Of a stretch of DNA of 64,000 bases, positions 1 to 64,000 are shown one piece after another. The notes beneath the pieces are model-generated. The model did no database searches and was not told the origin of the DNA. It was given only the letters and a program-made list of their open reading frames with translations. The stretch is from the NCBI RefSeq assembly GCF_024730785.1, contig NZ_CP102830.1, positions 3,038,001 to 3,102,000 of the forward strand, written 5' to 3'. Positions within the stretch are counted from its first letter, which is position 1. Each line of letters begins with the position of its first letter. Source of the DNA: Pseudomonas sp. LS44. Lineage in GTDB: Bacteria > Pseudomonadota > Gammaproteobacteria > Pseudomonadales > Pseudomonadaceae. Made by a program: the position numbers and the translations under genes.

Positions 1-203
1 CGCGCGCCCAGCACGCGCGCCTCAACTTCCTCGCCGGGCAAGGCGCCAGACACGAACCAGCTGCGGCCATCGACGAAACCGACCCCGCGACCATCGTTGG
101 CCAGGCGTTCGATTCTCAAACGCTGCTTCTTGCCCGTCGGCACCGCCGGTGCGCGGCTACCACCAGTCGGCTGGAAACGCAGGCCTGCGTTACGCTTGGC
201 CAT
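1..203 (-). CDS. rlmD: 23S rRNA (uracil-C5)-methyltransferase RlmD, N-terminal part
   Basis: Only the first 67 codons lie in the window; the gene runs off the left edge. The N-terminus [19 protein letters not shown], followed by a basic stretch and a TRAM-like segment ending at the edge ([20 protein letters not shown]), matches what I remember of Pseudomonas RlmD (RumA), which methylates U1939 of 23S rRNA with SAM and carries an iron-sulfur cluster. The catalytic SPOUT-unrelated methyltransferase domain is outside the window. The start is the ATG 2 bp beyond the cysM stop, so the two genes are probably co-transcribed. Assignment rests on the N-terminus only. Confidence 0.8.
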
Positions 204-205
204 GA

Positions 206-1108
206 TCAGTTGGGGGTGTCATAGATGCCGGTCGACAGGTAGCGGTCGCCCCGGTCGCAAATGATCGCCACGATCACCGCATTCTCCACTTCGCGCGACA
301 GGCGCAGCGCCGCCGCCACCGCCCCGCCCGAGGACACACCGCAGAAGATGCCCTCCTCGCGGGCCAACCGACGCATCACGTCCTCGGCCTCGCTCTGCTG
401 CATGTCGACGATGCGGTCGACGCGCTCGGCTTGATAGATCTTCGGCAGGTATTCCTCCGGCCAGCGGCGGATACCGGGAATCGACGAACCTTCCATTGGC
501 TGCAGGCCGACGATCTCGATCGCCGGATTCTGCTCCTTTAAGTACTGCGAGCAGCCCATGATGGTGCCAGTGGTGCCCATCGAGCTGATGAAATGGGTGA
601 TGCTGCCGCCGGTCTGGCGCCAGATTTCCGGGCCGGTGCCGTTGTAATGCGCGAGCGGGTTGTCGCCGTTGGCGAACTGGTCGAGGACGATGCCGCGACC
701 GCCGCGCTGCAGGCTCTCCGCCAGGTCGCGGGCACCTTCCATGCCCTCTTCCTTGCTGACCAGGACCAGCTCGGCACCATAGGCGGTCATCGCCGCCTTG
801 CGCTCTTCGGTCATGTTGTCCGGCATGATCAGGATCATCTTGTAACCCTTGATCGCCGCCACCATCGCCAGGGCGATACCGGTGTTGCCCGAGGTCGCTT
901 CGATCAGCGTGTCGCCGGGCTTGACCGCACCGCTCAGCTCGGCGCGGGTGATCATCGACAGCGCCGGGCGATCCTTCACCGAACCGGCCGGGTTGTTGCC
1001 CTCGAGCTTCACCAACAAGGAATTGCTGGTCGCGCCGGGCAGACGCTGCAGGCGGACCAGCGGAGTGTTGCCGACGCAATCGGCGATAGTGGGGTACTGC
1101 TGGGTCAT
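206..1108 (-). CDS. cysM: Cysteine synthase B
   Basis: O-acetylserine sulfhydrylase B, a cytoplasmic PLP enzyme making cysteine from O-acetylserine and (thio)sulfide. The 300-residue length is right for CysM. The PLP lysine is K45 in [11 protein letters not shown], and the phosphate-binding loop [12 protein letters not shown] follows. A longer reading frame exists upstream, but the ATG giving [18 protein letters not shown] is the family start, and the upstream extension shows no conservation I recognise. The gene lies divergent to gacS and 2 bp upstream of rlmD, an arrangement I recall from other Pseudomonas genomes. Confidence 0.95.
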
Positions 1109-1328
1109 GATCTTGTTCGCAAGACAGGCGACGGGGCTGCCTATGATAGCGACAAAGCGCCGCTGGCCATATCGCCGAGAGCGTTTCAACTTATGCCATG
1201 CCGACATATATAAGCGGCAGATGCCCATCTGCGCCGAGCCCCCCCTTATCGGGTATTCGGCCAAACCAGCGCAAGATTCCCATCCAACGAATCGCTACAC
1301 TGCCGAAAAACCATAAGGAAGCGCCGGC

Positions 1329-4072
<2,744 letters not shown>

Positions 4073-4076
<4 letters not shown>

Positions 4077-4220
4077 CAGACCGTTGAAAAACGTAGCGAG
4101 CGAAGGCTAGACAAGGCGGAGTTAGGCGAAAAAGCGCAGTTTACGAGTGGTAAATGAGCATTTTGAGCCTGATTTCAACGCGGGATAGCCGAGCGCAGTA
4201 GTTTTTCAACGGCCTGCTAG
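4073..4220. repeat. MITE-like 148-bp element with terminal inverted repeats
   Basis: The ends are near-perfect inverted repeats: CTAGCAGACCGTTGAAAAAC on the left and the complement of GTTTTTCAACGGCCTGCTAG on the right, differing at one base over 20. The interior has partly complementary GTAGCGAGCG / CGAGCGCAGTA arms and no coding capacity. Elements with a GGCCTGTTGAAAAA-like end are, from memory, scattered through Pseudomonas genomes as non-autonomous repeats. The left end supplies the TAG stop of gacS, so the insertion sits flush with the gene end. I saw no second copy in the window. It may act as a terminator or an mRNA-stabilising hairpin. Confidence 0.7.
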
Positions 4221-4356
4221 AGCATTTTCCGGTCGATATGAGGCGGCGGCGCCAGGACCGCTGGGCCGCCGGATCGCCGGGCCGTCGCAAAGTCGGCCAA
4301 GCGGCGAAGGCGTAGTAAGATGCGCAGCTTATTGATTGCCGCCGAGCTCCGCCGCC

Positions 4357-4794
4357 ATGGCCGAACATGATTTCCGCTACAACCTGCTCAACCCGCAACA
4401 TACCCTGACCGAATGTCGCGCTCTGGTGCCGGGGCGTTACCAAGTCACTGGCAACGGTGGTTCGGTGCAAAGCGGCGACATTCTGTTGGTCACGCTCAAG
4501 GGCAGCCGCGACCTGTGCATGCGCCTGACGGTGGAAAAGGTCCGCCATCTGATCAATCCGCCCGGCCAGTGGGTCGCAGTCGCGCAGGGGCCGGTTTTCC
4601 GCGAACTGGCTATCCTCACCTGGCAAGTGCGCTGCGATGGCTGCGACACGCCACTGGACTTCGAATTTGCCGTCGACTCCAGCCTGGGCAAATCCGCCCA
4701 AGCCCCAGCCGCCGAAGCGCGCATCCAAGAACTGCACTGGCAGAACCGCGACGGCCGCCACCTGTGCCCGCGCTGCCAGAAGGAGACCACATGA
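4357..4794 (+). CDS. Hypothetical protein with paired CxxC zinc-binding motif
   Basis: A 145-residue soluble protein with no signal peptide. Two cysteine pairs, C93-x2-C96 (CDGC) and C137-x2-C140 (CPRC), could hold one zinc ion in a split ribbon. I do not recognise a named family. A TTG seven codons upstream is possible, but the ATG giving MAEHDFRYNL is the more natural start. The stop overlaps the start of the downstream META-domain lipoprotein gene (ATGA), so the two are translationally coupled and probably work in the same process, which is unknown. Homologues beside gacS in other pseudomonads are expected. Confidence 0.75.
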   Translation: MAEHDFRYNLLNPQHTLTECRALVPGRYQVTGNGGSVQSGDILLVTLKGSRDLCMRLTVEKVRHLINPPGQWVAVAQGPVFRELAILTWQVRCDGCDTPLDFEFAVDSSLGKSAQAPAAEARIQELHWQNRDGRHLCPRCQKETT

Positions 4795-5195
4795 ACCGCA
4801 CTCTGGCGCTCGGTATTCTTAGCATCGGCCTACTGGGCTGCGCGGCGACCCCGCCAGCTCTGGAGCAACAAACTACCTATCAGGTGGAATGGCTGGGTAA
4901 ACGCCCGTTGATCGACCGCAGCCACCTGACCCTCACACTGGATAAGGATGGCCGCGCCTACGGCAACGCAGGCTGCAACCACTGGTTCGCCACCTACCAT
5001 CTGGACGGCGACCGACTCAGCTTCGATCAGGCCGGCAGTACCCGCAAGATGTGCGCGCCGGCGTTGATGGAACAGGAGCAGCGCTTTCTCGAGATGCTCG
5101 CCACCATCCAGCGCTGGGACTATTCGGAAAGCCAAGGCCTGCGCCTGTGGCCGGCGCAAGGCGACGCCATGCGCCTGTGGCCGGGTCAAGACTGA
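4791..5195 (+). CDS. META-domain (HslJ-like) lipoprotein
   Basis: A 134-residue precursor. The first 17 residues form a lipoprotein signal with lipobox GLLGC17, predicting an outer-membrane-anchored or periplasmic lipoprotein. The mature part carries the META/HslJ pattern: Y/FGNAGCNHWFATY, then a KMCAPALMEQEQRFLEML stretch in which the two cysteines probably pair. HslJ-type proteins are heat-inducible and linked to novobiocin tolerance in E. coli; the molecular role is unknown. The ATG overlaps the upstream stop by 4 bp. Confidence 0.85.
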   Translation: MNRTLALGILSIGLLGCAATPPALEQQTTYQVEWLGKRPLIDRSHLTLTLDKDGRAYGNAGCNHWFATYHLDGDRLSFDQAGSTRKMCAPALMEQEQRFLEMLATIQRWDYSESQGLRLWPAQGDAMRLWPGQD

Positions 5196-5204
5196 GCACG
5201 TGCC

Positions 5205-6260
5205 CTAGCGCGCGAACAGCTCCAGCTGTTCGCTGACGCCACGCAGATCGACCAGCCGCACGCCGACCCCCAGCAAACGCACCGGTTTGCCGCCCCGGGC
5301 AAAAGCCGTGCTCAGCAACTGCCGGTAGCTGTCCAGGTCGCGGGCGGCGCCAGCCTGCTCGAGCGTGGTCTGGCTAAAGTCGTGGAATTTGATCTTTACG
5401 AAAGGTTTATCCGCCCGATAGCTGCTGTCCAGCCGGGCCACACGCCCACCCAGCTCCTCCAACAATCCAGGCAGATGTGCCAAGCAGGCCTCGAGATCGG
5501 GTAAATCCTGGTCGTAAGTGGTTTCCACGCTGACCGACTGGCGCCGGCTATCGACCTGCACATGGCGCTCGTCGATGCCGCGCGACAGATTCCACAGCCG
5601 CTCGCCGAAACTGCCGAACTCACGAGCCAGCGCCAGCTTGTTCCACTCGCGCAGGTCCAGACAGGAATGAATGCCTAGGCGCCCCAGCTTGTCGGCGGTC
5701 ACCTTGCCCACCCCGTGCAGCTTGCTTACCGGCAGCGCCGCCACGAACTCCTCGACCTGATCGGGGGTAATCACGAACAGCCCGTTGGGCTTCTTCCAAT
5801 CACTGGCAATCTTCGCCAGAAACTTGCTCGGCGCCACGCCAGCGGACACGGTGATGTGCAACTGCAGCGCCACGCGGCGGCGGATATCCTGGGCGATACG
5901 CGTGGCGCTGCCAGCGAAATGCGGGCTGTCCGTGACATCCAGATAGGCTTCGTCGAGCGACAGCGGCTCGATCAGATCGGTGTACTCGCGGAAAATCCCA
6001 TGGATCTCGCGGGACACCTCCTTATAGATCTCCATCCGTGGGCGCACGATCAACAGGTCCGGACACAGCTTGAGTGCCTGGCCCGACGGCATCGCCGAGC
6101 GCACGCCATAAGCGCGGGCCTCATAGTTGCAGGTCGCGATCACCCCCCGCCGATCCGCCGCCCCGCCGACCGCCATTGGCCTATTGGCCAGGCGCGGATC
6201 GTCACGCATCTCGATGGCGGCGTAAAAACAATCGGCGTCGATGTGGATGATCTTGCGCAT
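5205..6260 (-). CDS. dinB: DNA polymerase IV (Y family)
   Basis: Error-prone translesion polymerase. At 351 residues it has the usual DinB length. Catalytic carboxylates are D8 (HIDADCFYA), D103 and E104 (SLDEAYLD); Y13 is the steric gate after F12. The helix-hairpin-helix thumb (LHGVGKVTADKLGRLGI) and the little-finger domain follow. The very C-terminus (LVDLRGVSEQLELF) contains a QLELF beta-clamp-binding peptide. I found no good CTG-N10-CAG LexA site directly upstream, so SOS control is not evident here. It is convergent with the META lipoprotein gene. Confidence 0.95.
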   Translation of the reverse strand: MRKIIHIDADCFYAAIEMRDDPRLANRPMAVGGAADRRGVIATCNYEARAYGVRSAMPSGQALKLCPDLLIVRPRMEIYKEVSREIHGIFREYTDLIEPLSLDEAYLDVTDSPHFAGSATRIAQDIRRRVALQLHITVSAGVAPSKFLAKIASDWKKPNGLFVITPDQVEEFVAALPVSKLHGVGKVTADKLGRLGIHSCLDLREWNKLALAREFGSFGERLWNLSRGIDERHVQVDSRRQSVSVETTYDQDLPDLEACLAHLPGLLEELGGRVARLDSSYRADKPFVKIKFHDFSQTTLEQAGAARDLDSYRQLLSTAFARGGKPVRLLGVGVRLVDLRGVSEQLELFAR

Positions 6261-6469
6261 GCAACCCTGTTTACAGGCTATGAGAACCAGTGCGCTCCGC
6301 CGGCCAAGCGGATACCCGCATTTACGACCGGGTCGAGCCGGCGAGCGAGTTGCCGGCCATTTAATTTAAATAACCTGCAAAGCCCCGCGCAGCATGGCCT
6401 GGAGTACCCAAGAGTACCATCCGAACAGCGCTAAATGCCTGAGCGAAAACAGTTTTTCAAAATCCCTGG

Positions 6470-6497
6470 TTGACACAAGCTTCTTCGGCTGTAGAAT
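6470..6497 (+). promoter_or_regulatory. sigma70 promoter of the first tRNA-fMet
   Basis: Consensus -35 TTGACA at 6470-6475 and -10 TAGAAT at 6492-6497, with a 16-bp spacer. The -10 ends 6 bp before the mature tRNA and the short gap is GC-rich (GTGCGG), as in a stringently controlled tRNA promoter discriminator. Confidence 0.85.
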
Positions 6498-6503
6498 GTG
6501 CGG

Positions 6504-6580
<77 letters not shown>

Positions 6581-6589
6581 TTTCACAAG

Positions 6590-6616
6590 AAGGCCACTCA
6601 AACGAGTGGCCTTTTT
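6590..6616 (+). terminator. Rho-independent terminator after tRNA-fMet copy 1
   Basis: Perfect 10-bp stem AAGGCCACTC / GAGTGGCCTT with a 4-base loop, followed by a T run. It separates the two tRNA genes, so each is its own transcription unit. Confidence 0.9.
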
Positions 6617-6672
6617 GTTTTCTGCCATTTTTGTTTTATCGCTAAGCCTTTGATCCAAAAAGCAAATAGCGG

Positions 6673-6700
6673 TTGACAGGACCGCGCTCAGGTGTAGAAT
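6673..6700 (+). promoter_or_regulatory. sigma70 promoter of the second tRNA-fMet
   Basis: TTGACA at 6673-6678 and TAGAAT at 6695-6700 with a 16-bp spacer. This is the same architecture as the first copy, though the spacer sequence differs. Confidence 0.85.
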
Positions 6701-6706
6701 TGGCGG

Positions 6707-6783
<77 letters not shown>

Positions 6784-6792
6784 ATTCAAGCA

Positions 6793-6827
6793 AAGGCCTC
6801 GATTGTCACTGGCAATCGGGGCCTTCT
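6793..6827 (+). terminator. Rho-independent terminator after tRNA-fMet copy 2
   Basis: Stem AAGGCCTCGATTG / CAATCGGGGCCTT (one G:T pair) with a 7-base loop and a short T/C-rich tail. Confidence 0.75.
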
Positions 6828-7029
6828 GCTATCTGGCATTTGGAAAACCCCGCGCGCCGCGTTCTGCGGTAGCTGACCCAGGCCACCCGTGCCCGCCCTC
6901 TACACTGCCAGACATGATTACCTCGCTCAGCCGCAGATCGGATCGACGAGCACAGTTTTATTTGCATCTCGCTATTGGTAACTGGATGTTTCGCCCCCAC
7001 TCTGTGGCGCACCATCACTGAGGTTATTT

Positions 7030-9669
7030 ATGCGCGCTCCGCCCTCCCCGCCTCACGCCGCTCCCGCCTCCCCTGTTCATCCCACACGGCTACGCTGGTT
7101 CGAGCGCATCAGCACTTACCGTCAACCCATCGGCCTAGCCGTCACGCTGCTGCTCTTCGTGATGGCGCTGATCGCTTGCCGACATCTGCTCGACGAACTC
7201 GATCCCGATGCGTTACGTGAGTCATTGCTAAACATCCCAGCACGCGCGCTGATCGGGGCGCTGCTGGCAACCATTGTTGGCTTCCTGATTCTGCTCGGGT
7301 ACGAGTGGTCGGCGAGTCGCTACGCAGATGTCCAGTTGCCAGTGGGCGCGCTGGCGTTCGGTGGTTTCAACGCATTCGCAATCGGCAATGCGGTGGGTTT
7401 GTCGTGGCTGTCCGGCGGCTCGGTGCGTTATCGCCTGTATGCCCGGCATGGCTTGGGCGCCGGCGACGTAACGCGAATGACGCTGTTCGCCAGTCTGTCG
7501 CTGGGCTGCGCGCTACCGCTGTTGGCGGCGCTGGCGACGCTCAGCGATTTATCTGATGCAGCCAACGCGCTGCACCTATCCCGCCCGCTGTTGGCCGCCA
7601 CCGCCGGGGCGGTGGTGATTCTCTATATCGCGCTGGCGTGGGTGATCTGGCGCCATCGACTTGCCGAACAACCGATGGCGAAAAACCTGATGGTGGCTTT
7701 CGGCCGCCACAGCTTTCGCCTCCCTGGCTGGAAACTCACCACCCTGCAGCTGCTGATCACCGCCCTGGACGTCGCCGCCGCGGCCACCGTGCTCTACCTA
7801 CTGCTGCCGACCGCGCCGGCATTTGGCGTGTTCATGCTGATCTATCTACTGGCATTGGCGGCTGGCGAGCTCAGTCATGTGCCCGGCGGCGTCGGGGTGT
7901 TCGAGGCGATCATCCTCGCCGCGTTCGGTTCGCAGATTGGCGCTGCGCCCCTCGCCGCCGCCTTGCTGTTGTATCGACTGATCTACGTGCTGGCGCCGAT
8001 GCTGCTGGCATGTCTGTTACTCCTGCTGGTCGAGGCGCGACGCTTCATGGCGGCGCCGCTCCGTGTGGCGTCTGGCTTGGGCGCCCCCGTGCTGTCGTTG
8101 CTGGTATTCCTCTCCGGCATGGTGCTGCTGTTTTCCGGTGCCACGCCTTCGATCGATACGCGCCTCGAACACATCGGCTTCCTGATTCCGCATCGCTTGA
8201 TCGATGCCTCGCACCTTGGCGCTAGCCTGATCGGCGTGCTCTGCCTGTTACTCGCCCAAGGCCTGCGCCGGCGCCTTTCTGCCGCCTGGGCGCTGACGCT
8301 GATTCTGCTGTTGGTGGGCGCCCTGCTGTCGCTGCTGAAAGGCTTCGATTGGGAAGAAGCCAGCCTGCTGACACTCACCGCCTCACTGCTAGCGCTGTTC
8401 CGCGGCTCGTTCTACCGGCCTAGCCGCTTGCTGGAACTGCCCTTCTCCTGGCTGTACGTAGGCGCCAGTCTCTGCGTGTTGGCCGCATCGGTATGGCTGC
8501 TGCTGTTCGCCTATCAGGATGTGCCGTACAACCATGAACTGTGGTGGCAGTTCGCTTTGGATGCCGACGCACCGCGCGCCTTGCGCGCCGCATTGGGCAG
8601 CGCCGTGCTGTTGGCGGTGCTGGCGCTGACCTGGCTGCTGCGCGCCGCGCCTCCCACCATCGCCGTCCCGAACTGCGAACAACTGGCGCGCGCTGCCAGC
8701 ATCCTCAAAGCTTCCGATCAGCCGGGCGGCGGCCTGGCGCTCACCGGCGACAAGGCCCTGCTATTTCATCGTGGCGAGCAAGGCGAAGATGCCTTTCTCA
8801 TGTACGCGCGCCGCGGGCGCAGCATGATTGCGCTGTACGATCCGATCGGCCCGGCCTTGCAGCGCGCCGAACTGATCTGGCAGTTCCGTGATCTGTGCGA
8901 CCTGCATCATGCCCGCCCGGTGTTCTACCAGGTGCGCGCGGAGAACCTGCCGTTCTACATGGACATCGGCCTCAGCGCTGTGAAGCTCGGTGAGGAAGCC
9001 CGCGTCGACCTCAAGCGCTTCGACCTGGAAGCCAAGGGCAAGGAGATGAAAGACCTGCGCTACACTTGGAACCGTGGCCAGCGCGACGGTTTGGCGCTGG
9101 AAATCCACGCCGCCGGCCAAGCGCCGCTAGACGAACTGCAAGCCATCTCGGACGCCTGGCTGACCGGCAAAAACGTTCGCGAGAAAGGCTTTTCCCTGGG
9201 TCGTTTCAACCCCGACTACCTGCAGCACTTCCGCATCGCCGTAGTGCGCTTCGAGGGACGTGCCGTGGCGTTCGCCAATTTGCTGGAGACTGACAGCCTG
9301 GAGCTCGCCAGCCTCGACCTGATGCGCGCGCACCCTGAGGCGCCGAAACTGACCATGGAATTTCTCATGCTCGGCCTGATTCTAAACTTCAAGACGCAAG
9401 GCTATGCGCGTTTCAGCCTGGGCATGGTGCCGCTCTCCGGCCTGCAACCACGGCGCGGCGCACCGCTGACCCAGCGTCTTGGCTCATTGGTGTTCCGCCG
9501 CGGCGAGCAGCTCTACAATTTCCAGGGCCTGCGCCGCTTCAAGGACAAGTTCCAGCCGACCTGGGAACCGCGCTACATGACCGTTCCCGCCGGGCTTGAT
9601 CCACTGGTGGCGCTGGCCGACACCGCCGCGTTGATCGCCGGCGGCCTGACTGGCCTGGTCAAACGCTGA
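7030..9669 (+). CDS. mprF: MprF-type bifunctional aminoacyl-phosphatidylglycerol synthase/flippase
   Basis: An 879-residue inner-membrane protein with an N-terminal multi-helix flippase region (about 14 hydrophobic segments from residue 35 to about 540) and a C-terminal cytoplasmic GNAT-like DUF2156 domain that transfers an amino acid from aminoacyl-tRNA to phosphatidylglycerol. The C-terminal part has the family signatures LTGDKALLFHRG, MYARRGRSMIALYDPIG, KGFSLGRFNP and RFSLGMVPLSGL. In P. aeruginosa the homologue makes alanyl-PG (established knowledge), which lowers membrane charge and raises tolerance to cationic peptides; the amino acid used here is inferred. The downstream acvB-like gene starts 7 bp after the stop, the same synthase/hydrolase pairing. 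Confidence 0.93.
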   Translation: MRAPPSPPHAAPASPVHPTRLRWFERISTYRQPIGLAVTLLLFVMALIACRHLLDELDPDALRESLLNIPARALIGALLATIVGFLILLGYEWSASRYADVQLPVGALAFGGFNAFAIGNAVGLSWLSGGSVRYRLYARHGLGAGDVTRMTLFASLSLGCALPLLAALATLSDLSDAANALHLSRPLLAATAGAVVILYIALAWVIWRHRLAEQPMAKNLMVAFGRHSFRLPGWKLTTLQLLITALDVAAAATVLYLLLPTAPAFGVFMLIYLLALAAGELSHVPGGVGVFEAIILAAFGSQIGAAPLAAALLLYRLIYVLAPMLLACLLLLLVEARRFMAAPLRVASGLGAPVLSLLVFLSGMVLLFSGATPSIDTRLEHIGFLIPHRLIDASHLGASLIGVLCLLLAQGLRRRLSAAWALTLILLLVGALLSLLKGFDWEEASLLTLTASLLALFRGSFYRPSRLLELPFSWLYVGASLCVLAASVWLLLFAYQDVPYNHELWWQFALDADAPRALRAALGSAVLLAVLALTWLLRAAPPTIAVPNCEQLARAASILKASDQPGGGLALTGDKALLFHRGEQGEDAFLMYARRGRSMIALYDPIGPALQRAELIWQFRDLCDLHHARPVFYQVRAENLPFYMDIGLSAVKLGEEARVDLKRFDLEAKGKEMKDLRYTWNRGQRDGLALEIHAAGQAPLDELQAISDAWLTGKNVREKGFSLGRFNPDYLQHFRIAVVRFEGRAVAFANLLETDSLELASLDLMRAHPEAPKLTMEFLMLGLILNFKTQGYARFSLGMVPLSGLQPRRGAPLTQRLGSLVFRRGEQLYNFQGLRRFKDKFQPTWEPRYMTVPAGLDPLVALADTAALIAGGLTGLVKR

Positions 9670-9676
9670 GGCTCCC

Positions 9677-10981
9677 ATGCTCAAACACAATTGGCGACAT
9701 CTGCTGGTTATCCTCATCGTGCTTATCCTGGGCGCCGCCCTACTGCTCTGGAGCCGCCCGACCACCCACGCACGGATCGCCCAGCAAAAATTGCCCGACG
9801 GCAGCACGGCGACTCTCGCCACGCCGGCCAACGCACCGAAGACCCGAGTGCTCCTGGCGGTGAATGGTGCGCAACAGCTGAGCGATGTCGAACTGCTCGC
9901 GCTGGCCGAACGCGGCAATGCGCGTCTATTGCAGATCGAGTTGCCGGCCAACGATTGCCCTGCACAACAGCACCGTCTGCAAGCCGCCAGCCGCGTGCTG
10001 GGCGGCGCGCCGCAGTTAATTGCCGGGATCGGCCCGGGCGCGGCATTCGCCTGGCGCTGGCTCGCCGGCCAGACCAGCGACCAGGCAAACGCCCTGTCCA
10101 TCGACTTCGACCTGCAACACCCCGATTGCCCCACGGCGCTGCCGCAGCAAGCCGCGCACGGCCACTGGAGCATCGCCTGGAACGACAACCCCGACGCCGC
10201 CAGCGCCGCCTTCGCCCGCAATCAGAACAACGCCAGCACCCGCATCAGCGATTACGACACGACGCTGCCGCAGCTGCTTGCCCAGCAGTCGCAGGCCTTA
10301 CTGCAAGGCGCAGGCGAGGCTCTACCGGTGATCGAGGTGCCGGCCAACAAACCGGTGGAAACCGTCACCCTGTTCTATTCCGGCGATGGTGGCTGGCGCG
10401 ATCTGGATCGCGGTGTGGCAGAACAAATGGCCCAGCGGGGCTACTCGGTGGTGGGCATCGATGCGCTGCGTTACTTCTGGCAGCACAAAAGCCCCGTTCA
10501 AGGCGCCGCCGATATCAGCCAGCTGATGAAAACCTACCGCGAACAGTGGGGCGCCAAGCGCTTCGTGCTGGCCGGTTATTCGTTCGGCGCCGATGTACTG
10601 CCGGCGTTCTACAACCAACTGCCGGCCGCCGATCAGCAGCAAGTAGACGCCCTTCTGCTGCTCGCCCTGGCGCGCAGCGGCAGCTTTGAGATCGAAGTGC
10701 AGGGCTGGCTCGGCAAGGCCGGCCAAGAGGCCAGTACCGGGCCAGAACTGAACAAACTACCGACCGCCAAAGTGCTGTGCGTATACGGTGCGAAGGAAGC
10801 CGAGGAAAGCGGCTGCACGCAGCCGGACGCGGAGGGCGAACGCTTGCAGCTGCCCGGCGGCCACCACTTCGACGAGAACTACCCAGCCCTTGCTGAACGC
10901 CTGCTACAAGCCGTACGGCAACGCCAAGGCGACTCTACCCCCGCTCAGGTCAACCAGGAAAACTCCGGCGTCAGCGGTTAA
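9677..10981 (+). CDS. AcvB/VirJ-family protein, probable periplasmic alanyl-PG hydrolase
   Basis: A 434-residue protein with an N-terminal membrane helix (about residues 8-24), two alpha/beta-hydrolase-like halves and a VirJ/AcvB signature region: YSGDGGWRDLD, VVGIDALRYFW, LAGYSFGADVLPAFYNQLP. The serine in GYSFG is the expected nucleophile. In P. aeruginosa the gene after mprF (PA0919, from memory) removes alanine from alanyl-PG in the periplasm, so this pair sets the level of the modified lipid. The start is the first ATG after a GGCTCCC gap; the operon with mprF is strongly implied by the 7-bp spacing. Confidence 0.85.
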   Translation: MLKHNWRHLLVILIVLILGAALLLWSRPTTHARIAQQKLPDGSTATLATPANAPKTRVLLAVNGAQQLSDVELLALAERGNARLLQIELPANDCPAQQHRLQAASRVLGGAPQLIAGIGPGAAFAWRWLAGQTSDQANALSIDFDLQHPDCPTALPQQAAHGHWSIAWNDNPDAASAAFARNQNNASTRISDYDTTLPQLLAQQSQALLQGAGEALPVIEVPANKPVETVTLFYSGDGGWRDLDRGVAEQMAQRGYSVVGIDALRYFWQHKSPVQGAADISQLMKTYREQWGAKRFVLAGYSFGADVLPAFYNQLPAADQQQVDALLLLALARSGSFEIEVQGWLGKAGQEASTGPELNKLPTAKVLCVYGAKEAEESGCTQPDAEGERLQLPGGHHFDENYPALAERLLQAVRQRQGDSTPAQVNQENSGVSG

Positions 10982-11026
10982 GCTCGGCAAGTACCCGCCC
11001 GATAGAGCGGAAATAAAGGAGCCGTG

Positions 11027-11575
11027 ATGAGCTGGAAAAATACCTCCTCCCGCTATGGGAGCCTGTCCATCGCCCTGCACTGGCTGATGCTCGTGCTGAT
11101 CGCCGGCGTGTATGCCTGCATCGAACTGAAGGGCAACTTCCCCAAAGGCAGCGAAACCCGCGAGCTGCTCAAGCAATGGCACTTCATGCTCGGCTTGAGC
11201 GTTTTTGCGTTGGTCTGGCTGCGCTTGTTCGCACGCCTGATCGCGCCCAACCCCCGCATCGAACCGGCCTTGCCAGGCTGGCAGAATGGCCTGGCAACAG
11301 TCATGCATCTGGCCCTGTACGCCCTGATGATCGGCGCACCGCTGGCCGGCTGGCTGATCCTCAGTGCCGCCGCCAAGCCCATCCCCTTCTTCGGCCTGCA
11401 ATTGCCGGCCCTGATCGGCAAGAATCCGCCGTTGGCCGAGCAGATCAAGGAGCTGCATGAACTGGCCGGCACCATCGGCTACTGGCTGATCGGCCTGCAC
11501 GCCGCAGCCGGGCTGTTCCACCACTTCATCAGCCGTGACAACACGCTCACCCGCATGCTGCCCAAGCGCAGCTGA
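11027..11575 (+). CDS. Cytochrome b561
   Basis: A 182-residue integral membrane di-heme protein with four hydrophobic segments. Heme-ligand histidines are visible in ALHWLMLVLI, KQWHFMLGL, VMHLALYALM and GLHAAAGLFHHF. It belongs to the prokaryotic b561 family (YodB/CybB type), moving electrons between quinol and periplasmic or superoxide partners. A GTG lies one codon upstream, but the ATG at 11027 sits 5 bp after GGAG and is preferred. It lies 45 bp after the acvB-like gene and could be read through from mprF. Confidence 0.9.
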   Translation: MSWKNTSSRYGSLSIALHWLMLVLIAGVYACIELKGNFPKGSETRELLKQWHFMLGLSVFALVWLRLFARLIAPNPRIEPALPGWQNGLATVMHLALYALMIGAPLAGWLILSAAAKPIPFFGLQLPALIGKNPPLAEQIKELHELAGTIGYWLIGLHAAAGLFHHFISRDNTLTRMLPKRS

Positions 11576-11594
11576 GCCTTCCGCAGAAAAGAAA

Positions 11595-11625
11595 ACGGCG
11601 CGAATTCCGTGTGGAATCGCGCCGT
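11595..11625 (-). terminator. Terminator of kup
   Basis: Stem ACGGCGCGATTCC / GGAATTCGCGCCGT on the minus strand (one bulged base), followed by TTTTCTTTT. It lies 20 bp after the kup stop and is convergent with cytochrome b561; on the plus strand the T tract is missing. Confidence 0.8.
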
Positions 11626-11644
11626 GGACTGACTGCTTCGAAAA

Positions 11645-13552
11645 TTAGATTTCGACCTGGGTTCCCAGCTCGATCACCCGGTTCAACGGCAGATTGAAGT
11701 AGCGCAGATTGCCGTTGGCGTTCTTCAGCAGGAAGGCGAACAACACCTCGCGCCAGCGCGCCATCCCGACCACTTTCGACGGAATGATGGTTTCCCGACT
11801 GAGGAAATAGGTGGTGCGCATCGGGCTGAAGTCCAGCTCGCTGAGGTGGCAGAGGCCGAGCGCGGCGGGAACGTCGGGCTCTTCCATGAAGCCGAAGTAC
11901 AGCGTCACCCGGAAGAACCCATCGCCATAGGCGTCCACCGCAAACCGCCGATCCTCCGCCACCCGCGGCGTGTCCTGGCTGATCACCGTGAGCAGCACCA
12001 CCTGCTCGTGCAGCACCTGGTTATGCAGGAGGTTATGCAGCAAGGCATGCGGCACCGCATCCGGCCGCGCGGAAAGAAACACCGCCGTGCCCTTGACCCG
12101 GTGCGGCGGATCGCTGCGCAGGCTGCCGATGAAGATTGGCAGCGACAGCGCCACTTCGTCGAGATGCTCCACCAGCAGCTGACGGCCGCGCTTCCAGGTG
12201 GTCATCAGGATGAACAGCGCGATCCCCGCCAGCACCGGGAACGCCCCGCCCTGGACGACCTTGGGCAGATTGGCGGCGAAGAACAGGCTATCGACCACGA
12301 GGAAACCGAGCACCAGCGGCACCGCCAGCAGCGGCGGCCATTTCCACAGCAGCAGCATCACCACGCCCATCAGCACCGTGGTGCACAGCATGGTGCCGGT
12401 CACCGCCACCCCGTAGGCCGCAGCCAGTGCGCCGGACGACTCGAAACCGAGCACCAGCAGGACCACCGCGATCATCAGCGCCCAGTTCACCGCGGCGATA
12501 TAGATCTGTCCCTGCTCGTGCCGCGAGGTGTGCTGGATGACCATCCGCGGCACATAGCCGAGCTGGATGGCCTGCTGGGTCAGCGAGAAGGCCCCGGAGA
12601 TCACCGCCTGGGAGGCGATCACCGTGGCCATGGTCGCCAGCCCCACCAGCGGCAGCAGCGCCCAGTCCGGCGCCAGCAGGTAGAACGGATTGCGCGCGGC
12701 CTCGGGGTTGACCAGGATCATCGCGCCCTGGCCGAAGTAGTTCAGCAGCAGCGCCGGCAGCACCAGAATGAACCAGGCGCGGGCGATCGGTTTACGGCCG
12801 AAGTGGCCCATGTCGGCATACAGCGCCTCGGCGCCGGTCAGCGCCAGCACCACGGCACCGAGAATCGCCACGCCAATACCCGGATGGGCGATGAAAAAGT
12901 TCACCGCCCACACCGGGTTCACCGCCTTCAGCACTTCAGGCTGTTGCCAGATGCCATACAGCCCCAATGCCGCCAGGGCCAGGAACCACAACACCATCAC
13001 CGGACCGAACAGCGTGCCGATCCGCTCGGTGCCGTGCTTCTGGATCAGGAACAGGCCGACCAGCACGATCAGCGATAGCGGTACCACCCAGTGCTCGATG
13101 CCGTCGAAGGCGATCTCCAGGCCCTCGACCGCCGACAGTACGGAAATCGCCGGGGTGATCATGCTGTCGCCATAGAACAGCGCCGCGCCGATCAGGCCGA
13201 AGATCACCAGCACCGTGCGTAGCCGTGGGTACTCCTGGGCGGCGCGCAAAGCCAGAGTGGTCAGCGCCATCACCCCGCCCTCGCCCTGGTTGTCGGCGCG
13301 CATCACGAACAGCACGTACTTGATCGACACCACCCAGATCAGCGACCAGAAGATCAGCGAGAGCACGCCGAGGATGCCGTCATGGCTCACCGGCACGCCA
13401 TAACCGCCAATGAACACTTCCTTCATGGTGTACAGCGGGCTGGTGCCGATATCGCCATACACCACCCCGACGGCGGCCACCAACAGGCCAACGCCAGAAC
13501 GTGCATGGGTTTCGGAGTGTTGCTCAGCGGTGCCTACGGCGGCATTCGACAT
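11645..13552 (-). CDS. kup: Low-affinity potassium transport protein Kup
   Basis: A 635-residue inner-membrane K+/H+ symporter of the KUP/HAK/KT family. The N-terminal signature [19 protein letters not shown] is intact, and 12 hydrophobic segments are followed by a roughly 180-residue cytoplasmic tail, the usual length for Kup. A TTG precedes the chosen ATG by one codon. It has a terminator downstream. The gene is the last core gene before the integron; the inverted repeat ATATAG-AAG-CTATAT lies about 90 bp upstream of the start. Confidence 0.95.
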
Positions 13553-13638
13553 CAAGGCTCATTCCTGTCCTGAAAATAGTCGGCGCATCCTGCTCCGGCC
13601 GAGTCGGCTACACAAGGGAGGAAGGCGTGTCTGAATGA

Positions 13639-13653
13639 ATATAGAAGCTATAT
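13639..13653. promoter_or_regulatory. Perfect inverted repeat upstream of kup
   Basis: ATATAG-AAG-CTATAT, 6-bp arms around a 3-bp centre, in the 162-bp gap between kup and the integrase stop. It could be a regulator site for kup or simply part of an AT-rich promoter. No matching regulator is known to me. Confidence 0.3.
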
Positions 13654-13714
13654 ATCCGAAATACGCGTTGCTCTGCGACTTATCCGCACCGATCCCATCA
13701 GGCGCAAACATCCC

Positions 13715-14677
13715 TCAGTGATCCAGCGGACTTCGGACACCCAAGCCGCCGCGATTGAGCACATGGGTATAGATCATGGTCGTTTTAACATCGGCGTGCC
13801 CCAGCAGTTCCTGCACCGTACGGATGTCCTGACCCCGCTCCAGCAAATGAGTGGCAAAGCAGTGACGCAGCGTATGCGGGGTTGCCAACTTCTCGATGCC
13901 CGCCGCCCCGACCGCAGCCTTGAATGCTCGCTGCACCCTCTTCTCGTCCACGTGATGACGGCGAGTCTTGCCACTGCGTGGATCGAGCGATAGCCCCGAC
14001 GCTGGAAACACATACTGCCAAGCCCACTCCCACGGAGCTTTTGGATATTTGCGCTCCAATGCGAACGGCAAATACACGTCTCCGCGCCCCGCCTGTAGCT
14101 CCACCTGATGAGTAGCTTTGATCACCGCCAAATGTTGCTTCAATGCGGGCTGCAGACGTTCTGGCAATACGGTTACCCGATCTTTCATACCCTTCCCGTC
14201 ACGAATCAAGATCTCCTGCCGGGAGAAGTCGACATCTTTAACCCGTAACCGCATTACCTCCATCAACCGCATGCCTGAGCCATACAACAAACTCGCAATC
14301 AACCACAGTTCGCCCTGCAACTGCGATAACACCTGTTGTACTTCGCCAACACTCAGCACCACAGGCAAGCGCACAGGTTTCTTGGCCCTCACGACCTCAC
14401 CGAGCCAGGGCAAGTTGAGCTTCAGGACTTGTTTATAAAGAAACATCAATGCAGCCAGTGCCTGATTTTGCGTCGACGCAGACACATTGCCACGAATGGC
14501 GAGATCGGAAAGAAACGCCTCTACCTCAATCGCCTCCATTTCGACAGGATGACGATATTTATGAAATCGAATGAATCGCTTGACCCACTCGCAATAGACT
14601 CGCTCCGTGCGAATCGAGTAGTGTTTCAAACGAATCTGCTCCCGCACTTGATCGAGCAGCTTAGGCTTTCCATCCAT
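13715..14677 (-). CDS. intI: Integron integrase (tyrosine recombinase)
   Basis: A 320-residue tyrosine recombinase of the integron class. Catalytic set: R137 ([12 protein letters not shown]), K162, H268 and R271 ([15 protein letters not shown]), H294 (LGHADVKTT), Y303 (MIYTH). The insert that marks integron integrases and binds the extrahelical bases of folded attC lies at about 205-246 ([19 protein letters not shown] ... RHHVDEK). No frameshift or missing catalytic residue is seen, so the enzyme looks functional. It is transcribed away from the cassettes, with attI about 60-130 bp upstream of its start, the standard integron layout. It resembles the chromosomal integrases described in P. stutzeri and P. 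alcaligenes (recall). Catalytic numbering is offset by nine residues from IntI1. Confidence 0.97.
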
Positions 14678-14680
14678 GGT

Positions 14681-14697
14681 GTATAACTCCCTTATAC
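14681..14697. promoter_or_regulatory. Inverted repeat next to the intI start
   Basis: GTATAA-CTCCC-TTATAC, a perfect 6-bp inverted repeat starting 3 bp before the intI ATG. Reading toward intI it continues as CTGTATAA, like a LexA half-site, but there is no CAG at the right distance, so a complete SOS box is absent. It may be a repressor site or an RNA hairpin hiding the intI ribosome-binding site. Confidence 0.4.
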
Positions 14698-14733
14698 AGT
14701 CACCCGACCGCTACGACACGCAGCCTAGATGGG

Positions 14734-14815
14734 GTTAGTGAATAGGACAAGGAATGTTATCCGCCAAACCCGTGAAAGCGTTATTGCACCAATTGGTGTC
14801 TATTTATAGTTAGGC
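14734..14815 (+). other. Probable attI recombination site
   Basis: The region between intI and the first cassette ends in the core site GTTAGGC (14809-14815), where cassettes would be joined (between G and T). A second core-like GTTAGTG lies at 14734, and a perfect 12-bp palindrome CACCAATTGGTG lies at 14787-14798. A weak promoter toward the cassettes is possible (TTGCAC 14784, TATAGT 14805, 15-bp spacer). The left edge is estimated; only the GTTAGGC end is firm. Confidence 0.7.
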
Positions 14816-15139
14816 GTCAGTAACTTTTGGACTCGGTGCAAAACATGGAAGTTGGGTTAGTCACCGCACTCTCAGTATTTATTCCGCATCTACCGCGCGG
14901 CCGGCAAACTCGCCGTGATCGTCGTGCGGGCTATCGCCCCGTCGCCGCCCTGGCTGGCGCACACGCGCCGTGCACAAGTGTTTTCCTGCTATGCAGTACG
15001 TGCTTGAAAGTTCGCAGCGGCTCGGCCATCGTGCCGCAATCAACAACTCGTCGGCCCGGGCATCTTCGCCTAACTAGCGGTTCAAGGCCGCTCGCTGCGC
15101 TCGCTCGGGACCGCGTTCCGCGGCCCCTTAACCTGAACG
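14810..15139 (+). other. Cassette 1: no recognisable gene
   Basis: A 330-bp unit directly after attI, GC-rich in its middle, ending in attC1. No reading frame resembles a known family. An open frame runs through attC1 into cassette 2, which is not credible as a gene. A short frame MQYVLESSQRLGHRAAINNS... (14993-15079) ends inside attC1. It may be a decayed cassette, a non-coding RNA or a promoter cassette. Confidence 0.5.
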
Positions 15140-15145
15140 TTAGGT
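15068..15145 (+). repeat. attC1 (78 bp)
   Basis: Runs from R'' GCCTAAC to R' GTTAGGT. Inner arms GCGGTTCAAGG and CCTTAACCTGAACG pair with a one-base bulge; the centre GGACCGCG-TTC-CGCGGCCC adds a second stem. It belongs to the 76-78 bp Pseudomonas-type class. Confidence 0.9.
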
Positions 15146-15151
15146 GCTTAC

Positions 15152-15445
15152 ATGGAATCAGTGAAAAATCTAGAAATCGGTGTATTTCAGCGATTTACAA
15201 GAAAGCAACGATTTACGTTCAACCTGCTTTTCTTAATGCTACTCACCGCCTATCCGGCAATATCGTTTCTGATGTCAATGATCACTCCCGGCACAGATGC
15301 TGGGATGTACGGTGTTATGTTTCAACTGTCCTGCATGCTAGGCCATTTTTTCCTTTTTTGGTCTGTTGGTGCCGTTCGAATTAGGTATATTGCTATATTC
15401 CTATTAGTGCTAGGAGTATCCATATTTCTTGGCACCCAAAGTTAG
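15152..15445 (+). CDS. Cassette 2: small two- or three-helix membrane protein
   Basis: A 97-residue protein starting 7 bp after the core site. Hydrophobic segments at about 22-44, 56-74 and 77-93 predict an inner-membrane protein; the first 20 residues are charged (MESVKNLEIGVFQRFTRKQR). No family is recognised. The stop codon TAG lies inside an extra GTTAGGC at 15441-15447, immediately before attC2, so the gene fills the cassette completely. It is more AT-rich than the chromosome. Function unknown; small membrane proteins are common in cassettes. Confidence 0.75.
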   Translation: MESVKNLEIGVFQRFTRKQRFTFNLLFLMLLTAYPAISFLMSMITPGTDAGMYGVMFQLSCMLGHFFLFWSVGAVRIRYIAIFLLVLGVSIFLGTQS

Positions 15446-15447
15446 GC

Positions 15448-15524
15448 ACCTAACAATGCGCTCAAAGCGCTCACTTCGTTCGCTGGGACCGGCTAAAGCC
15501 GGCCCCTTAGCTTAATCGTTAGGC
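15448..15524 (+). repeat. attC2 (77 bp)
   Basis: ACCTAAC to GTTAGGC. It shares CAATGCGCTCAAA and CGCTCACTTCGTTCGCTGGGA with attC5; the hairpin core is CCGGC-TAAA-GCCGG. Pseudomonas-type class. Preceded by another GTTAGGC (15441), which makes GTTAGG-CA-CCTAAC. Confidence 0.92.
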
Positions 15525-15541
15525 CCACATGGGGAATTTCA

Positions 15542-16210
15542 ATGAGCCTTGATGCAATCGTTGCGCGAGCTGACCAGCTAATAGTCATGGGGCAACAGGT
15601 AGTTGCCACGCGACATTCTTCGGGATATGGATCAGACGCGGTTGAAAGCGCCCCGATGAAAGGTTTCCGCGCAGCGGCACTCTCGTTTATCGATCGCGTC
15701 TACAGCCGCGACCATCCGCATTTCGCAGAGTTTGAAATCAGCACTAATGACAGCTGGTTCTACAACGCGGAGAATGGGCTAGCCATCGTCCAAACTATTC
15801 GCGATGAGATCGCCGGCGGCTGGTTGTTTACTGTTCGAGGCTTGGTTGCCGCGGAGGTTTTCGCCGATTTTCTCGAAATGGCGGAGCATCTACTCGAGTC
15901 CGGCTACAAGGATCCTGCTGCGGTCATGGGTGGAAGCGTTCTCGAAGAACACTTTCGGCAACTGTGCAACAAGCACGCGATACCGATCGATGAACAGAAG
16001 AATGGTAAGCAAGTGCCCAAAAAGGCTGATCGTCTCAATGCTAAACTGACCGCTTCGACTGCATACTCGAAGCTCGATCAGAAGCAAATTACGGCCTGGC
16101 TGGATTTGCGAAACAACGCCGCACATGGAAACTACAACGCTTATACCGCTGAACAAGTAGAACAGCTTCTAGCAGGTGTAACTAACTTCATGGTTCGCGT
16201 CCCGACGTAG
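15542..16210 (+). CDS. Cassette 3: HEPN-like protein
   Basis: A 222-residue soluble, mostly alpha-helical protein. The motif R190-NNAA-H195 (LDLRNNAAHGNY) is an RxxxxH HEPN signature, and GGSVLEEHFRQLCNKHAI at about 130-147 resembles the second conserved helix seen in HEPN proteins of this type. HEPN domains often act as RNases in toxin-antitoxin and antiphage systems (established), but many members are only accessory, so a nuclease role is inference. There is no partner antitoxin gene next to it: the next unit is a GNAT protein. The ATG is 23 bp after the core site; the stop lies 6 bp before attC3. Confidence 0.75.
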   Translation: MSLDAIVARADQLIVMGQQVVATRHSSGYGSDAVESAPMKGFRAAALSFIDRVYSRDHPHFAEFEISTNDSWFYNAENGLAIVQTIRDEIAGGWLFTVRGLVAAEVFADFLEMAEHLLESGYKDPAAVMGGSVLEEHFRQLCNKHAIPIDEQKNGKQVPKKADRLNAKLTASTAYSKLDQKQITAWLDLRNNAAHGNYNAYTAEQVEQLLAGVTNFMVRVPT

Positions 16211-16216
16211 CAGTGG

Positions 16217-16276
16217 ACCTAACAATTCGTCCAAGCCGACGCCGCTCTGCGGCGCAGCTTAACTCAGACGTTAGGC
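16217..16276 (+). repeat. attC3 (60 bp)
   Basis: ACCTAAC to GTTAGGC. Short hairpin arms CAAGCCGACGCCGC and GCGGCGCAGCTTAA around a tiny loop. It is of the 60-bp class, like attC4 and like many mobile-integron cassettes, not the 76-bp Pseudomonas class. Confidence 0.92.
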
Positions 16277-16338
16277 GCCACAAGCACACTTGCGAGGCGA
16301 CTCGGCCTTGATTCAAAGCAACTAGGAGTCACACCTAA

Positions 16339-16839
16339 ATGACGGACGCTCGGGCAATTGTGGGCAAGGCGACGGCCGCCGACCTTGACGGGATTCTTGA
16401 GCTTCAAGCGGAAAATCAGATCGACCGGGGCGGCGCCCTGTCGGCGAGTCTGTCGCGTTCCAGAGTGGCCTCAATGATGCGTGACATGCCGCTGATCGTC
16501 GCGCGGCGCGACGGACTTGTTACCGGCTTTCTCATGACGACTACGAGGGCAATGAACGCCGATCTGCCTATAGTCCAGGCAATGTTCACTGCATACCAAG
16601 GTGCGCCAAATGCCTATGTCTATGGCCCCATCTGCGTCGGCGCAGAGGAGCGCGGAAAGGGAATGGCGCAAGCTATGTTCAAAGAACTGCGAGCCTTGGA
16701 GCCAGGCCGTGAAGGCATCTTGTTTATACGCCGCGATAACGAGGCATCGCTAAGAGCGCATGCCCGTATGGGAATGCATGAGGTCGCCGAGTTCCAGTTC
16801 AATGGCTTCGATTTCGCAGTTTTTTCTTACATCGGCTGA
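16339..16839 (+). CDS. Cassette 4: GNAT-family N-acetyltransferase
   Basis: A 166-residue acetyl-CoA-dependent acyltransferase. The acetyl-CoA-binding motif A is PICVGAEERGKGMAQAMFKEL (R/Q-x-x-G-x-G/A pattern), followed by motif B around FIRRDNEASLRAHARMGMHEVAEF. The first about 60 residues form the variable substrate region. The substrate cannot be told from sequence; it is not one of the aminoglycoside acetyltransferases I know. Start ATG has AGGAG upstream. It is bounded by two 60-bp attC sites, unlike its neighbours. Confidence 0.88.
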   Translation: MTDARAIVGKATAADLDGILELQAENQIDRGGALSASLSRSRVASMMRDMPLIVARRDGLVTGFLMTTTRAMNADLPIVQAMFTAYQGAPNAYVYGPICVGAEERGKGMAQAMFKELRALEPGREGILFIRRDNEASLRAHARMGMHEVAEFQFNGFDFAVFSYIG

Positions 16840-16867
16840 CCATCGTGTGCCGGCGTCGCAGGGTGGC

Positions 16868-16927
16868 GCCTAACAATTCATTCAAGCCGAACCCGCTTCG
16901 CGGGTCGGCTTAATTCAGGCGTTAGGT
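16868..16927 (+). repeat. attC4 (60 bp)
   Basis: GCCTAAC to GTTAGGT with arms CAAGCCGAACCCGC and GCGGGTCGGCTTAA around TTC. Nearly the same outer sequence as attC3 (CAATTC...TCAGRCGTTAGG). Confidence 0.94.
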
Positions 16928-16946
16928 AACACACAAGGAGAACTCA

Positions 16947-17138
16947 GTGGCCAATCTGCCAGGACCGCAACCTGATATTCAGTTCTGCCCAATCTGCCAA
17001 GGCAATCTTCGAAATATCCCAAGAAATGAAATGCGTTCAAGAGCTTATGTTCGGCGCGATGGTACAGTTTCAGAGCACACACATACTTATGAGTGTGCTG
17101 CGTGCAACACACGCTTTGAAATAAACCAAGAAAGGTAA
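16947..17138 (+). CDS. Cassette 5: 63-residue zinc-ribbon protein
   Basis: A very short protein with two knuckles, C14-PI-C17 and C50-AA-C53, as in a zinc ribbon. Between them lie a basic stretch (RNEMRSRAYVRRDG) and HTHTYE, which may add a histidine ligand. The start is GTG at 16947, chosen because AAGGAG sits 6 bp upstream. No family name is known to me. Possible roles are nucleic-acid binding or a partner to another protein; neither is shown by sequence. Confidence 0.7.
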   Translation: MANLPGPQPDIQFCPICQGNLRNIPRNEMRSRAYVRRDGTVSEHTHTYECAACNTRFEINQER

Positions 17139-17157
17139 AGGGGTGTGCCGGTGAGTC

Positions 17158-17233
17158 ACCTAACAATGCGCTCAAATCGCTCACTTCGTTCGCTGGGACC
17201 GCGTTCCGCGGCCCCTTAGCTTAATCGTTAGGC
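17158..17233 (+). repeat. attC5 (76 bp)
   Basis: ACCTAAC to GTTAGGC; almost identical to attC2 outside the central stem (here CCGCG-TTC-CGCGG). Exactly 76 bp, Pseudomonas-type. Confidence 0.94.
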
Positions 17234-17243
17234 AAAAGAGAAA

Positions 17244-17969
17244 ATGGTGCCTAGAAAACAAAAGAGAAAGCTACTAGAGCAGCCACAACCGGTTATAAAT
17301 CGATGGTTTGCGATAAAAGCAATCCGAATCTCCCGACCTTACGTCGAAAGTACTCTAAGAGTATATCTCCGCGCAAAACTTACATATCAGGAAAGAAAGC
17401 GATCAGCTGCATTAACATCAGCACTAGATACCACAATTAAAGAACTCAAGAAGCTAAATGCAAGCAAATTTGAGTCGCTGAAAGTATTCTTCAATCTCTC
17501 TCTTTTCTTTCTTATTGCAGAGAAAGACATTCAAGCTGTTAAGGTAGATGCCCTATCTCACCCCGACGCATGGAAAAGAAATCTCTCTTTGCGCATCATG
17601 TTGTTAGTCATACATGAGTGGGACATGGCTAAGGTTGCGCCCGCAAATAAGCTACGAGAAGCATATGAGGCTGCGAGCATTAGCCAAGAGCTAAGAGAGG
17701 AAATGACAGAGGCATTTCGAAAAATCAACAAGGCACACTCCAAAGCAAAACAACTATTGGCGCACGCTAGGCATGCCACAATTGCACACAGAGATGCTGA
17801 CGCAATGCTCCAATATGAAACAATTACCAATTTAGACGCAATGGAAACCATGAAGGTGGCCGCCTCATTCTACGAAGGGGCAGACCTATTTATTCAAGCA
17901 TTACCCAAGGTAATGCTTGAAGCCGGCAGCATTCATTCACTGCTCAAGCAATACAGTAGGCATGCCTAA
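17244..17969 (+). CDS. Cassette 6: HEPN-like protein, AT-rich
   Basis: A 241-residue basic, all-helical protein. Near the C-terminus is ARHATIAHRD, with R176 and H182 spaced as in HEPN R-x4-6-H motifs; IAHRD is typical of AbiU2/AbiV-like HEPN proteins. The N-terminus is strongly basic (MVPRKQKRKLL). Much lower GC than the flanking chromosome and other codon use, a sign of foreign origin. It is unrelated in sequence to the cassette 3 protein. TAA overlaps the attC6 R'' site (GCCTAAC). A defence or toxin role is possible but only inferred. Confidence 0.7.
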   Translation: MVPRKQKRKLLEQPQPVINRWFAIKAIRISRPYVESTLRVYLRAKLTYQERKRSAALTSALDTTIKELKKLNASKFESLKVFFNLSLFFLIAEKDIQAVKVDALSHPDAWKRNLSLRIMLLVIHEWDMAKVAPANKLREAYEAASISQELREEMTEAFRKINKAHSKAKQLLAHARHATIAHRDADAMLQYETITNLDAMETMKVAASFYEGADLFIQALPKVMLEAGSIHSLLKQYSRHA

Positions 17970-18040
17970 CAAGTGGTTCAAGTCGTTCGCTTCGCTCACT
18001 CGGGACGGGCTAAAGCCCGCCCCTTAACCAAACGTTAGGC
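17964..18040 (+). repeat. attC6 (77 bp)
   Basis: GCCTAAC to GTTAGGC. Arms GTGGTTCAAG and CTTAACCAAAC pair with one extrahelical C; central stem GACGGGC-TAAA-GCCCGCC. It contains the stop of the cassette 6 gene. Confidence 0.94.
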
Positions 18041-18056
18041 ACTCACTCGGCCGCTT

Positions 18057-18662
18057 ATGCTCACACTTACTCGCCTGATCCTTGCTGTGCTTACGCTAGT
18101 AGCCATTGGCCAACAACTGATCCTTCATGTTGCTGCGTCCTACAGCGTGCTGAACTTCTTCAGCTACTTCACGAACCTATCCAACATCTTCGCCGCTCTG
18201 ATCCTACTTCTCAGCGTGTTCTTGAACAGAAGCAGTTCCCAAGAACTTGCCAAGTACGCGTCGACCGTCAACATGGTCGTCGTGGGTCTCGTCTTCGCCA
18301 TACTGCTCAGGAACGTAGATCTCGGCGCATTGCTTCCTTGGGTCAACTTCGTCCTCCACTACCTCATGCCAGTGGCTGTCGTCCTCAATTGGCTGGCAGC
18401 ACCCCCAGCCACCAAGCTGCGTCCAAAGCACATGCTCATTACCTTGGTGTTCCCAACTGCGTATCTCGTGTACGTCTTGGTTCGCGGCGCAAGCACTGGC
18501 TGGTACCCGTATCCATTCCTCAATCCAGCAAATGTCGGTGGCTATGGTGCCGTGGCCGCGTACTCGCTGGGCATCACCGCAACCTTTCTTATCGCGAGCT
18601 GGGCGCTACTCGTTATTGGCAACCGTTTGGGCAGTTCAAAGCGTCACAATGCAAGCGCCTAA
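18057..18662 (+). CDS. Cassette 7: Pr6Pr-family membrane protein
   Basis: A 201-residue protein with about six transmembrane segments. Family marks are FFSYFTNLSNIFAALIL (about 34-50), VLHYLMPVAVVLNWL (about 98-112) and the late WYPYPFLNP; these are the conserved positions of the Pr6Pr / FAR-17a-AIG1-like family. Some eukaryotic relatives hydrolyse fatty acid esters of hydroxy fatty acids using Thr and His in these segments; T39 and H100 are in place here. The bacterial role is not established. The stop TAA lies in the attC7 R'' site. Confidence 0.8.
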   Translation: MLTLTRLILAVLTLVAIGQQLILHVAASYSVLNFFSYFTNLSNIFAALILLLSVFLNRSSSQELAKYASTVNMVVVGLVFAILLRNVDLGALLPWVNFVLHYLMPVAVVLNWLAAPPATKLRPKHMLITLVFPTAYLVYVLVRGASTGWYPYPFLNPANVGGYGAVAAYSLGITATFLIASWALLVIGNRLGSSKRHNASA

Positions 18663-18720
18663 CAAATCGCTCACTTCGTTCGCTGGGACGGGCAGCCCGC
18701 CCCTTAACCTAACGTTATGC
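18657..18720 (+). repeat. attC7 (64 bp), truncated
   Basis: GCCTAAC to GTTATGC. Compared with attC2 and attC5 it lacks about 9-13 bp of the left inner arm (the GCGCTCAA part), so CTTAACCTAACG has no complement. The R' core GTTATGC departs from GTTRRRY at one base. Recombination at this site is probably impaired. Confidence 0.8.
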
Positions 18721-18797
18721 ACTAATGGCGCGCGGCAGGATCTGGCTCAATAGTTTAAGCTGATATTATTAAAGTATTTACAAGTTGAGTATAAAAC

Positions 18798-18959
18798 ATG
18801 AATCGGCGTAAAAAAATAAATCAGCTATTAAAGGCTCATGCCAAAAAAGCTAGTGCCAAATTGGCACCAAAAAGTAAGTCTAAATACATTAGTAAAGCTG
18901 ACCGATTGAAGCTAGCCGCTGAATCCAGTCAAGACCCAACCATTTCTTCTGAGAGCTGA
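18798..18959 (+). CDS. Cassette 8a: DUF2986 mini-protein
   Basis: A 53-residue, very basic protein starting MNRRKKINQLLKAHAKKAS and containing KLAPKSKSKYISKADRLKLA; this is the DUF2986 pattern, as I recall it from Vibrio and Shewanella and from Pseudomonas cassettes. Function unknown; the charge suggests RNA, ribosome or DNA contact. The upstream 80 bp is AT-rich (TGATATTATTAAAG) and may hold a promoter. No attC separates it from the broken gene at 19087. Confidence 0.75.
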   Translation: MNRRKKINQLLKAHAKKASAKLAPKSKSKYISKADRLKLAAESSQDPTISSES

Positions 18960-19086
18960 TATACGCATCTTAAGCGCAAGGTATCTCTATATAATGGCTG
19001 TTACGGTATTCTGTGTGTGAATCGCCCCGCATACACCGAGTGGCATTACCCACGAATATAAACATAAGATTTCACTGGAGAGCCGT

Positions 19087-19417
19087 ATGCCATCCAAGGC
19101 TGAGATCGCAAGTTTCCTGGCCACCGAGCTTCCGCAAACCAAATGCACGGTCGAGTCGGTCGGCAATTGGCAGTGGCTGATGTGGCTTTGTATGTCGCTA
19201 TCCTGGGGGAAATCGGCATTGTTCCCCTGGCAGTGACCACCAGCTTGAGCATCAACTTCCTACGCAAGCCTTCGGCCAACGGCGTATGCGCACTCATGAA
19301 GGTCGGCAAGTCCTTGGCGATCGGCAAGGTAGCTTTTATTCGGAAGGAATGGAGGTACCCGTTGCCCATGCCGTGGGCACGTACTCCATCCCGAGAGAAC
19401 GTACGCAAGGAAGCTAA
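19087..19417 (+). pseudogene. Cassette 8b: disrupted PaaI-type (hotdog) thioesterase
   Basis: Three frames must be joined to read the family. The N-terminus MPSKAEIASFLATELPQTKC...VESVGN runs to about 19167. It then continues in another frame as AVADVALYVAILGEIGIV through SLSINFLRKPSA to about 19333, and in a third as FYSEGMEVPVAHAVGTYSIP to the stop at 19415-19417. About 25 residues normally present between VGN and AVADVALY are missing (family knowledge), as are a few near SAN-GVC. A single-frame product would stop after about 49 residues. The start has a GGAG site. Clearly decayed. Confidence 0.85.
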
Positions 19418-19491
19418 CCTTTCCATCGAGCCGGCATCCGTAGCACGCTCGGATTGTTGTTTACGGCCGCCACTCATTTCAAACGTTAGGC
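19412..19491 (+). repeat. Degenerate attC8
   Basis: Only the right core GTTAGGC (19485-19491) is clear. AGCTAAC at 19412 may be the ruined left core. The middle shows no convincing hairpin. Confidence 0.5.
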
Positions 19492-19507
19492 GCCACTAGG
19501 AGGAGCC

Positions 19508-19924
19508 ATGCCCGATCAAACGCTTGAAGTTGAAGGTGGTTGTCAATGCGGAGCGGTTCGCTACCGCATCGAAGGTGAGCCGGTGATGGCGGCGCTCTGT
19601 CATTGCTCGATGTGTCGGCGTGCCAACGCGGCGCCAGCGGTTGCTTGGGCAATGTATGAACGGCTAAAGGTGTCCTTTCTCACCGGCTCGCCTTCGATCT
19701 ATGAGTCATCGCCCGGTGCCCAGCGCGGCTTCTGCTCTCGCTGCGGCACGCAGATATGCTTCACGGCGGAGTACATTCCGGGGCTGATCGATATCACGAT
19801 CGGTAGCCTGGATGATCCAACCCTGGTTCCGCCTACCTTTCACTATTGGGAATCCAGGCGCCTGCCTTGGTTACACGTGGCCGATCAGCTTCCCAGCTAT
19901 CCAGAGTTTCCTCCAACCGAATAG
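19508..19924 (+). CDS. Cassette 9: GFA-family (glutathione-dependent formaldehyde-activating-like) protein
   Basis: A 138-residue protein with the full zinc-binding cysteine set of the GFA fold: C12 and C14 (GGCQCGAVRY), C31, C33 and C36 (CHCSMC), C76 and C79 (FCSRCGTQ). Typical GFA length. The family includes Gfa, which joins formaldehyde and glutathione, but most members have no known substrate. AGGAGG lies 5 bp before the ATG. It is the last intact gene of the array. The chromosome also encodes glutathione-dependent formaldehyde oxidation (adhC, fghA at 42-44 kb), but there is no evidence that this cassette serves it. Confidence 0.88.
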   Translation: MPDQTLEVEGGCQCGAVRYRIEGEPVMAALCHCSMCRRANAAPAVAWAMYERLKVSFLTGSPSIYESSPGAQRGFCSRCGTQICFTAEYIPGLIDITIGSLDDPTLVPPTFHYWESRRLPWLHVADQLPSYPEFPPTE

Positions 19925-19964
19925 GCGCTGCGCTAGATGCGCCTTACCCTTCCCTTGAGCTGAC

Positions 19965-20040
19965 GTTAGACACACGCGTGATCCGTCAGCCGCGGAAGGT
20001 CAACCAACTGGCGCCCCCCCCCCATTCTCAATCGTTAGGC
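19965..20040 (+). repeat. Remnant attC9/attC10 cores at the array end
   Basis: GTTAGAC at 19965-19971 and GTTAGGC at 20034-20040 with no clear left cores. The 69 bp between holds no gene but has a C10 run at 20014-20023. The following 160 bp to 20204 shows nothing recognisable. Confidence 0.55.
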
Positions 20041-20204
20041 CCCGTCACTCCCCACCGCCCCACCCTGCCCGGCCCGGCTGACGCCGCCCCTTCATCGAGC
20101 ACTCATTCCGACCTGCGGCCCGCCGGGAGTCCGGCATGGGCTACTAGGCTGTAATCGACCGATCTGACGTCAAGCCTCTCCGCTATCGCAGCAGGTATCT
20201 AGCC

Positions 20205-20609
20205 ATGGCCTCCATTCGCAAAGAAGTTTCCTTCAATGTTTCTGCAGAGCAACTGTGGGACGCCGTTCGTGATGTCGGCGCCTTGCATACTCGGCTGGTA
20301 GTCGGTTTCGTCACGGACTGCCACCTGGAGGGTGGTGTGCGGATCGTCACATTCGCCAACGGGTTGGTCGCGCGCGAGCTGATTGTCGACGTGAATGACG
20401 CGGATCAGCGCCTAGTCTGGGCTGTCGTCGATGGCCAACTCTCCCATCACAACGCCTCGGTGCAGGTCTTTGCCGATGGCGCGCAGCGCTGTCGCCTAGT
20501 GTGGATTGCCGACTTGTTGCCGAATGAAATGGCGCCGGCCATCGAGGCGATGATTGAACAGGGCCTGTTGGCCATGAAAAATACCCTGGAGCAGGTGGCT
20601 AAAGACTAG
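20205..20609 (+). CDS. SRPBCC-family protein
   Basis: A 134-residue START/Bet v1-like protein: MASIRKEVSFNVSAEQLWDAVRDVGALHTRL is the typical N-terminal beta strand and helix, and the C-terminal helix LPNEMAPAIEAMIEQGLLAMKNTLEQ is also typical (polyketide cyclase/dehydrase group). The ligand is unknown. It follows the last integron core site by 165 bp, with no attC after it, so I read it as the first chromosomal gene beyond the array rather than a cassette. An ancient cassette cannot be excluded. Confidence 0.78.
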   Translation: MASIRKEVSFNVSAEQLWDAVRDVGALHTRLVVGFVTDCHLEGGVRIVTFANGLVARELIVDVNDADQRLVWAVVDGQLSHHNASVQVFADGAQRCRLVWIADLLPNEMAPAIEAMIEQGLLAMKNTLEQVAKD

Positions 20610-20752
20610 GCGGCACCTGCGCAGGTTTGTCTGGTGCCGCTGGTTCGCGCGCAGGATGATTCCGCCGTACGCCCCGGTTTATCGCTCACCCCCCAGCTAC
20701 GGCCGCGATGCGCTTACAATGGCCGCCTTCTCACTCTGCGGTTGTCGTCTTC

Positions 20753-21463
20753 ATGTCCGAACCTTTGCGCCTGTCCAAATGTGTCATCGAACTGACTGGC
20801 TGCTCGCGTCGCGAGGCGGAGCTGTACATTGAAGGCGGCTGGGTGACGGTCGACGGCCATGTGGTTGAAGAGCCGCAGTTCAAGGTGCAGGGCCAGACCG
20901 TCGTATTGCTGCCCGGGGCCACGGCAACTGCGCTGGAACCAGTGACGCTGCTGGCGCATCAGGCGCCCGGCGGCAAGGGCGGCTCCGTTCAGGCCATGCT
21001 GGCGCTCGCCGACCGCTGGGCCGACGACCAATCGGGCATCCGTCCGCTACAAGGTCATTTCGCTCGCCTGACCACTGCGCTGCCGCTGCAAGCGCAGGCC
21101 GGTGGTCTGGTGGTGCTCACCCAGGACTGGCGCATCTTGCGCAAGCTGAACGACGACGCCAGCAAGCTCGAACAGGAGTACGTGGTCGAGGTCAGCGGCA
21201 CGATTGCCGCCAATGGTCTCGAACGCCTGAAGCGTGGGCTGAAGCATAAGGGTCAGGAGTTGCCGCCGGCGAAAGTCAGCTGGCAGAACGAAACCCGCCT
21301 GCGCTTCGCCTTGAAGAATCCTCAACCGGGGCTGCTTGTCGCCATGTGTGAGGCCGTCGGCCTGACAATGATCAGCATGAAGCGCATCCGTATCGGCGGC
21401 GTGTCTATGGGCAAGGTTCCGCCTGGCCAATGGCGCTATCTGCCCGCCGGCGAGCGTTTCTAG
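20753..21463 (+). CDS. RsuA/RluF-like pseudouridine synthase family protein lacking the catalytic Asp
   Basis: A 236-residue protein with an N-terminal S4 RNA-binding domain (LRLSKCVIELTGCSRREAELYIEGGWVTVDG, about 5-35) and an RsuA-like core (EQEYVVEVSG, MKRIRIGGVSMGKVPPGQWR). At the catalytic GRLDxxSxGL box the sequence is LPLQAQAGGLVVLT, so Q113 replaces the Asp that all pseudouridine synthases need. It may bind rRNA without modifying it. Relatives with the same change occur in other pseudomonads (recall). Start MSEPLRLSK is chosen over an upstream ATG because it opens the S4 domain. Confidence 0.8.
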   Translation: MSEPLRLSKCVIELTGCSRREAELYIEGGWVTVDGHVVEEPQFKVQGQTVVLLPGATATALEPVTLLAHQAPGGKGGSVQAMLALADRWADDQSGIRPLQGHFARLTTALPLQAQAGGLVVLTQDWRILRKLNDDASKLEQEYVVEVSGTIAANGLERLKRGLKHKGQELPPAKVSWQNETRLRFALKNPQPGLLVAMCEAVGLTMISMKRIRIGGVSMGKVPPGQWRYLPAGERF

Positions 21464-21505
21464 TCCCCCTCCCCCTCATTGCCTGTTTCATCTGGAATTA
21501 TCGAA

Positions 21506-21967
21506 ATGCTCAACAACGATGTTTTGCGCAGCGTGCGCTACATGCTCGATCTCAGCGATGCCAAGGTCGTGGAAATCCTCAAGCTGGCCAATTACGACGT
21601 CACCAAGAGCGAGGTCGACGCGTACCTGAAGAAGGAAGACGAAGAAGGCTTTGCGCCCTGTGACGACGAGGTGTTGGCGCATTTCCTCGATGGCTTGGTG
21701 ATTCACCGCCGGGGTAAGGACGAAAGCCGCCCGACGCCGCCGATCGAATTGCCGCTGACCAATAACGTGGTGCTGAAGAAGCTGCGCGTGGCGTTCGAAT
21801 TGAAAGAAGACGACATCCTCGGCTTGCTCCAGGCGGTAGACCTGCCAATCTCGCGACCGGAGCTGAGCGCGCTGTTTCGCAAGTTCGGTCACAGCAACTA
21901 CCGCACCTGTGGCGATCAAGTGCTGCGCAACTTCCTCAAAGGTCTGACCCATCGGGTTCGCGACTGA
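21506..21967 (+). CDS. DUF1456 (YehS) family protein
   Basis: A 153-residue cytoplasmic protein made of two similar halves of about 65 residues: MLNNDVLRSVRYMLDLSDAKVVEILKLANYDVTKSEVDAYLKKED and LTNNVVLKKLRVAFELKEDDILGLLQAVDLPISRPELSALFRKF. Each half ends with a C...D(D/Q)EVLxxFLxGL pattern. This is the YehS/DUF1456 architecture; function unknown. Start ATG follows GGAATTATCGAA. It lies 42 bp after the RsuA-like gene and may share its transcript. Confidence 0.9.
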   Translation: MLNNDVLRSVRYMLDLSDAKVVEILKLANYDVTKSEVDAYLKKEDEEGFAPCDDEVLAHFLDGLVIHRRGKDESRPTPPIELPLTNNVVLKKLRVAFELKEDDILGLLQAVDLPISRPELSALFRKFGHSNYRTCGDQVLRNFLKGLTHRVRD

Positions 21968-22070
21968 CCGACGATTTCTCCTCATGGCAAGGCATTCCCG
22001 AGCGCAATAGTGCCTCCTTTGGCGGGCGCAGCCGTTTAGGGTAGTGCCACCACTGTCATGAGGACTCGCC

Positions 22071-22841
22071 ATGCACCCGTACTTCTCCCTCCAAGGCCGC
22101 ACCGCGCTGATCACCGGCGGCACCCGCGGTATCGGCAAGATGATTGCCAAAGGCTTTGTCGAAGCCGGCGCCAAAGTCTATGTCTGCGCCCGTGACGCGC
22201 AGGCCTGCGCAGAAACCGCCGCGGAGCTCAGCGCCTTGGGCGAATGCCATGGGATCGCCGCCAACCTCGCCAGCGAGGAAGGCGTGCAAGCGTTGGCAGC
22301 GCAGCTTGCGGAGCAGATCGGGCAGCTCGACATCCTCGTCAACAACGCCGGCACCACCTGGGGCGCTCCGCTGGAAAGCTATCCGGTGCAAGGCTGGGAA
22401 AAGGTCATGCAGCTCAACGTCACCTCAGTGTTCAGCTGCATTCAACTGCTACTGCCGCTGTTACGCAAAGCCGGCAATGCACAAAGCCCGGCGCGCATCA
22501 TCAATATCGGTTCGGTCGCTGCGATCTCTTCCTTTGGTGAACAGGCGTATGCCTACGGGCCGAGCAAGGCGGCATTGCATCAGCTGTCGCGTCTGCTGGC
22601 GCGCGAGCTGGCGAGCGAACACATCAACGTCAACGTAATCGCCCCCGGACGTTTCCCGAGCAAGATGACCCGGTATATCACGCAGAATGCCGAGGCGATG
22701 GCCGAGGATTGCGCGCATATCCCCATGAAGCGCTGGGGACGTGAGGATGAGATGGCCGCGCTGGCAATCAGCCTGGCGAGCACCGCTGGCGCTTACATGA
22801 CCGGCAATATCATCCCTATCGACGGTGGTTTCAGCCTCTAA
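22071..22841 (+). CDS. rhlG: SDR oxidoreductase RhlG
   Basis: A 256-residue NADPH-dependent short-chain dehydrogenase. Cofactor motif TGGTRGIG (15-22), NNAGT, catalytic S (NIGSVAAIS) and Y-x3-K (YGPSKAALHQL). The length and the N-terminus MHPYFSLQGRTALITGG match P. aeruginosa RhlG, a beta-ketoacyl reductase first tied to rhamnolipid precursors; its real substrate remains disputed. FabG-like activity is known to be weak. Spacing to neighbours suggests its own promoter; CATGAGGACTCGCC ATG gives a good ribosome site. Confidence 0.9.
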   Translation: MHPYFSLQGRTALITGGTRGIGKMIAKGFVEAGAKVYVCARDAQACAETAAELSALGECHGIAANLASEEGVQALAAQLAEQIGQLDILVNNAGTTWGAPLESYPVQGWEKVMQLNVTSVFSCIQLLLPLLRKAGNAQSPARIINIGSVAAISSFGEQAYAYGPSKAALHQLSRLLARELASEHINVNVIAPGRFPSKMTRYITQNAEAMAEDCAHIPMKRWGREDEMAALAISLASTAGAYMTGNIIPIDGGFSL

Positions 22842-22881
22842 TCGGTTAGCATGGCGGCGTTTCCCTGCTGACAACGCCGCC

Positions 22882-23574
22882 ATGTCCTACTCCGTCGCCC
22901 CCATCGGTTTCGTGCGCTCCTGCTTCAAGGAGAAATTCGCCATCCCGCGCCAACCGCAACTGGCACCCGCTGCACGCGGCGTGCTGGAACTGCTCGCGCC
23001 ATACGATCAGGGCGAAGCCGTGCAGGGGCTGGAACAGGTCAGCCATGTCTGGCTGCTCTTCGTCTTTCATCAGGCCTTGGAAGACAAACCGCGCCTCAAG
23101 GTGCGCCCGCCGCGGCTGGGCGGCAATCAGTCGCTGGGGGTGTTCGCCACGCGCTCGACGCACCGCCCCAATGGCATCGGTCAATCGGTGGTACGCCTGG
23201 ACAAGGTCGAGCCGGGGCGTCTGTGGCTATCCGGCATCGACCTGCTGGACGGCACGCCGGTGCTGGATATCAAGCCCTATGTGCCCTATGCCGACTGCCT
23301 CGCCGGCGCACACAACGGCATCGCCGAGCAGGCGCCGGCGCTGATCGCGGTGGACTGGAGCACAACCGCGCTGGCTGAGGCCCAGGCGCATGGCGAGCGC
23401 CTCGGCGAACCGCTGGTGGCGCTGATCGAGCAATGCCTGGCCCAGGACCCGCGCCCGGCGTATCAGAAGCCAGAACCCGAGCGGCGCTACGGTGCGCGCC
23501 TGTGGGACGTGGATGTGCGCTGGCACTACCCGGAGACGGGACGGATCACGGTACTCGAAGTCACGCCGGCGTAG
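22882..23574 (+). CDS. trmO: tRNA (N6-methyl-t6A37) methyltransferase TrmO
   Basis: A 230-residue enzyme that methylates t6A37 in tRNA-Thr(GGU) with SAM (E. coli YaeB/TsaA). The N-terminal beta-barrel domain (about 1-150) has GFVRSCFKEKFAIPRQP, FATRSTHRPNGIGQSVV and LLDGTPVLDIKPYVPYAD, all TrmO signatures. The C-terminal half is the smaller TrmO extension (PERRYGARLWDVDVRWHY). Start MSYSVAPIGFVRS is the family start; an in-frame ATG further up is in the rhlG end region. Confidence 0.92.
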   Translation: MSYSVAPIGFVRSCFKEKFAIPRQPQLAPAARGVLELLAPYDQGEAVQGLEQVSHVWLLFVFHQALEDKPRLKVRPPRLGGNQSLGVFATRSTHRPNGIGQSVVRLDKVEPGRLWLSGIDLLDGTPVLDIKPYVPYADCLAGAHNGIAEQAPALIAVDWSTTALAEAQAHGERLGEPLVALIEQCLAQDPRPAYQKPEPERRYGARLWDVDVRWHYPETGRITVLEVTPA

Positions 23575-23671
23575 CTCGCCAGCATGCGGTATCGGCTGCG
23601 GCGGCGAAGCCGGCCCTCGGGCGCGCGGGCGTAATCCACTAGCCAAGCGGTTCTCTGCCGGCGCCCCGCGT

Positions 23672-23965
23672 TCAGCCACGCACCAGCATATCGCCCTCGA
23701 TGGCCTCCTGACTGAGGATCAACGGCTCAACCAGCGGCCGGCTGGCGAGGAAGTGCGGGGTGCGCATGTGCGCCTCGAAGGCCGCCTCATCGACGTAGAC
23801 CTCGTACAACCAGACCAGATCGGGGTCGCTGCGATCCTGCAGCACGTCGAAAACCAGACAGCCCGGCTCGTCACGCACCGAGGCGGCGGCATTGATCCGC
23901 ATGGCGGCCATGAAGGCCTCGAGGCTGGCGGGTTTGAGTTGGGTTTTGAGCAGCAGGCAGTACAC
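23672..23965 (-). CDS. Antibiotic-biosynthesis-monooxygenase (ABM/YgiN-like) protein
   Basis: A 97-residue ferredoxin-fold dimeric protein: MYCLLLKTQLKPASLEAFMAAM, then VFDVLQDRSDPDLVWLYEVYVDEAAFEAHMRTPHF and the C-terminal strand. The pattern F...E.Y.....F..H...HF is that of cofactor-independent quinol monooxygenases. Substrate unknown. It is divergent from the VOC gene at 24025, 59 bp apart, so the two may share a regulatory region. Confidence 0.85.
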   Translation of the reverse strand: MYCLLLKTQLKPASLEAFMAAMRINAAASVRDEPGCLVFDVLQDRSDPDLVWLYEVYVDEAAFEAHMRTPHFLASRPLVEPLILSQEAIEGDMLVRG

Positions 23966-24024
23966 AGCGGACTCCTTTTTGTCCTATAGTCGCGACAGAT
24001 TGTATACAAACTGGAGTATTGATA

Positions 24025-24435
24025 ATGCCCAATCGTCCCGGCCGCCTCAATGGCCTGCGCCACTTGGCGCTGTTGGTGCCCAATCTGGAAGCCTGCGAAC
24101 GCTTCTATGTCGACGTGCTCGGCATGCAGGTGCTCAACCGCGCCAACGAAGACCTGGTCTACCTCACCTGCGGTAACGACAACCTCTCCCTCGGCCGCGC
24201 CTACGCCGAAAGCAGCGGCGTGCAGGCTGTCGACCACTACGGCTTCGTCGTCGACAGCCGGGAGGAGCTGCAGGCCTGGTACGACTATCTGCAAGCCCGC
24301 GACGTGACCCTGCTCGACCGGCCGTTCGCTCATGGCGACGGCGCCTGGAGCTTCCATCTGCTCGATCCGGCCGGCAACAAGATCCAGCCGCTCTACCATC
24401 CGGCGCTATCGGGCCAGCGCTTCAGCCAGAACTGA
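24025..24435 (+). CDS. VOC-superfamily (glyoxalase-like) protein
   Basis: A 136-residue protein with two beta-alpha-beta-beta-beta modules. Metal ligands of the vicinal oxygen chelate fold are at RHLALLVPN (His), VDHYGFVVD (His) and the late KIQPLY region (no Glu, Gln instead). Whether it is a dioxygenase, lyase or binding protein is unclear. ATG at 24025 is preferred over a TTG two codons up; GGAG lies 9 bp before. Confidence 0.85.
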   Translation: MPNRPGRLNGLRHLALLVPNLEACERFYVDVLGMQVLNRANEDLVYLTCGNDNLSLGRAYAESSGVQAVDHYGFVVDSREELQAWYDYLQARDVTLLDRPFAHGDGAWSFHLLDPAGNKIQPLYHPALSGQRFSQN

Positions 24436-24449
24436 GGCAGCGGCAAGAA

Positions 24450-24473
24450 AAAGCCCGCCGATGGGCGGGCTTT
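24450..24473. terminator. Bidirectional terminator between the VOC gene and fpr
   Basis: AAAGCCCGCC-GATG-GGCGGGCTTT, a 10-bp GC-rich stem flanked by A and T runs, between convergent genes. Confidence 0.85.
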
Positions 24474-24491
24474 GGGATACAGCGCTGGCGC

Positions 24492-25271
24492 TTACTTCTC
24501 GACGAAGGCGCGTTCGATCAGGTAGTCACCCGGCTCGCCCATGCGCGCGGAGATCTTCAGGCCGAAGCTATTGAGCACTTCGCTGGTCTCGTCGAGCATG
24601 CTCGGGCTGCCGCAGATCATCGCACGGTCGTCCTGCGGATTGATCGGCGGCAGGCCGATGTCCTCGAACAGTTTGCCGCTGCGCATCAGGTCGGTCAGAC
24701 GACCCTGGTTCTCGAACGGCTCGCGGGTCACGGTCGGGTAGTAGATCAGTTTGTCTTTCAGCGCGTCGCCGAAGAATTCGTTCTGCGGCAGATGCTCGGT
24801 GATGAACTCGCGGTAGGCGACTTCATTCACGTAGCGTACGCCATGAACCAGGATGACCTTCTCGAAACGCTCATAGGTTTCCGGGTCCTGGATCACGCTC
24901 ATGAACGGCGCCAGGCCAGTGCCGGTGCTGAGCAGGTACAAGTGCTTGCCGGGCAGCAGGTCATCCAGCACCAGGGTGCCGGTGGGCTTCTTGCTGATGA
25001 CGATCTCGTCGCCTTCCTTGAGGTGTTGCAGCTGGGAAGTCAGCGGACCATCCGGCACCTTGATGCTGAAGAACTCCAGATGCTCGACGTAGTTCGGGCT
25101 GGCAATGGAGTAGGCACGCATCAGCGGGCGGCCAGTTTCCTGTTGCAGGCCAATCATCACGAACTGGCCGTTTTCGAAGCGCAGACCCGGGTCACGGGTG
25201 CACTTGAAGCTGAACAGGGTATCGTTCCAGTGGTGGACGCTGAGCACACGCTCTACGTTCAGATTGCTCAT
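24492..25271 (-). CDS. fpr: Ferredoxin/flavodoxin-NADP+ reductase Fpr
   Basis: A 259-residue FAD enzyme moving electrons between NADPH and ferredoxin or flavodoxin. FAD-binding RAYSIASPNYVEHLEFFSIKV (about 55-75), NADP-binding LLSTGTGLAPFMSVIQDPE, ICGSPSMLDE, and the bacterial-type C-terminal end with no aromatic cap (...YLIERAFVEK). The divergent LysR regulator gene finR is 117 bp away, as in other pseudomonads where FinR induces fpr under superoxide stress (known for P. putida). Confidence 0.95.
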   Translation of the reverse strand: MSNLNVERVLSVHHWNDTLFSFKCTRDPGLRFENGQFVMIGLQQETGRPLMRAYSIASPNYVEHLEFFSIKVPDGPLTSQLQHLKEGDEIVISKKPTGTLVLDDLLPGKHLYLLSTGTGLAPFMSVIQDPETYERFEKVILVHGVRYVNEVAYREFITEHLPQNEFFGDALKDKLIYYPTVTREPFENQGRLTDLMRSGKLFEDIGLPPINPQDDRAMICGSPSMLDETSEVLNSFGLKISARMGEPGDYLIERAFVEK

Positions 25272-25388
25272 GCGGGCTTCCTCGGCAAAAACACGAACAC
25301 CCGAAAAGGGCTATGGCGCGGAATTCTAATGGCGCGCAGAATATCTGTTAAGTGGATTATTAAGATATAGGTTATCGGTTATATAGAT

Positions 25389-26315
25389 ATGCGATTCACT
25401 CTCAGACAACTTCAGGTGTTTGTTGCCATCGCCCAACAGGAAAGCGTCTCCCGTGCGGCGCAGTCCCTGGCGCTGTCGCAGTCAGCGGCGAGTACCTCGC
25501 TGACCGAGTTAGAGCGCCAATCCGACTGCCAACTGTTCGATCGCGCCGGCAAGCGCCTGAGTCTCAATGCCCTGGGTCGCCAGCTGCTGCCGCAAGCAGT
25601 GGCGCTACTTGATCAGGCCAAAGAAATCGAACGCATGTTGAACGGCAAGAGCGGCTTCGGCTCCCTGGACGTCGGCGCCACGCTGACCGTCGGCAATTAT
25701 TTGGCGACCCTGCTGATTGGCAGTTTTATGCAGCGGCATCCCGAATGCCGGGTGCGCCTGCATGTGCAGAACACCATGAATATCGTCCAGCAAATCGCCC
25801 ATTACGAACTGGATCTAGGTCTGATCGAAGGCGACTGCCAGCACCCGGAAATCGAAGTGCAACCGTGGGTCGAGGACGAGCTGGTGGTGTTCTGCGCGCC
25901 GCAGCATCCCTTGGCAAGCCGCGGTCAGGCCAGTCTCGATGAGTTGACCCGGGAAGCATGGATTCTCCGTGAACAGGGCTCCGGCACGCGCCTGACCTTC
26001 GATCACGCCATGCGCCACCATCGCACGGCGCTCAACATCCGCCTCGAGCTGGAGCACACCGAGGCGATCAAACGCGCGGTGGAGTCAGGCCTAGGTATTG
26101 GCTGTATTTCCCGCCTGGCGCTGCGCGATGCCTTTCGCCGCGGCAGCCTGGTGGCGGTGGAGACCCCAGCGCTGGACCTGACCCGGCAGTTCTATTTCAT
26201 CTGGCACAAGCAGAAGTACCAGACCGCCGCAATGCGCGAATTTCTCGAGCTATGCCGCGAATTGACCGCCGGGGTGACGCGTAGCGATGCGATTGTGTTG
26301 CCGACGCTGGCCTGA
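25389..26315 (+). CDS. finR: LysR-type regulator FinR
   Basis: A 308-residue LysR regulator with an N-terminal winged helix-turn-helix (FTLRQLQVFVAIAQQESVSRAAQSLALSQSAASTSLTELE, 3-43) and a periplasmic-binding-like effector domain. Divergent from fpr with an AT-rich 117-bp gap (TTAAGATATAGGTTATCGGTTATATAG). By position and family it is FinR, the activator of fpr. The exact inducer cannot be read from sequence. Confidence 0.85.
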   Translation: MRFTLRQLQVFVAIAQQESVSRAAQSLALSQSAASTSLTELERQSDCQLFDRAGKRLSLNALGRQLLPQAVALLDQAKEIERMLNGKSGFGSLDVGATLTVGNYLATLLIGSFMQRHPECRVRLHVQNTMNIVQQIAHYELDLGLIEGDCQHPEIEVQPWVEDELVVFCAPQHPLASRGQASLDELTREAWILREQGSGTRLTFDHAMRHHRTALNIRLELEHTEAIKRAVESGLGIGCISRLALRDAFRRGSLVAVETPALDLTRQFYFIWHKQKYQTAAMREFLELCRELTAGVTRSDAIVLPTLA

Positions 26316-26340
26316 CATTTGGCTACGCGATTGGAGAGCT

Positions 26341-26706
26341 TCAACCGAGCAGGATCACCGCCCACACCGCGACGATCAGACTCAGCGCGACAAACTGGGC
26401 GGCGCTGCCCATGTCCTTGGCATTCTTGGACAGCGGATGAAGATCCAGCGAAATGCGATCGATGGCCGCCTCCACCGCCGAGTTGAACAACTCGACGATC
26501 AACGCCAGCAAACACACGGCAATCATCAGGGCCCGCTCGACGCGGCTGACCTGGAAATAGAAGGCCAACGGAATCAGCACCACATTGAGCAGCACCAACT
26601 GGCGGAACGCGGCTTCGCCGATGAAGGCGGCACGCAGCCCAGCCATCGAATAGCCGGCGGCATTGAGAACTCGTTTCAGACCGGTTTGGCCTTTGAAGGG
26701 CGACAT
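26341..26706 (-). CDS. dgkA: Diacylglycerol kinase DgkA
   Basis: A 121-residue inner-membrane kinase with three transmembrane helices. Signature ELFNSAVEAAIDRISLDLHPLSKNAKDMGSAAQ holds the catalytic E and the metal-binding residues. It recycles diacylglycerol made by membrane-derived glucan or lipid modification. The TTG three codons upstream is not used; ATG giving MSPFKGQTG is the family start. It lies 74 bp downstream of the erdR-like gene on the same strand. Confidence 0.94.
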   Translation of the reverse strand: MSPFKGQTGLKRVLNAAGYSMAGLRAAFIGEAAFRQLVLLNVVLIPLAFYFQVSRVERALMIAVCLLALIVELFNSAVEAAIDRISLDLHPLSKNAKDMGSAAQFVALSLIVAVWAVILLG

Positions 26707-26780
26707 AGAACGCAACTACCAATTGAAGGGCGCCGCAAACTAGCTCGGGCGCGGTCAAAAATGCGTGAAAATCCGCCGCC

Positions 26781-27431
26781 TTAACTGGCCGGAATGGATT
26801 CCATTTGTTGCAACAGCAAGGCCGCCTGAGTGCGGGTGCGCACCCCCAGCTTGCGGAAAATTGCCGTCACGTGCGCCTTGATGGTCGCCTCGGAAACCTT
26901 CAATTCGTAAGCGATCTGCTTGTTCAGCAGCCCATCGCAAACCATCGTCAGCACACGAAACTGTTGGGGCGTCAGACTGGCGAGTCCAGCGCTGGCGGCC
27001 TTCGCTTCCTCGGAAACGCCGGCTACCGCCTGGGTTTGCAGCGGCCACCAGGTATCGCCATCGAGCACTTCGCGGACCGCCTGCTGAATGGTTTCCAACG
27101 GGCTGGACTTGGGAATGAAGCCGCTGGCGCCGAACTCCCGCGCGCGCGCCACGACCGCAGCCTCTTCCTGTGCCGAGATCATCACCACAGGAATTTGCGG
27201 GTATTGCCCACGCAGCAGGACCAATCCGGAAAAGCCGTAAGCCCCTGGCATATTCAAATCGAGCAGAACTAGATCCCAATCGCTTTTCTCGCCGAGGCAC
27301 GCCTCGAGCTCGGCGATGCTGGCTGCTTCGACCAAGCGCACCCCAGCACCAAGGCCAAGCGTCAGGGCTTGCTGCAGGGCACTACGAAACAGAGGGTGGT
27401 CATCGGCGATCAGGATTTCATAAGCGGCCAT
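26781..27431 (-). CDS. NarL/LuxR-type response regulator (ErdR-like)
   Basis: A 216-residue two-domain regulator. The receiver domain has D10, D11 and phospho-acceptor D58 (LVLLDLNMPG); K108 is in FIPKSSP. The C-terminal LuxR helix-turn-helix is LTPQQFRVLTMVCDGLLNKQIAYELKVSEATIKAHVTAIFRKLGV (about 152-196). Next to dgkA, as in P. aeruginosa where the homologue (ErdR, PA3604 by recall) takes part in ethanol and acetate metabolism. No cognate kinase is nearby, so the input is unknown. Confidence 0.85.
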   Translation of the reverse strand: MAAYEILIADDHPLFRSALQQALTLGLGAGVRLVEAASIAELEACLGEKSDWDLVLLDLNMPGAYGFSGLVLLRGQYPQIPVVMISAQEEAAVVARAREFGASGFIPKSSPLETIQQAVREVLDGDTWWPLQTQAVAGVSEEAKAASAGLASLTPQQFRVLTMVCDGLLNKQIAYELKVSEATIKAHVTAIFRKLGVRTRTQAALLLQQMESIPAS

Positions 27432-27552
27432 GGCAGATCCTGTTTTAGTTGTAATGGGCCGGAGGCGGCGCTCAGCATGCCGAGAGCTGCCAGGGTGGTC
27501 AAGTTGGTTGCTTTGCGGCACAGTTTGCGGCTTTTCCAGCCGAGATCCCACC

Positions 27553-28440
27553 ATGCGAAACCAGGCTCTGCGCGCCGACCTATTAATGTTGCTCACTGCA
27601 ATGATCTGGGGCAGCGCCTTCGTCGCTCAACGGGTCGGCATGGACCATATCGGTCCGCTGCTATTCTCCGGCCTACGTATGGGCCTCGGCATGCTGGCGC
27701 TGCTGCCGCTGTTGCTGCTTCGCTCTAACTCCGGGGAGCAACAACCCATCAATCGCGGCCTGTGGATCGGCGGTGGCTTGATGGGGCTGGCCTTGGCCAT
27801 AGGCGTCAATCTGCAGCAGGTTGGCTTGCTGTTCACTAGCGTGACCAATTCGGGATTCATCACCGGGCTGTATGTGATTGTCGTGCCGTTGCTCGGCCTG
27901 CTGCTCGGTCATCGCACCGGCATGGGCACTTGGCTCGGGGCAATTCTGGCGGTAGTCGGCATGTTCTTGCTGAGTGTCGGCGAGAACTTCCATGTGGCTT
28001 CTGGCGACTGGCTGCAACTGGCCGGCGCCTTCGTCTGGGGTGCGCATGTCTTGCTGGTGGGCGCGTTCGCCCGGCGCTATGACCCGATCCGCCTGACCAT
28101 CATTCAGTTCCTGGTGTGCGCCGTGATCAGCCTGCTACTGGCGGTGGTATTCGAAGATATCCGCTGGGACATGATCCTCAAAGCCGGGCCCGCGATTCTG
28201 TATGGCGGACTGATCTCGGCGGGCATCGGTTACACCCTGCAGGTGGTCGCCCAGCGTCACGCAATTGCCTCGCACGCGGCGATCATCCTGTCACTCGAAG
28301 CCGTGTTTGCCGCTATCGCTGGCGCCTTGTTCCTCGGTGAATCGCTGCACATGCGCGGCTATTTGGGTTGTGCGCTGATGTTCACCGGCATGCTCATCGC
28401 CCAATTGTGGCCGCGCAAAGACGAGGCGCAGGCCGCCTGA
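27553..28440 (+). CDS. DMT-superfamily (EamA) transporter
   Basis: A 295-residue inner-membrane protein with ten helices in two EamA repeats (about 6-135 and 150-285), each with an SxxxAxxxY/G-type helix pair (MIWGSAFVAQR, ILYGGLISAGIGYTLQVVAQRHA). Probably an exporter of a small metabolite; the substrate is unknown. ATG 27553 is chosen: the upstream in-frame extension has no hydrophobic character and overlaps the erdR-like promoter. Confidence 0.9.
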   Translation: MRNQALRADLLMLLTAMIWGSAFVAQRVGMDHIGPLLFSGLRMGLGMLALLPLLLLRSNSGEQQPINRGLWIGGGLMGLALAIGVNLQQVGLLFTSVTNSGFITGLYVIVVPLLGLLLGHRTGMGTWLGAILAVVGMFLLSVGENFHVASGDWLQLAGAFVWGAHVLLVGAFARRYDPIRLTIIQFLVCAVISLLLAVVFEDIRWDMILKAGPAILYGGLISAGIGYTLQVVAQRHAIASHAAIILSLEAVFAAIAGALFLGESLHMRGYLGCALMFTGMLIAQLWPRKDEAQAA

Positions 28441-28446
28441 CGCGCA

Positions 28447-29193
28447 TTAGCGGAAGGCTTGCAGGCGCCGATGCAGTTCGTCTTGCAAATCCACCGGCAA
28501 GTGCCGCTTGGCGCCCAGGTAATGAGCGGTAAATACATCGAGGTAGGCGTCCAATGCTTGAGCCGCCTGCTGATCGCCGGCCAACTCCAGACACAAGGCG
28601 GCGACTTCCGCGGTGCACAGATGGTCGTCGCGTTTGGAGCGGCGCAGGCGGTAGCGCGACAGCTGCTCCGGTAGCAGACCCAGCACCGGCAACTGGTCGA
28701 GATAGGGGCTTTTGCGGAACATCTTCCGCGCTTCGGTCCAGGTAGCATCGAGCAAAATGAACAGCGGCCGCTTGCCCTCCTCCACTTGCACTTCGCTGAC
28801 CACCCGATGTGGCGCGGCATATTCGCCGGGAAAGACCACATAGGGTTGCCAGCGCGGGTCGGCGAGCTGCTCGAGCAAGCCCGCCTCGACGTCAGTGCGC
28901 GTCCAGCCGAAGGCGCTGGTACGCTCGACGACATCAGCGATGAGCCAGCCCGTGTTGGTCGGTTTGAGCGCTTCGACGTCATGCATCAGCAGGCAGACGC
29001 CCGACTCGGCGGAAACCCGAGGACGCAAGTCACATAGGCAATGGCTGGCGATCACCCGGCAGCCAGCGCAGCGCTCGGCACGCGACCCGCGCGCAACAAA
29101 CGGCTTGCTGCTGCGCGCCAACCGTTGCGCGCGTAAACGAGCGACTGCGTGATCGGCGGCGGGTCGAGCGGGTGGTAGCGATAGCGAATGCAT
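28447..29193 (-). CDS. DTW-domain tRNA-uridine aminocarboxypropyltransferase
   Basis: A 248-residue enzyme. Zinc-binding CAGCRVIASHCLC (about 42-54) and the name-giving DATW motif in LDATWTEARKMFRKSPYL. Family members (TapT/TuaA) add the 3-amino-3-carboxypropyl group to tRNA uridine 47 (acp3U) using SAM. Convergent with the EamA gene, with a 6-bp gap. Start is the ATG giving MHSLSLPPARP; an internal start could be used. Confidence 0.88.
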   Translation of the reverse strand: MHSLSLPPARPAADHAVARLRAQRLARSSKPFVARGSRAERCAGCRVIASHCLCDLRPRVSAESGVCLLMHDVEALKPTNTGWLIADVVERTSAFGWTRTDVEAGLLEQLADPRWQPYVVFPGEYAAPHRVVSEVQVEEGKRPLFILLDATWTEARKMFRKSPYLDQLPVLGLLPEQLSRYRLRRSKRDDHLCTAEVAALCLELAGDQQAAQALDAYLDVFTAHYLGAKRHLPVDLQDELHRRLQAFR

Positions 29194-29375
29194 GACGGTC
29201 GGCTGGCGAAATGGGCCGGCAGTCTAACAGCCGGTACAGCACAGCGTACCTCCGAGGGTGACGCGGGTAACACCGGTCGCGATTTACGGTCAGAGCTTCG
29301 ACGCAGGCGACATCCGCCGCGCAGGTCCGCACAATGGCGGGCAGCTCATATCAATATCGTTTTCAGGAGAACTCC

Positions 29376-29780
29376 ATGCTGCGTTTTATTGCTCCCGCCC
29401 TAGCCCTCTGCCTGGCCCTGCCCACTGCGCAGGCGGCCAGCCTGAAGGACTACGAGTTGGGCAAGATGCTGGACACGGTGGCCAAGGACAGTAGCGTCGG
29501 CACACCGCGCGCAATCAATGAGGACATCCTCGATCAGGGCTATACGGTAGATAGCAACGAGCTGGTTAATCATCTCAGCGTCCGCGCAGAGCACGCTGCG
29601 CAGATGCGCGCCAACCCCGACACCGTTCGCGCCCAGCTTGCCGGCAGCGTCTGCCGCAACACCGGCTTTCGTCAGTTGCTGGCACGTGGGGCGGTGTTGC
29701 GATATCAGTTCACCGAATACAAGACCAATCGCCCGGTCGCCACTGAGCGCTTCAGCAAGGCCGATTGCGGCCTGAAATGA
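29376..29780 (+). CDS. Small secreted/periplasmic protein, PA3611-like
   Basis: A 134-residue precursor with a Sec signal peptide MLRFIAPALALCLALPTAQA, cut after AQA (20). The mature part ASLKDYELGKMLDTVAKDSSVGTP...LDQGYTVDSNELVNHLSVRAEHAAQM ends with two cysteines (C95 region SVCRNTGF and C131 ADCGLK) that could pair. It matches P. aeruginosa PA3611 as I remember it, a structurally solved secreted protein whose role is not settled. Start chosen by signal peptide and a CAGGAG site. The 249 bp after it, up to the LOG gene, holds nothing recognisable. Confidence 0.8.
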   Translation: MLRFIAPALALCLALPTAQAASLKDYELGKMLDTVAKDSSVGTPRAINEDILDQGYTVDSNELVNHLSVRAEHAAQMRANPDTVRAQLAGSVCRNTGFRQLLARGAVLRYQFTEYKTNRPVATERFSKADCGLK

Positions 29781-30029
29781 ATATTGGTTGGTTTGAATAA
29801 TTAAGACGGGCGAAGCCTTCCCAGCACCGCCCTGAGCTTTACTTGGACAGAAGCACAGTAAGAAGTTGCCGGTCTTAATGAGTCCGGCCCCACCGCTTGA
29901 CGATCCCCCCAGGATAAGGAGTACCGCTCACCTTTCGACGAAATCCAGATCGGCCCGCGCCAGGCGAATCGGCAGTGCCCGCCAAGCCAATCTGCGTAGG
30001 CCAGGTTCCGCAACACAAGGAGACGTTAA

Positions 30030-31100
30030 ATGCCTTATGAACCGGACGACTACTTATCCCGCCACTTCCAAACCAGTGGTATCGACCTCGCCAGCAAGGT
30101 CGACGAACTGGTCGGCCTTATCACTCCAAACACCAGCCTCAATCGTACGCTTTACCGAGAGATGCTGGTCACCGTCATCCGCATGGCGCAGGCCGACCGC
30201 AACCGCTGGGACGCCAAGATCATGCTGCAAACCCTGCGCGAAATGGAGCATGCCTTTAGCAGCCTTGAGCAATTCAAGCGGCGGCGCAAGGTCACGGTCT
30301 TTGGCTCAGCGCGCACGCCTCCCGGCCATCCGCTCTACACCCTGGCCCGTGACTTGGGCGCGACTCTCACCCGTTATGACTTGATGGTGGTAACCGGTGG
30401 CGGAGGAGGCATCATGGCCGCCGCCCACGAGGGAGCCGGGCGGGAAAACAGTCTGGGCTTCAACATCACCCTGCCCTTCGAGCAAGGCGCCAACGCGACC
30501 ATGGCGGGCAGCGAGAATCTGCTGTCGTTCCATTTCTTCTTTCTGCGCAAGCTGTTCTTCGTCAAGGAAGCCGATGCATTGGTGCTTTGCCCCGGCGGTT
30601 TCGGCACGCTGGATGAAGCACTCGAAGTGCTGACGTTGATCCAGACCGGCAAGAGCCCGATTGTTCCAGTGGTCCTGCTCGATGAGCCGGGTGGTAGTTA
30701 CTGGCAAGACGCCCTGGACTTTATCCACCGCCAACTGGAGAACAACCTCTACATCCGGCCAAGCGACATTCAGCTGATGCGCCTGGTACATAGCGCCGAG
30801 GAGGCGGCGGACGAGATCGCCCAGTTCTACAGCAACTTCCACTCCAGCCGCTGGCTCAAGGGCCTGTATGTGATCCGCCTCAACCACCCCTTAAATGAGG
30901 TGGCGCTGAATCAGCTGCAACGCGAGTTCATTGATCTATGTAAAAGCGGCAGCTTCGAACAGCACCCCGCCCTGGAGGCGGAAGGCGATGAACCGGAGCT
31001 TAAGCAGCTGCAACGTCTGACCTTTATCTTCAACGGGCGGGATCATGGCCGTCTGCGCGAACTGCTGAACTTCATCAACTTGCCGCAAAGCTGGGCCTAA
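30030..31100 (+). CDS. LOG-family (TIGR00730-like) Rossmann protein
   Basis: A 356-residue protein. Nucleotide-binding VFGSARTPPGHPLY, VVTGGGGGIMAAAHEGAGR and the LOG hallmark PGGFGTLDE (catalytic E). LOG enzymes release cytokinin from its ribotide or act as pyrimidine/purine monophosphate glycosidases (PpnN-like). This long version has an about 85-residue N-terminal helical part and a C-terminal extension, so its substrate may differ from plain LOG. ACAAGGAG lies 8 bp before ATG. Confidence 0.85.
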   Translation: MPYEPDDYLSRHFQTSGIDLASKVDELVGLITPNTSLNRTLYREMLVTVIRMAQADRNRWDAKIMLQTLREMEHAFSSLEQFKRRRKVTVFGSARTPPGHPLYTLARDLGATLTRYDLMVVTGGGGGIMAAAHEGAGRENSLGFNITLPFEQGANATMAGSENLLSFHFFFLRKLFFVKEADALVLCPGGFGTLDEALEVLTLIQTGKSPIVPVVLLDEPGGSYWQDALDFIHRQLENNLYIRPSDIQLMRLVHSAEEAADEIAQFYSNFHSSRWLKGLYVIRLNHPLNEVALNQLQREFIDLCKSGSFEQHPALEAEGDEPELKQLQRLTFIFNGRDHGRLRELLNFINLPQSWA

Positions 31101-31206
31101 CTCCTCGCCTCAGCCGCCAATCTCCTTACCGACTGCAGCCATGCACCTCGCATGGCTTAAGGCTGCGCGCTTATAAGGATGGCGACGGTGGGTGCTGCTG
31201 GCGATT

Positions 31207-31671
31207 TCAGGTATTGCGACGACCGCTTAGTAGCCGACCGATCGCTTCCAGCGAGTAACCGCGATAGCTGAGAAAGCGCCCCTGCCTACCGCGCTCGCGG
31301 GCATCGGTAGGCAATTCGCCAGAAAATCTGCGTTGCCAGAGTTCAAGTAGCTGCTCTTGCCAATCGAAACCGCTGTCACGCAAGGCATTTTCGATGGCCT
31401 CACGGGGCAAGCCACGCTGGCTCAGCTCCTCACGAATCCGTAACGGGCCATAGCCCGCATTCGCGCGTTGGCGAATGAAGCTTTCCACATAGCGAGTTTC
31501 CGAGAGCAGCCCTTCTTCAGCCAGACGCTCAAGGGCAGACTCGATCAATTCGGCGGGGGCGCCACGTTGGCGCAATTTGCGGGCGAGCTCGACGCGCCCG
31601 TGTTCACGGCGCGCGAGCAAATCCATGGCAGTCCGCCGTACTGCTGCAAGGGTATCGAGTACGGCGGCCAT
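31207..31671 (-). CDS. recX: Regulatory protein RecX
   Basis: A 154-residue all-helical protein that limits RecA filaments. Three RecX repeats: [76 protein letters not shown] and the final [18 protein letters not shown]. It starts 9 bp after the recA stop, and co-transcription from the recA SOS promoter is the usual case. Confidence 0.94.
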
Positions 31672-31680
31672 AGTGCAGGA

Positions 31681-32727
31681 TCAGGCGTCGATGTCGGCCA
31701 GATCGTCGGCCGTGCTGGCGCTAGCCGCGGCAGCCGGCGCATTGCTCAGCAGCTTCTCGCGAATCTGCCGCTCGACAGTGGCACCCACTTCCGGATTGTC
31801 TTCCATGTACTTGGCTGCGTTGGCCTTGCCTTGACCGATCTTGCCGCCTTGGTAGCTGTACCAGGCGCCAGATTTCTCCACCAGACCGAGCTGTACGCCC
31901 AGGTCGATGATCTCGCCGGTGCGATAGATACCTTTGCCGTACATGATCTGGAATTCGGCCTGCCGGAAAGGTGGTGCGACTTTGTTTTTCACCACTTTGA
32001 CGCGGGTTTCGCTGCCGGTGACCTCATCGCCGTCCTTCACTGCACCAGTACGGCGAATGTCCAGACGTACCGAGGCGTAGAACTTCAACGCATTGCCGCC
32101 GGTGGTGGTTTCAGGGCTGCCGAACATCACGCCGATCTTCATGCGGATCTGGTTGATGAAAATCACCAGGCAGTTGGCATTCTTGATGTTACCGGTGATT
32201 TTGCGCAGTGCCTGGCTCATCAAGCGAGCTTGCAAGCCCACGTGCATGTCGCCCATTTCACCTTCGATTTCAGCTTTCGGCACCAGCGCGGCAACCGAGT
32301 CGACGATGACGACGTCGACAGCGTTGGAACGCACCAGCATGTCGGTGATTTCCAAGGCCTGTTCGCCCGTGTCTGGCTGCGATACCAGCAGGTCGTCAAC
32401 GTTGACGCCCAGTTTGGCCGCATAGTCCGGGTCCAGCGCATGCTCGGCATCGACGAAGGCGCAAGTAGCACCCAGCTTCTGCGCCTCAGCAATGACCGAC
32501 AGGGTCAAGGTGGTTTTGCCCGATGATTCCGGGCCATAGATCTCCACGATCCGGCCTTTTGGCAAACCGCCGATACCCAGGGCGATATCCAAGCCGAGCG
32601 AGCCGGTAGAGATAGCCGGAATGGCTTGGCGCTCATGATCGCCCATGCGCATGACTGCGCCTTTGCCGAATTGTTTTTCGATCTGGCCCAGGGCTGCAGC
32701 CAAAGCGCGCTTCTTATTCTCGTCCAT
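31681..32727 (-). CDS. recA: Recombinase RecA
   Basis: A 348-residue strand-exchange ATPase and LexA co-protease. Walker A GPESSGKT (65-72), Walker [11 protein letters not shown], loop L2 region [28 protein letters not shown], acidic C-terminus. Full length. The LexA box lies about 43 bp before the start, over the promoter -10. Confidence 0.98.
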
Positions 32728-32769
32728 TGAATCCTCACGTGATCAAGAGGGCCTGGCGGCCGCCAACAA

Positions 32770-32803
32770 CTGTATAAGTAGCCAGTATTATTCCACAGGG
32801 CAA
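32770..32803 (-). promoter_or_regulatory. recA promoter with LexA (SOS) box
   Basis: On the minus strand, -35 TTGCCC (32798-32803), 17-bp spacer, -10 TACTTA (32775-32780). The LexA box CTGGCTACTTATACAG (32770-32785, CTG-N10-CAG) covers the -10, so bound LexA would block RNA polymerase. Confidence 0.88.
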
Positions 32804-32813
32804 GTCCGGTCGC

Positions 32814-33320
32814 CTACCCCTGAATAGGATTTTCTCCACGCACCAAGCTGAGGAGCCCCGCTAGAGCGGTCTCAACCGTTTGTCGGCGCACTTGCTCGCG
32901 GTCGCCAGCAAACCAGCGACGCTCACTGATCACCCTCTGGCCATCGCCCCAGGCCAGCCAGACGGTGCCTACCGGCTTGTCCGGCGAACCGCCATCTGGT
33001 CCTGCAACCCCGCTGACTGCTACCGCAAAGCGCGCTTCGCTATGCCGCTGGGCACCACAGACCATGGCTTCCACGACTTCACGGCTGACCGCTCCGACTT
33101 GTCCGAAAAACTCGACGGGTACCTGCAATTGAGCGGTTTTCTGGACATTCGAATAGGTCACGTAGCCCGCCTCGAACCACGCCGAGCTGCCGGAAATCCG
33201 CGTGATCGCCTCGGCAATTCCGCCGCCGGTGCAGGACTCGGCGGTACTGACCTGAGCGCCGATCGACTGCAAGCATTCGCCCAACTGAGCGGCGAGACGG
33301 GTTATCTGTTCCAAGGCCAT
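32814..33320 (-). CDS. pncC: Nicotinamide-nucleotide amidase PncC (CinA C-terminal domain)
   Basis: A 168-residue single-domain CinA protein. Signatures [16 protein letters not shown] (catalytic S), [37 protein letters not shown]. It deamidates NMN to NaMN in NAD recycling. It sits directly upstream of recA, as in many proteobacteria; the recA SOS promoter starts after its stop. Confidence 0.92.
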
Positions 33321-33394
33321 CTCCGGGGTTAAAGGCGACTATAGGGATACCGTACACTAGGCGCTTTTGCGATTTAAACCGGACAGCCAGACCG

Positions 33395-35962
33395 ATGAGC
33401 GACCTCTCAGCCCACACCCCAATGATGCAACAGTACTGGAAGTTGAAGAACCAGCATCCGGACCAGCTGATGTTCTATCGCATGGGCGACTTCTACGAAA
33501 TTTTCTATGAGGACGCCAAGAAGGCTGCGGCGCTGCTCGACATCACGCTCACCGCCCGCGGCCAATCCGCCGGCCAGGCAATCCCCATGTGCGGGATTCC
33601 CTACCATGCGGCCGAAGGTTATCTGGCCAAGCTGGTCAAGCTCGGCGAGTCCGTGGTCATTTGCGAACAAATTGGCGATCCGGCGACCAGCAAAGGTCCT
33701 GTTGATCGCCAAGTGGTGCGCATCATTACGCCCGGCACGGTCAGCGATGAAGCGCTGCTCGATGAGCGGCGCGACAACCTGCTGGCGGCAGTGCTCGGAG
33801 ATGAACGCTTGTTCGGCCTGGCTTCGCTGGATATCACCAGCGGCCGTTTTAGCGTGCAGGAGCTGTCGGGCTGGGAAAACCTGCTGGCCGAACTGGAACG
33901 GCTCAACCCCGCGGAACTCTTGATCCCCGATGACTGGCCGCAAGGTCTGCCGGCGGAGAAACGTCGTGGCGTGCGCCGTCGTGCGCCCTGGGACTTCGAG
34001 CGCGACAGCGGGCGCAAAAGCCTCTGCCAACAATTCGCCACGCAAGATCTCAAGGGGTTCGGCTGTGAAAACCTCAGCCTGGCCATTGGCGCCGCCGGCT
34101 GTCTGCTGGGCTATGCCAAGGAAACTCAGCGCACCGCTCTACCGCATCTACGCAGCCTGCGTCATGAGCGTATCGACGACACTGTAATCCTCGATGGCGC
34201 CAGCCGGCGCAATCTGGAGCTGGATACCAATCTGGCTGGCGGCCGCGACAATACCCTGCAGTCGGTCATGGATCGCTGCCAGACCGCCATGGGCAGCCGC
34301 CTGTTGACCCGCTGGCTGAACCGCCCACTGCGCCAACGTGAAGTGCTTGAAGCGCGCCAGCAAGCGATTAGCTGCGTACTGGAGCGCTATCGCTTCGAGA
34401 TCATCCAACCGCAATTGAAAGAAATCGGCGATATCGAACGCATCCTCGCCCGCATCGGCCTACGCAATGCGCGCCCGCGCGACCTCGCACGCCTGCGCGA
34501 CGCGTTGTCCGCGCTGCCCGAACTGCAGCGCGCGATGACTGAATTGGAAGCACCGCATCTTGGCGAACTGGCAGTAAATATCCGCACCTACCCGGAGCTG
34601 GCGGAGCTACTGCAGCGGGCGATCAACGACAACCCACCGGCGGTGATTCGCGATGGTGGCGTTCTCAAGGTCGGTTATGACGCCGAGCTGGATGACTTGC
34701 TGTCGATCAGCGAGAACGCCGGCCAATTTCTCATCGACTTGGAGGCTCGTGAAAAAGCTCGTACCGGCCTGGCCAACCTCAAGGTGGGCTACAACCGTGT
34801 GCACGGGTATTTCATCGAGCTACCCAGCAAGCAAGCCGAACAGGCGCCAGCCGACTACATCCGTCGGCAAACCCTCAAAGGCGCCGAGCGCTTCATCACT
34901 CCCGAGCTGAAAACCTTTGAGGACAAAGCGCTGTCAGCCAAGAGTCGTGCCCTGGCGCGCGAGAAATTGCTCTATGACGAACTGCTCGAGCTATTGATCG
35001 GCCAGCTGGCGCCGTTACAAGACACAGCCGCCGCGCTTGCCGAACTGGACGTATTGAGCAACCTGGCTGAGCGAGCGCTAAATCTCGATCTCAATCGACC
35101 ACGCTTCATCGACGAACCCTGCCTGCGTATCGAGCAGGGTCGTCATCCGGTGGTGGAACAAGTCCTCACTACCCCGTTCGTTGCCAACGATCTGGCGCTG
35201 GACGATGCGACCCGCATGCTGATCATTACCGGCCCGAACATGGGTGGTAAATCCACGTATATGCGCCAGACCGCACTGATCGTATTGCTCGCCCATATCG
35301 GCAGCTTCGTGCCCGCGGCGAGCTGCGAGCTGTCGCTGGTCGATCGTATCTTCACCCGTATCGGCTCCAGCGATGACCTCGCTGGGGGTCGTTCGACCTT
35401 CATGGTGGAAATGAGCGAAACCGCCAACATCCTTCATAACGCCAGCGCTCACAGCCTGGTCCTGATGGATGAGGTTGGCCGTGGCACCAGTACGTTTGAC
35501 GGTCTGTCGTTAGCCTGGGCGGCCGCGGAGCAGCTGGCCGGTTTGCGCGCCTGGACGTTGTTCGCCACGCACTATTTCGAGCTGACGGTTCTTCCAGAAA
35601 ACCAACCGAACGTCGCTAACGTGCATCTCAATGCGACCGAGCACAACGAGCGCATCGTCTTCCTTCACCACGTGCTGCCGGGGCCAGCCAGCCAAAGCTA
35701 TGGGCTGGCGGTAGCGCAATTGGCCGGCGTACCCGCTGAAGTCATATTGCGTGCACGCGAGCACTTGGCCCGTCTTGAGGCGACCAGCCTGCCGCATGAG
35801 CTGCCGCGCGCCGTCATTGGCCAGCCGGCTCCGCCGATGCAAAGCGACCTCTTCGCCAGCCTGCCCCACCCTGTATTGGACGAGTTGCACAGAGTCCATC
35901 CGGATGATCTGACACCACGGCAAGCACTGGAGTTGCTATACGCATGGAAGAGACGAATCTAA
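33395..35962 (+). CDS. mutS: DNA mismatch repair protein MutS
   Basis: An 855-residue mismatch sensor ATPase. Mismatch-reading F33-Y-E35 (RMGDFYEIF) at the N-terminus, connector, lever and clamp regions, Walker [10 protein letters not shown] (613-621), Walker [16 protein letters not shown], and the helix-turn-helix with [11 protein letters not shown]. The C-terminus ends with the tetramerisation tail ([16 protein letters not shown]). Intact, with no sign of a mutator lesion. Confidence 0.98.
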
Positions 35963-36108
35963 CGCCTGTGTCGCACAAGCTGATAGAATCCCGCGCGCTT
36001 TGGGTAGCGACGGCCTATTAGCCTGGCGCCGCGCTTATATAATTCCCCGAGCAGAGGGGCTTCTTTCCGTATCCGGAGCCCCCCAGTCGCCTGAGGAGAG
36101 AACTAGAA

Positions 36109-36432
36109 ATGACCTTCGTCGTCACCGACAACTGCATCAAATGCAAATACACCGACTGCGTAGAAGTTTGTCCGGTGGACTGCTTCTACGAAGGCCCGAA
36201 CTTTCTGGTCATTCATCCAGACGAGTGCATTGACTGTGCGCTTTGCGAGCCTGAATGCCCGGCCCAAGCCATTTTCTCCGAAGATGAAGTGCCTGAAGAC
36301 ATGCAGGAATTCATTACGCTGAACGCCGATTTGGCCGAGGTCTGGCCCAATATCACGGAGAAGAAGGATTCTCTGGCCGATGCCGAAGAATGGGATGGCG
36401 TAAAAGATAAAATGCAGTATCTGGAACGTTAA
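36109..36432 (+). CDS. fdxA: Seven-iron ferredoxin FdxA
   Basis: A 107-residue [3Fe-4S][4Fe-4S] ferredoxin. Cysteines C9-x2-C12-x4-C17-x3-C21-P and C40-x2-C43-x2-C46-x3-C50-P. The 57-residue C-terminal tail is usual for FdxA. The upstream stretch contains GAGGAGAGAAC before ATG. It stands between mutS and rsmZ, as in other pseudomonads. Electron partners are unknown. Confidence 0.95.
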
Positions 36433-36449
36433 GAGCGTCCAGTGCATAC

Positions 36450-36474
36450 AAAGGCCCGCAAATGCGGGCCTTTT
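36450..36474 (+). terminator. fdxA terminator
   Basis: AAAGGCCCGCA-AA-TGCGGGCCTTTT hairpin with a T run right after the fdxA stop. Confidence 0.9.
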
Positions 36475-36488
36475 GCTTTTTGGCAGAC

Positions 36489-36622
36489 AAAAAAAGGGGC
36501 GGTTTGACCCGCCCACTCTTTTGTCCCTAGTCCCTTTATTTCCGGACTCATCATCCTGATGAATCGCATCCTGCGATTTCCTGACCTCCATCCTTGGCGG
36601 CCTGTGCCGATCCTTCGACACA
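36489..36622 (-). ncRNA. rsmZ: Small regulatory RNA RsmZ
   Basis: About 134 nt on the minus strand between fdxA and rpoS, the known place of rsmZ. It carries at least eight GGA-type motifs (AAGGATCG, CAAGGATGG, GTCAGGAAAT, GCAGGATGC, ATCAGGATGAT, CCGGAAAT, AGGGAC twice). The 5' hairpin TGTGTCGA-AGGA-TCGGCACA exposes one in its loop. The 3' end is a terminator GGGCGGG-TCAAA-CCGCCCC plus seven T. RsmZ soaks up RsmA/CsrA and frees target mRNAs. Ends are predicted from the hairpin and T tract. Confidence 0.9.
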
Positions 36623-36628
36623 GTGGTG

Positions 36629-36656
36629 ATATTAGTCTTTAGTAGACTTCGAGCAA
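36629..36656 (-). promoter_or_regulatory. rsmZ core promoter
   Basis: Minus strand: -35-like TTGCTC (36651-36656), 16-bp spacer, -10 TAATAT (36629-36634), about 7 bp before the predicted first base. Confidence 0.65.
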
Positions 36657-36793
36657 GCCCCCTAGAAATCAACGATAAGCATTATTGCTAAATTGCATAT
36701 TTAGTATTTTCATAAAATTCAGTTAGTTACTAAGGCAATCTTTCAAAATCGGCGACTTTCTGGCACACATAAGCTACTTTTTCTTACACACTT

Positions 36794-36811
36794 TGTAAGC
36801 AATGGCTTACA
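36794..36811. promoter_or_regulatory. GacA-dependent upstream activating site of rsmZ
   Basis: TGTAAG-CAATGG-CTTACA: a perfect 18-bp match to the TGTAAG-N6-CTTACA palindrome known for rsmX/Y/Z promoters. It lies about 170-190 bp before the RsmZ start. An extra CTTACA at 36783-36788 forms an overlapping inverted arrangement. The AT-rich DNA between site and promoter fits the known need for bending proteins. Confidence 0.88.
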
Positions 36812-36822
36812 CGAAAGACATA

Positions 36823-36848
36823 AAAAAACCGGCCTCGGCCGGTTTTTT
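36823..36848. terminator. rpoS terminator
   Basis: AAAAAACCGGCC-TC-GGCCGGTTTTTT, a palindrome acting for rpoS on the minus strand, 12 bp after its stop. It also shields the rsmZ activation site. Confidence 0.92.
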
Positions 36849-36859
36849 ATGGGGCGTAG

Positions 36860-37864
36860 TTACTGGAACAACGCATCACTCGACAAACCATTTTTTTCAA
36901 AAATCTCACGCAGACGCTTCAATGCCTCCACCTGGATTTGTCGTACACGCTCACGGGTCAAACCAATTTCCTGCCCGACCTCTTCCAAGGTGCAGCTTTC
37001 ATGGCCACGCAGACCAAAACGTCGCACTACCACTTCACGCTGTTTATCAGTAAGTTCGGATAACCATTGATCGATGCTTTGCGACAGGTCGTCATCCTGC
37101 AACAACTCACATGGATCAGTCGGACGGTCATCCGTCAGGGTATCGAGCAATGTTTTATCGGAGTCAGGGCCAAGCGACACGTCTACGGACGAAACACGCT
37201 CATTTAGGCCGAGCATGCGCTTGACCTCCGCCACTGGTTTTTCCAGCAGATTGGCGATTTCTTCAGCGGAGGGTTCGTGATCGAGCTTCTGAGTTAGTTC
37301 GCGGGCGGCCCGTAAGTAGATATTGAGTTCTTTAACCACATGGATCGGCAATCGAATCGTGCGGGTCTGGTTCATGATCGCCCGCTCAATAGTCTGCCGT
37401 ATCCACCAAGTCGCGTAGGTAGAAAAACGGAAGCCACGCTCTGGATCGAATTTCTCTACGGCGCGAATCAGACCCAGATTGCCCTCTTCGATCAGGTCGA
37501 GCAGGGATAATCCTCGATTGACATAGCGGCGCGCGATTTTTACCACTAATCGAAGATTGCTTTCGATCATGCGTTTGCGGCCAGCCGGATCGCCTTTTTG
37601 CGCCAGGCGCGCAAAGTAGACTTCTTCTTCCGGAGTTAGCAGTGGGGAAAAACCAATTTCGTTGAGGTACAACTGGGTTGCATCTAGAGCGCGGGTGTAA
37701 TCGATGTACTTGTGTTGTTTCAGTGCTGTAGCGCCTTTTGGCTTGGCGCGTTTGACAGGAGCTTCTGGCTCCTCGCTCAACACTTCGTCTAAGACAAGGG
37801 CAGGCTCCATGAGGAGAACGTCATCGTCATAGTCAAACTCCGGCGCTTCTTTGTTGAGTGCCAT
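36860..37864 (-). CDS. rpoS: Stationary-phase sigma factor RpoS
   Basis: A 334-residue sigma38. Region 1.2 [21 protein letters not shown], regions 2.1-2.4 from [62 protein letters not shown], region 3, and region 4.2 [28 protein letters not shown]. The start [15 protein letters not shown] is the family one; an in-frame ATG 17 codons up gives an unconserved leader. In the nlpD-rpoS order, part of rpoS transcription usually starts inside nlpD. Confidence 0.97.
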
Positions 37865-37966
37865 TGTTGTAGGTCCCTTGCTGAGTTCAACCGCGAACTC
37901 CGGTGGCGCCTCCATGGCATCCCCTGAGTTCGTCCTCCTACGTGAAGGAACAGCCTGAGCAACAAA

Positions 37967-38812
37967 TCAACGATTAGGCAGGTATTGCAGAGGATCTACA
38001 GGTTTACCTTGGCGGCGAATCTCGAAGTGGAGTTTCACCCGGTCAGCTCCTGTCGAGCCCATTTCGGCAATTGTCTGTCCGACTTTGACCTGCTGTCCCT
38101 CCCGAACCAACAACCTGCGGTTATGACCGTAGGCACTCACGTAGGTATCACTGTGTTTGATGATTACCAACTCACCGTAGCCCCGTAAACCACTCCCGGC
38201 GTACACCACAGAACCATCAGACGCAGCCAAAACAGGCTGGCCTAATTCCCCTGCGATATCAATTCCTTTATTCAAACTACCGTTTGAGGAGAAACGACCG
38301 ATCAAATTACCGGCTGCAGGCCATGCCCAACCGGAGGCAGAACGAGTCACGGACTGCACAGGCGTTTGTGCCGGAGCGACCACGACAGGCGCTTGGGCTA
38401 CCGCTGGACGGCTTGGCGGCAAAGGCGAAACCGGTGCTGGAGTCTGCCTTGCCGCTGGCTTCACAACGGCGACCGCAGAGGATGATTGTGAGCGACCATC
38501 AAAGCGAATCGCTTGGCCAACATGGATGGTGTATGGCTGGGGAATATTGTTGCGCGCAGCCAGCGCTTTCCAATCCCATCCATAGCGGAAGGCAATGGAA
38601 TAGAGCGTATCGCCGCGCTGCACTACGTATTGCCCGCTAGTCATCGCCGGCCGAGAGGGGGCTGCAGTGGCTCGATTATTACCACGTTCAACGACCTGCA
38701 CATTACTGGGCGAAGAACTGCAGCCGCTCAGCAAAATCACCAAAGCCAGGCCACTCAGAGCACTGCGTGCAGTAACGATGCGAATCCGCTGCTGAATGAC
38801 TGTGAGACTCAC
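37967..38812 (-). CDS. nlpD: NlpD-type LysM/M23 lipoprotein
   Basis: A 281-residue outer-membrane lipoprotein with lipobox LLSGC31, a LysM domain at about 61-105 (YVVQRGDTLYSIAFRYGWDWKALAARN), a Pro/Ala linker and an M23/LytM domain at about 160-279. The LytM metal ligands are changed: NKGID stands for HxGxD and KLHFE for HLHFE. It is thus a non-catalytic activator of the amidase AmiC, as in E. coli. The start is GTG. It is followed by rpoS. Confidence 0.94.
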   Translation of the reverse strand: MSLTVIQQRIRIVTARSALSGLALVILLSGCSSSPSNVQVVERGNNRATAAPSRPAMTSGQYVVQRGDTLYSIAFRYGWDWKALAARNNIPQPYTIHVGQAIRFDGRSQSSSAVAVVKPAARQTPAPVSPLPPSRPAVAQAPVVVAPAQTPVQSVTRSASGWAWPAAGNLIGRFSSNGSLNKGIDIAGELGQPVLAASDGSVVYAGSGLRGYGELVIIKHSDTYVSAYGHNRRLLVREGQQVKVGQTIAEMGSTGADRVKLHFEIRRQGKPVDPLQYLPNR

Positions 38813-38921
38813 CCAACTCTCCCTTTCTGGTGACTACCAAGTGGAAACTTCAAACTCAACGACACGACGGAAATTGCCACGTTGCTATCGATCAGGCACA
38901 GCCAGAACCCTGACATCACCT

Positions 38922-39599
38922 TCAAACAGTCGGCCCGTTAAGTAAAGGCACAAAGCGCACCGCATCCAATACATGCCGTGAAAAACCTTGTTCTTCACGG
39001 ATGATCAACTGCAGTTGCTGGACATCCCCGGCGCCTACCGGAATCACCAGACGGCCACCCGGTGCGAGTTGATCGAGCAGTGCTTGAGGCACCTCCGCAG
39101 CAGCGGCCGTAACAATGATGCCATTGTAGGGAGCCAATGCGGCCCAACCCTGCCAGCCATCTCCCCAGCGAAACACCACATTGCGCAAATTGAGTTCGAC
39201 CAGCCGCTCTTTGGCGCGATCCTGCAGGACCTGAATGCGTTCAACTGAAAACACTCGCTCCACCAGTTGCGCCAGCACTGCGGTTTGATAACCAGACCCT
39301 GTACCGATTTCCAGGACTTTATCCAGCGGGCCGGCCGACAGCAGCAGCTCGGTCATTCGCCCGACCATGTAAGGTTGGGAGATCGTCTGGTTATGACCGA
39401 TCGGTAGCGCGGTGTCCTCATACGCACGATGGGCCAAGGCCTCATCGACGAACAGATGGCGCGGCGTTCGACGAATCACTTCGAGCACGCGAGGGTTCGA
39501 CAGACCCTCATCATAGAGCCGCTGAATCAACCGTTCGCGGGTACGCTGCGAAGTCATTCCAATACCACGGCGTTGCAAATCGTCCTGCTCACGGGCCAT
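38922..39599 (-). CDS. pcm: Protein-L-isoaspartate O-methyltransferase
   Basis: A 225-residue SAM enzyme that starts repair of isoaspartyl damage. [32 protein letters not shown] is the substrate region, [16 protein letters not shown] the SAM loop and FVPLLNG the end. The ATG overlaps the surE stop by one base (TGATG), which favours this start. A second ATG at 39557 ([10 protein letters not shown]) gives the 211-residue form known from P. aeruginosa. Confidence 0.94.
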
Positions 39600-40348
39600 C
39601 AGAGCAGGCCCTCCAACCAGGTATCCATACTGCTGAATGCTTCGTTATAGGTGCGATCAAGCTGCAGCGGCGTAACCGATACGTAGCCTTGCATCACCGC
39701 ATGAAAATCAGTGCCCGGACCTCCGTCCTCGGCATCCCCAGCGATGCTTATCCAATAGCCTTCCTTGCCGCGCGGATTGACCACCTTGACCGGCGCCGCC
39801 GCACGAGCGCGATGGCCGAGGCGGGTCAAGCGGATGCCGCGGATATGCTCCAGCGGCAGATTGGGCACATTGACATTCAAAACGGTACGCGGTGGCAAAT
39901 CGAGCTGTTCATGGGCCGTCACTAGCAAACGCGCGAAATGCGCCGCCGTGGGCAGATTGTCGGGCAGACGTGAGAGCAGCGAAATGGCGAGCGCAGTCCG
40001 CGCCAGGAAACGCCCTTCCACCGCTGCCGCCACCGTGCCGGAATAGAGCACGTCATCACCCAGGTTGGCACCCAGATTGATGCCCGAGACGACCATATCC
40101 TGCGTCTGCTCCAGCAAGCCGTTGAGGCCGAGATGCACGCAGTCAGTGGGCGTGCCGTTGAGGCTGATAAAACCATTGCTCAGGCGTTGCGGGTGCAGCG
40201 GCCGATCCAGGGTCAGAGAGCTGCTGGCGCCGCTCTTGTCCTGGTCCGGAGCAATCACCGAACACTCGGCATAGCCTTCGAGCGCAGCATGCAAAGCGGC
40301 GAGACCGGGAGCGTTCACCCCGTCATCGTTGGAGATCAAAATACGCAT
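39599..40348 (-). CDS. surE: 5'-/3'-nucleotidase SurE
   Basis: A 249-residue metal-dependent survival nucleotidase. N-terminal [16 protein letters not shown] carries the metal-binding D8 and D9; S in [10 protein letters not shown] and N in [24 protein letters not shown] complete the site. The start overlaps truD by 13 bp; the upstream in-frame extension is rejected. Part of the surE-pcm-nlpD-rpoS stationary-phase group. Confidence 0.96.
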
Positions 40349-41394
40349 GAATTTTCCGTCTGCCCCACCGACGGCAGATCGACTATTTCGCGCACCAAAG
40401 CAGTGGCGAAACATCCGGCCGGCAGGACGAATTCGAGTTGCAACACATCAGGCTCGGGATAATGCCACGTCAAACCAGCAATGGGGAGGCGCAGGATACG
40501 CCGTTCGTGCGCCATGCCCGCTTCGACCAGCCAGTCGCGCAGCGCAGGCTCGCTATCAGCTACCGATTGCTCCAGCGTTTGGCTGAGATTGGCTGCCGGC
40601 GACTCGCCCAAGCCCCACAACGGCCCGGTCGGATGCAGATCGAGAATCGCCAGACGCGGATCAGTGCATTCGGCTTCGCCCGCCATGAAGAAGCTGCGGC
40701 TGTCGGTAAAGGCCAGAAGATCACCCAGCCGCGCTTGATTCCAACTGCCATCGGCAACCCGCGCGGCCAGCACACGATTGAACAGATAGCTACGCGCAGC
40801 CGAGAGCAGGCGTGAGCGCAGATTGCGCTGCTCGGGGAGTTCGTGGCGCTGGGCAAAACCACGCGCATCGACGACATTGCCGCCGTCAAAACCGAAGCGC
40901 TGCAAGCCAAAATAATTCGGTATCCCGCCCGCCTGAATCTGCCGCAGACGCTCATCCAACGCGTCGCGATCACCGCTGAGCTCGGTCAATCGCAAGGTGA
41001 AGCCGTTGGCGGCGTGTGCTCCGCGTTGCAGCTTGCGCGAATGGCGGACGACTTTAAGGATGCTCAAGCTGGGATTTTCAGCTGCCGATAGATCGGGATC
41101 GGCCTTGCCGGGCAGATGCAGACTGAACCACTGGCGGGTCAGGGCCTGGCGATCTTTCAATCCGGCATAACTGATGTTGCGCTGCGATACCCCGGCGGCA
41201 CGCGCCAAGCGTCGCGCCGCCTCCTCGGTATTCAAGCCGCGCTTTTCAACCCACAGCCAGAGGTGCTCGCCGGTGCCGGAGAGCGGAATGTCGAGCACTT
41301 CGTCGACCTGAAAATCTTCCGCCGTGGCCTTCAGCACAGCGCGGCCGGGGGCATCCCCGTAAGCCCGCGGGCCGAGCAATTCGAGTTCGTTCAT
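40336..41394 (-). CDS. truD: tRNA pseudouridine-13 synthase TruD
   Basis: A 352-residue enzyme making pseudouridine 13 in tRNA-Glu. Catalytic D81 in [27 protein letters not shown] and the TRUD insertion domain are present. The start ATG overlaps the ispF stop by 4 bp (ATGA), and its own end overlaps surE by 13 bp: a tight ispF-truD-surE-pcm operon. Confidence 0.96.
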
Positions 41395-41864
41395 AGGGTT
41401 CTCAACAAGGCGACGGCATGCACGGCAATCCCCTCTTCACGGCCGGTGAAGCCAAGCTTTTCAGTGGTGGTGGCCTTGACGTTGACCGCATCCAGCTCAA
41501 CCTGCAGGTCGGCGGCAATCAATGTGCGCATGGTATCGATGTACGGGGCCATCTTCGGTGCTTGGGCAACGATAGTCGCGTCGACGTTGCCGACCCGCCA
41601 GCCTTTCGCCTGGATCAACCCCACCACATGACGCAGCAGGGCGCGGCTGTCGGCGCCCTTGAAGGTCGGATCGGTATCCGGAAAATGTTTGCCAATATCC
41701 CCCAGCGCCGCCGCTCCGAGCAACGCATCGCTCAACGCATGCAGCAGCACGTCACCGTCGGAGTGGGCAATCAGCCCGAATTTGTGGGGAATTCGCACGC
41801 CACCCAGGGTAATAAAATCGCCCTCGCCGAAGCGGTGTACGTCATAGCCATGACCGATACGCAT
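41391..41864 (-). CDS. ispF: 2-C-methyl-D-erythritol 2,4-cyclodiphosphate synthase
   Basis: A 157-residue MEP-pathway enzyme forming the cyclic diphosphate on the way to isoprenoids. Metal ligands D8 and H10 ([12 protein letters not shown]) and H42 ([19 protein letters not shown]). Start [10 protein letters not shown] is the family start. IspD, the earlier step, is encoded 3 kb away at 45 kb; here the two are split by the formaldehyde genes. Confidence 0.97.
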
Positions 41865-41918
41865 AAAGAACAACGCCCTGCAAAAGTCAGGGCGTAATTC
41901 TACCTGCTTTGTCCGGGC

Positions 41919-42764
41919 TTAGCCTTGCAGCGCCGCCGCATGATGGCGCAAATGGTCATCGATGAAACTGCCAATGAAGTAATAGCTGTGGTCATAGCCT
42001 GGCTGCAGACGCAAGGTCAGCGGATGCCCCGCCGCCTGGGCGGCCGCTTGCAAGGCTTCGGGCTTGAGTTGATTGACGAGGAAGTCGTCACGATCCCCCT
42101 GATCGACCAGCAGCGGCAGTTTCTCCCGGGCCTCGGCCAGCAACACGCTGGCATCCCACTCCCGCCACCGCGAGCGATCCTCACCGAGATAGCGACTAAA
42201 TGCCTTCTCCCCCCAGGGGCAGTTCATCGGATTGCTGATCGGCGCCAACGCCGACACCGAGGCATAGCGCCCGGGATTGCGCAACGCGCACACCAGCGCC
42301 CCGTGACCACCCATCGAGTGGCCGCTGATGCCGCGACGTTGCGAGACCGGAAAATTCGCTTCGATCAACGCCGGTAGTTCGTCAACCACATAGTCATACA
42401 TCCGGTAGTGGCGCGCCCATGGCTCCTGCGTGGCGTTCAGATAAAAACCCGCGCCCAGGCCGAAATCCCAGGCACCGTCCGGATCACCCGGCACATCCGG
42501 GCCGCGCGGACTGGTATCCGGCGCCACGATGATCAACCCCAGCTCAGCGGCCAGGCGTTGCGCGCCGGCCTTCTGCATGAAGTTCTCGTCGGTGCAGGTA
42601 AGCCCCGACAGCCAGTACAGGACAGGCAATTTACCGCCCTGCTCGGCCTGCGGAGGCAGATAGACGGCAAATACCATGTCGCAATTGAGGCTGCTCGAAC
42701 GGTGCCGATAGCGTTTGTGCCAGCCGCCGAAGCTCTTCTGGCAGGAAAGGTTCTCCAGGCTCAT
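41919..42764 (-). CDS. fghA: S-formylglutathione hydrolase
   Basis: A 281-residue esterase-D family serine hydrolase. The nucleophile is in [16 protein letters not shown] (S about 149), the acid D in [12 protein letters not shown] and the His in GYDHSYYF. It releases formate and glutathione from S-formylglutathione, the product of the adjacent adhC. The 13-bp gap shows an operon. Confidence 0.96.
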
Positions 42765-42777
42765 ACCGATCTCCGGG

Positions 42778-43977
<1,200 letters not shown>

Positions 43978-44000
43978 TTATTGCTATCTAGGGATAATCA

Positions 44001-44894
44001 ATGAGCCGTTGGGAAGGATTGGACGAGTTCGTCGCCGTGGCTGAATCCGGCCAGTTCACTGCCGCCGCTGAGCGCCTCGGGTTATCGTCCTCGCATATCA
44101 GCCGCCAGGTCGCGCGCCTCGAAGAGCGCCTGCAGACGCGGCTGTTCTATCGCAGTACCCGCAAGGTCGCGCTGACCGAGGCCGGGCAAACGTTTCTGCA
44201 ACATTGCCAGCGCTTGCTCGACGCACGTGAGGAGGCGCTGCGGGCAGTCAGTGATCTGGGCAGCGAGCCCAAAGGGCTGCTGCGCATGACCTGCGCAGTG
44301 GCTTATGGCGAGCGCTTTATCGTGCCGCTGGTAAACCAGTTCATGGCCAGCCATCCGCAATTGCGGGTCGAGATCGAGCTGAGTAACCGGACCTTGGACC
44401 TGGTCCATGAGGGTCTGGATCTGGCCATCCGCCTGGGCCGCCTGCAGGACTCGCGACTGGTCGCCGCCCACCTCGCCCCGCGCGTTATGTATTTGTGTGC
44501 GGCACCGGAGTATCTGGAGCGCTATGGCCGCCCGCACAGCCTCTCGGAAGTGGCCCAGCACAACTGCCTGATCGGTAGTTCCGATCAATGGGATTTCCGT
44601 CAGGAAAGCCGCGAACTGTCGCTTAGGGTGCAGGGCAATTGGCGCTGTAACAGCGGCCAGGCGGTATTGGACGCCGCCTTGCGCGGCTTCGGCCTGTGTC
44701 AGCTGCCAGATTATTACGTGCTCGAGCATCTGCGCAGCGGCGCGCTGGTGTCGCTACTGGAACAACATCAACCGCCCAACACCGCCGTCTGGGCGCTATA
44801 TCCGCAGCAACGGCATTTATCGCCGAAGGTCAGGCAATTGGTGGATGCCTTGAAGAGTGGCCTGGCGCAGCAGGTGGAATATCGGCTGGAATGA
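44001..44894 (+). CDS. gfnR: LysR-type regulator, probable GfnR
   Basis: A 297-residue LysR regulator of the CrgA subgroup: helix-turn-helix WEGLDEFVAVAESGQFTAAAERLGLSSSHISRQVARLEERL (4-44). Divergent from adhC with a 110-bp gap. In P. aeruginosa GfnR (PA3630 by recall) switches on adhC-fghA in response to glutathione-linked formaldehyde; position supports the same role here. Confidence 0.85.
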   Translation: MSRWEGLDEFVAVAESGQFTAAAERLGLSSSHISRQVARLEERLQTRLFYRSTRKVALTEAGQTFLQHCQRLLDAREEALRAVSDLGSEPKGLLRMTCAVAYGERFIVPLVNQFMASHPQLRVEIELSNRTLDLVHEGLDLAIRLGRLQDSRLVAAHLAPRVMYLCAAPEYLERYGRPHSLSEVAQHNCLIGSSDQWDFRQESRELSLRVQGNWRCNSGQAVLDAALRGFGLCQLPDYYVLEHLRSGALVSLLEQHQPPNTAVWALYPQQRHLSPKVRQLVDALKSGLAQQVEYRLE

Positions 44895-44957
44895 CGGCGC
44901 CGCTTATGATGGGTATCGCTTTGCTCAACCCATCCTACGAGTGAGGTGCGCCAGGCG

Positions 44958-45668
44958 TTAACGCTTGCCAGACCAGCGCAGACGCAGCCAGTCGAGATCT
45001 TCCGGACGGGTGATTTTCAGGTTATCGGCACGACCCTCAATGAGTCGCGGCGCCTGGCCGGCCCACTCCAGGGCAGAGGCCTCATCGGTGATCGCGACGT
45101 CAGCCACAAGGGCGTCGGCCAGTGCCCGATGCAAAGCTCCGAAGCGGAACATCTGCGGGGTATAGGCCTGCCAGATCACACTGCGATCGACCGTCTCCCG
45201 CACCCGGCCATCGGCGCCGGCGCGCTTGAGCGTGTCTTTTGCCGGCACCGCGAGCAGCCCACCGACTGGATCGTTAGCCAACTCAGCGAGCAGCAAGTCC
45301 AGATCGAACGGCGACAGATTGGGGCGCGCGGCATCATGCACCAGCACCCAGTCGTGGCTTTGCGCACCCAGTTCGCCAAGGCGCAGCAAGGCATTGAGCA
45401 CTGAGTCAGCCCGCTCAGCGCCACCATCCGCGCGCTCAATACGCGGGTCGGCGGCACACGACAGGGTCGGCCAATAGGGATCATCGACAGCCAAGCTGAT
45501 CACCAGGCGCTTCAGCCGTGGGTGATCGAGAAAGCAATTGAGGGTGTGTTCCAGAATGGTCCGGCCGGCCAGTTCGAGATACTGCTTGGGCCGATCGGCG
45601 CGCATGCGAGTGCCAATCCCGGCCGCCGGAATGACGACCCAGAACGCCGGCAATGAGGCGGTATTCAT
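44958..45668 (-). CDS. ispD: 2-C-methyl-D-erythritol 4-phosphate cytidylyltransferase
   Basis: A 236-residue MEP-pathway nucleotidyltransferase. Active-site loop PAAGIGTRMRADRPKQYLELAGRTILEHTL, then VHDAARPNL and VAITDEASALEWAG. The first 4 bp overlap the ftsB stop, the usual ftsB-ispD pair. Confidence 0.96.
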   Translation of the reverse strand: MNTASLPAFWVVIPAAGIGTRMRADRPKQYLELAGRTILEHTLNCFLDHPRLKRLVISLAVDDPYWPTLSCAADPRIERADGGAERADSVLNALLRLGELGAQSHDWVLVHDAARPNLSPFDLDLLLAELANDPVGGLLAVPAKDTLKRAGADGRVRETVDRSVIWQAYTPQMFRFGALHRALADALVADVAITDEASALEWAGQAPRLIEGRADNLKITRPEDLDWLRLRWSGKR

Positions 45669-45943
45669 TCGGTAATCTGGTAAAGGGTTTCGCCGTCCTT
45701 GACCATGCCCAGCTCGTGACGGGCACGCTCTTCAACGGTCTCCATACCCTTCTTCAGCTCCATCACTTCCGCTTCGAGGATGCGATTACGCTCCAGCAGA
45801 CGTTCGTTCTCGCCCTGCTGCTCGGCAATCTGCCGCTGCAGGCTAGTGACTTGAGCAAGGCTGCCATCGCCCACCCAGAGACGGTACTGCAATCCCGCGA
45901 GAATCAGGATCAGCATGACGAACAACCAGTAGGAACTACGCAT
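45665..45943 (-). CDS. ftsB: Cell division protein FtsB
   Basis: A 92-residue bitopic protein of the FtsQLB complex: one membrane helix (about 4-20, YWLFVMLILILAGLQYRLW) and a periplasmic coiled coil (LQRQIAEQQGENERLLERNRILEAEVMELKKG), then the EERARHELGMVKDGETLYQI end. The start is uncertain: ATG codons at 45961, 45955 and 45943 are in frame and none has a clear ribosome site. MRSSYWLF is chosen by family. The eno terminator ends only about 20 bp upstream. Confidence 0.93.
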   Translation of the reverse strand: MRSSYWLFVMLILILAGLQYRLWVGDGSLAQVTSLQRQIAEQQGENERLLERNRILEAEVMELKKGMETVEERARHELGMVKDGETLYQITE

Positions 45944-45962
45944 CGAGGCAGACATATCCATA

Positions 45963-45990
45963 GAAAAAGGGCAGCTTGCGCTGCCCTTTT
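45963..45990 (-). terminator. Hairpin between eno and ftsB
   Basis: AAAAGGGCAGC-GCAA-GCTGCCCTTTTTC on the minus strand, 12 bp after the eno stop. It would separate eno from ftsB, or act as a weak attenuator. Confidence 0.85.
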
Positions 45991-46002
45991 ACCATTCCCG
46001 GC

Positions 46003-47373
<1,371 letters not shown>

Positions 47374-47418
47374 TCAGTCAGTTTATGCCGAGCGGCACTT
47401 TACCGAAGAATTGCTGGC

Positions 47419-50046
<2,628 letters not shown>

Positions 50047-50081
50047 AGTAGACGGGAGCGTAGTCTACCGGAAAGCGACTT

Positions 50082-51398
50082 TCAGCTCAAACCTCGGTCA
50101 TTCGTCGGTACCTGCCAGCGCAATTTCCAGCCCTCCTCCGGCCGCCCATCCAGCACCGGCAGGTTGGCCACGGCAATGAGTTCATCACCGCGATAGAGCA
50201 GCGGAAGGCGCCCACGGACGAAACCCGGTAGCGCGATTTCATTGAGCAAGCGTTTGAGGTCACGATGGCCGCGAGCGGCCAGCCGCATCAGTTCACCGCC
50301 CTGGCGATAGCGCACCTCCAGCGGACCCTGCGGCGCGACGCCGTCGATCTGCAGCAGTCCATTGCCGGGAAGCGTCAAAGCCTGCGCCGGATCATGCCAA
50401 GGCGCGCCGACCGTCGGCACCTGCAGCCAACCGCCACTCACCCACCACAGCCGTCCACCAGCGCGCTGCAACTCGCCTTGCCCCAGTCGCCAGACCGGCT
50501 GAGCGTCATTGGTCGCATCGCGAAGATCCTCCCAGCCCGCCCAATGATCGCTATCGGGCAAAGGGGTCAGCGCCACCAGCCAGTGCCGCAAAGCATTTCG
50601 CTGACGAGCCGACGACAGGCTCAATAAGGGCGCCAGTTCCAGCGAGGAAATGTTCAGCCAAGGAAACAGCGATGCCGATTGCGCGGCGAGCAGATCCTGC
50701 TCCGCCAGCTCGTCTAGCAGCTGCTGCGCTTCACGCAGATGCTCGGCGCTACGCGCGAGGTTACGGGCGGTCTGCGGCCAATACTCCAGTAGTCGAGGCA
50801 TTATCTGATGGCGAAGATAGTTGCGCGCCAGGCGGCTATCGCGATTGGACGGATCTTCCACCCAGCGCAGCCCATGTTCGCCGGCATAAGCCTCCAGCTC
50901 GGCGCGCGAACAATTCAGCAAGGGCCGTAGCAGAATGCCCTGACCCAGCACGCGACTCTGCGGCATACCCATTAGGCCGCGCACGCCAGCACCGCGCAGC
51001 AAGCGGAACAGTAGCGTCTCAGCCTGATCATCGCGATGCTGGGCGGTCAGCAGCACCTCTCCCGCCCCGAGGCAAGCCGCCAGCGCGGCATAGCGCGCCT
51101 CCCGTGCCGCGCGCTCGAGGCTGGCGCCACCGGCGACCTGCACGTGGCGCACCGACAGCGACACGCCGAGTTCGGCGCACTGCTGCCGACAATGCTCCGG
51201 CCAGGCATCCGCCGCGGCTTGCAGGCCGTGATGGACATGAATGGCAGACAGTGGCGGTAGGGTTTCCCGCCGAGCAAGCGTGGCGAGGAGATGCAGCAGA
51301 ACCGTGGAGTCCAGGCCGCCGGAATAGGCGACATACCAGGCTGGCGCGGTACGCCAAGGAGCCAACGCGGTGAGCAGCCGGGAAAGTAAAGAAGTCAT
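50082..51398 (-). CDS. tilS: tRNA(Ile)-lysidine synthase TilS
   Basis: A 438-residue enzyme changing C34 of tRNA-Ile(CAU) to lysidine. PP-loop AYSGGLDSTVLLHLLA, AQHRDDQAETLLFRLLRGAG, LLNCSRAELEAYAGEHGLRWVEDPSNRD, and C-terminal TilS domains. Full length. Confidence 0.95.
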   Translation of the reverse strand: MTSLLSRLLTALAPWRTAPAWYVAYSGGLDSTVLLHLLATLARRETLPPLSAIHVHHGLQAAADAWPEHCRQQCAELGVSLSVRHVQVAGGASLERAAREARYAALAACLGAGEVLLTAQHRDDQAETLLFRLLRGAGVRGLMGMPQSRVLGQGILLRPLLNCSRAELEAYAGEHGLRWVEDPSNRDSRLARNYLRHQIMPRLLEYWPQTARNLARSAEHLREAQQLLDELAEQDLLAAQSASLFPWLNISSLELAPLLSLSSARQRNALRHWLVALTPLPDSDHWAGWEDLRDATNDAQPVWRLGQGELQRAGGRLWWVSGGWLQVPTVGAPWHDPAQALTLPGNGLLQIDGVAPQGPLEVRYRQGGELMRLAARGHRDLKRLLNEIALPGFVRGRLPLLYRGDELIAVANLPVLDGRPEEGWKLRWQVPTNDRGLS

Positions 51399-51406
51399 TC
51401 GGCAAG

Positions 51407-51436
51407 CTTAAAGCAACAACGGGCCCAAAGGGCCCG
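51407..51436 (-). terminator. accA terminator
   Basis: Minus strand CGGGCCC-TTT-GGGCCCG followed by TTGTTGCTTT, 25 bp after the accA stop and just before tilS. Confidence 0.75.
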
Positions 51437-51460
51437 CTGTTCTGCTCGGCACGATGTGGA

Positions 51461-52411
51461 TCAGGCCACGCCGTAGCTCATCAAGCGCTCGTAACGGCGC
51501 GCCAACAGCTTGTCGCTATCGAGCTTCTTCAAGCCCTTCAGCTGACTGATCAGCTCCTGACGAATGCTGGCGGCAATCACTGCCGGCGCGTTATGCGCAC
51601 CACCCAGCGGTTCTTCGATGATCTTGTCGACAATGCCCAGTTCTTTCAGACGATTGGCAGTCACACCCATCGCCTCGGCCGCTTCTGGCGCTTTATCGGC
51701 GGTACGCCAGAGAATCGAAGCGCAGCCTTCCGGCGAAATCACCGCATAGGTCGAGTACTGCAACATGTTCAGTTGATCGCAGACACCAATGGCCAGCGCG
51801 CCGCCGGAGCCACCCTCTCCGATGACAGTGGCGATGATCGGCGTCTTCAGACGCGCCATGACGCGCAGGTTCCAGGCGATTGCCTCGCTCTGCCCACGCT
51901 CTTCCGCATCGATGCCGGGATAGGCACCCGGCGTGTCGATAAACGTCAGGATCGGCATTTTGAAGCGTTCGGCCATTTCCATCAGGCGGCAGGCTTTGCG
52001 ATAACCTTCCGGACGCGGCATGCCGAAGTTGCGGCGTACCTTTTCGCGCACCTCACGACCTTTCTGATGGCCGATGATCATCACCGGCTGGTCGTCCAAA
52101 CGAGCAATGCCCCCGACAATCGCCGGGTCATCGGAGAAATGCCGATCGCCGTGCAACTCTTCGAACTCGGTGAAGATGTGCTGGATGTAATCGAGGGTAT
52201 AAGGGCGCCGTGGGTGGCGAGCCAGCTTGGAGATCTGCCAACTGGTCAAATTGCTGAAAATGCTCGCGGTAAGCGTATTGCTCTTGTCCTGCAGGCGGGC
52301 GATTTCGTCGCCGATGTTCAGCGAGTTGTCATTTCCAACCAAGCGCAATTCTTCGATCTTGGCTTGCAGGTCGGCGATTGGCTGTTCGAAATCGAGGAAG
52401 TTCGGGTTCAT
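51461..52411 (-). CDS. accA: Acetyl-CoA carboxylase carboxyltransferase subunit alpha
   Basis: A 316-residue subunit working with AccD on malonyl-CoA formation. [23 protein letters not shown] start, [91 protein letters not shown]. Next to dnaE, as is common in proteobacteria. Confidence 0.97.
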
Positions 52412-52578
52412 AGGCATCCGTCTTGCGTCGACGGCCAGGCGGCCGGGCGGCTGATTCCGTTTCGCGCCCTACCTTACGGGATAGGACGCACTCAGGTCGA
52501 GACTACATTGAGGCAGCAAACCGTTTCCGGTGCACTGCCAGAAATTCGCGGCTGATAGCAACTAAAAGCGCTGCAAAC

Positions 52579-56097
<3,519 letters not shown>

Positions 56098-56127
56098 GAC
56101 AATCCTATGCAAAACGCGAAAACGACA

Positions 56128-56149
56128 AGGCCCGGATTGTACCGGGCCT
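56128..56149 (-). terminator. Possible rnhB terminator
   Basis: AGGCCCGG-TACAAT-CCGGGCCT on the minus strand, with a poor T tract (TTGTCGTTTT), between rnhB and dnaE. Weak. Confidence 0.45.
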
Positions 56150-56245
56150 GGTCCGAAACGACAGCCTGGCACTTAGCCTGCGCCTTACCGATTGCCGCTT
56201 CCTGGCCAATGGATAGAACGCCGCCCGCCGCACTGACGAATCGGA

Positions 56246-56896
56246 TTAATCGCCCAACTCCCCAACGACAGCCAGATCCTCGGCGCCAGTTTTTGGGAAG
56301 TCGCCTTCGAGCAAGCGACGCACCGGGGCAAACGAGCGCCGATGAATGGGGCTGGGGCCCAAGCGCAGCAGGGCTTCGAGATGCATCGGCGTGGGATAGC
56401 CTTTGTGCTTAGCGAGGCCGTAACCGGGATAGCAAATGTCCATGGCATGCATTTCGCGGTCGCGGCTGACTTTGGCGAGAATCGAGGCGGCGGCAATTGC
56501 CGGAACCTGAGCGTCACCTTGGATCACCGCTGCACTGGGCACCTTGAGTTTGGGACAACGGTTGCCATCGATCAGCGCCAAGCGTGGCAGAACGCTCAAG
56601 CCTTCAACTGCGCGCTGCATGGCCAGCATGGTGGCGTGGAGGATGTTCAGGCGATCGATTTCCTCGACCTCGGCGCGAGCGATGCACCAGGCCAGAGCCT
56701 TCTCCTGAATCTCATCGAAGAGACTCTCGCGGCGCGTCTGGGTGAGCTTTTTCGAGTCGTTCAGGCCCTTGATGGGCCGGCGCGGATCGAGAATGACCGC
56801 AGCTGTCACCACCGCGCCGCACAACGGACCGCGACCGACCTCATCGACGCCGGCGACTAACTCTTCAACCAAGGAGAAATCCAGGCCCAGTTGCAT
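56246..56896 (-). CDS. rnhB: Ribonuclease HII
   Basis: A 216-residue RNase removing RNA from hybrids. Catalytic D18 and E19 ([20 protein letters not shown]), then D (LIDGNRCP) and the [12 protein letters not shown] and [14 protein letters not shown] signatures. The ATG overlaps the lpxB stop (TGATG), and the TTG one codon upstream is not needed. Confidence 0.96.
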
Positions 56897-58029
56897 CAAC
56901 GCGTCTCGATCAACGCCAGCACCGCCGTGGCGGCCGTATTCGAGGCATCTTGGCGCAATGTGCGATGAATCGCATCGAAGCCTTCGGTCTGCGCATGCCC
57001 GCCATCGAGCAACGGCGACAATTTCTGCGCCAATGCGTCGGCGGTGGCTTCGTCCTGGATCAGCTCAGGCACCAGCAGGCGCTGGGCGAGCAGGTTAGGC
57101 AGGGAAATGTACGGACTCTTCACCAACCGCTTGAGAATCCGGTAGGTCAACGAGGCTACGCGGTAGGCGACGACCATTGGCCGCTTGTACAGGAGGGCCT
57201 CCAGAGTCGCCGTGCCAGAGGCGATCAGAACCGCGTCGCAGGCCGCCAGCGCATCGTGCGAGCGACCATTGAGCAGACTCAGCGGCAAATTGCGCCCCGC
57301 CAATAAGGCTTCCAGCTGCTGACGGCGCTCGGCATTCGCGCACGGCAGAAGGAAATGAACGCCAGGACGCATAGCTCGCAGCCGTTCGGCCGCATCGAGG
57401 AACAGGCCGCCCAGACGGGCCACTTCGCCACCTCGGCTGCCAGGCATCAGTGCGACCACCTGACCGTCCTTCGGTAGGCCCAGTGCTGCGCGAGCGGCTT
57501 GCCGATCCGCCTCGAGGGGGATTGCATCCGCCAGCGGATGACCGACAAAGCACACCGGCACATTCTTTTCGACGTAGAACTGTGCCTCGAATGGAAACAG
57601 CGTGAGCATCAGGTCGCAGGCATCGCGGATTTTCAGGACCCGCTTCTGCCGCCAAGCCCACACCGACGGGCTGACGTAATGCACAGTCTTGATGCCCGCC
57701 TGGCGGAGCTTCAGTTCTAGATCGAGATTGAAATCTGGTGCGTCGATGCCGATGAATACATCCGGCTTGGCATCAATCAGGGTTCGAATCAGGCGTTTGC
57801 GGCGAGCCAGCAACTCCGGCAGACGACCCAACACTTCCACCAAGCCCATTACCGACAGGCGCTCCATGGGGAAATAGGAGGTCAGACCTTCAGCCTGCAT
57901 CAGCGGACCGCCAACCCCAATGAACTCGACTGCGGGATGTTGGCTTTTGAGCGCCCGCATCAGCCCGGCACCGAGAATGTCGCCGGAAGCCTCGCCCGCT
58001 ACCAGCGCTACGCGCAATATCTGGGACAT
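56896..58029 (-). CDS. lpxB: Lipid-A-disaccharide synthase
   Basis: A 377-residue glycosyltransferase (family 19) forming the lipid A disaccharide. [74 protein letters not shown]. Start [17 protein letters not shown] is the family start; the longer frame overlaps lpxA. Confidence 0.97.
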
Positions 58030-58033
58030 GGGA

Positions 58034-58810
58034 TCAGCGCGTAATGCCGCGCGAAGAAGCCTGAATGGAGTCGACGAATACGCCAACCTCAGGGTATTGC
58101 GCTGCGGACTCAGCGAGCTCGGCGAGCGCCTTATCCACGGTCAGACCTTGCCGATACACCACTTTGTAGGCTCGACGGAGAGCCTGAATCGCATCGTCAC
58201 TGAAACCCCGCCGGCGCATGCCTTCGAAGTTCATGCTGCGTGCCTCAGCCGGATTGCCGAACACCGTGACATACGCGGGCACATCCTTGCCGATGGCGGT
58301 GCCCATGCCGGAAAAGCTGTGTGCACCGATGCGGCAAAACTGATGTACCAATGTGTAGCCGGACAGAATGGCCCAGTCGTCGACGTGCACGTGGCCGGCC
58401 AGAGCGGTGTTGTTGACCAAAATGCAGTGGTTGCCGATCACACTGTCATGCCCGATATGGGCATAAGCCATGATCAAGTTGTGATCGCCGAGAGTGGTTT
58501 CCGCGCGGTCCTGGATGGTCCCGCGATGAATGGTCACGCCTTCACGAATCACATTGTGATCACCGATCACCAGGCGCGTGGCTTCGCCCTTGTATTTCAG
58601 ATCAGGTGTGTCTTCCCCAACAGAGGAAAACTGATAGATACGATTGTGCTTGCCTATCTTGGTCGGGCCTTTGATCACCACATGCGGGCCGACCACTGTA
58701 CCCTCGCCTACTTCCACATCAGCGCCGATGATCGACCAAGGGCCGATTTCGACACCATCCGCCAGCTTCGCCGTCGGATCGATGATTGCGCGAGGGTCAA
58801 TCAAACTCAT
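58034..58810 (-). CDS. lpxA: UDP-N-acetylglucosamine acyltransferase
   Basis: A 258-residue left-handed beta-helix enzyme, first step of lipid A. Hexapeptide repeats from [20 protein letters not shown]; catalytic His in [31 protein letters not shown]-terminal helices. Starts by overlapping the fabZ stop by 4 bp. Confidence 0.97.
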
Positions 58811-59250
58811 AGTTTGCGTTCCGCACAGGTAATTTCGGCTGAGCACACCTCTTTCCCGTCAACGCTTGCGCGGCACTCGAACTTCCAGATGCTGCGCTTG
58901 CTACTGAGAAACTTGGCCTCGAGGATCAGCTGATCGCCCGGCGTCACCGGCTGGCGGAAACGCAGTTTGTCGGAGCCGACAAAATAATAAAGGGTGCCAT
59001 CGGCCGGTTTCACGTCGAGCATCTTGAAACCAAGGATACCGGCGGCCTGTGCCATCGCCTCGATGATCAGCACGCCCGGCATAATCGGGTGCTCAGGGAA
59101 ATGACCGTTGAAGAAAGGCTCGTTGATGCTGACATTCTTGTAAGCGCGAATGCTTTTGAGTTCAGCGATATCCAGCTCAACCACACGATCCACTAGCAGG
59201 AACGGGTAGCGATGCGGCAGGTATTCGCGAATTTCGTTAATGTCCATCAT
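58807..59250 (-). CDS. fabZ: 3-hydroxyacyl-ACP dehydratase FabZ
   Basis: A 147-residue hotdog dehydratase. Catalytic H and E in [24 protein letters not shown]; start [23 protein letters not shown] as in P. aeruginosa. Works on hydroxyacyl-ACP; competes with LpxA/LpxD for the same pool, which explains its place between lpxD and lpxA. Confidence 0.97.
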
Positions 59251-59296
59251 GTTCGGGGGAGCCTGTAATAAAGATAGGAGACGCGTTCAGTACGCA

Positions 59297-60358
59297 TCAG
59301 GCATCAGATGAAGCATCCCCGGCCGGGGTCACGGCTGCTAGGCGCTTTTCCATTTGCTGCAGACGGCGCGCCATATCGTCCAGCTGGCGGATCCGCGCCA
59401 CGCTTTTCTTCCACTCGGCAGCCGGCTGCATGGCGGTTCCCGAGGAGTAGGCCCCCGGCTCGGTGATCGAGCGAGTGACCATGGTCATACCGGTGATGAA
59501 TACACCGTCGCAAATATCGATATGGCCTACCAATCCCACGCCACCGGCAAGCATGCAGTGCTTACCAATCTTGGTGCTGCCGGAGATCCCGACGCAAGCG
59601 GCCATCGCCGTATGGTCGCCAACCTGCACGTTGTGGGCGATCATGATCTGGTTATCCAACTTCACGCCATTACCAATCAGGGTATCGGCCAATGCGCCGC
59701 GGTCGATGGTGGTGTTGGAACCGACCTCCACGTCATCACCGAGGGTCACACCGCCAATTTGGGCAATTTTCTGCCAAATGCCTTTCTCGTTGGCGAAGCC
59801 GAATCCTTCACCGCCGATCACCGCACCCGACTGAATCACCACGCGCTTACCGATTTTCACATCGTGAAAAAGCGTGACACGCGGTGCCAACCAGCCGCCT
59901 TCGCCGATAATCGTGCGCGCGCCAATAAAGCAATGCGCACCGATCGTAGTGCCGCTCGCAATCTGCGCTCCGCTTTCAATCACGGCATACGCACCTACGC
60001 TGGCAGCTGGATCGACGACGGCATCGGCAGCGATGACGGCGGTCGGATGCACCTGACCAGCAGTGGCCTGCGGCTTGCGATCGAACAGATGGGAAAGTTG
60101 TGCGTAGGCTAGATAGGGATTGGCAACCAGCAACGCATCACCGGCATAGGCGTCGGCATCCGTAGGCGCCAGCAGCACCGCACCCGCCTTGGTAACAGCC
60201 AGATATTTGCGATATTGCGGATTGGCCAGGAAGCTCAGCTGATGCGGCTCAGCCTCCTGCAGCGTAGCCAGCCCGCCGATCACTTTCTCTGGATCACCAC
60301 GCAGTGTGGCGTCGAGACGCTCAGCCAGCTGGCCAAGAGTAAAAGTCGGGATGGTCAT
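59297..60358 (-). CDS. lpxD: UDP-3-O-acylglucosamine N-acyltransferase
   Basis: A 353-residue enzyme: uridine-binding N-terminal part ([23 protein letters not shown]), left-handed beta-helix hexapeptides (about 100-290), catalytic H in [18 protein letters not shown]-terminal helix ([25 protein letters not shown]). Start [10 protein letters not shown] rather than the TTG two codons up. Confidence 0.97.
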
Positions 60359-60360
60359 GA

Positions 60361-60864
60361 TCAACGCAGCTGATTCATGCGCTCGATGACTTGCCGAGTG
60401 ATGTCGTACTGAGGCTTGACATCAACCACCGCGCCACGCTCGAGGACCATATCGAAGCCGCCTTTCTTAATGACTTCTTCAACGGCCTTGTCGAGGTTTG
60501 GCTTGAGTTTTTTCAGCATTTCACGGTCGGCGACCGCCTTGGCTTCGTTTAGCTCTTTGGATTGAAACTGGAAGTCACGGGCTTTTTGCTTGAACTCAAG
60601 TTCCATGCGCTCACGATCAGCCTGGGAAAGTTTCTCGCCTTCTTTGACCAGGCGATCTTGAATGCGCTTGGCATCGCTTTCCAGGGTCTTCAGCTTGTTC
60701 AATTGAGGGCCGAATTTCTTTTCGGCATCAACGGCGTAACGCTTCGCCGCATCAGACTCCAACAGAGCCATTTGATAATTCAATACGGCGATTTTCATCT
60801 CAGCGAAAGCCGGAGTCGCTACAAGAGCGGCGGCCAACAAAACCAGTTGAGTCAACTTACGCAC
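60361..60864 (-). CDS. skp: Periplasmic chaperone Skp (OmpH)
   Basis: A 167-residue precursor, signal peptide [21 protein letters not shown], then [31 protein letters not shown] and long charged coiled-coil arms, ending [16 protein letters not shown]. It holds unfolded outer-membrane proteins for BamA. Start is GTG with AGGGG about 9 bp before it; the TTG five codons upstream is rejected. Confidence 0.95.
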
Positions 60865-60909
60865 AATGCACCCCTGCAAATATTGTTGTCGTTATCAGTA
60901 AACGATTGA

Positions 60910-63327
60910 TTAGAAAGTCTGGCCAAGAGAGAACTGGAATACCTGGGTATCCGCCTCGTCCGGCTTCTTGACCGGCATGGCCAAACTGAAACTCAGCGGA
61001 CCCAGCGCGGTAATCCAAGTCAAACCCACACCCACAGAGCTGGCCAGGTTGTTAAAGTCGACATCGCAGCTCGAGTCGTTGGCCTTGTTGTTCTTTTGCT
61101 CCGTGGTGCAGTTGGTGTCGAACACATTACCGACGTCCCAGAACAACACTGTACGCAGTTGACGCTGGTCCTTCACGAATGGCATCGGGAACAGGTACTC
61201 CACGCCACCCTGGATCATCACGTTACCACCGAACGGCAACGGGTCCTGATCCGGATCGGTAAACCGACCATCGGCGCCCGGACCGTCCACGACCACAACA
61301 TTATTGGTCGCAGGATCAACCACCGTCACCTTGCTCGGGGTGCCGCGCGGGCCGAGGCTGCTGTCCTCGAAGCCGCGCACCGAGTTGAAGCCACCTGCGT
61401 AGTAATGCTCGTAGAACGGTAGCTCGGAGGTCGAGCCGTAGCTGTCGCCATAACCAAGCTCGGTATGAAAACGCAGCGCCGTTTGCTGAGTTAGCGGCTT
61501 GAAGATCTGGCCACGATAATCCAGCTTGTAGAACGACAGATCGCTACCCGGCAAGGTCGTTTCGAGCACCAGACTCTGCGAGTGACCGCGCGTTGCCATC
61601 ACGCCTTTGTTCAGCGTCGACTCAGACCAGCCGATCGAGCCTTTGAAGTTTAGGTAGTTGTCGCCTTCCTGATCGATGAAATCCATGATTTCGTCGACGG
61701 TGTAGACGCCGGTATTAATGTCGTCCTGCTGAACGGTCAGGCCATAGGTCAGGCGCGAGGTTTCGCTGATCGGATAACCGATACTCATACCCAAACCATA
61801 ACTGTCAACCGCATAGCTGGATACATCGACATCCAGGTCGTCGTAATCGGTAGCGCGGTAGAAGGCGTTGTAACCCAGGCTTACACCGTCGACTGTCCAA
61901 TAGGGGTCAACGTAGCCGAAGTTATAGCGGCTCTGGTATTCGCTACGTGTCAAGCCGATGCTGACTTTGTTACCCGTGCCGAGGAAGTTGTTCTGGCTAA
62001 TGGAGCCGCCGAGGATCAGACCGGCGTTCTGGGCAAAACCCACGCTGGCAGTAATGGAACCGGACGGCTGCTCTTCAACGCTGTAATTGACATCGACCTG
62101 GTCATCGGTACCGGCGACCTGCGGAGTTTCAACGTTGACTTCTTTGAAGTAACCCAAACGTTCGAGGCGCGTCTTCGATTGGTCGATCAAATAGGTAGAA
62201 GCCCAGCCGCCTTCCATTTGGCGCATCTCGCGACGCAGCACTTCATCTTCGGTCTTGGTGTTACCGCGGAAGTTGATGCGATTGACGTAAGCGCGCTTGC
62301 CCGGATCAACGACAAAGGTGATCGAAACAGTATGATCGTCATCATGCGCCTCGGGGACGCCGTTGACGTTGGCAAAGGTATAGCCCTCGTTACCCAGGCG
62401 GCGGGTGATGAGCTCAGAAGTAGTGGTCATCACTTTGCGCGAGAAGACCTGACCTTGCTTAACCAGCAGCAGGGATTTGACTTCCTCCTCAGGCACTTTC
62501 AGGTCACCAGAAAGCTTAACCTCGCGAACGCTGTATTTTTGTCCTTCATCCACGTTGACGGTGATGTAGACATGTTTCTTGTCGGGAGTAATGGATACCT
62601 GCGTCGAGGAAATATCCATGTTGATATAACCACGATCAAGGTAGTAGGAGCGCAGGCGCTCCAAGTCGCCGGAAAGTTTCTCACGGGCATACTTGTCGTC
62701 ATTTTTAAAGAAAGACAGCCAGTTACTGGTCTTCAACTCGAACAGATCAATCAGATCCTGCTCCGCGAAAACGGTGTTACCCACCACGTTGATGTGCTGG
62801 ATAGCGGCGACCGTACCTTCATTGATATTGATCTTCAGCGCCACGCGGTTACGCGGCTGGGGAATCACTTCCGTTTCAATACCGGCAGAATAGCGACCTT
62901 GGGCAACATACTGGCGCTGCAGCTCGTTGCGCACGCCTTCCAAAGTAGCGCGTTGGAAGATCTCGCCTTCTGACAAACCCGATTGATTCAGACCCTTGAG
63001 CAGGTCTTCGGTAGTGATCGCCTTGTTGCCCTCAATCTCGATACTCGAAATGGATGGGCGTTCGATCACGGTAATGACCAGTACATTACCTTCACGGCCG
63101 AGCTGGATATCTTGGAAGAAGCCCGTCTTGAACAGCGCACGCGTTGCTTCGACCAGCTCGCGGTCATCGGCATTATCACCAACGTTAAGCGGCAAGGCGC
63201 CGAATACGCTGCCGGCGGATACCCGCTGCAGGCCATTGACGCGAATATCGGAAATGGTGAAGGACTCGGCGTGAACTTCGGCGATCATCAATGTGGCTAG
63301 CACCACAGGCAGCAGCAGACGTTTCAT
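60910..63327 (-). CDS. bamA: Outer membrane protein assembly factor BamA
   Basis: An 805-residue Omp85 protein. Signal peptide MKRLLLPVVLATLMIAEVHA, five POTRA domains (about 23-425, first SFTISDIRVNGLQRV), 16-strand barrel with YNFGYVDPYW and the lid-loop tail; ends VFQFSLGQTF with the terminal F needed for assembly. It is preceded by rseP and followed by skp. Confidence 0.97.
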   Translation of the reverse strand: MKRLLLPVVLATLMIAEVHAESFTISDIRVNGLQRVSAGSVFGALPLNVGDNADDRELVEATRALFKTGFFQDIQLGREGNVLVITVIERPSISSIEIEGNKAITTEDLLKGLNQSGLSEGEIFQRATLEGVRNELQRQYVAQGRYSAGIETEVIPQPRNRVALKININEGTVAAIQHINVVGNTVFAEQDLIDLFELKTSNWLSFFKNDDKYAREKLSGDLERLRSYYLDRGYINMDISSTQVSITPDKKHVYITVNVDEGQKYSVREVKLSGDLKVPEEEVKSLLLVKQGQVFSRKVMTTTSELITRRLGNEGYTFANVNGVPEAHDDDHTVSITFVVDPGKRAYVNRINFRGNTKTEDEVLRREMRQMEGGWASTYLIDQSKTRLERLGYFKEVNVETPQVAGTDDQVDVNYSVEEQPSGSITASVGFAQNAGLILGGSISQNNFLGTGNKVSIGLTRSEYQSRYNFGYVDPYWTVDGVSLGYNAFYRATDYDDLDVDVSSYAVDSYGLGMSIGYPISETSRLTYGLTVQQDDINTGVYTVDEIMDFIDQEGDNYLNFKGSIGWSESTLNKGVMATRGHSQSLVLETTLPGSDLSFYKLDYRGQIFKPLTQQTALRFHTELGYGDSYGSTSELPFYEHYYAGGFNSVRGFEDSSLGPRGTPSKVTVVDPATNNVVVVDGPGADGRFTDPDQDPLPFGGNVMIQGGVEYLFPMPFVKDQRQLRTVLFWDVGNVFDTNCTTEQKNNKANDSSCDVDFNNLASSVGVGLTWITALGPLSFSLAMPVKKPDEADTQVFQFSLGQTF

Positions 63328-63398
63328 GAAGTCCTTTCTTATTCCAACTGGCGATAAAAAAATCTGCCGCAAAGCGACAGATTTGTTATTCAGAAGTT

Positions 63399-64000
63399 TT
63401 ACAGTCGACTCAGATCATTGACAAAGGCGAGCAACATCACCCCCAAGACCAAACTAATGCCGATCTGCATCCCCCAACCCTGTACGCGCTCGGACAATGG
63501 GCGCCCACGCACCCATTCGATCATATAGAAGAGCAAATGCCCCCCATCTAAGACGGGGATCGGCAATAGATTCAGAACCCCCAAGCTAATGCTCAGATAG
63601 GCTAGGAAATTAAGAAAGTCCCCCAAGCCGGACTGGGCTGAAGCGCCCGCCACTTTAGCAATGGTTATCGGCCCGCTCAAGTTTTTTACCGAGAGCTCGC
63701 CAAAGAGCATTTTCTTAAGTGAATCAAGGGTCAAGACGCTCATGGTCCAAGTGCGCCGGAAACCCTCGCCAAGCGCATCGAGCGGGCCGAAGCTGACCTC
63801 GCGAAGCATTTCCGGCGGCCAATCAACCCCTTGCACTCCGGCCCCCAGGTAGCCGCTACGTGCCTCACCCTTGCCGCGCGCGGCCAAAGTCAGACGAATG
63901 TCTTGCTGCTGACCGGCGCGCTCAACGCGCAGTGAAATGGCGTCACCCGGGCGACCACGAACGTTGTCGACCAGCTGCTGCCAATCGCGTAGCGCAACGC
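63399..64000 (-). CDS. rseP: Site-2 zinc protease RseP (MucP), C-terminal part
   Basis: The gene enters from the right edge; about 200 codons are present, ending at 63399. Visible: the end of the second PDZ domain (ALRDWQQLVDNVRGRPGDAISLRVERAGQQQ), the conserved KNLSGPITIAKVAG, and LGVLNLLPIPVLDGGHLLFYMIEWVRGRPLSERVQ with the LDG metal motif (D about 42 residues from the end), then the last membrane helix. RseP cuts anti-sigma MucA/RseA. The HEXXH motif lies outside. Confidence 0.95.
   Translation of the reverse strand, partial: VALRDWQQLVDNVRGRPGDAISLRVERAGQQQDIRLTLAARGKGEARSGYLGAGVQGVDWPPEMLREVSFGPLDALGEGFRRTWTMSVLTLDSLKKMLFGELSVKNLSGPITIAKVAGASAQSGLGDFLNFLAYLSISLGVLNLLPIPVLDGGHLLFYMIEWVRGRPLSERVQGWGMQIGISLVLGVMLLAFVNDLSRL

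Follow-up and report, generated by a model that had tools for sequence, protein, structure and literature searches.

The window analysed here, i.e. the whole 64,000-nucleotide stretch of Pseudomonas sp. LS44 DNA, contains an integrase gene, an attI region, an array of gene cassettes and a decayed outer tail. The region lies on a single 4.46 Mb contig (the chromosome) and is flanked by conserved genes, with kup on one side and RluF to FinR on the other, in synteny with four related loci (L110, L117, L118 and L119). The features are the following:

13556..13714, no strand: junction between the kup promoter side and the intI stop, the position of rimO in several relatives (L110 alignment)
13715..14677, minus: intI, intact integron integrase, 320 aa (TIGR02249, 489.5 bits, cut-off 265)
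14690..14815, plus: attI region with the first core GTTAGGC at 14809-14815 (alignment of 21 relatives)
14809..15138, plus: cassette 1, gene-less (BLASTN copies L041, L144-L149); attC 1 at 15068-15145, minus-strand match, 72.8 bits
15139..15517, plus: cassette 2, 97-aa orphan protein (15152-15445); attC 2 at 15448-15524, minus-strand match, 83.1 bits
15518..16269, plus: cassette 3, RiboL-PSP-type HEPN protein (15542-16210; PF18735); attC 3 at 16217-16276, minus-strand match, 32.9 bits
16270..16920, plus: cassette 4, GNAT-like acetyltransferase (16339-16839; weak match to PF00583); attC 4 at 16868-16927, minus-strand match, 28.7 bits
16921..17226, plus: cassette 5, small zinc-ribbon-like protein (16947-17138; sub-threshold zinc-ribbon matches); attC 5 at 17158-17233, minus-strand match, 82.9 bits
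17227..18033, plus: cassette 6, 241-aa all-helical protein (17244-17969; alignment, AF2 model); attC 6 at 17964-18040, minus-strand match, 96.2 bits
18034..18713, plus: cassette 7, Pr6Pr membrane protein (18057-18662; NF038065, 103 bits); attC 7 at 18657-18720, minus-strand match, 57.1 bits, core GTTATGC
18714..20040, plus: decayed outer tail with remnant cores at 19485, 19965 and 20034
18798-18959, plus: DUF2986 gene in the tail (PF11661, 69.1 bits)
about 19087-19485, plus: broken 4HBT thioesterase gene in the tail (L131 relative)
19508-19924, plus: GFA gene in the tail (PF04828, 88.2 bits)

The closest solved relative of IntI is IntI4 (2a3v, E 3.6e-89, residues 8-319), and a full-length relative in another genome (G014) is 83% identical. 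The residues R137, K162, H268, R271, H294 and Y303 are present, as is a segment (residues 199-226, aligned to 2a3v), and we take these to be the catalytic residues and the integron-specific insert, respectively. Together with the TIGR02249 score, this bears out the original prediction of an integrase with all catalytic residues and the insert. The attI-type junction, also predicted, is seen by comparison: in an alignment anchored at the start of intI, 21 relatives are conserved up to the GTTA at 14809 and divergent beyond. No sigma-70-like consensus promoter (Pc) was found in 14600-15160.

The attC covariance search over 14.7-20.1 kb, proposed with the original prediction, was carried out with a model trained on 20 sites that came from 12 other loci, with no window sequence included. 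It found seven attCs in the array, all on the minus strand (28.7-96.2 bits), the next match in the window scoring 12.6 bits. Genome-wide, with 150 of 1672 first-look candidates scored, there were ten attC matches, seven of them inside the array. The motif GTTAGGY occurs 22 times on the two strands of the window, 18 times within 14809-20040 (expected 6.4, maximum 12 in 100 shuffles). Eleven GTTRRRY-like cores had been predicted to mark ten units. Eleven cores do exist, but the one at 18714 reads GTTATGC, and the division into ten units does not stand: no full attC accompanies the cores at 19485, 19965 and 20034, which score 8.0-11.6 bits with filters off. The array is thus made up of seven cassettes, not ten, followed by a decayed tail in which the last three cores are remnants. 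A regular expression combined with folding picked out six sites in the array and another two elsewhere in the window, at 37775-37859 and 38854-38943; we dropped these two because neither is among the covariance-model matches.

With the whole array as query, the plasmid search returned 3721 records, 3584 of them with their best place at 80-90% identity, at a query coverage of at most 9%. Among the best 20 of the 3721, three matches lie on genes, namely GNAT (Sphingomonas paeninsulae, 485 bases at 77.5%), GFA (Eleftheria terrae, 68.6%) and PaaI thioesterase (69.9%), and many others lie in resistance-cassette regions. We read the latter, in these best 20 and without a row-by-row check, as shared attC, since their positions there are compatible with attC.

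Every cassette gene is on the plus strand, as predicted. The 97-aa protein of cassette 2 has no homologue at E <= 0.001. Two HEPN-like proteins had been proposed, of which the one in cassette 3 barely passes PF18735 (28.8 bits, cut-off 28.4, i.e. by 0.4 bits) and the other, the 241-aa protein of cassette 6, has no match to a HEPN model at E <= 0.1. The former has 2865 proteins at E <= 0.001, and its R190-x4-H195 is invariant in an alignment of 21; among six relatives, two lie between attCs (L138 and L141) and two more adjoin weak attCs, while no attC was found at the homologues L139 and L140. This cassette is a candidate RNase for phage defence or a toxin-antitoxin pair. The 241-aa protein belongs to a family with 77 members among the matches listed, itself included, with an R-x5-H invariant in the alignment of relatives and an AF2 pLDDT of 88.7. 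Fold searches gave no specific relative and no HEPN title among the matches listed. The predicted GNAT and zinc-ribbon assignments hold as weak matches, but both stay under the Pfam and NCBIfam cut-offs (for GNAT and PF00583, 18.8 bits against 20.7). With PADLOC, no defence protein was accepted among ten proteins; the GNAT-like protein drew two IetA matches, with E 0.003 and 0.07, covering 28 residues. When ten genes (the cassette genes and SRPBCC) were compared with 130 non-own loci at E <= 1e-5, relatives were found for the HEPN, zinc-ribbon, 241-aa and GFA proteins. Only zinc ribbon and GFA recur independently, because the HEPN and 241-aa relatives came from loci fetched with those very proteins; both recurrences are in one integron-bearing Rhodocyclales contig (L047), where the zinc-ribbon relative is 62% identical. 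The claim that this is a rare assortment in one short array is not upheld, as integrons ordinarily hold a mix of uncharacterised genes.

Taken together, TIGR02249, the attI comparison and an attC model free of window sequence back the central prediction, that the integron is chromosomal and complete, its integrase intact and its array mixed, and 13715-20040 is very probably a sedentary chromosomal integron of Pseudomonas type. In itself it is one more array in a known class. By the established biology of integrons, IntI recognises the folded bottom strand of attC on a cassette that has been excised as a circle, and integrates that cassette at attI, here at 14809. The cassettes closest to intI would accordingly be the most recent and those at the distal end the oldest and the ones to decay, and transcription of the array would start from a promoter near attI. 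One could object that this is a fossil, in which the parts are recognisable and cassette movement has ceased. The outer 1.3 kb is indeed decayed, with remnant cores and a thioesterase gene whose match to its L131 relative is split over two frames and covers only residues 57-136 of 141, and attC 7 has the core GTTATGC and lacks 12 of the 76 model positions. However, intI is intact, attC 1-6 retain both cores and the fold, and a live array, too, is expected to decay distally. We therefore consider a fossil improbable; as far as can be judged from sequence, the integron of LS44 is probably functional.

The first cassette deserves separate attention. Seven further copies of it were found in five other Pseudomonas genomes, every one between att sites: six (L144-L149) in 4 of 397 other genomes of the genus, which is a lower bound since two candidates were scored per genome, and a seventh in P. 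kuykendallii. Seven of the copies, the window's included, are 71-88% identical in pairs, and the eighth is 60-68% identical to them. The cassette directly follows attI in two genomes. The eight copies each have a different sequence downstream, apart from L145 and L149, which come from one genome. The gene-less region had no plasmid match (14740-15064 as query), no phage match, no exact 18-mer in viral contigs and no match among 173 other genomes in the order sample.

What this conserved sequence does is a matter of weighing. In favour of a small protein encoded from the ATG at 14845, the frame is open in 7 of the 8 copies, and its pN/pS in the first block, 0.73, is the lowest of six frames. 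However, the differences are nearly flat over codon positions (19.5, 22.1 and 24.5%, permutation p 0.22), pN/pS in the same frame of the second block (read as offset 2) is 1.11, there is no Pfam match, and the window's frame continues through attC, so we regard a protein as unlikely. We hold a structured small RNA to be just as unlikely. Conservation with no clear coding signal and a conserved stem (alignment columns 214-234) would suit it, and PMC12444791 mentions sRNA-Xcc1 in connection with Xanthomonas integron cassettes; against it, folding z-scores range from -1.49 to 1.52 (both strands, 8 copies), the covariation term is +0.35, only 5 of 47 pairs show two-sided changes, and no Rfam match reaches the gathering threshold in the integron region.

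The coding and RNA-structure tests gave weak or negative results, and our best guess is a regulatory cassette. Most likely it would act on the array as a DNA element, e.g. an internal promoter, by analogy with the Vibrio gene-less cassettes that were shown to serve as promoters (PMC11014356); a section title of that paper states that in silico prediction of promoter activity fails for gene-less cassettes. More broadly, we tentatively propose, at somewhat less than even confidence, that Pseudomonas has a family of cassettes without a protein product, conserved as nucleotide sequence, which integrases carry from one species or genome position to another. Such a cassette would be a portable regulatory part, whether promoter or RNA, with selection acting on its sequence and not on a protein. 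The literature searched on gene-less, ORF-less or non-coding cassettes yielded nothing on such a Pseudomonas family; the classic Pseudomonas integron papers lay outside its scope, and an earlier description is possible. Eight natural, att-bounded variants in six genomes offer a concrete test of whether gene-less cassettes form a functional class, in addition to the Vibrio and Treponema cassettes that PMC11014356 names.

On the kup side of the integron, the gene rimO is absent. At all four sites lacking intI in the 20 kb fetched, rimO sits between kup and RluF, so the possibility raised earlier, that the order seen in LS44 is plain conserved chromosome, did not materialise. Among 31 related loci, rimO is within 3.3 kb of intI in eight (within 0.3 kb in six) and not near it in 23, several of which end early or lie elsewhere. 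It is not in the 64-kb window. The RimO cut-off is passed by 98 of 99 genomes of the genus, LS44 being the sole exception, where the best match of the RimO search is MiaB (612.8 bits). Positions 13401-13649 align with the kup start and intergenic region of L110, and rimO has been lost from the stretch that separates the stop of intI from the promoter of kup. A causal role of the integron in this loss we can only infer. The chance that the two are unrelated is not far short of even: there is a single event only, and no integron-derived junction sequence was identified. Against coincidence, what LS44 lacks is the very gene that several relatives carry between intI and kup, and the rest of the genus retains it. 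In passages of two papers on rimO, its expression is lower after deletion of the Vibrio cholerae superintegron (PMC11551772) and Polaromonas rimO is named as a mobile-element target (PMC4482086); these passages describe no rimO beside a Pseudomonas integron. The loss is a possible case of an integron flank costing its host a conserved gene.

It is instructive to compare the locus with known systems. Sedentary chromosomal integrons of pseudomonads, of P. stutzeri and P. alcaligenes types, were reportedly described by Holmes in 2003 and Vaisvila in 2001. The LS44 integron resembles the pseudomonad ones in its IntI (up to 86% identical to named Pseudomonas relatives), its attC of the 76-base type and its attI, whereas it has its own cassette set, has lost rimO and directly adjoins kup. 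The HEPN protein passes the cut-off of the RiboL-PSP-HEPN family PF18735 and has the invariant R190-x4-H195, but differs in being carried as a gene cassette. Finally, the gene-less cassette shares with the promoter cassettes of Vibrio superintegrons (PMC11014356) the att boundaries and the lack of a recognised gene; it differs in that it is found in Pseudomonas, as a nucleotide-conserved family in several species, and in that its promoter is putative.

The stretch from 13715 to 20040 had been predicted to be a complete chromosomal integron, and this is borne out by an intact integrase (TIGR02249), an attI located by comparison and seven attC sites recognised by a covariance model. The features in question are:

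13715-14677, minus strand: intI integrase, 320 aa; TIGR02249 489.5 bits against a cut-off of 265
18714-20040: decayed tail of the array, with a DUF2986 gene, a GFA gene and a broken thioesterase gene
20205-20609: SRPBCC gene (Polyketide_cyc2), outside the array, between it and RluF
36489-36622: RsmZ small RNA, 122 bits; an ordinary Pseudomonas feature

Residues 8-319 of the integrase align to the solved IntI4 structure 2a3v, and R137, K162, H268, R271, H294 and Y303 as well as the integron insert (199-226) are all present. When twenty-one relatives are aligned from the start of intI, they agree up to the GTTA at 14809 and diverge beyond it, as is expected at an attI-cassette junction. The covariance search for attCs, proposed as a check of the array, used a model of 20 sites from 12 other loci that included no window sequence; it found seven sites at 28.7 to 96.2 bits, each of them on the bottom strand, the next-best match in the window having 12.6 bits (E 1). 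The two lowest-scoring true sites are of a 60-base type that is poorly covered by the model. The whole genome gave ten matches, seven of them in this array (150 of 1672 first-look candidates scored). The original prediction counted eleven cores and ten units; seven full cassettes stand, but the three outermost cores reach just 8.0-11.6 bits with filters off, so that the array has seven full cassettes before its tail, which is decayed. It is well supported that the element is an ordinary kind of integron, correctly read at first apart from the over-count at its far end.

The thioesterase gene of the tail is a broken one, as comparison with an intact relative shows: the match is divided between two frames and confined to residues 57-136 of 141. 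This relative is found elsewhere in the LS44 genome (locus L131). A solitary attC (L131 5732-5799; G000:C1 3429732-3429799) lies about 0.3 kb away from it and marks the 3' end of a 306-aa gene that matches no family. At a further place in the genome, two attCs without integrase (locus L130, 6067-6137 and 7547-7621; G000:C1 2699067-2700621), accompanied by a gene of the NMCC_0638 family and one for a DUF5625 protein, are a small CALIN-like cluster. At E <= 1e-20 the SRPBCC gene is found in one of 59 genus genomes, LS44 itself (0 of the 58 others).

The LS44 genome is a single contig of 4.46 Mb. An integron integrase is present in six of 35 other genus genomes searched: whole in G004, G008, G013, G014 and G028, and in two pieces in G001. 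G012 and G035 have short pieces with stops; the other matches in the genus, at E 5e-17 and weaker, we read as tyrosine recombinases of the Xer type and of other types. The G001 integrase (locus L114, 9890-10829) is broken into two frames, and rimO adjoins it. In Pseudomonas sp. CC6-YY-74 (L023) the integron adjoins neither kup nor rimO but genes whose translations resemble gcvT and glyA; the platform is therefore not confined to a single site within the genus.

Among the cassette proteins, Pr6Pr, DUF2986 and GFA are above their family cut-offs, the GNAT-like and zinc-ribbon-like proteins are below theirs, and the 97-aa protein has no homologue at E <= 0.001. The 241-aa protein has 77 proteins listed, itself among them, and occurs in three of 369 class genomes and one of 398 genus genomes, LS44 included in both counts; no attC was found at the loci of its two relatives (L134, L135). 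Its predicted model is all-helical (pLDDT 88.7), and fold searches were non-specific. The HEPN protein passes PF18735 barely and has 2865 proteins at E <= 0.001. Its homologues lie between attCs in two of six loci of other genomes, clearly in L138, whereas the sites on either side in L141, part of a series of six, have E 0.0024 and 0.072; at L137 and L142 the 3' end bears a weak attC (E 0.022 and 0.016), and in L139 and L140 none was found. Phage-defence roles of integron cassettes have already been published, as references in PMC12444791 indicate, and the HEPN cassette may be regarded as a candidate only.

The body of the gene-less cassette (14816-15066) matches a P. kuykendallii locus (L041) at 77% over 249 bases, exactly between two attCs. 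At least six copies are present in at least four of 397 other genus genomes (G655 and G767 one each, G555 and G013 two each), these being lower bounds as two candidates were scored per genome. Every copy is flanked by attCs, except that attI and an attC enclose those in the window and in L145; in L147 one of the flanking attCs is truncated where the locus stops. As a mobile unit should show, any two of the eight copies differ in what lies downstream; the one exception is the pair L145/L149, both from one genome.

Might this cassette encode a protein? Differences by codon position are 19.5, 22.1 and 24.5% (permutation p 0.22). In the first block of the alignment the ATG frame has a pN/pS of 0.73, versus 0.79-1.10 in the other five, and in the second block the same frame (offset 2 by our reading) has 1.11, the lowest value there, 0.56, belonging to a minus-strand frame with many stops. 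However, the ATG frame is open in seven of eight copies, which counts against a non-coding reading. As for a structured RNA, folding z-scores range from -1.49 to 1.52 with a covariation term of +0.35, and no consensus promoter site was found in 14600-15160. According to PMC11014356, most of 29 Vibrio gene-less cassettes have promoter activity and such cassettes cannot be identified in silico. Taken together, we favour a regulatory cassette, at about an even chance.

At four sites whose fetched 20 kb contain no intI, the rimO gene is placed between kup and RluF. Of 31 pseudomonad-type loci (25 selected out of 80, plus six from further genomes), 8 have rimO no more than 3.3 kb away from intI; in six of these the distance is within 0.3 kb, and in L034 and L039 a 742-codon open frame separates the two. 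The RimO cut-off is passed by 98 of 99 genus genomes, LS44 being the sole exception: it is reached nowhere in that genome, where MiaB gives the best match (612.8 bits to TIGR01574). Homology to the site in locus L110 runs from kup through 13649 and ends, judged by eye, about 140 bases short of the point where rimO begins in L110. By these comparisons rimO was lost between kup and intI. Its absence falls at 13556-13714, right at the junction of the integron with kup.

Two features deserve a specialist's second look, the conservation of the gene-less cassette and the absence of rimO. In Vibrio cholerae, deletion of the superintegron is described in PMC11551772 as leaving rimO expression sixfold lower, and the resemblance of this drop to the rimO loss in LS44 is probably a coincidence.
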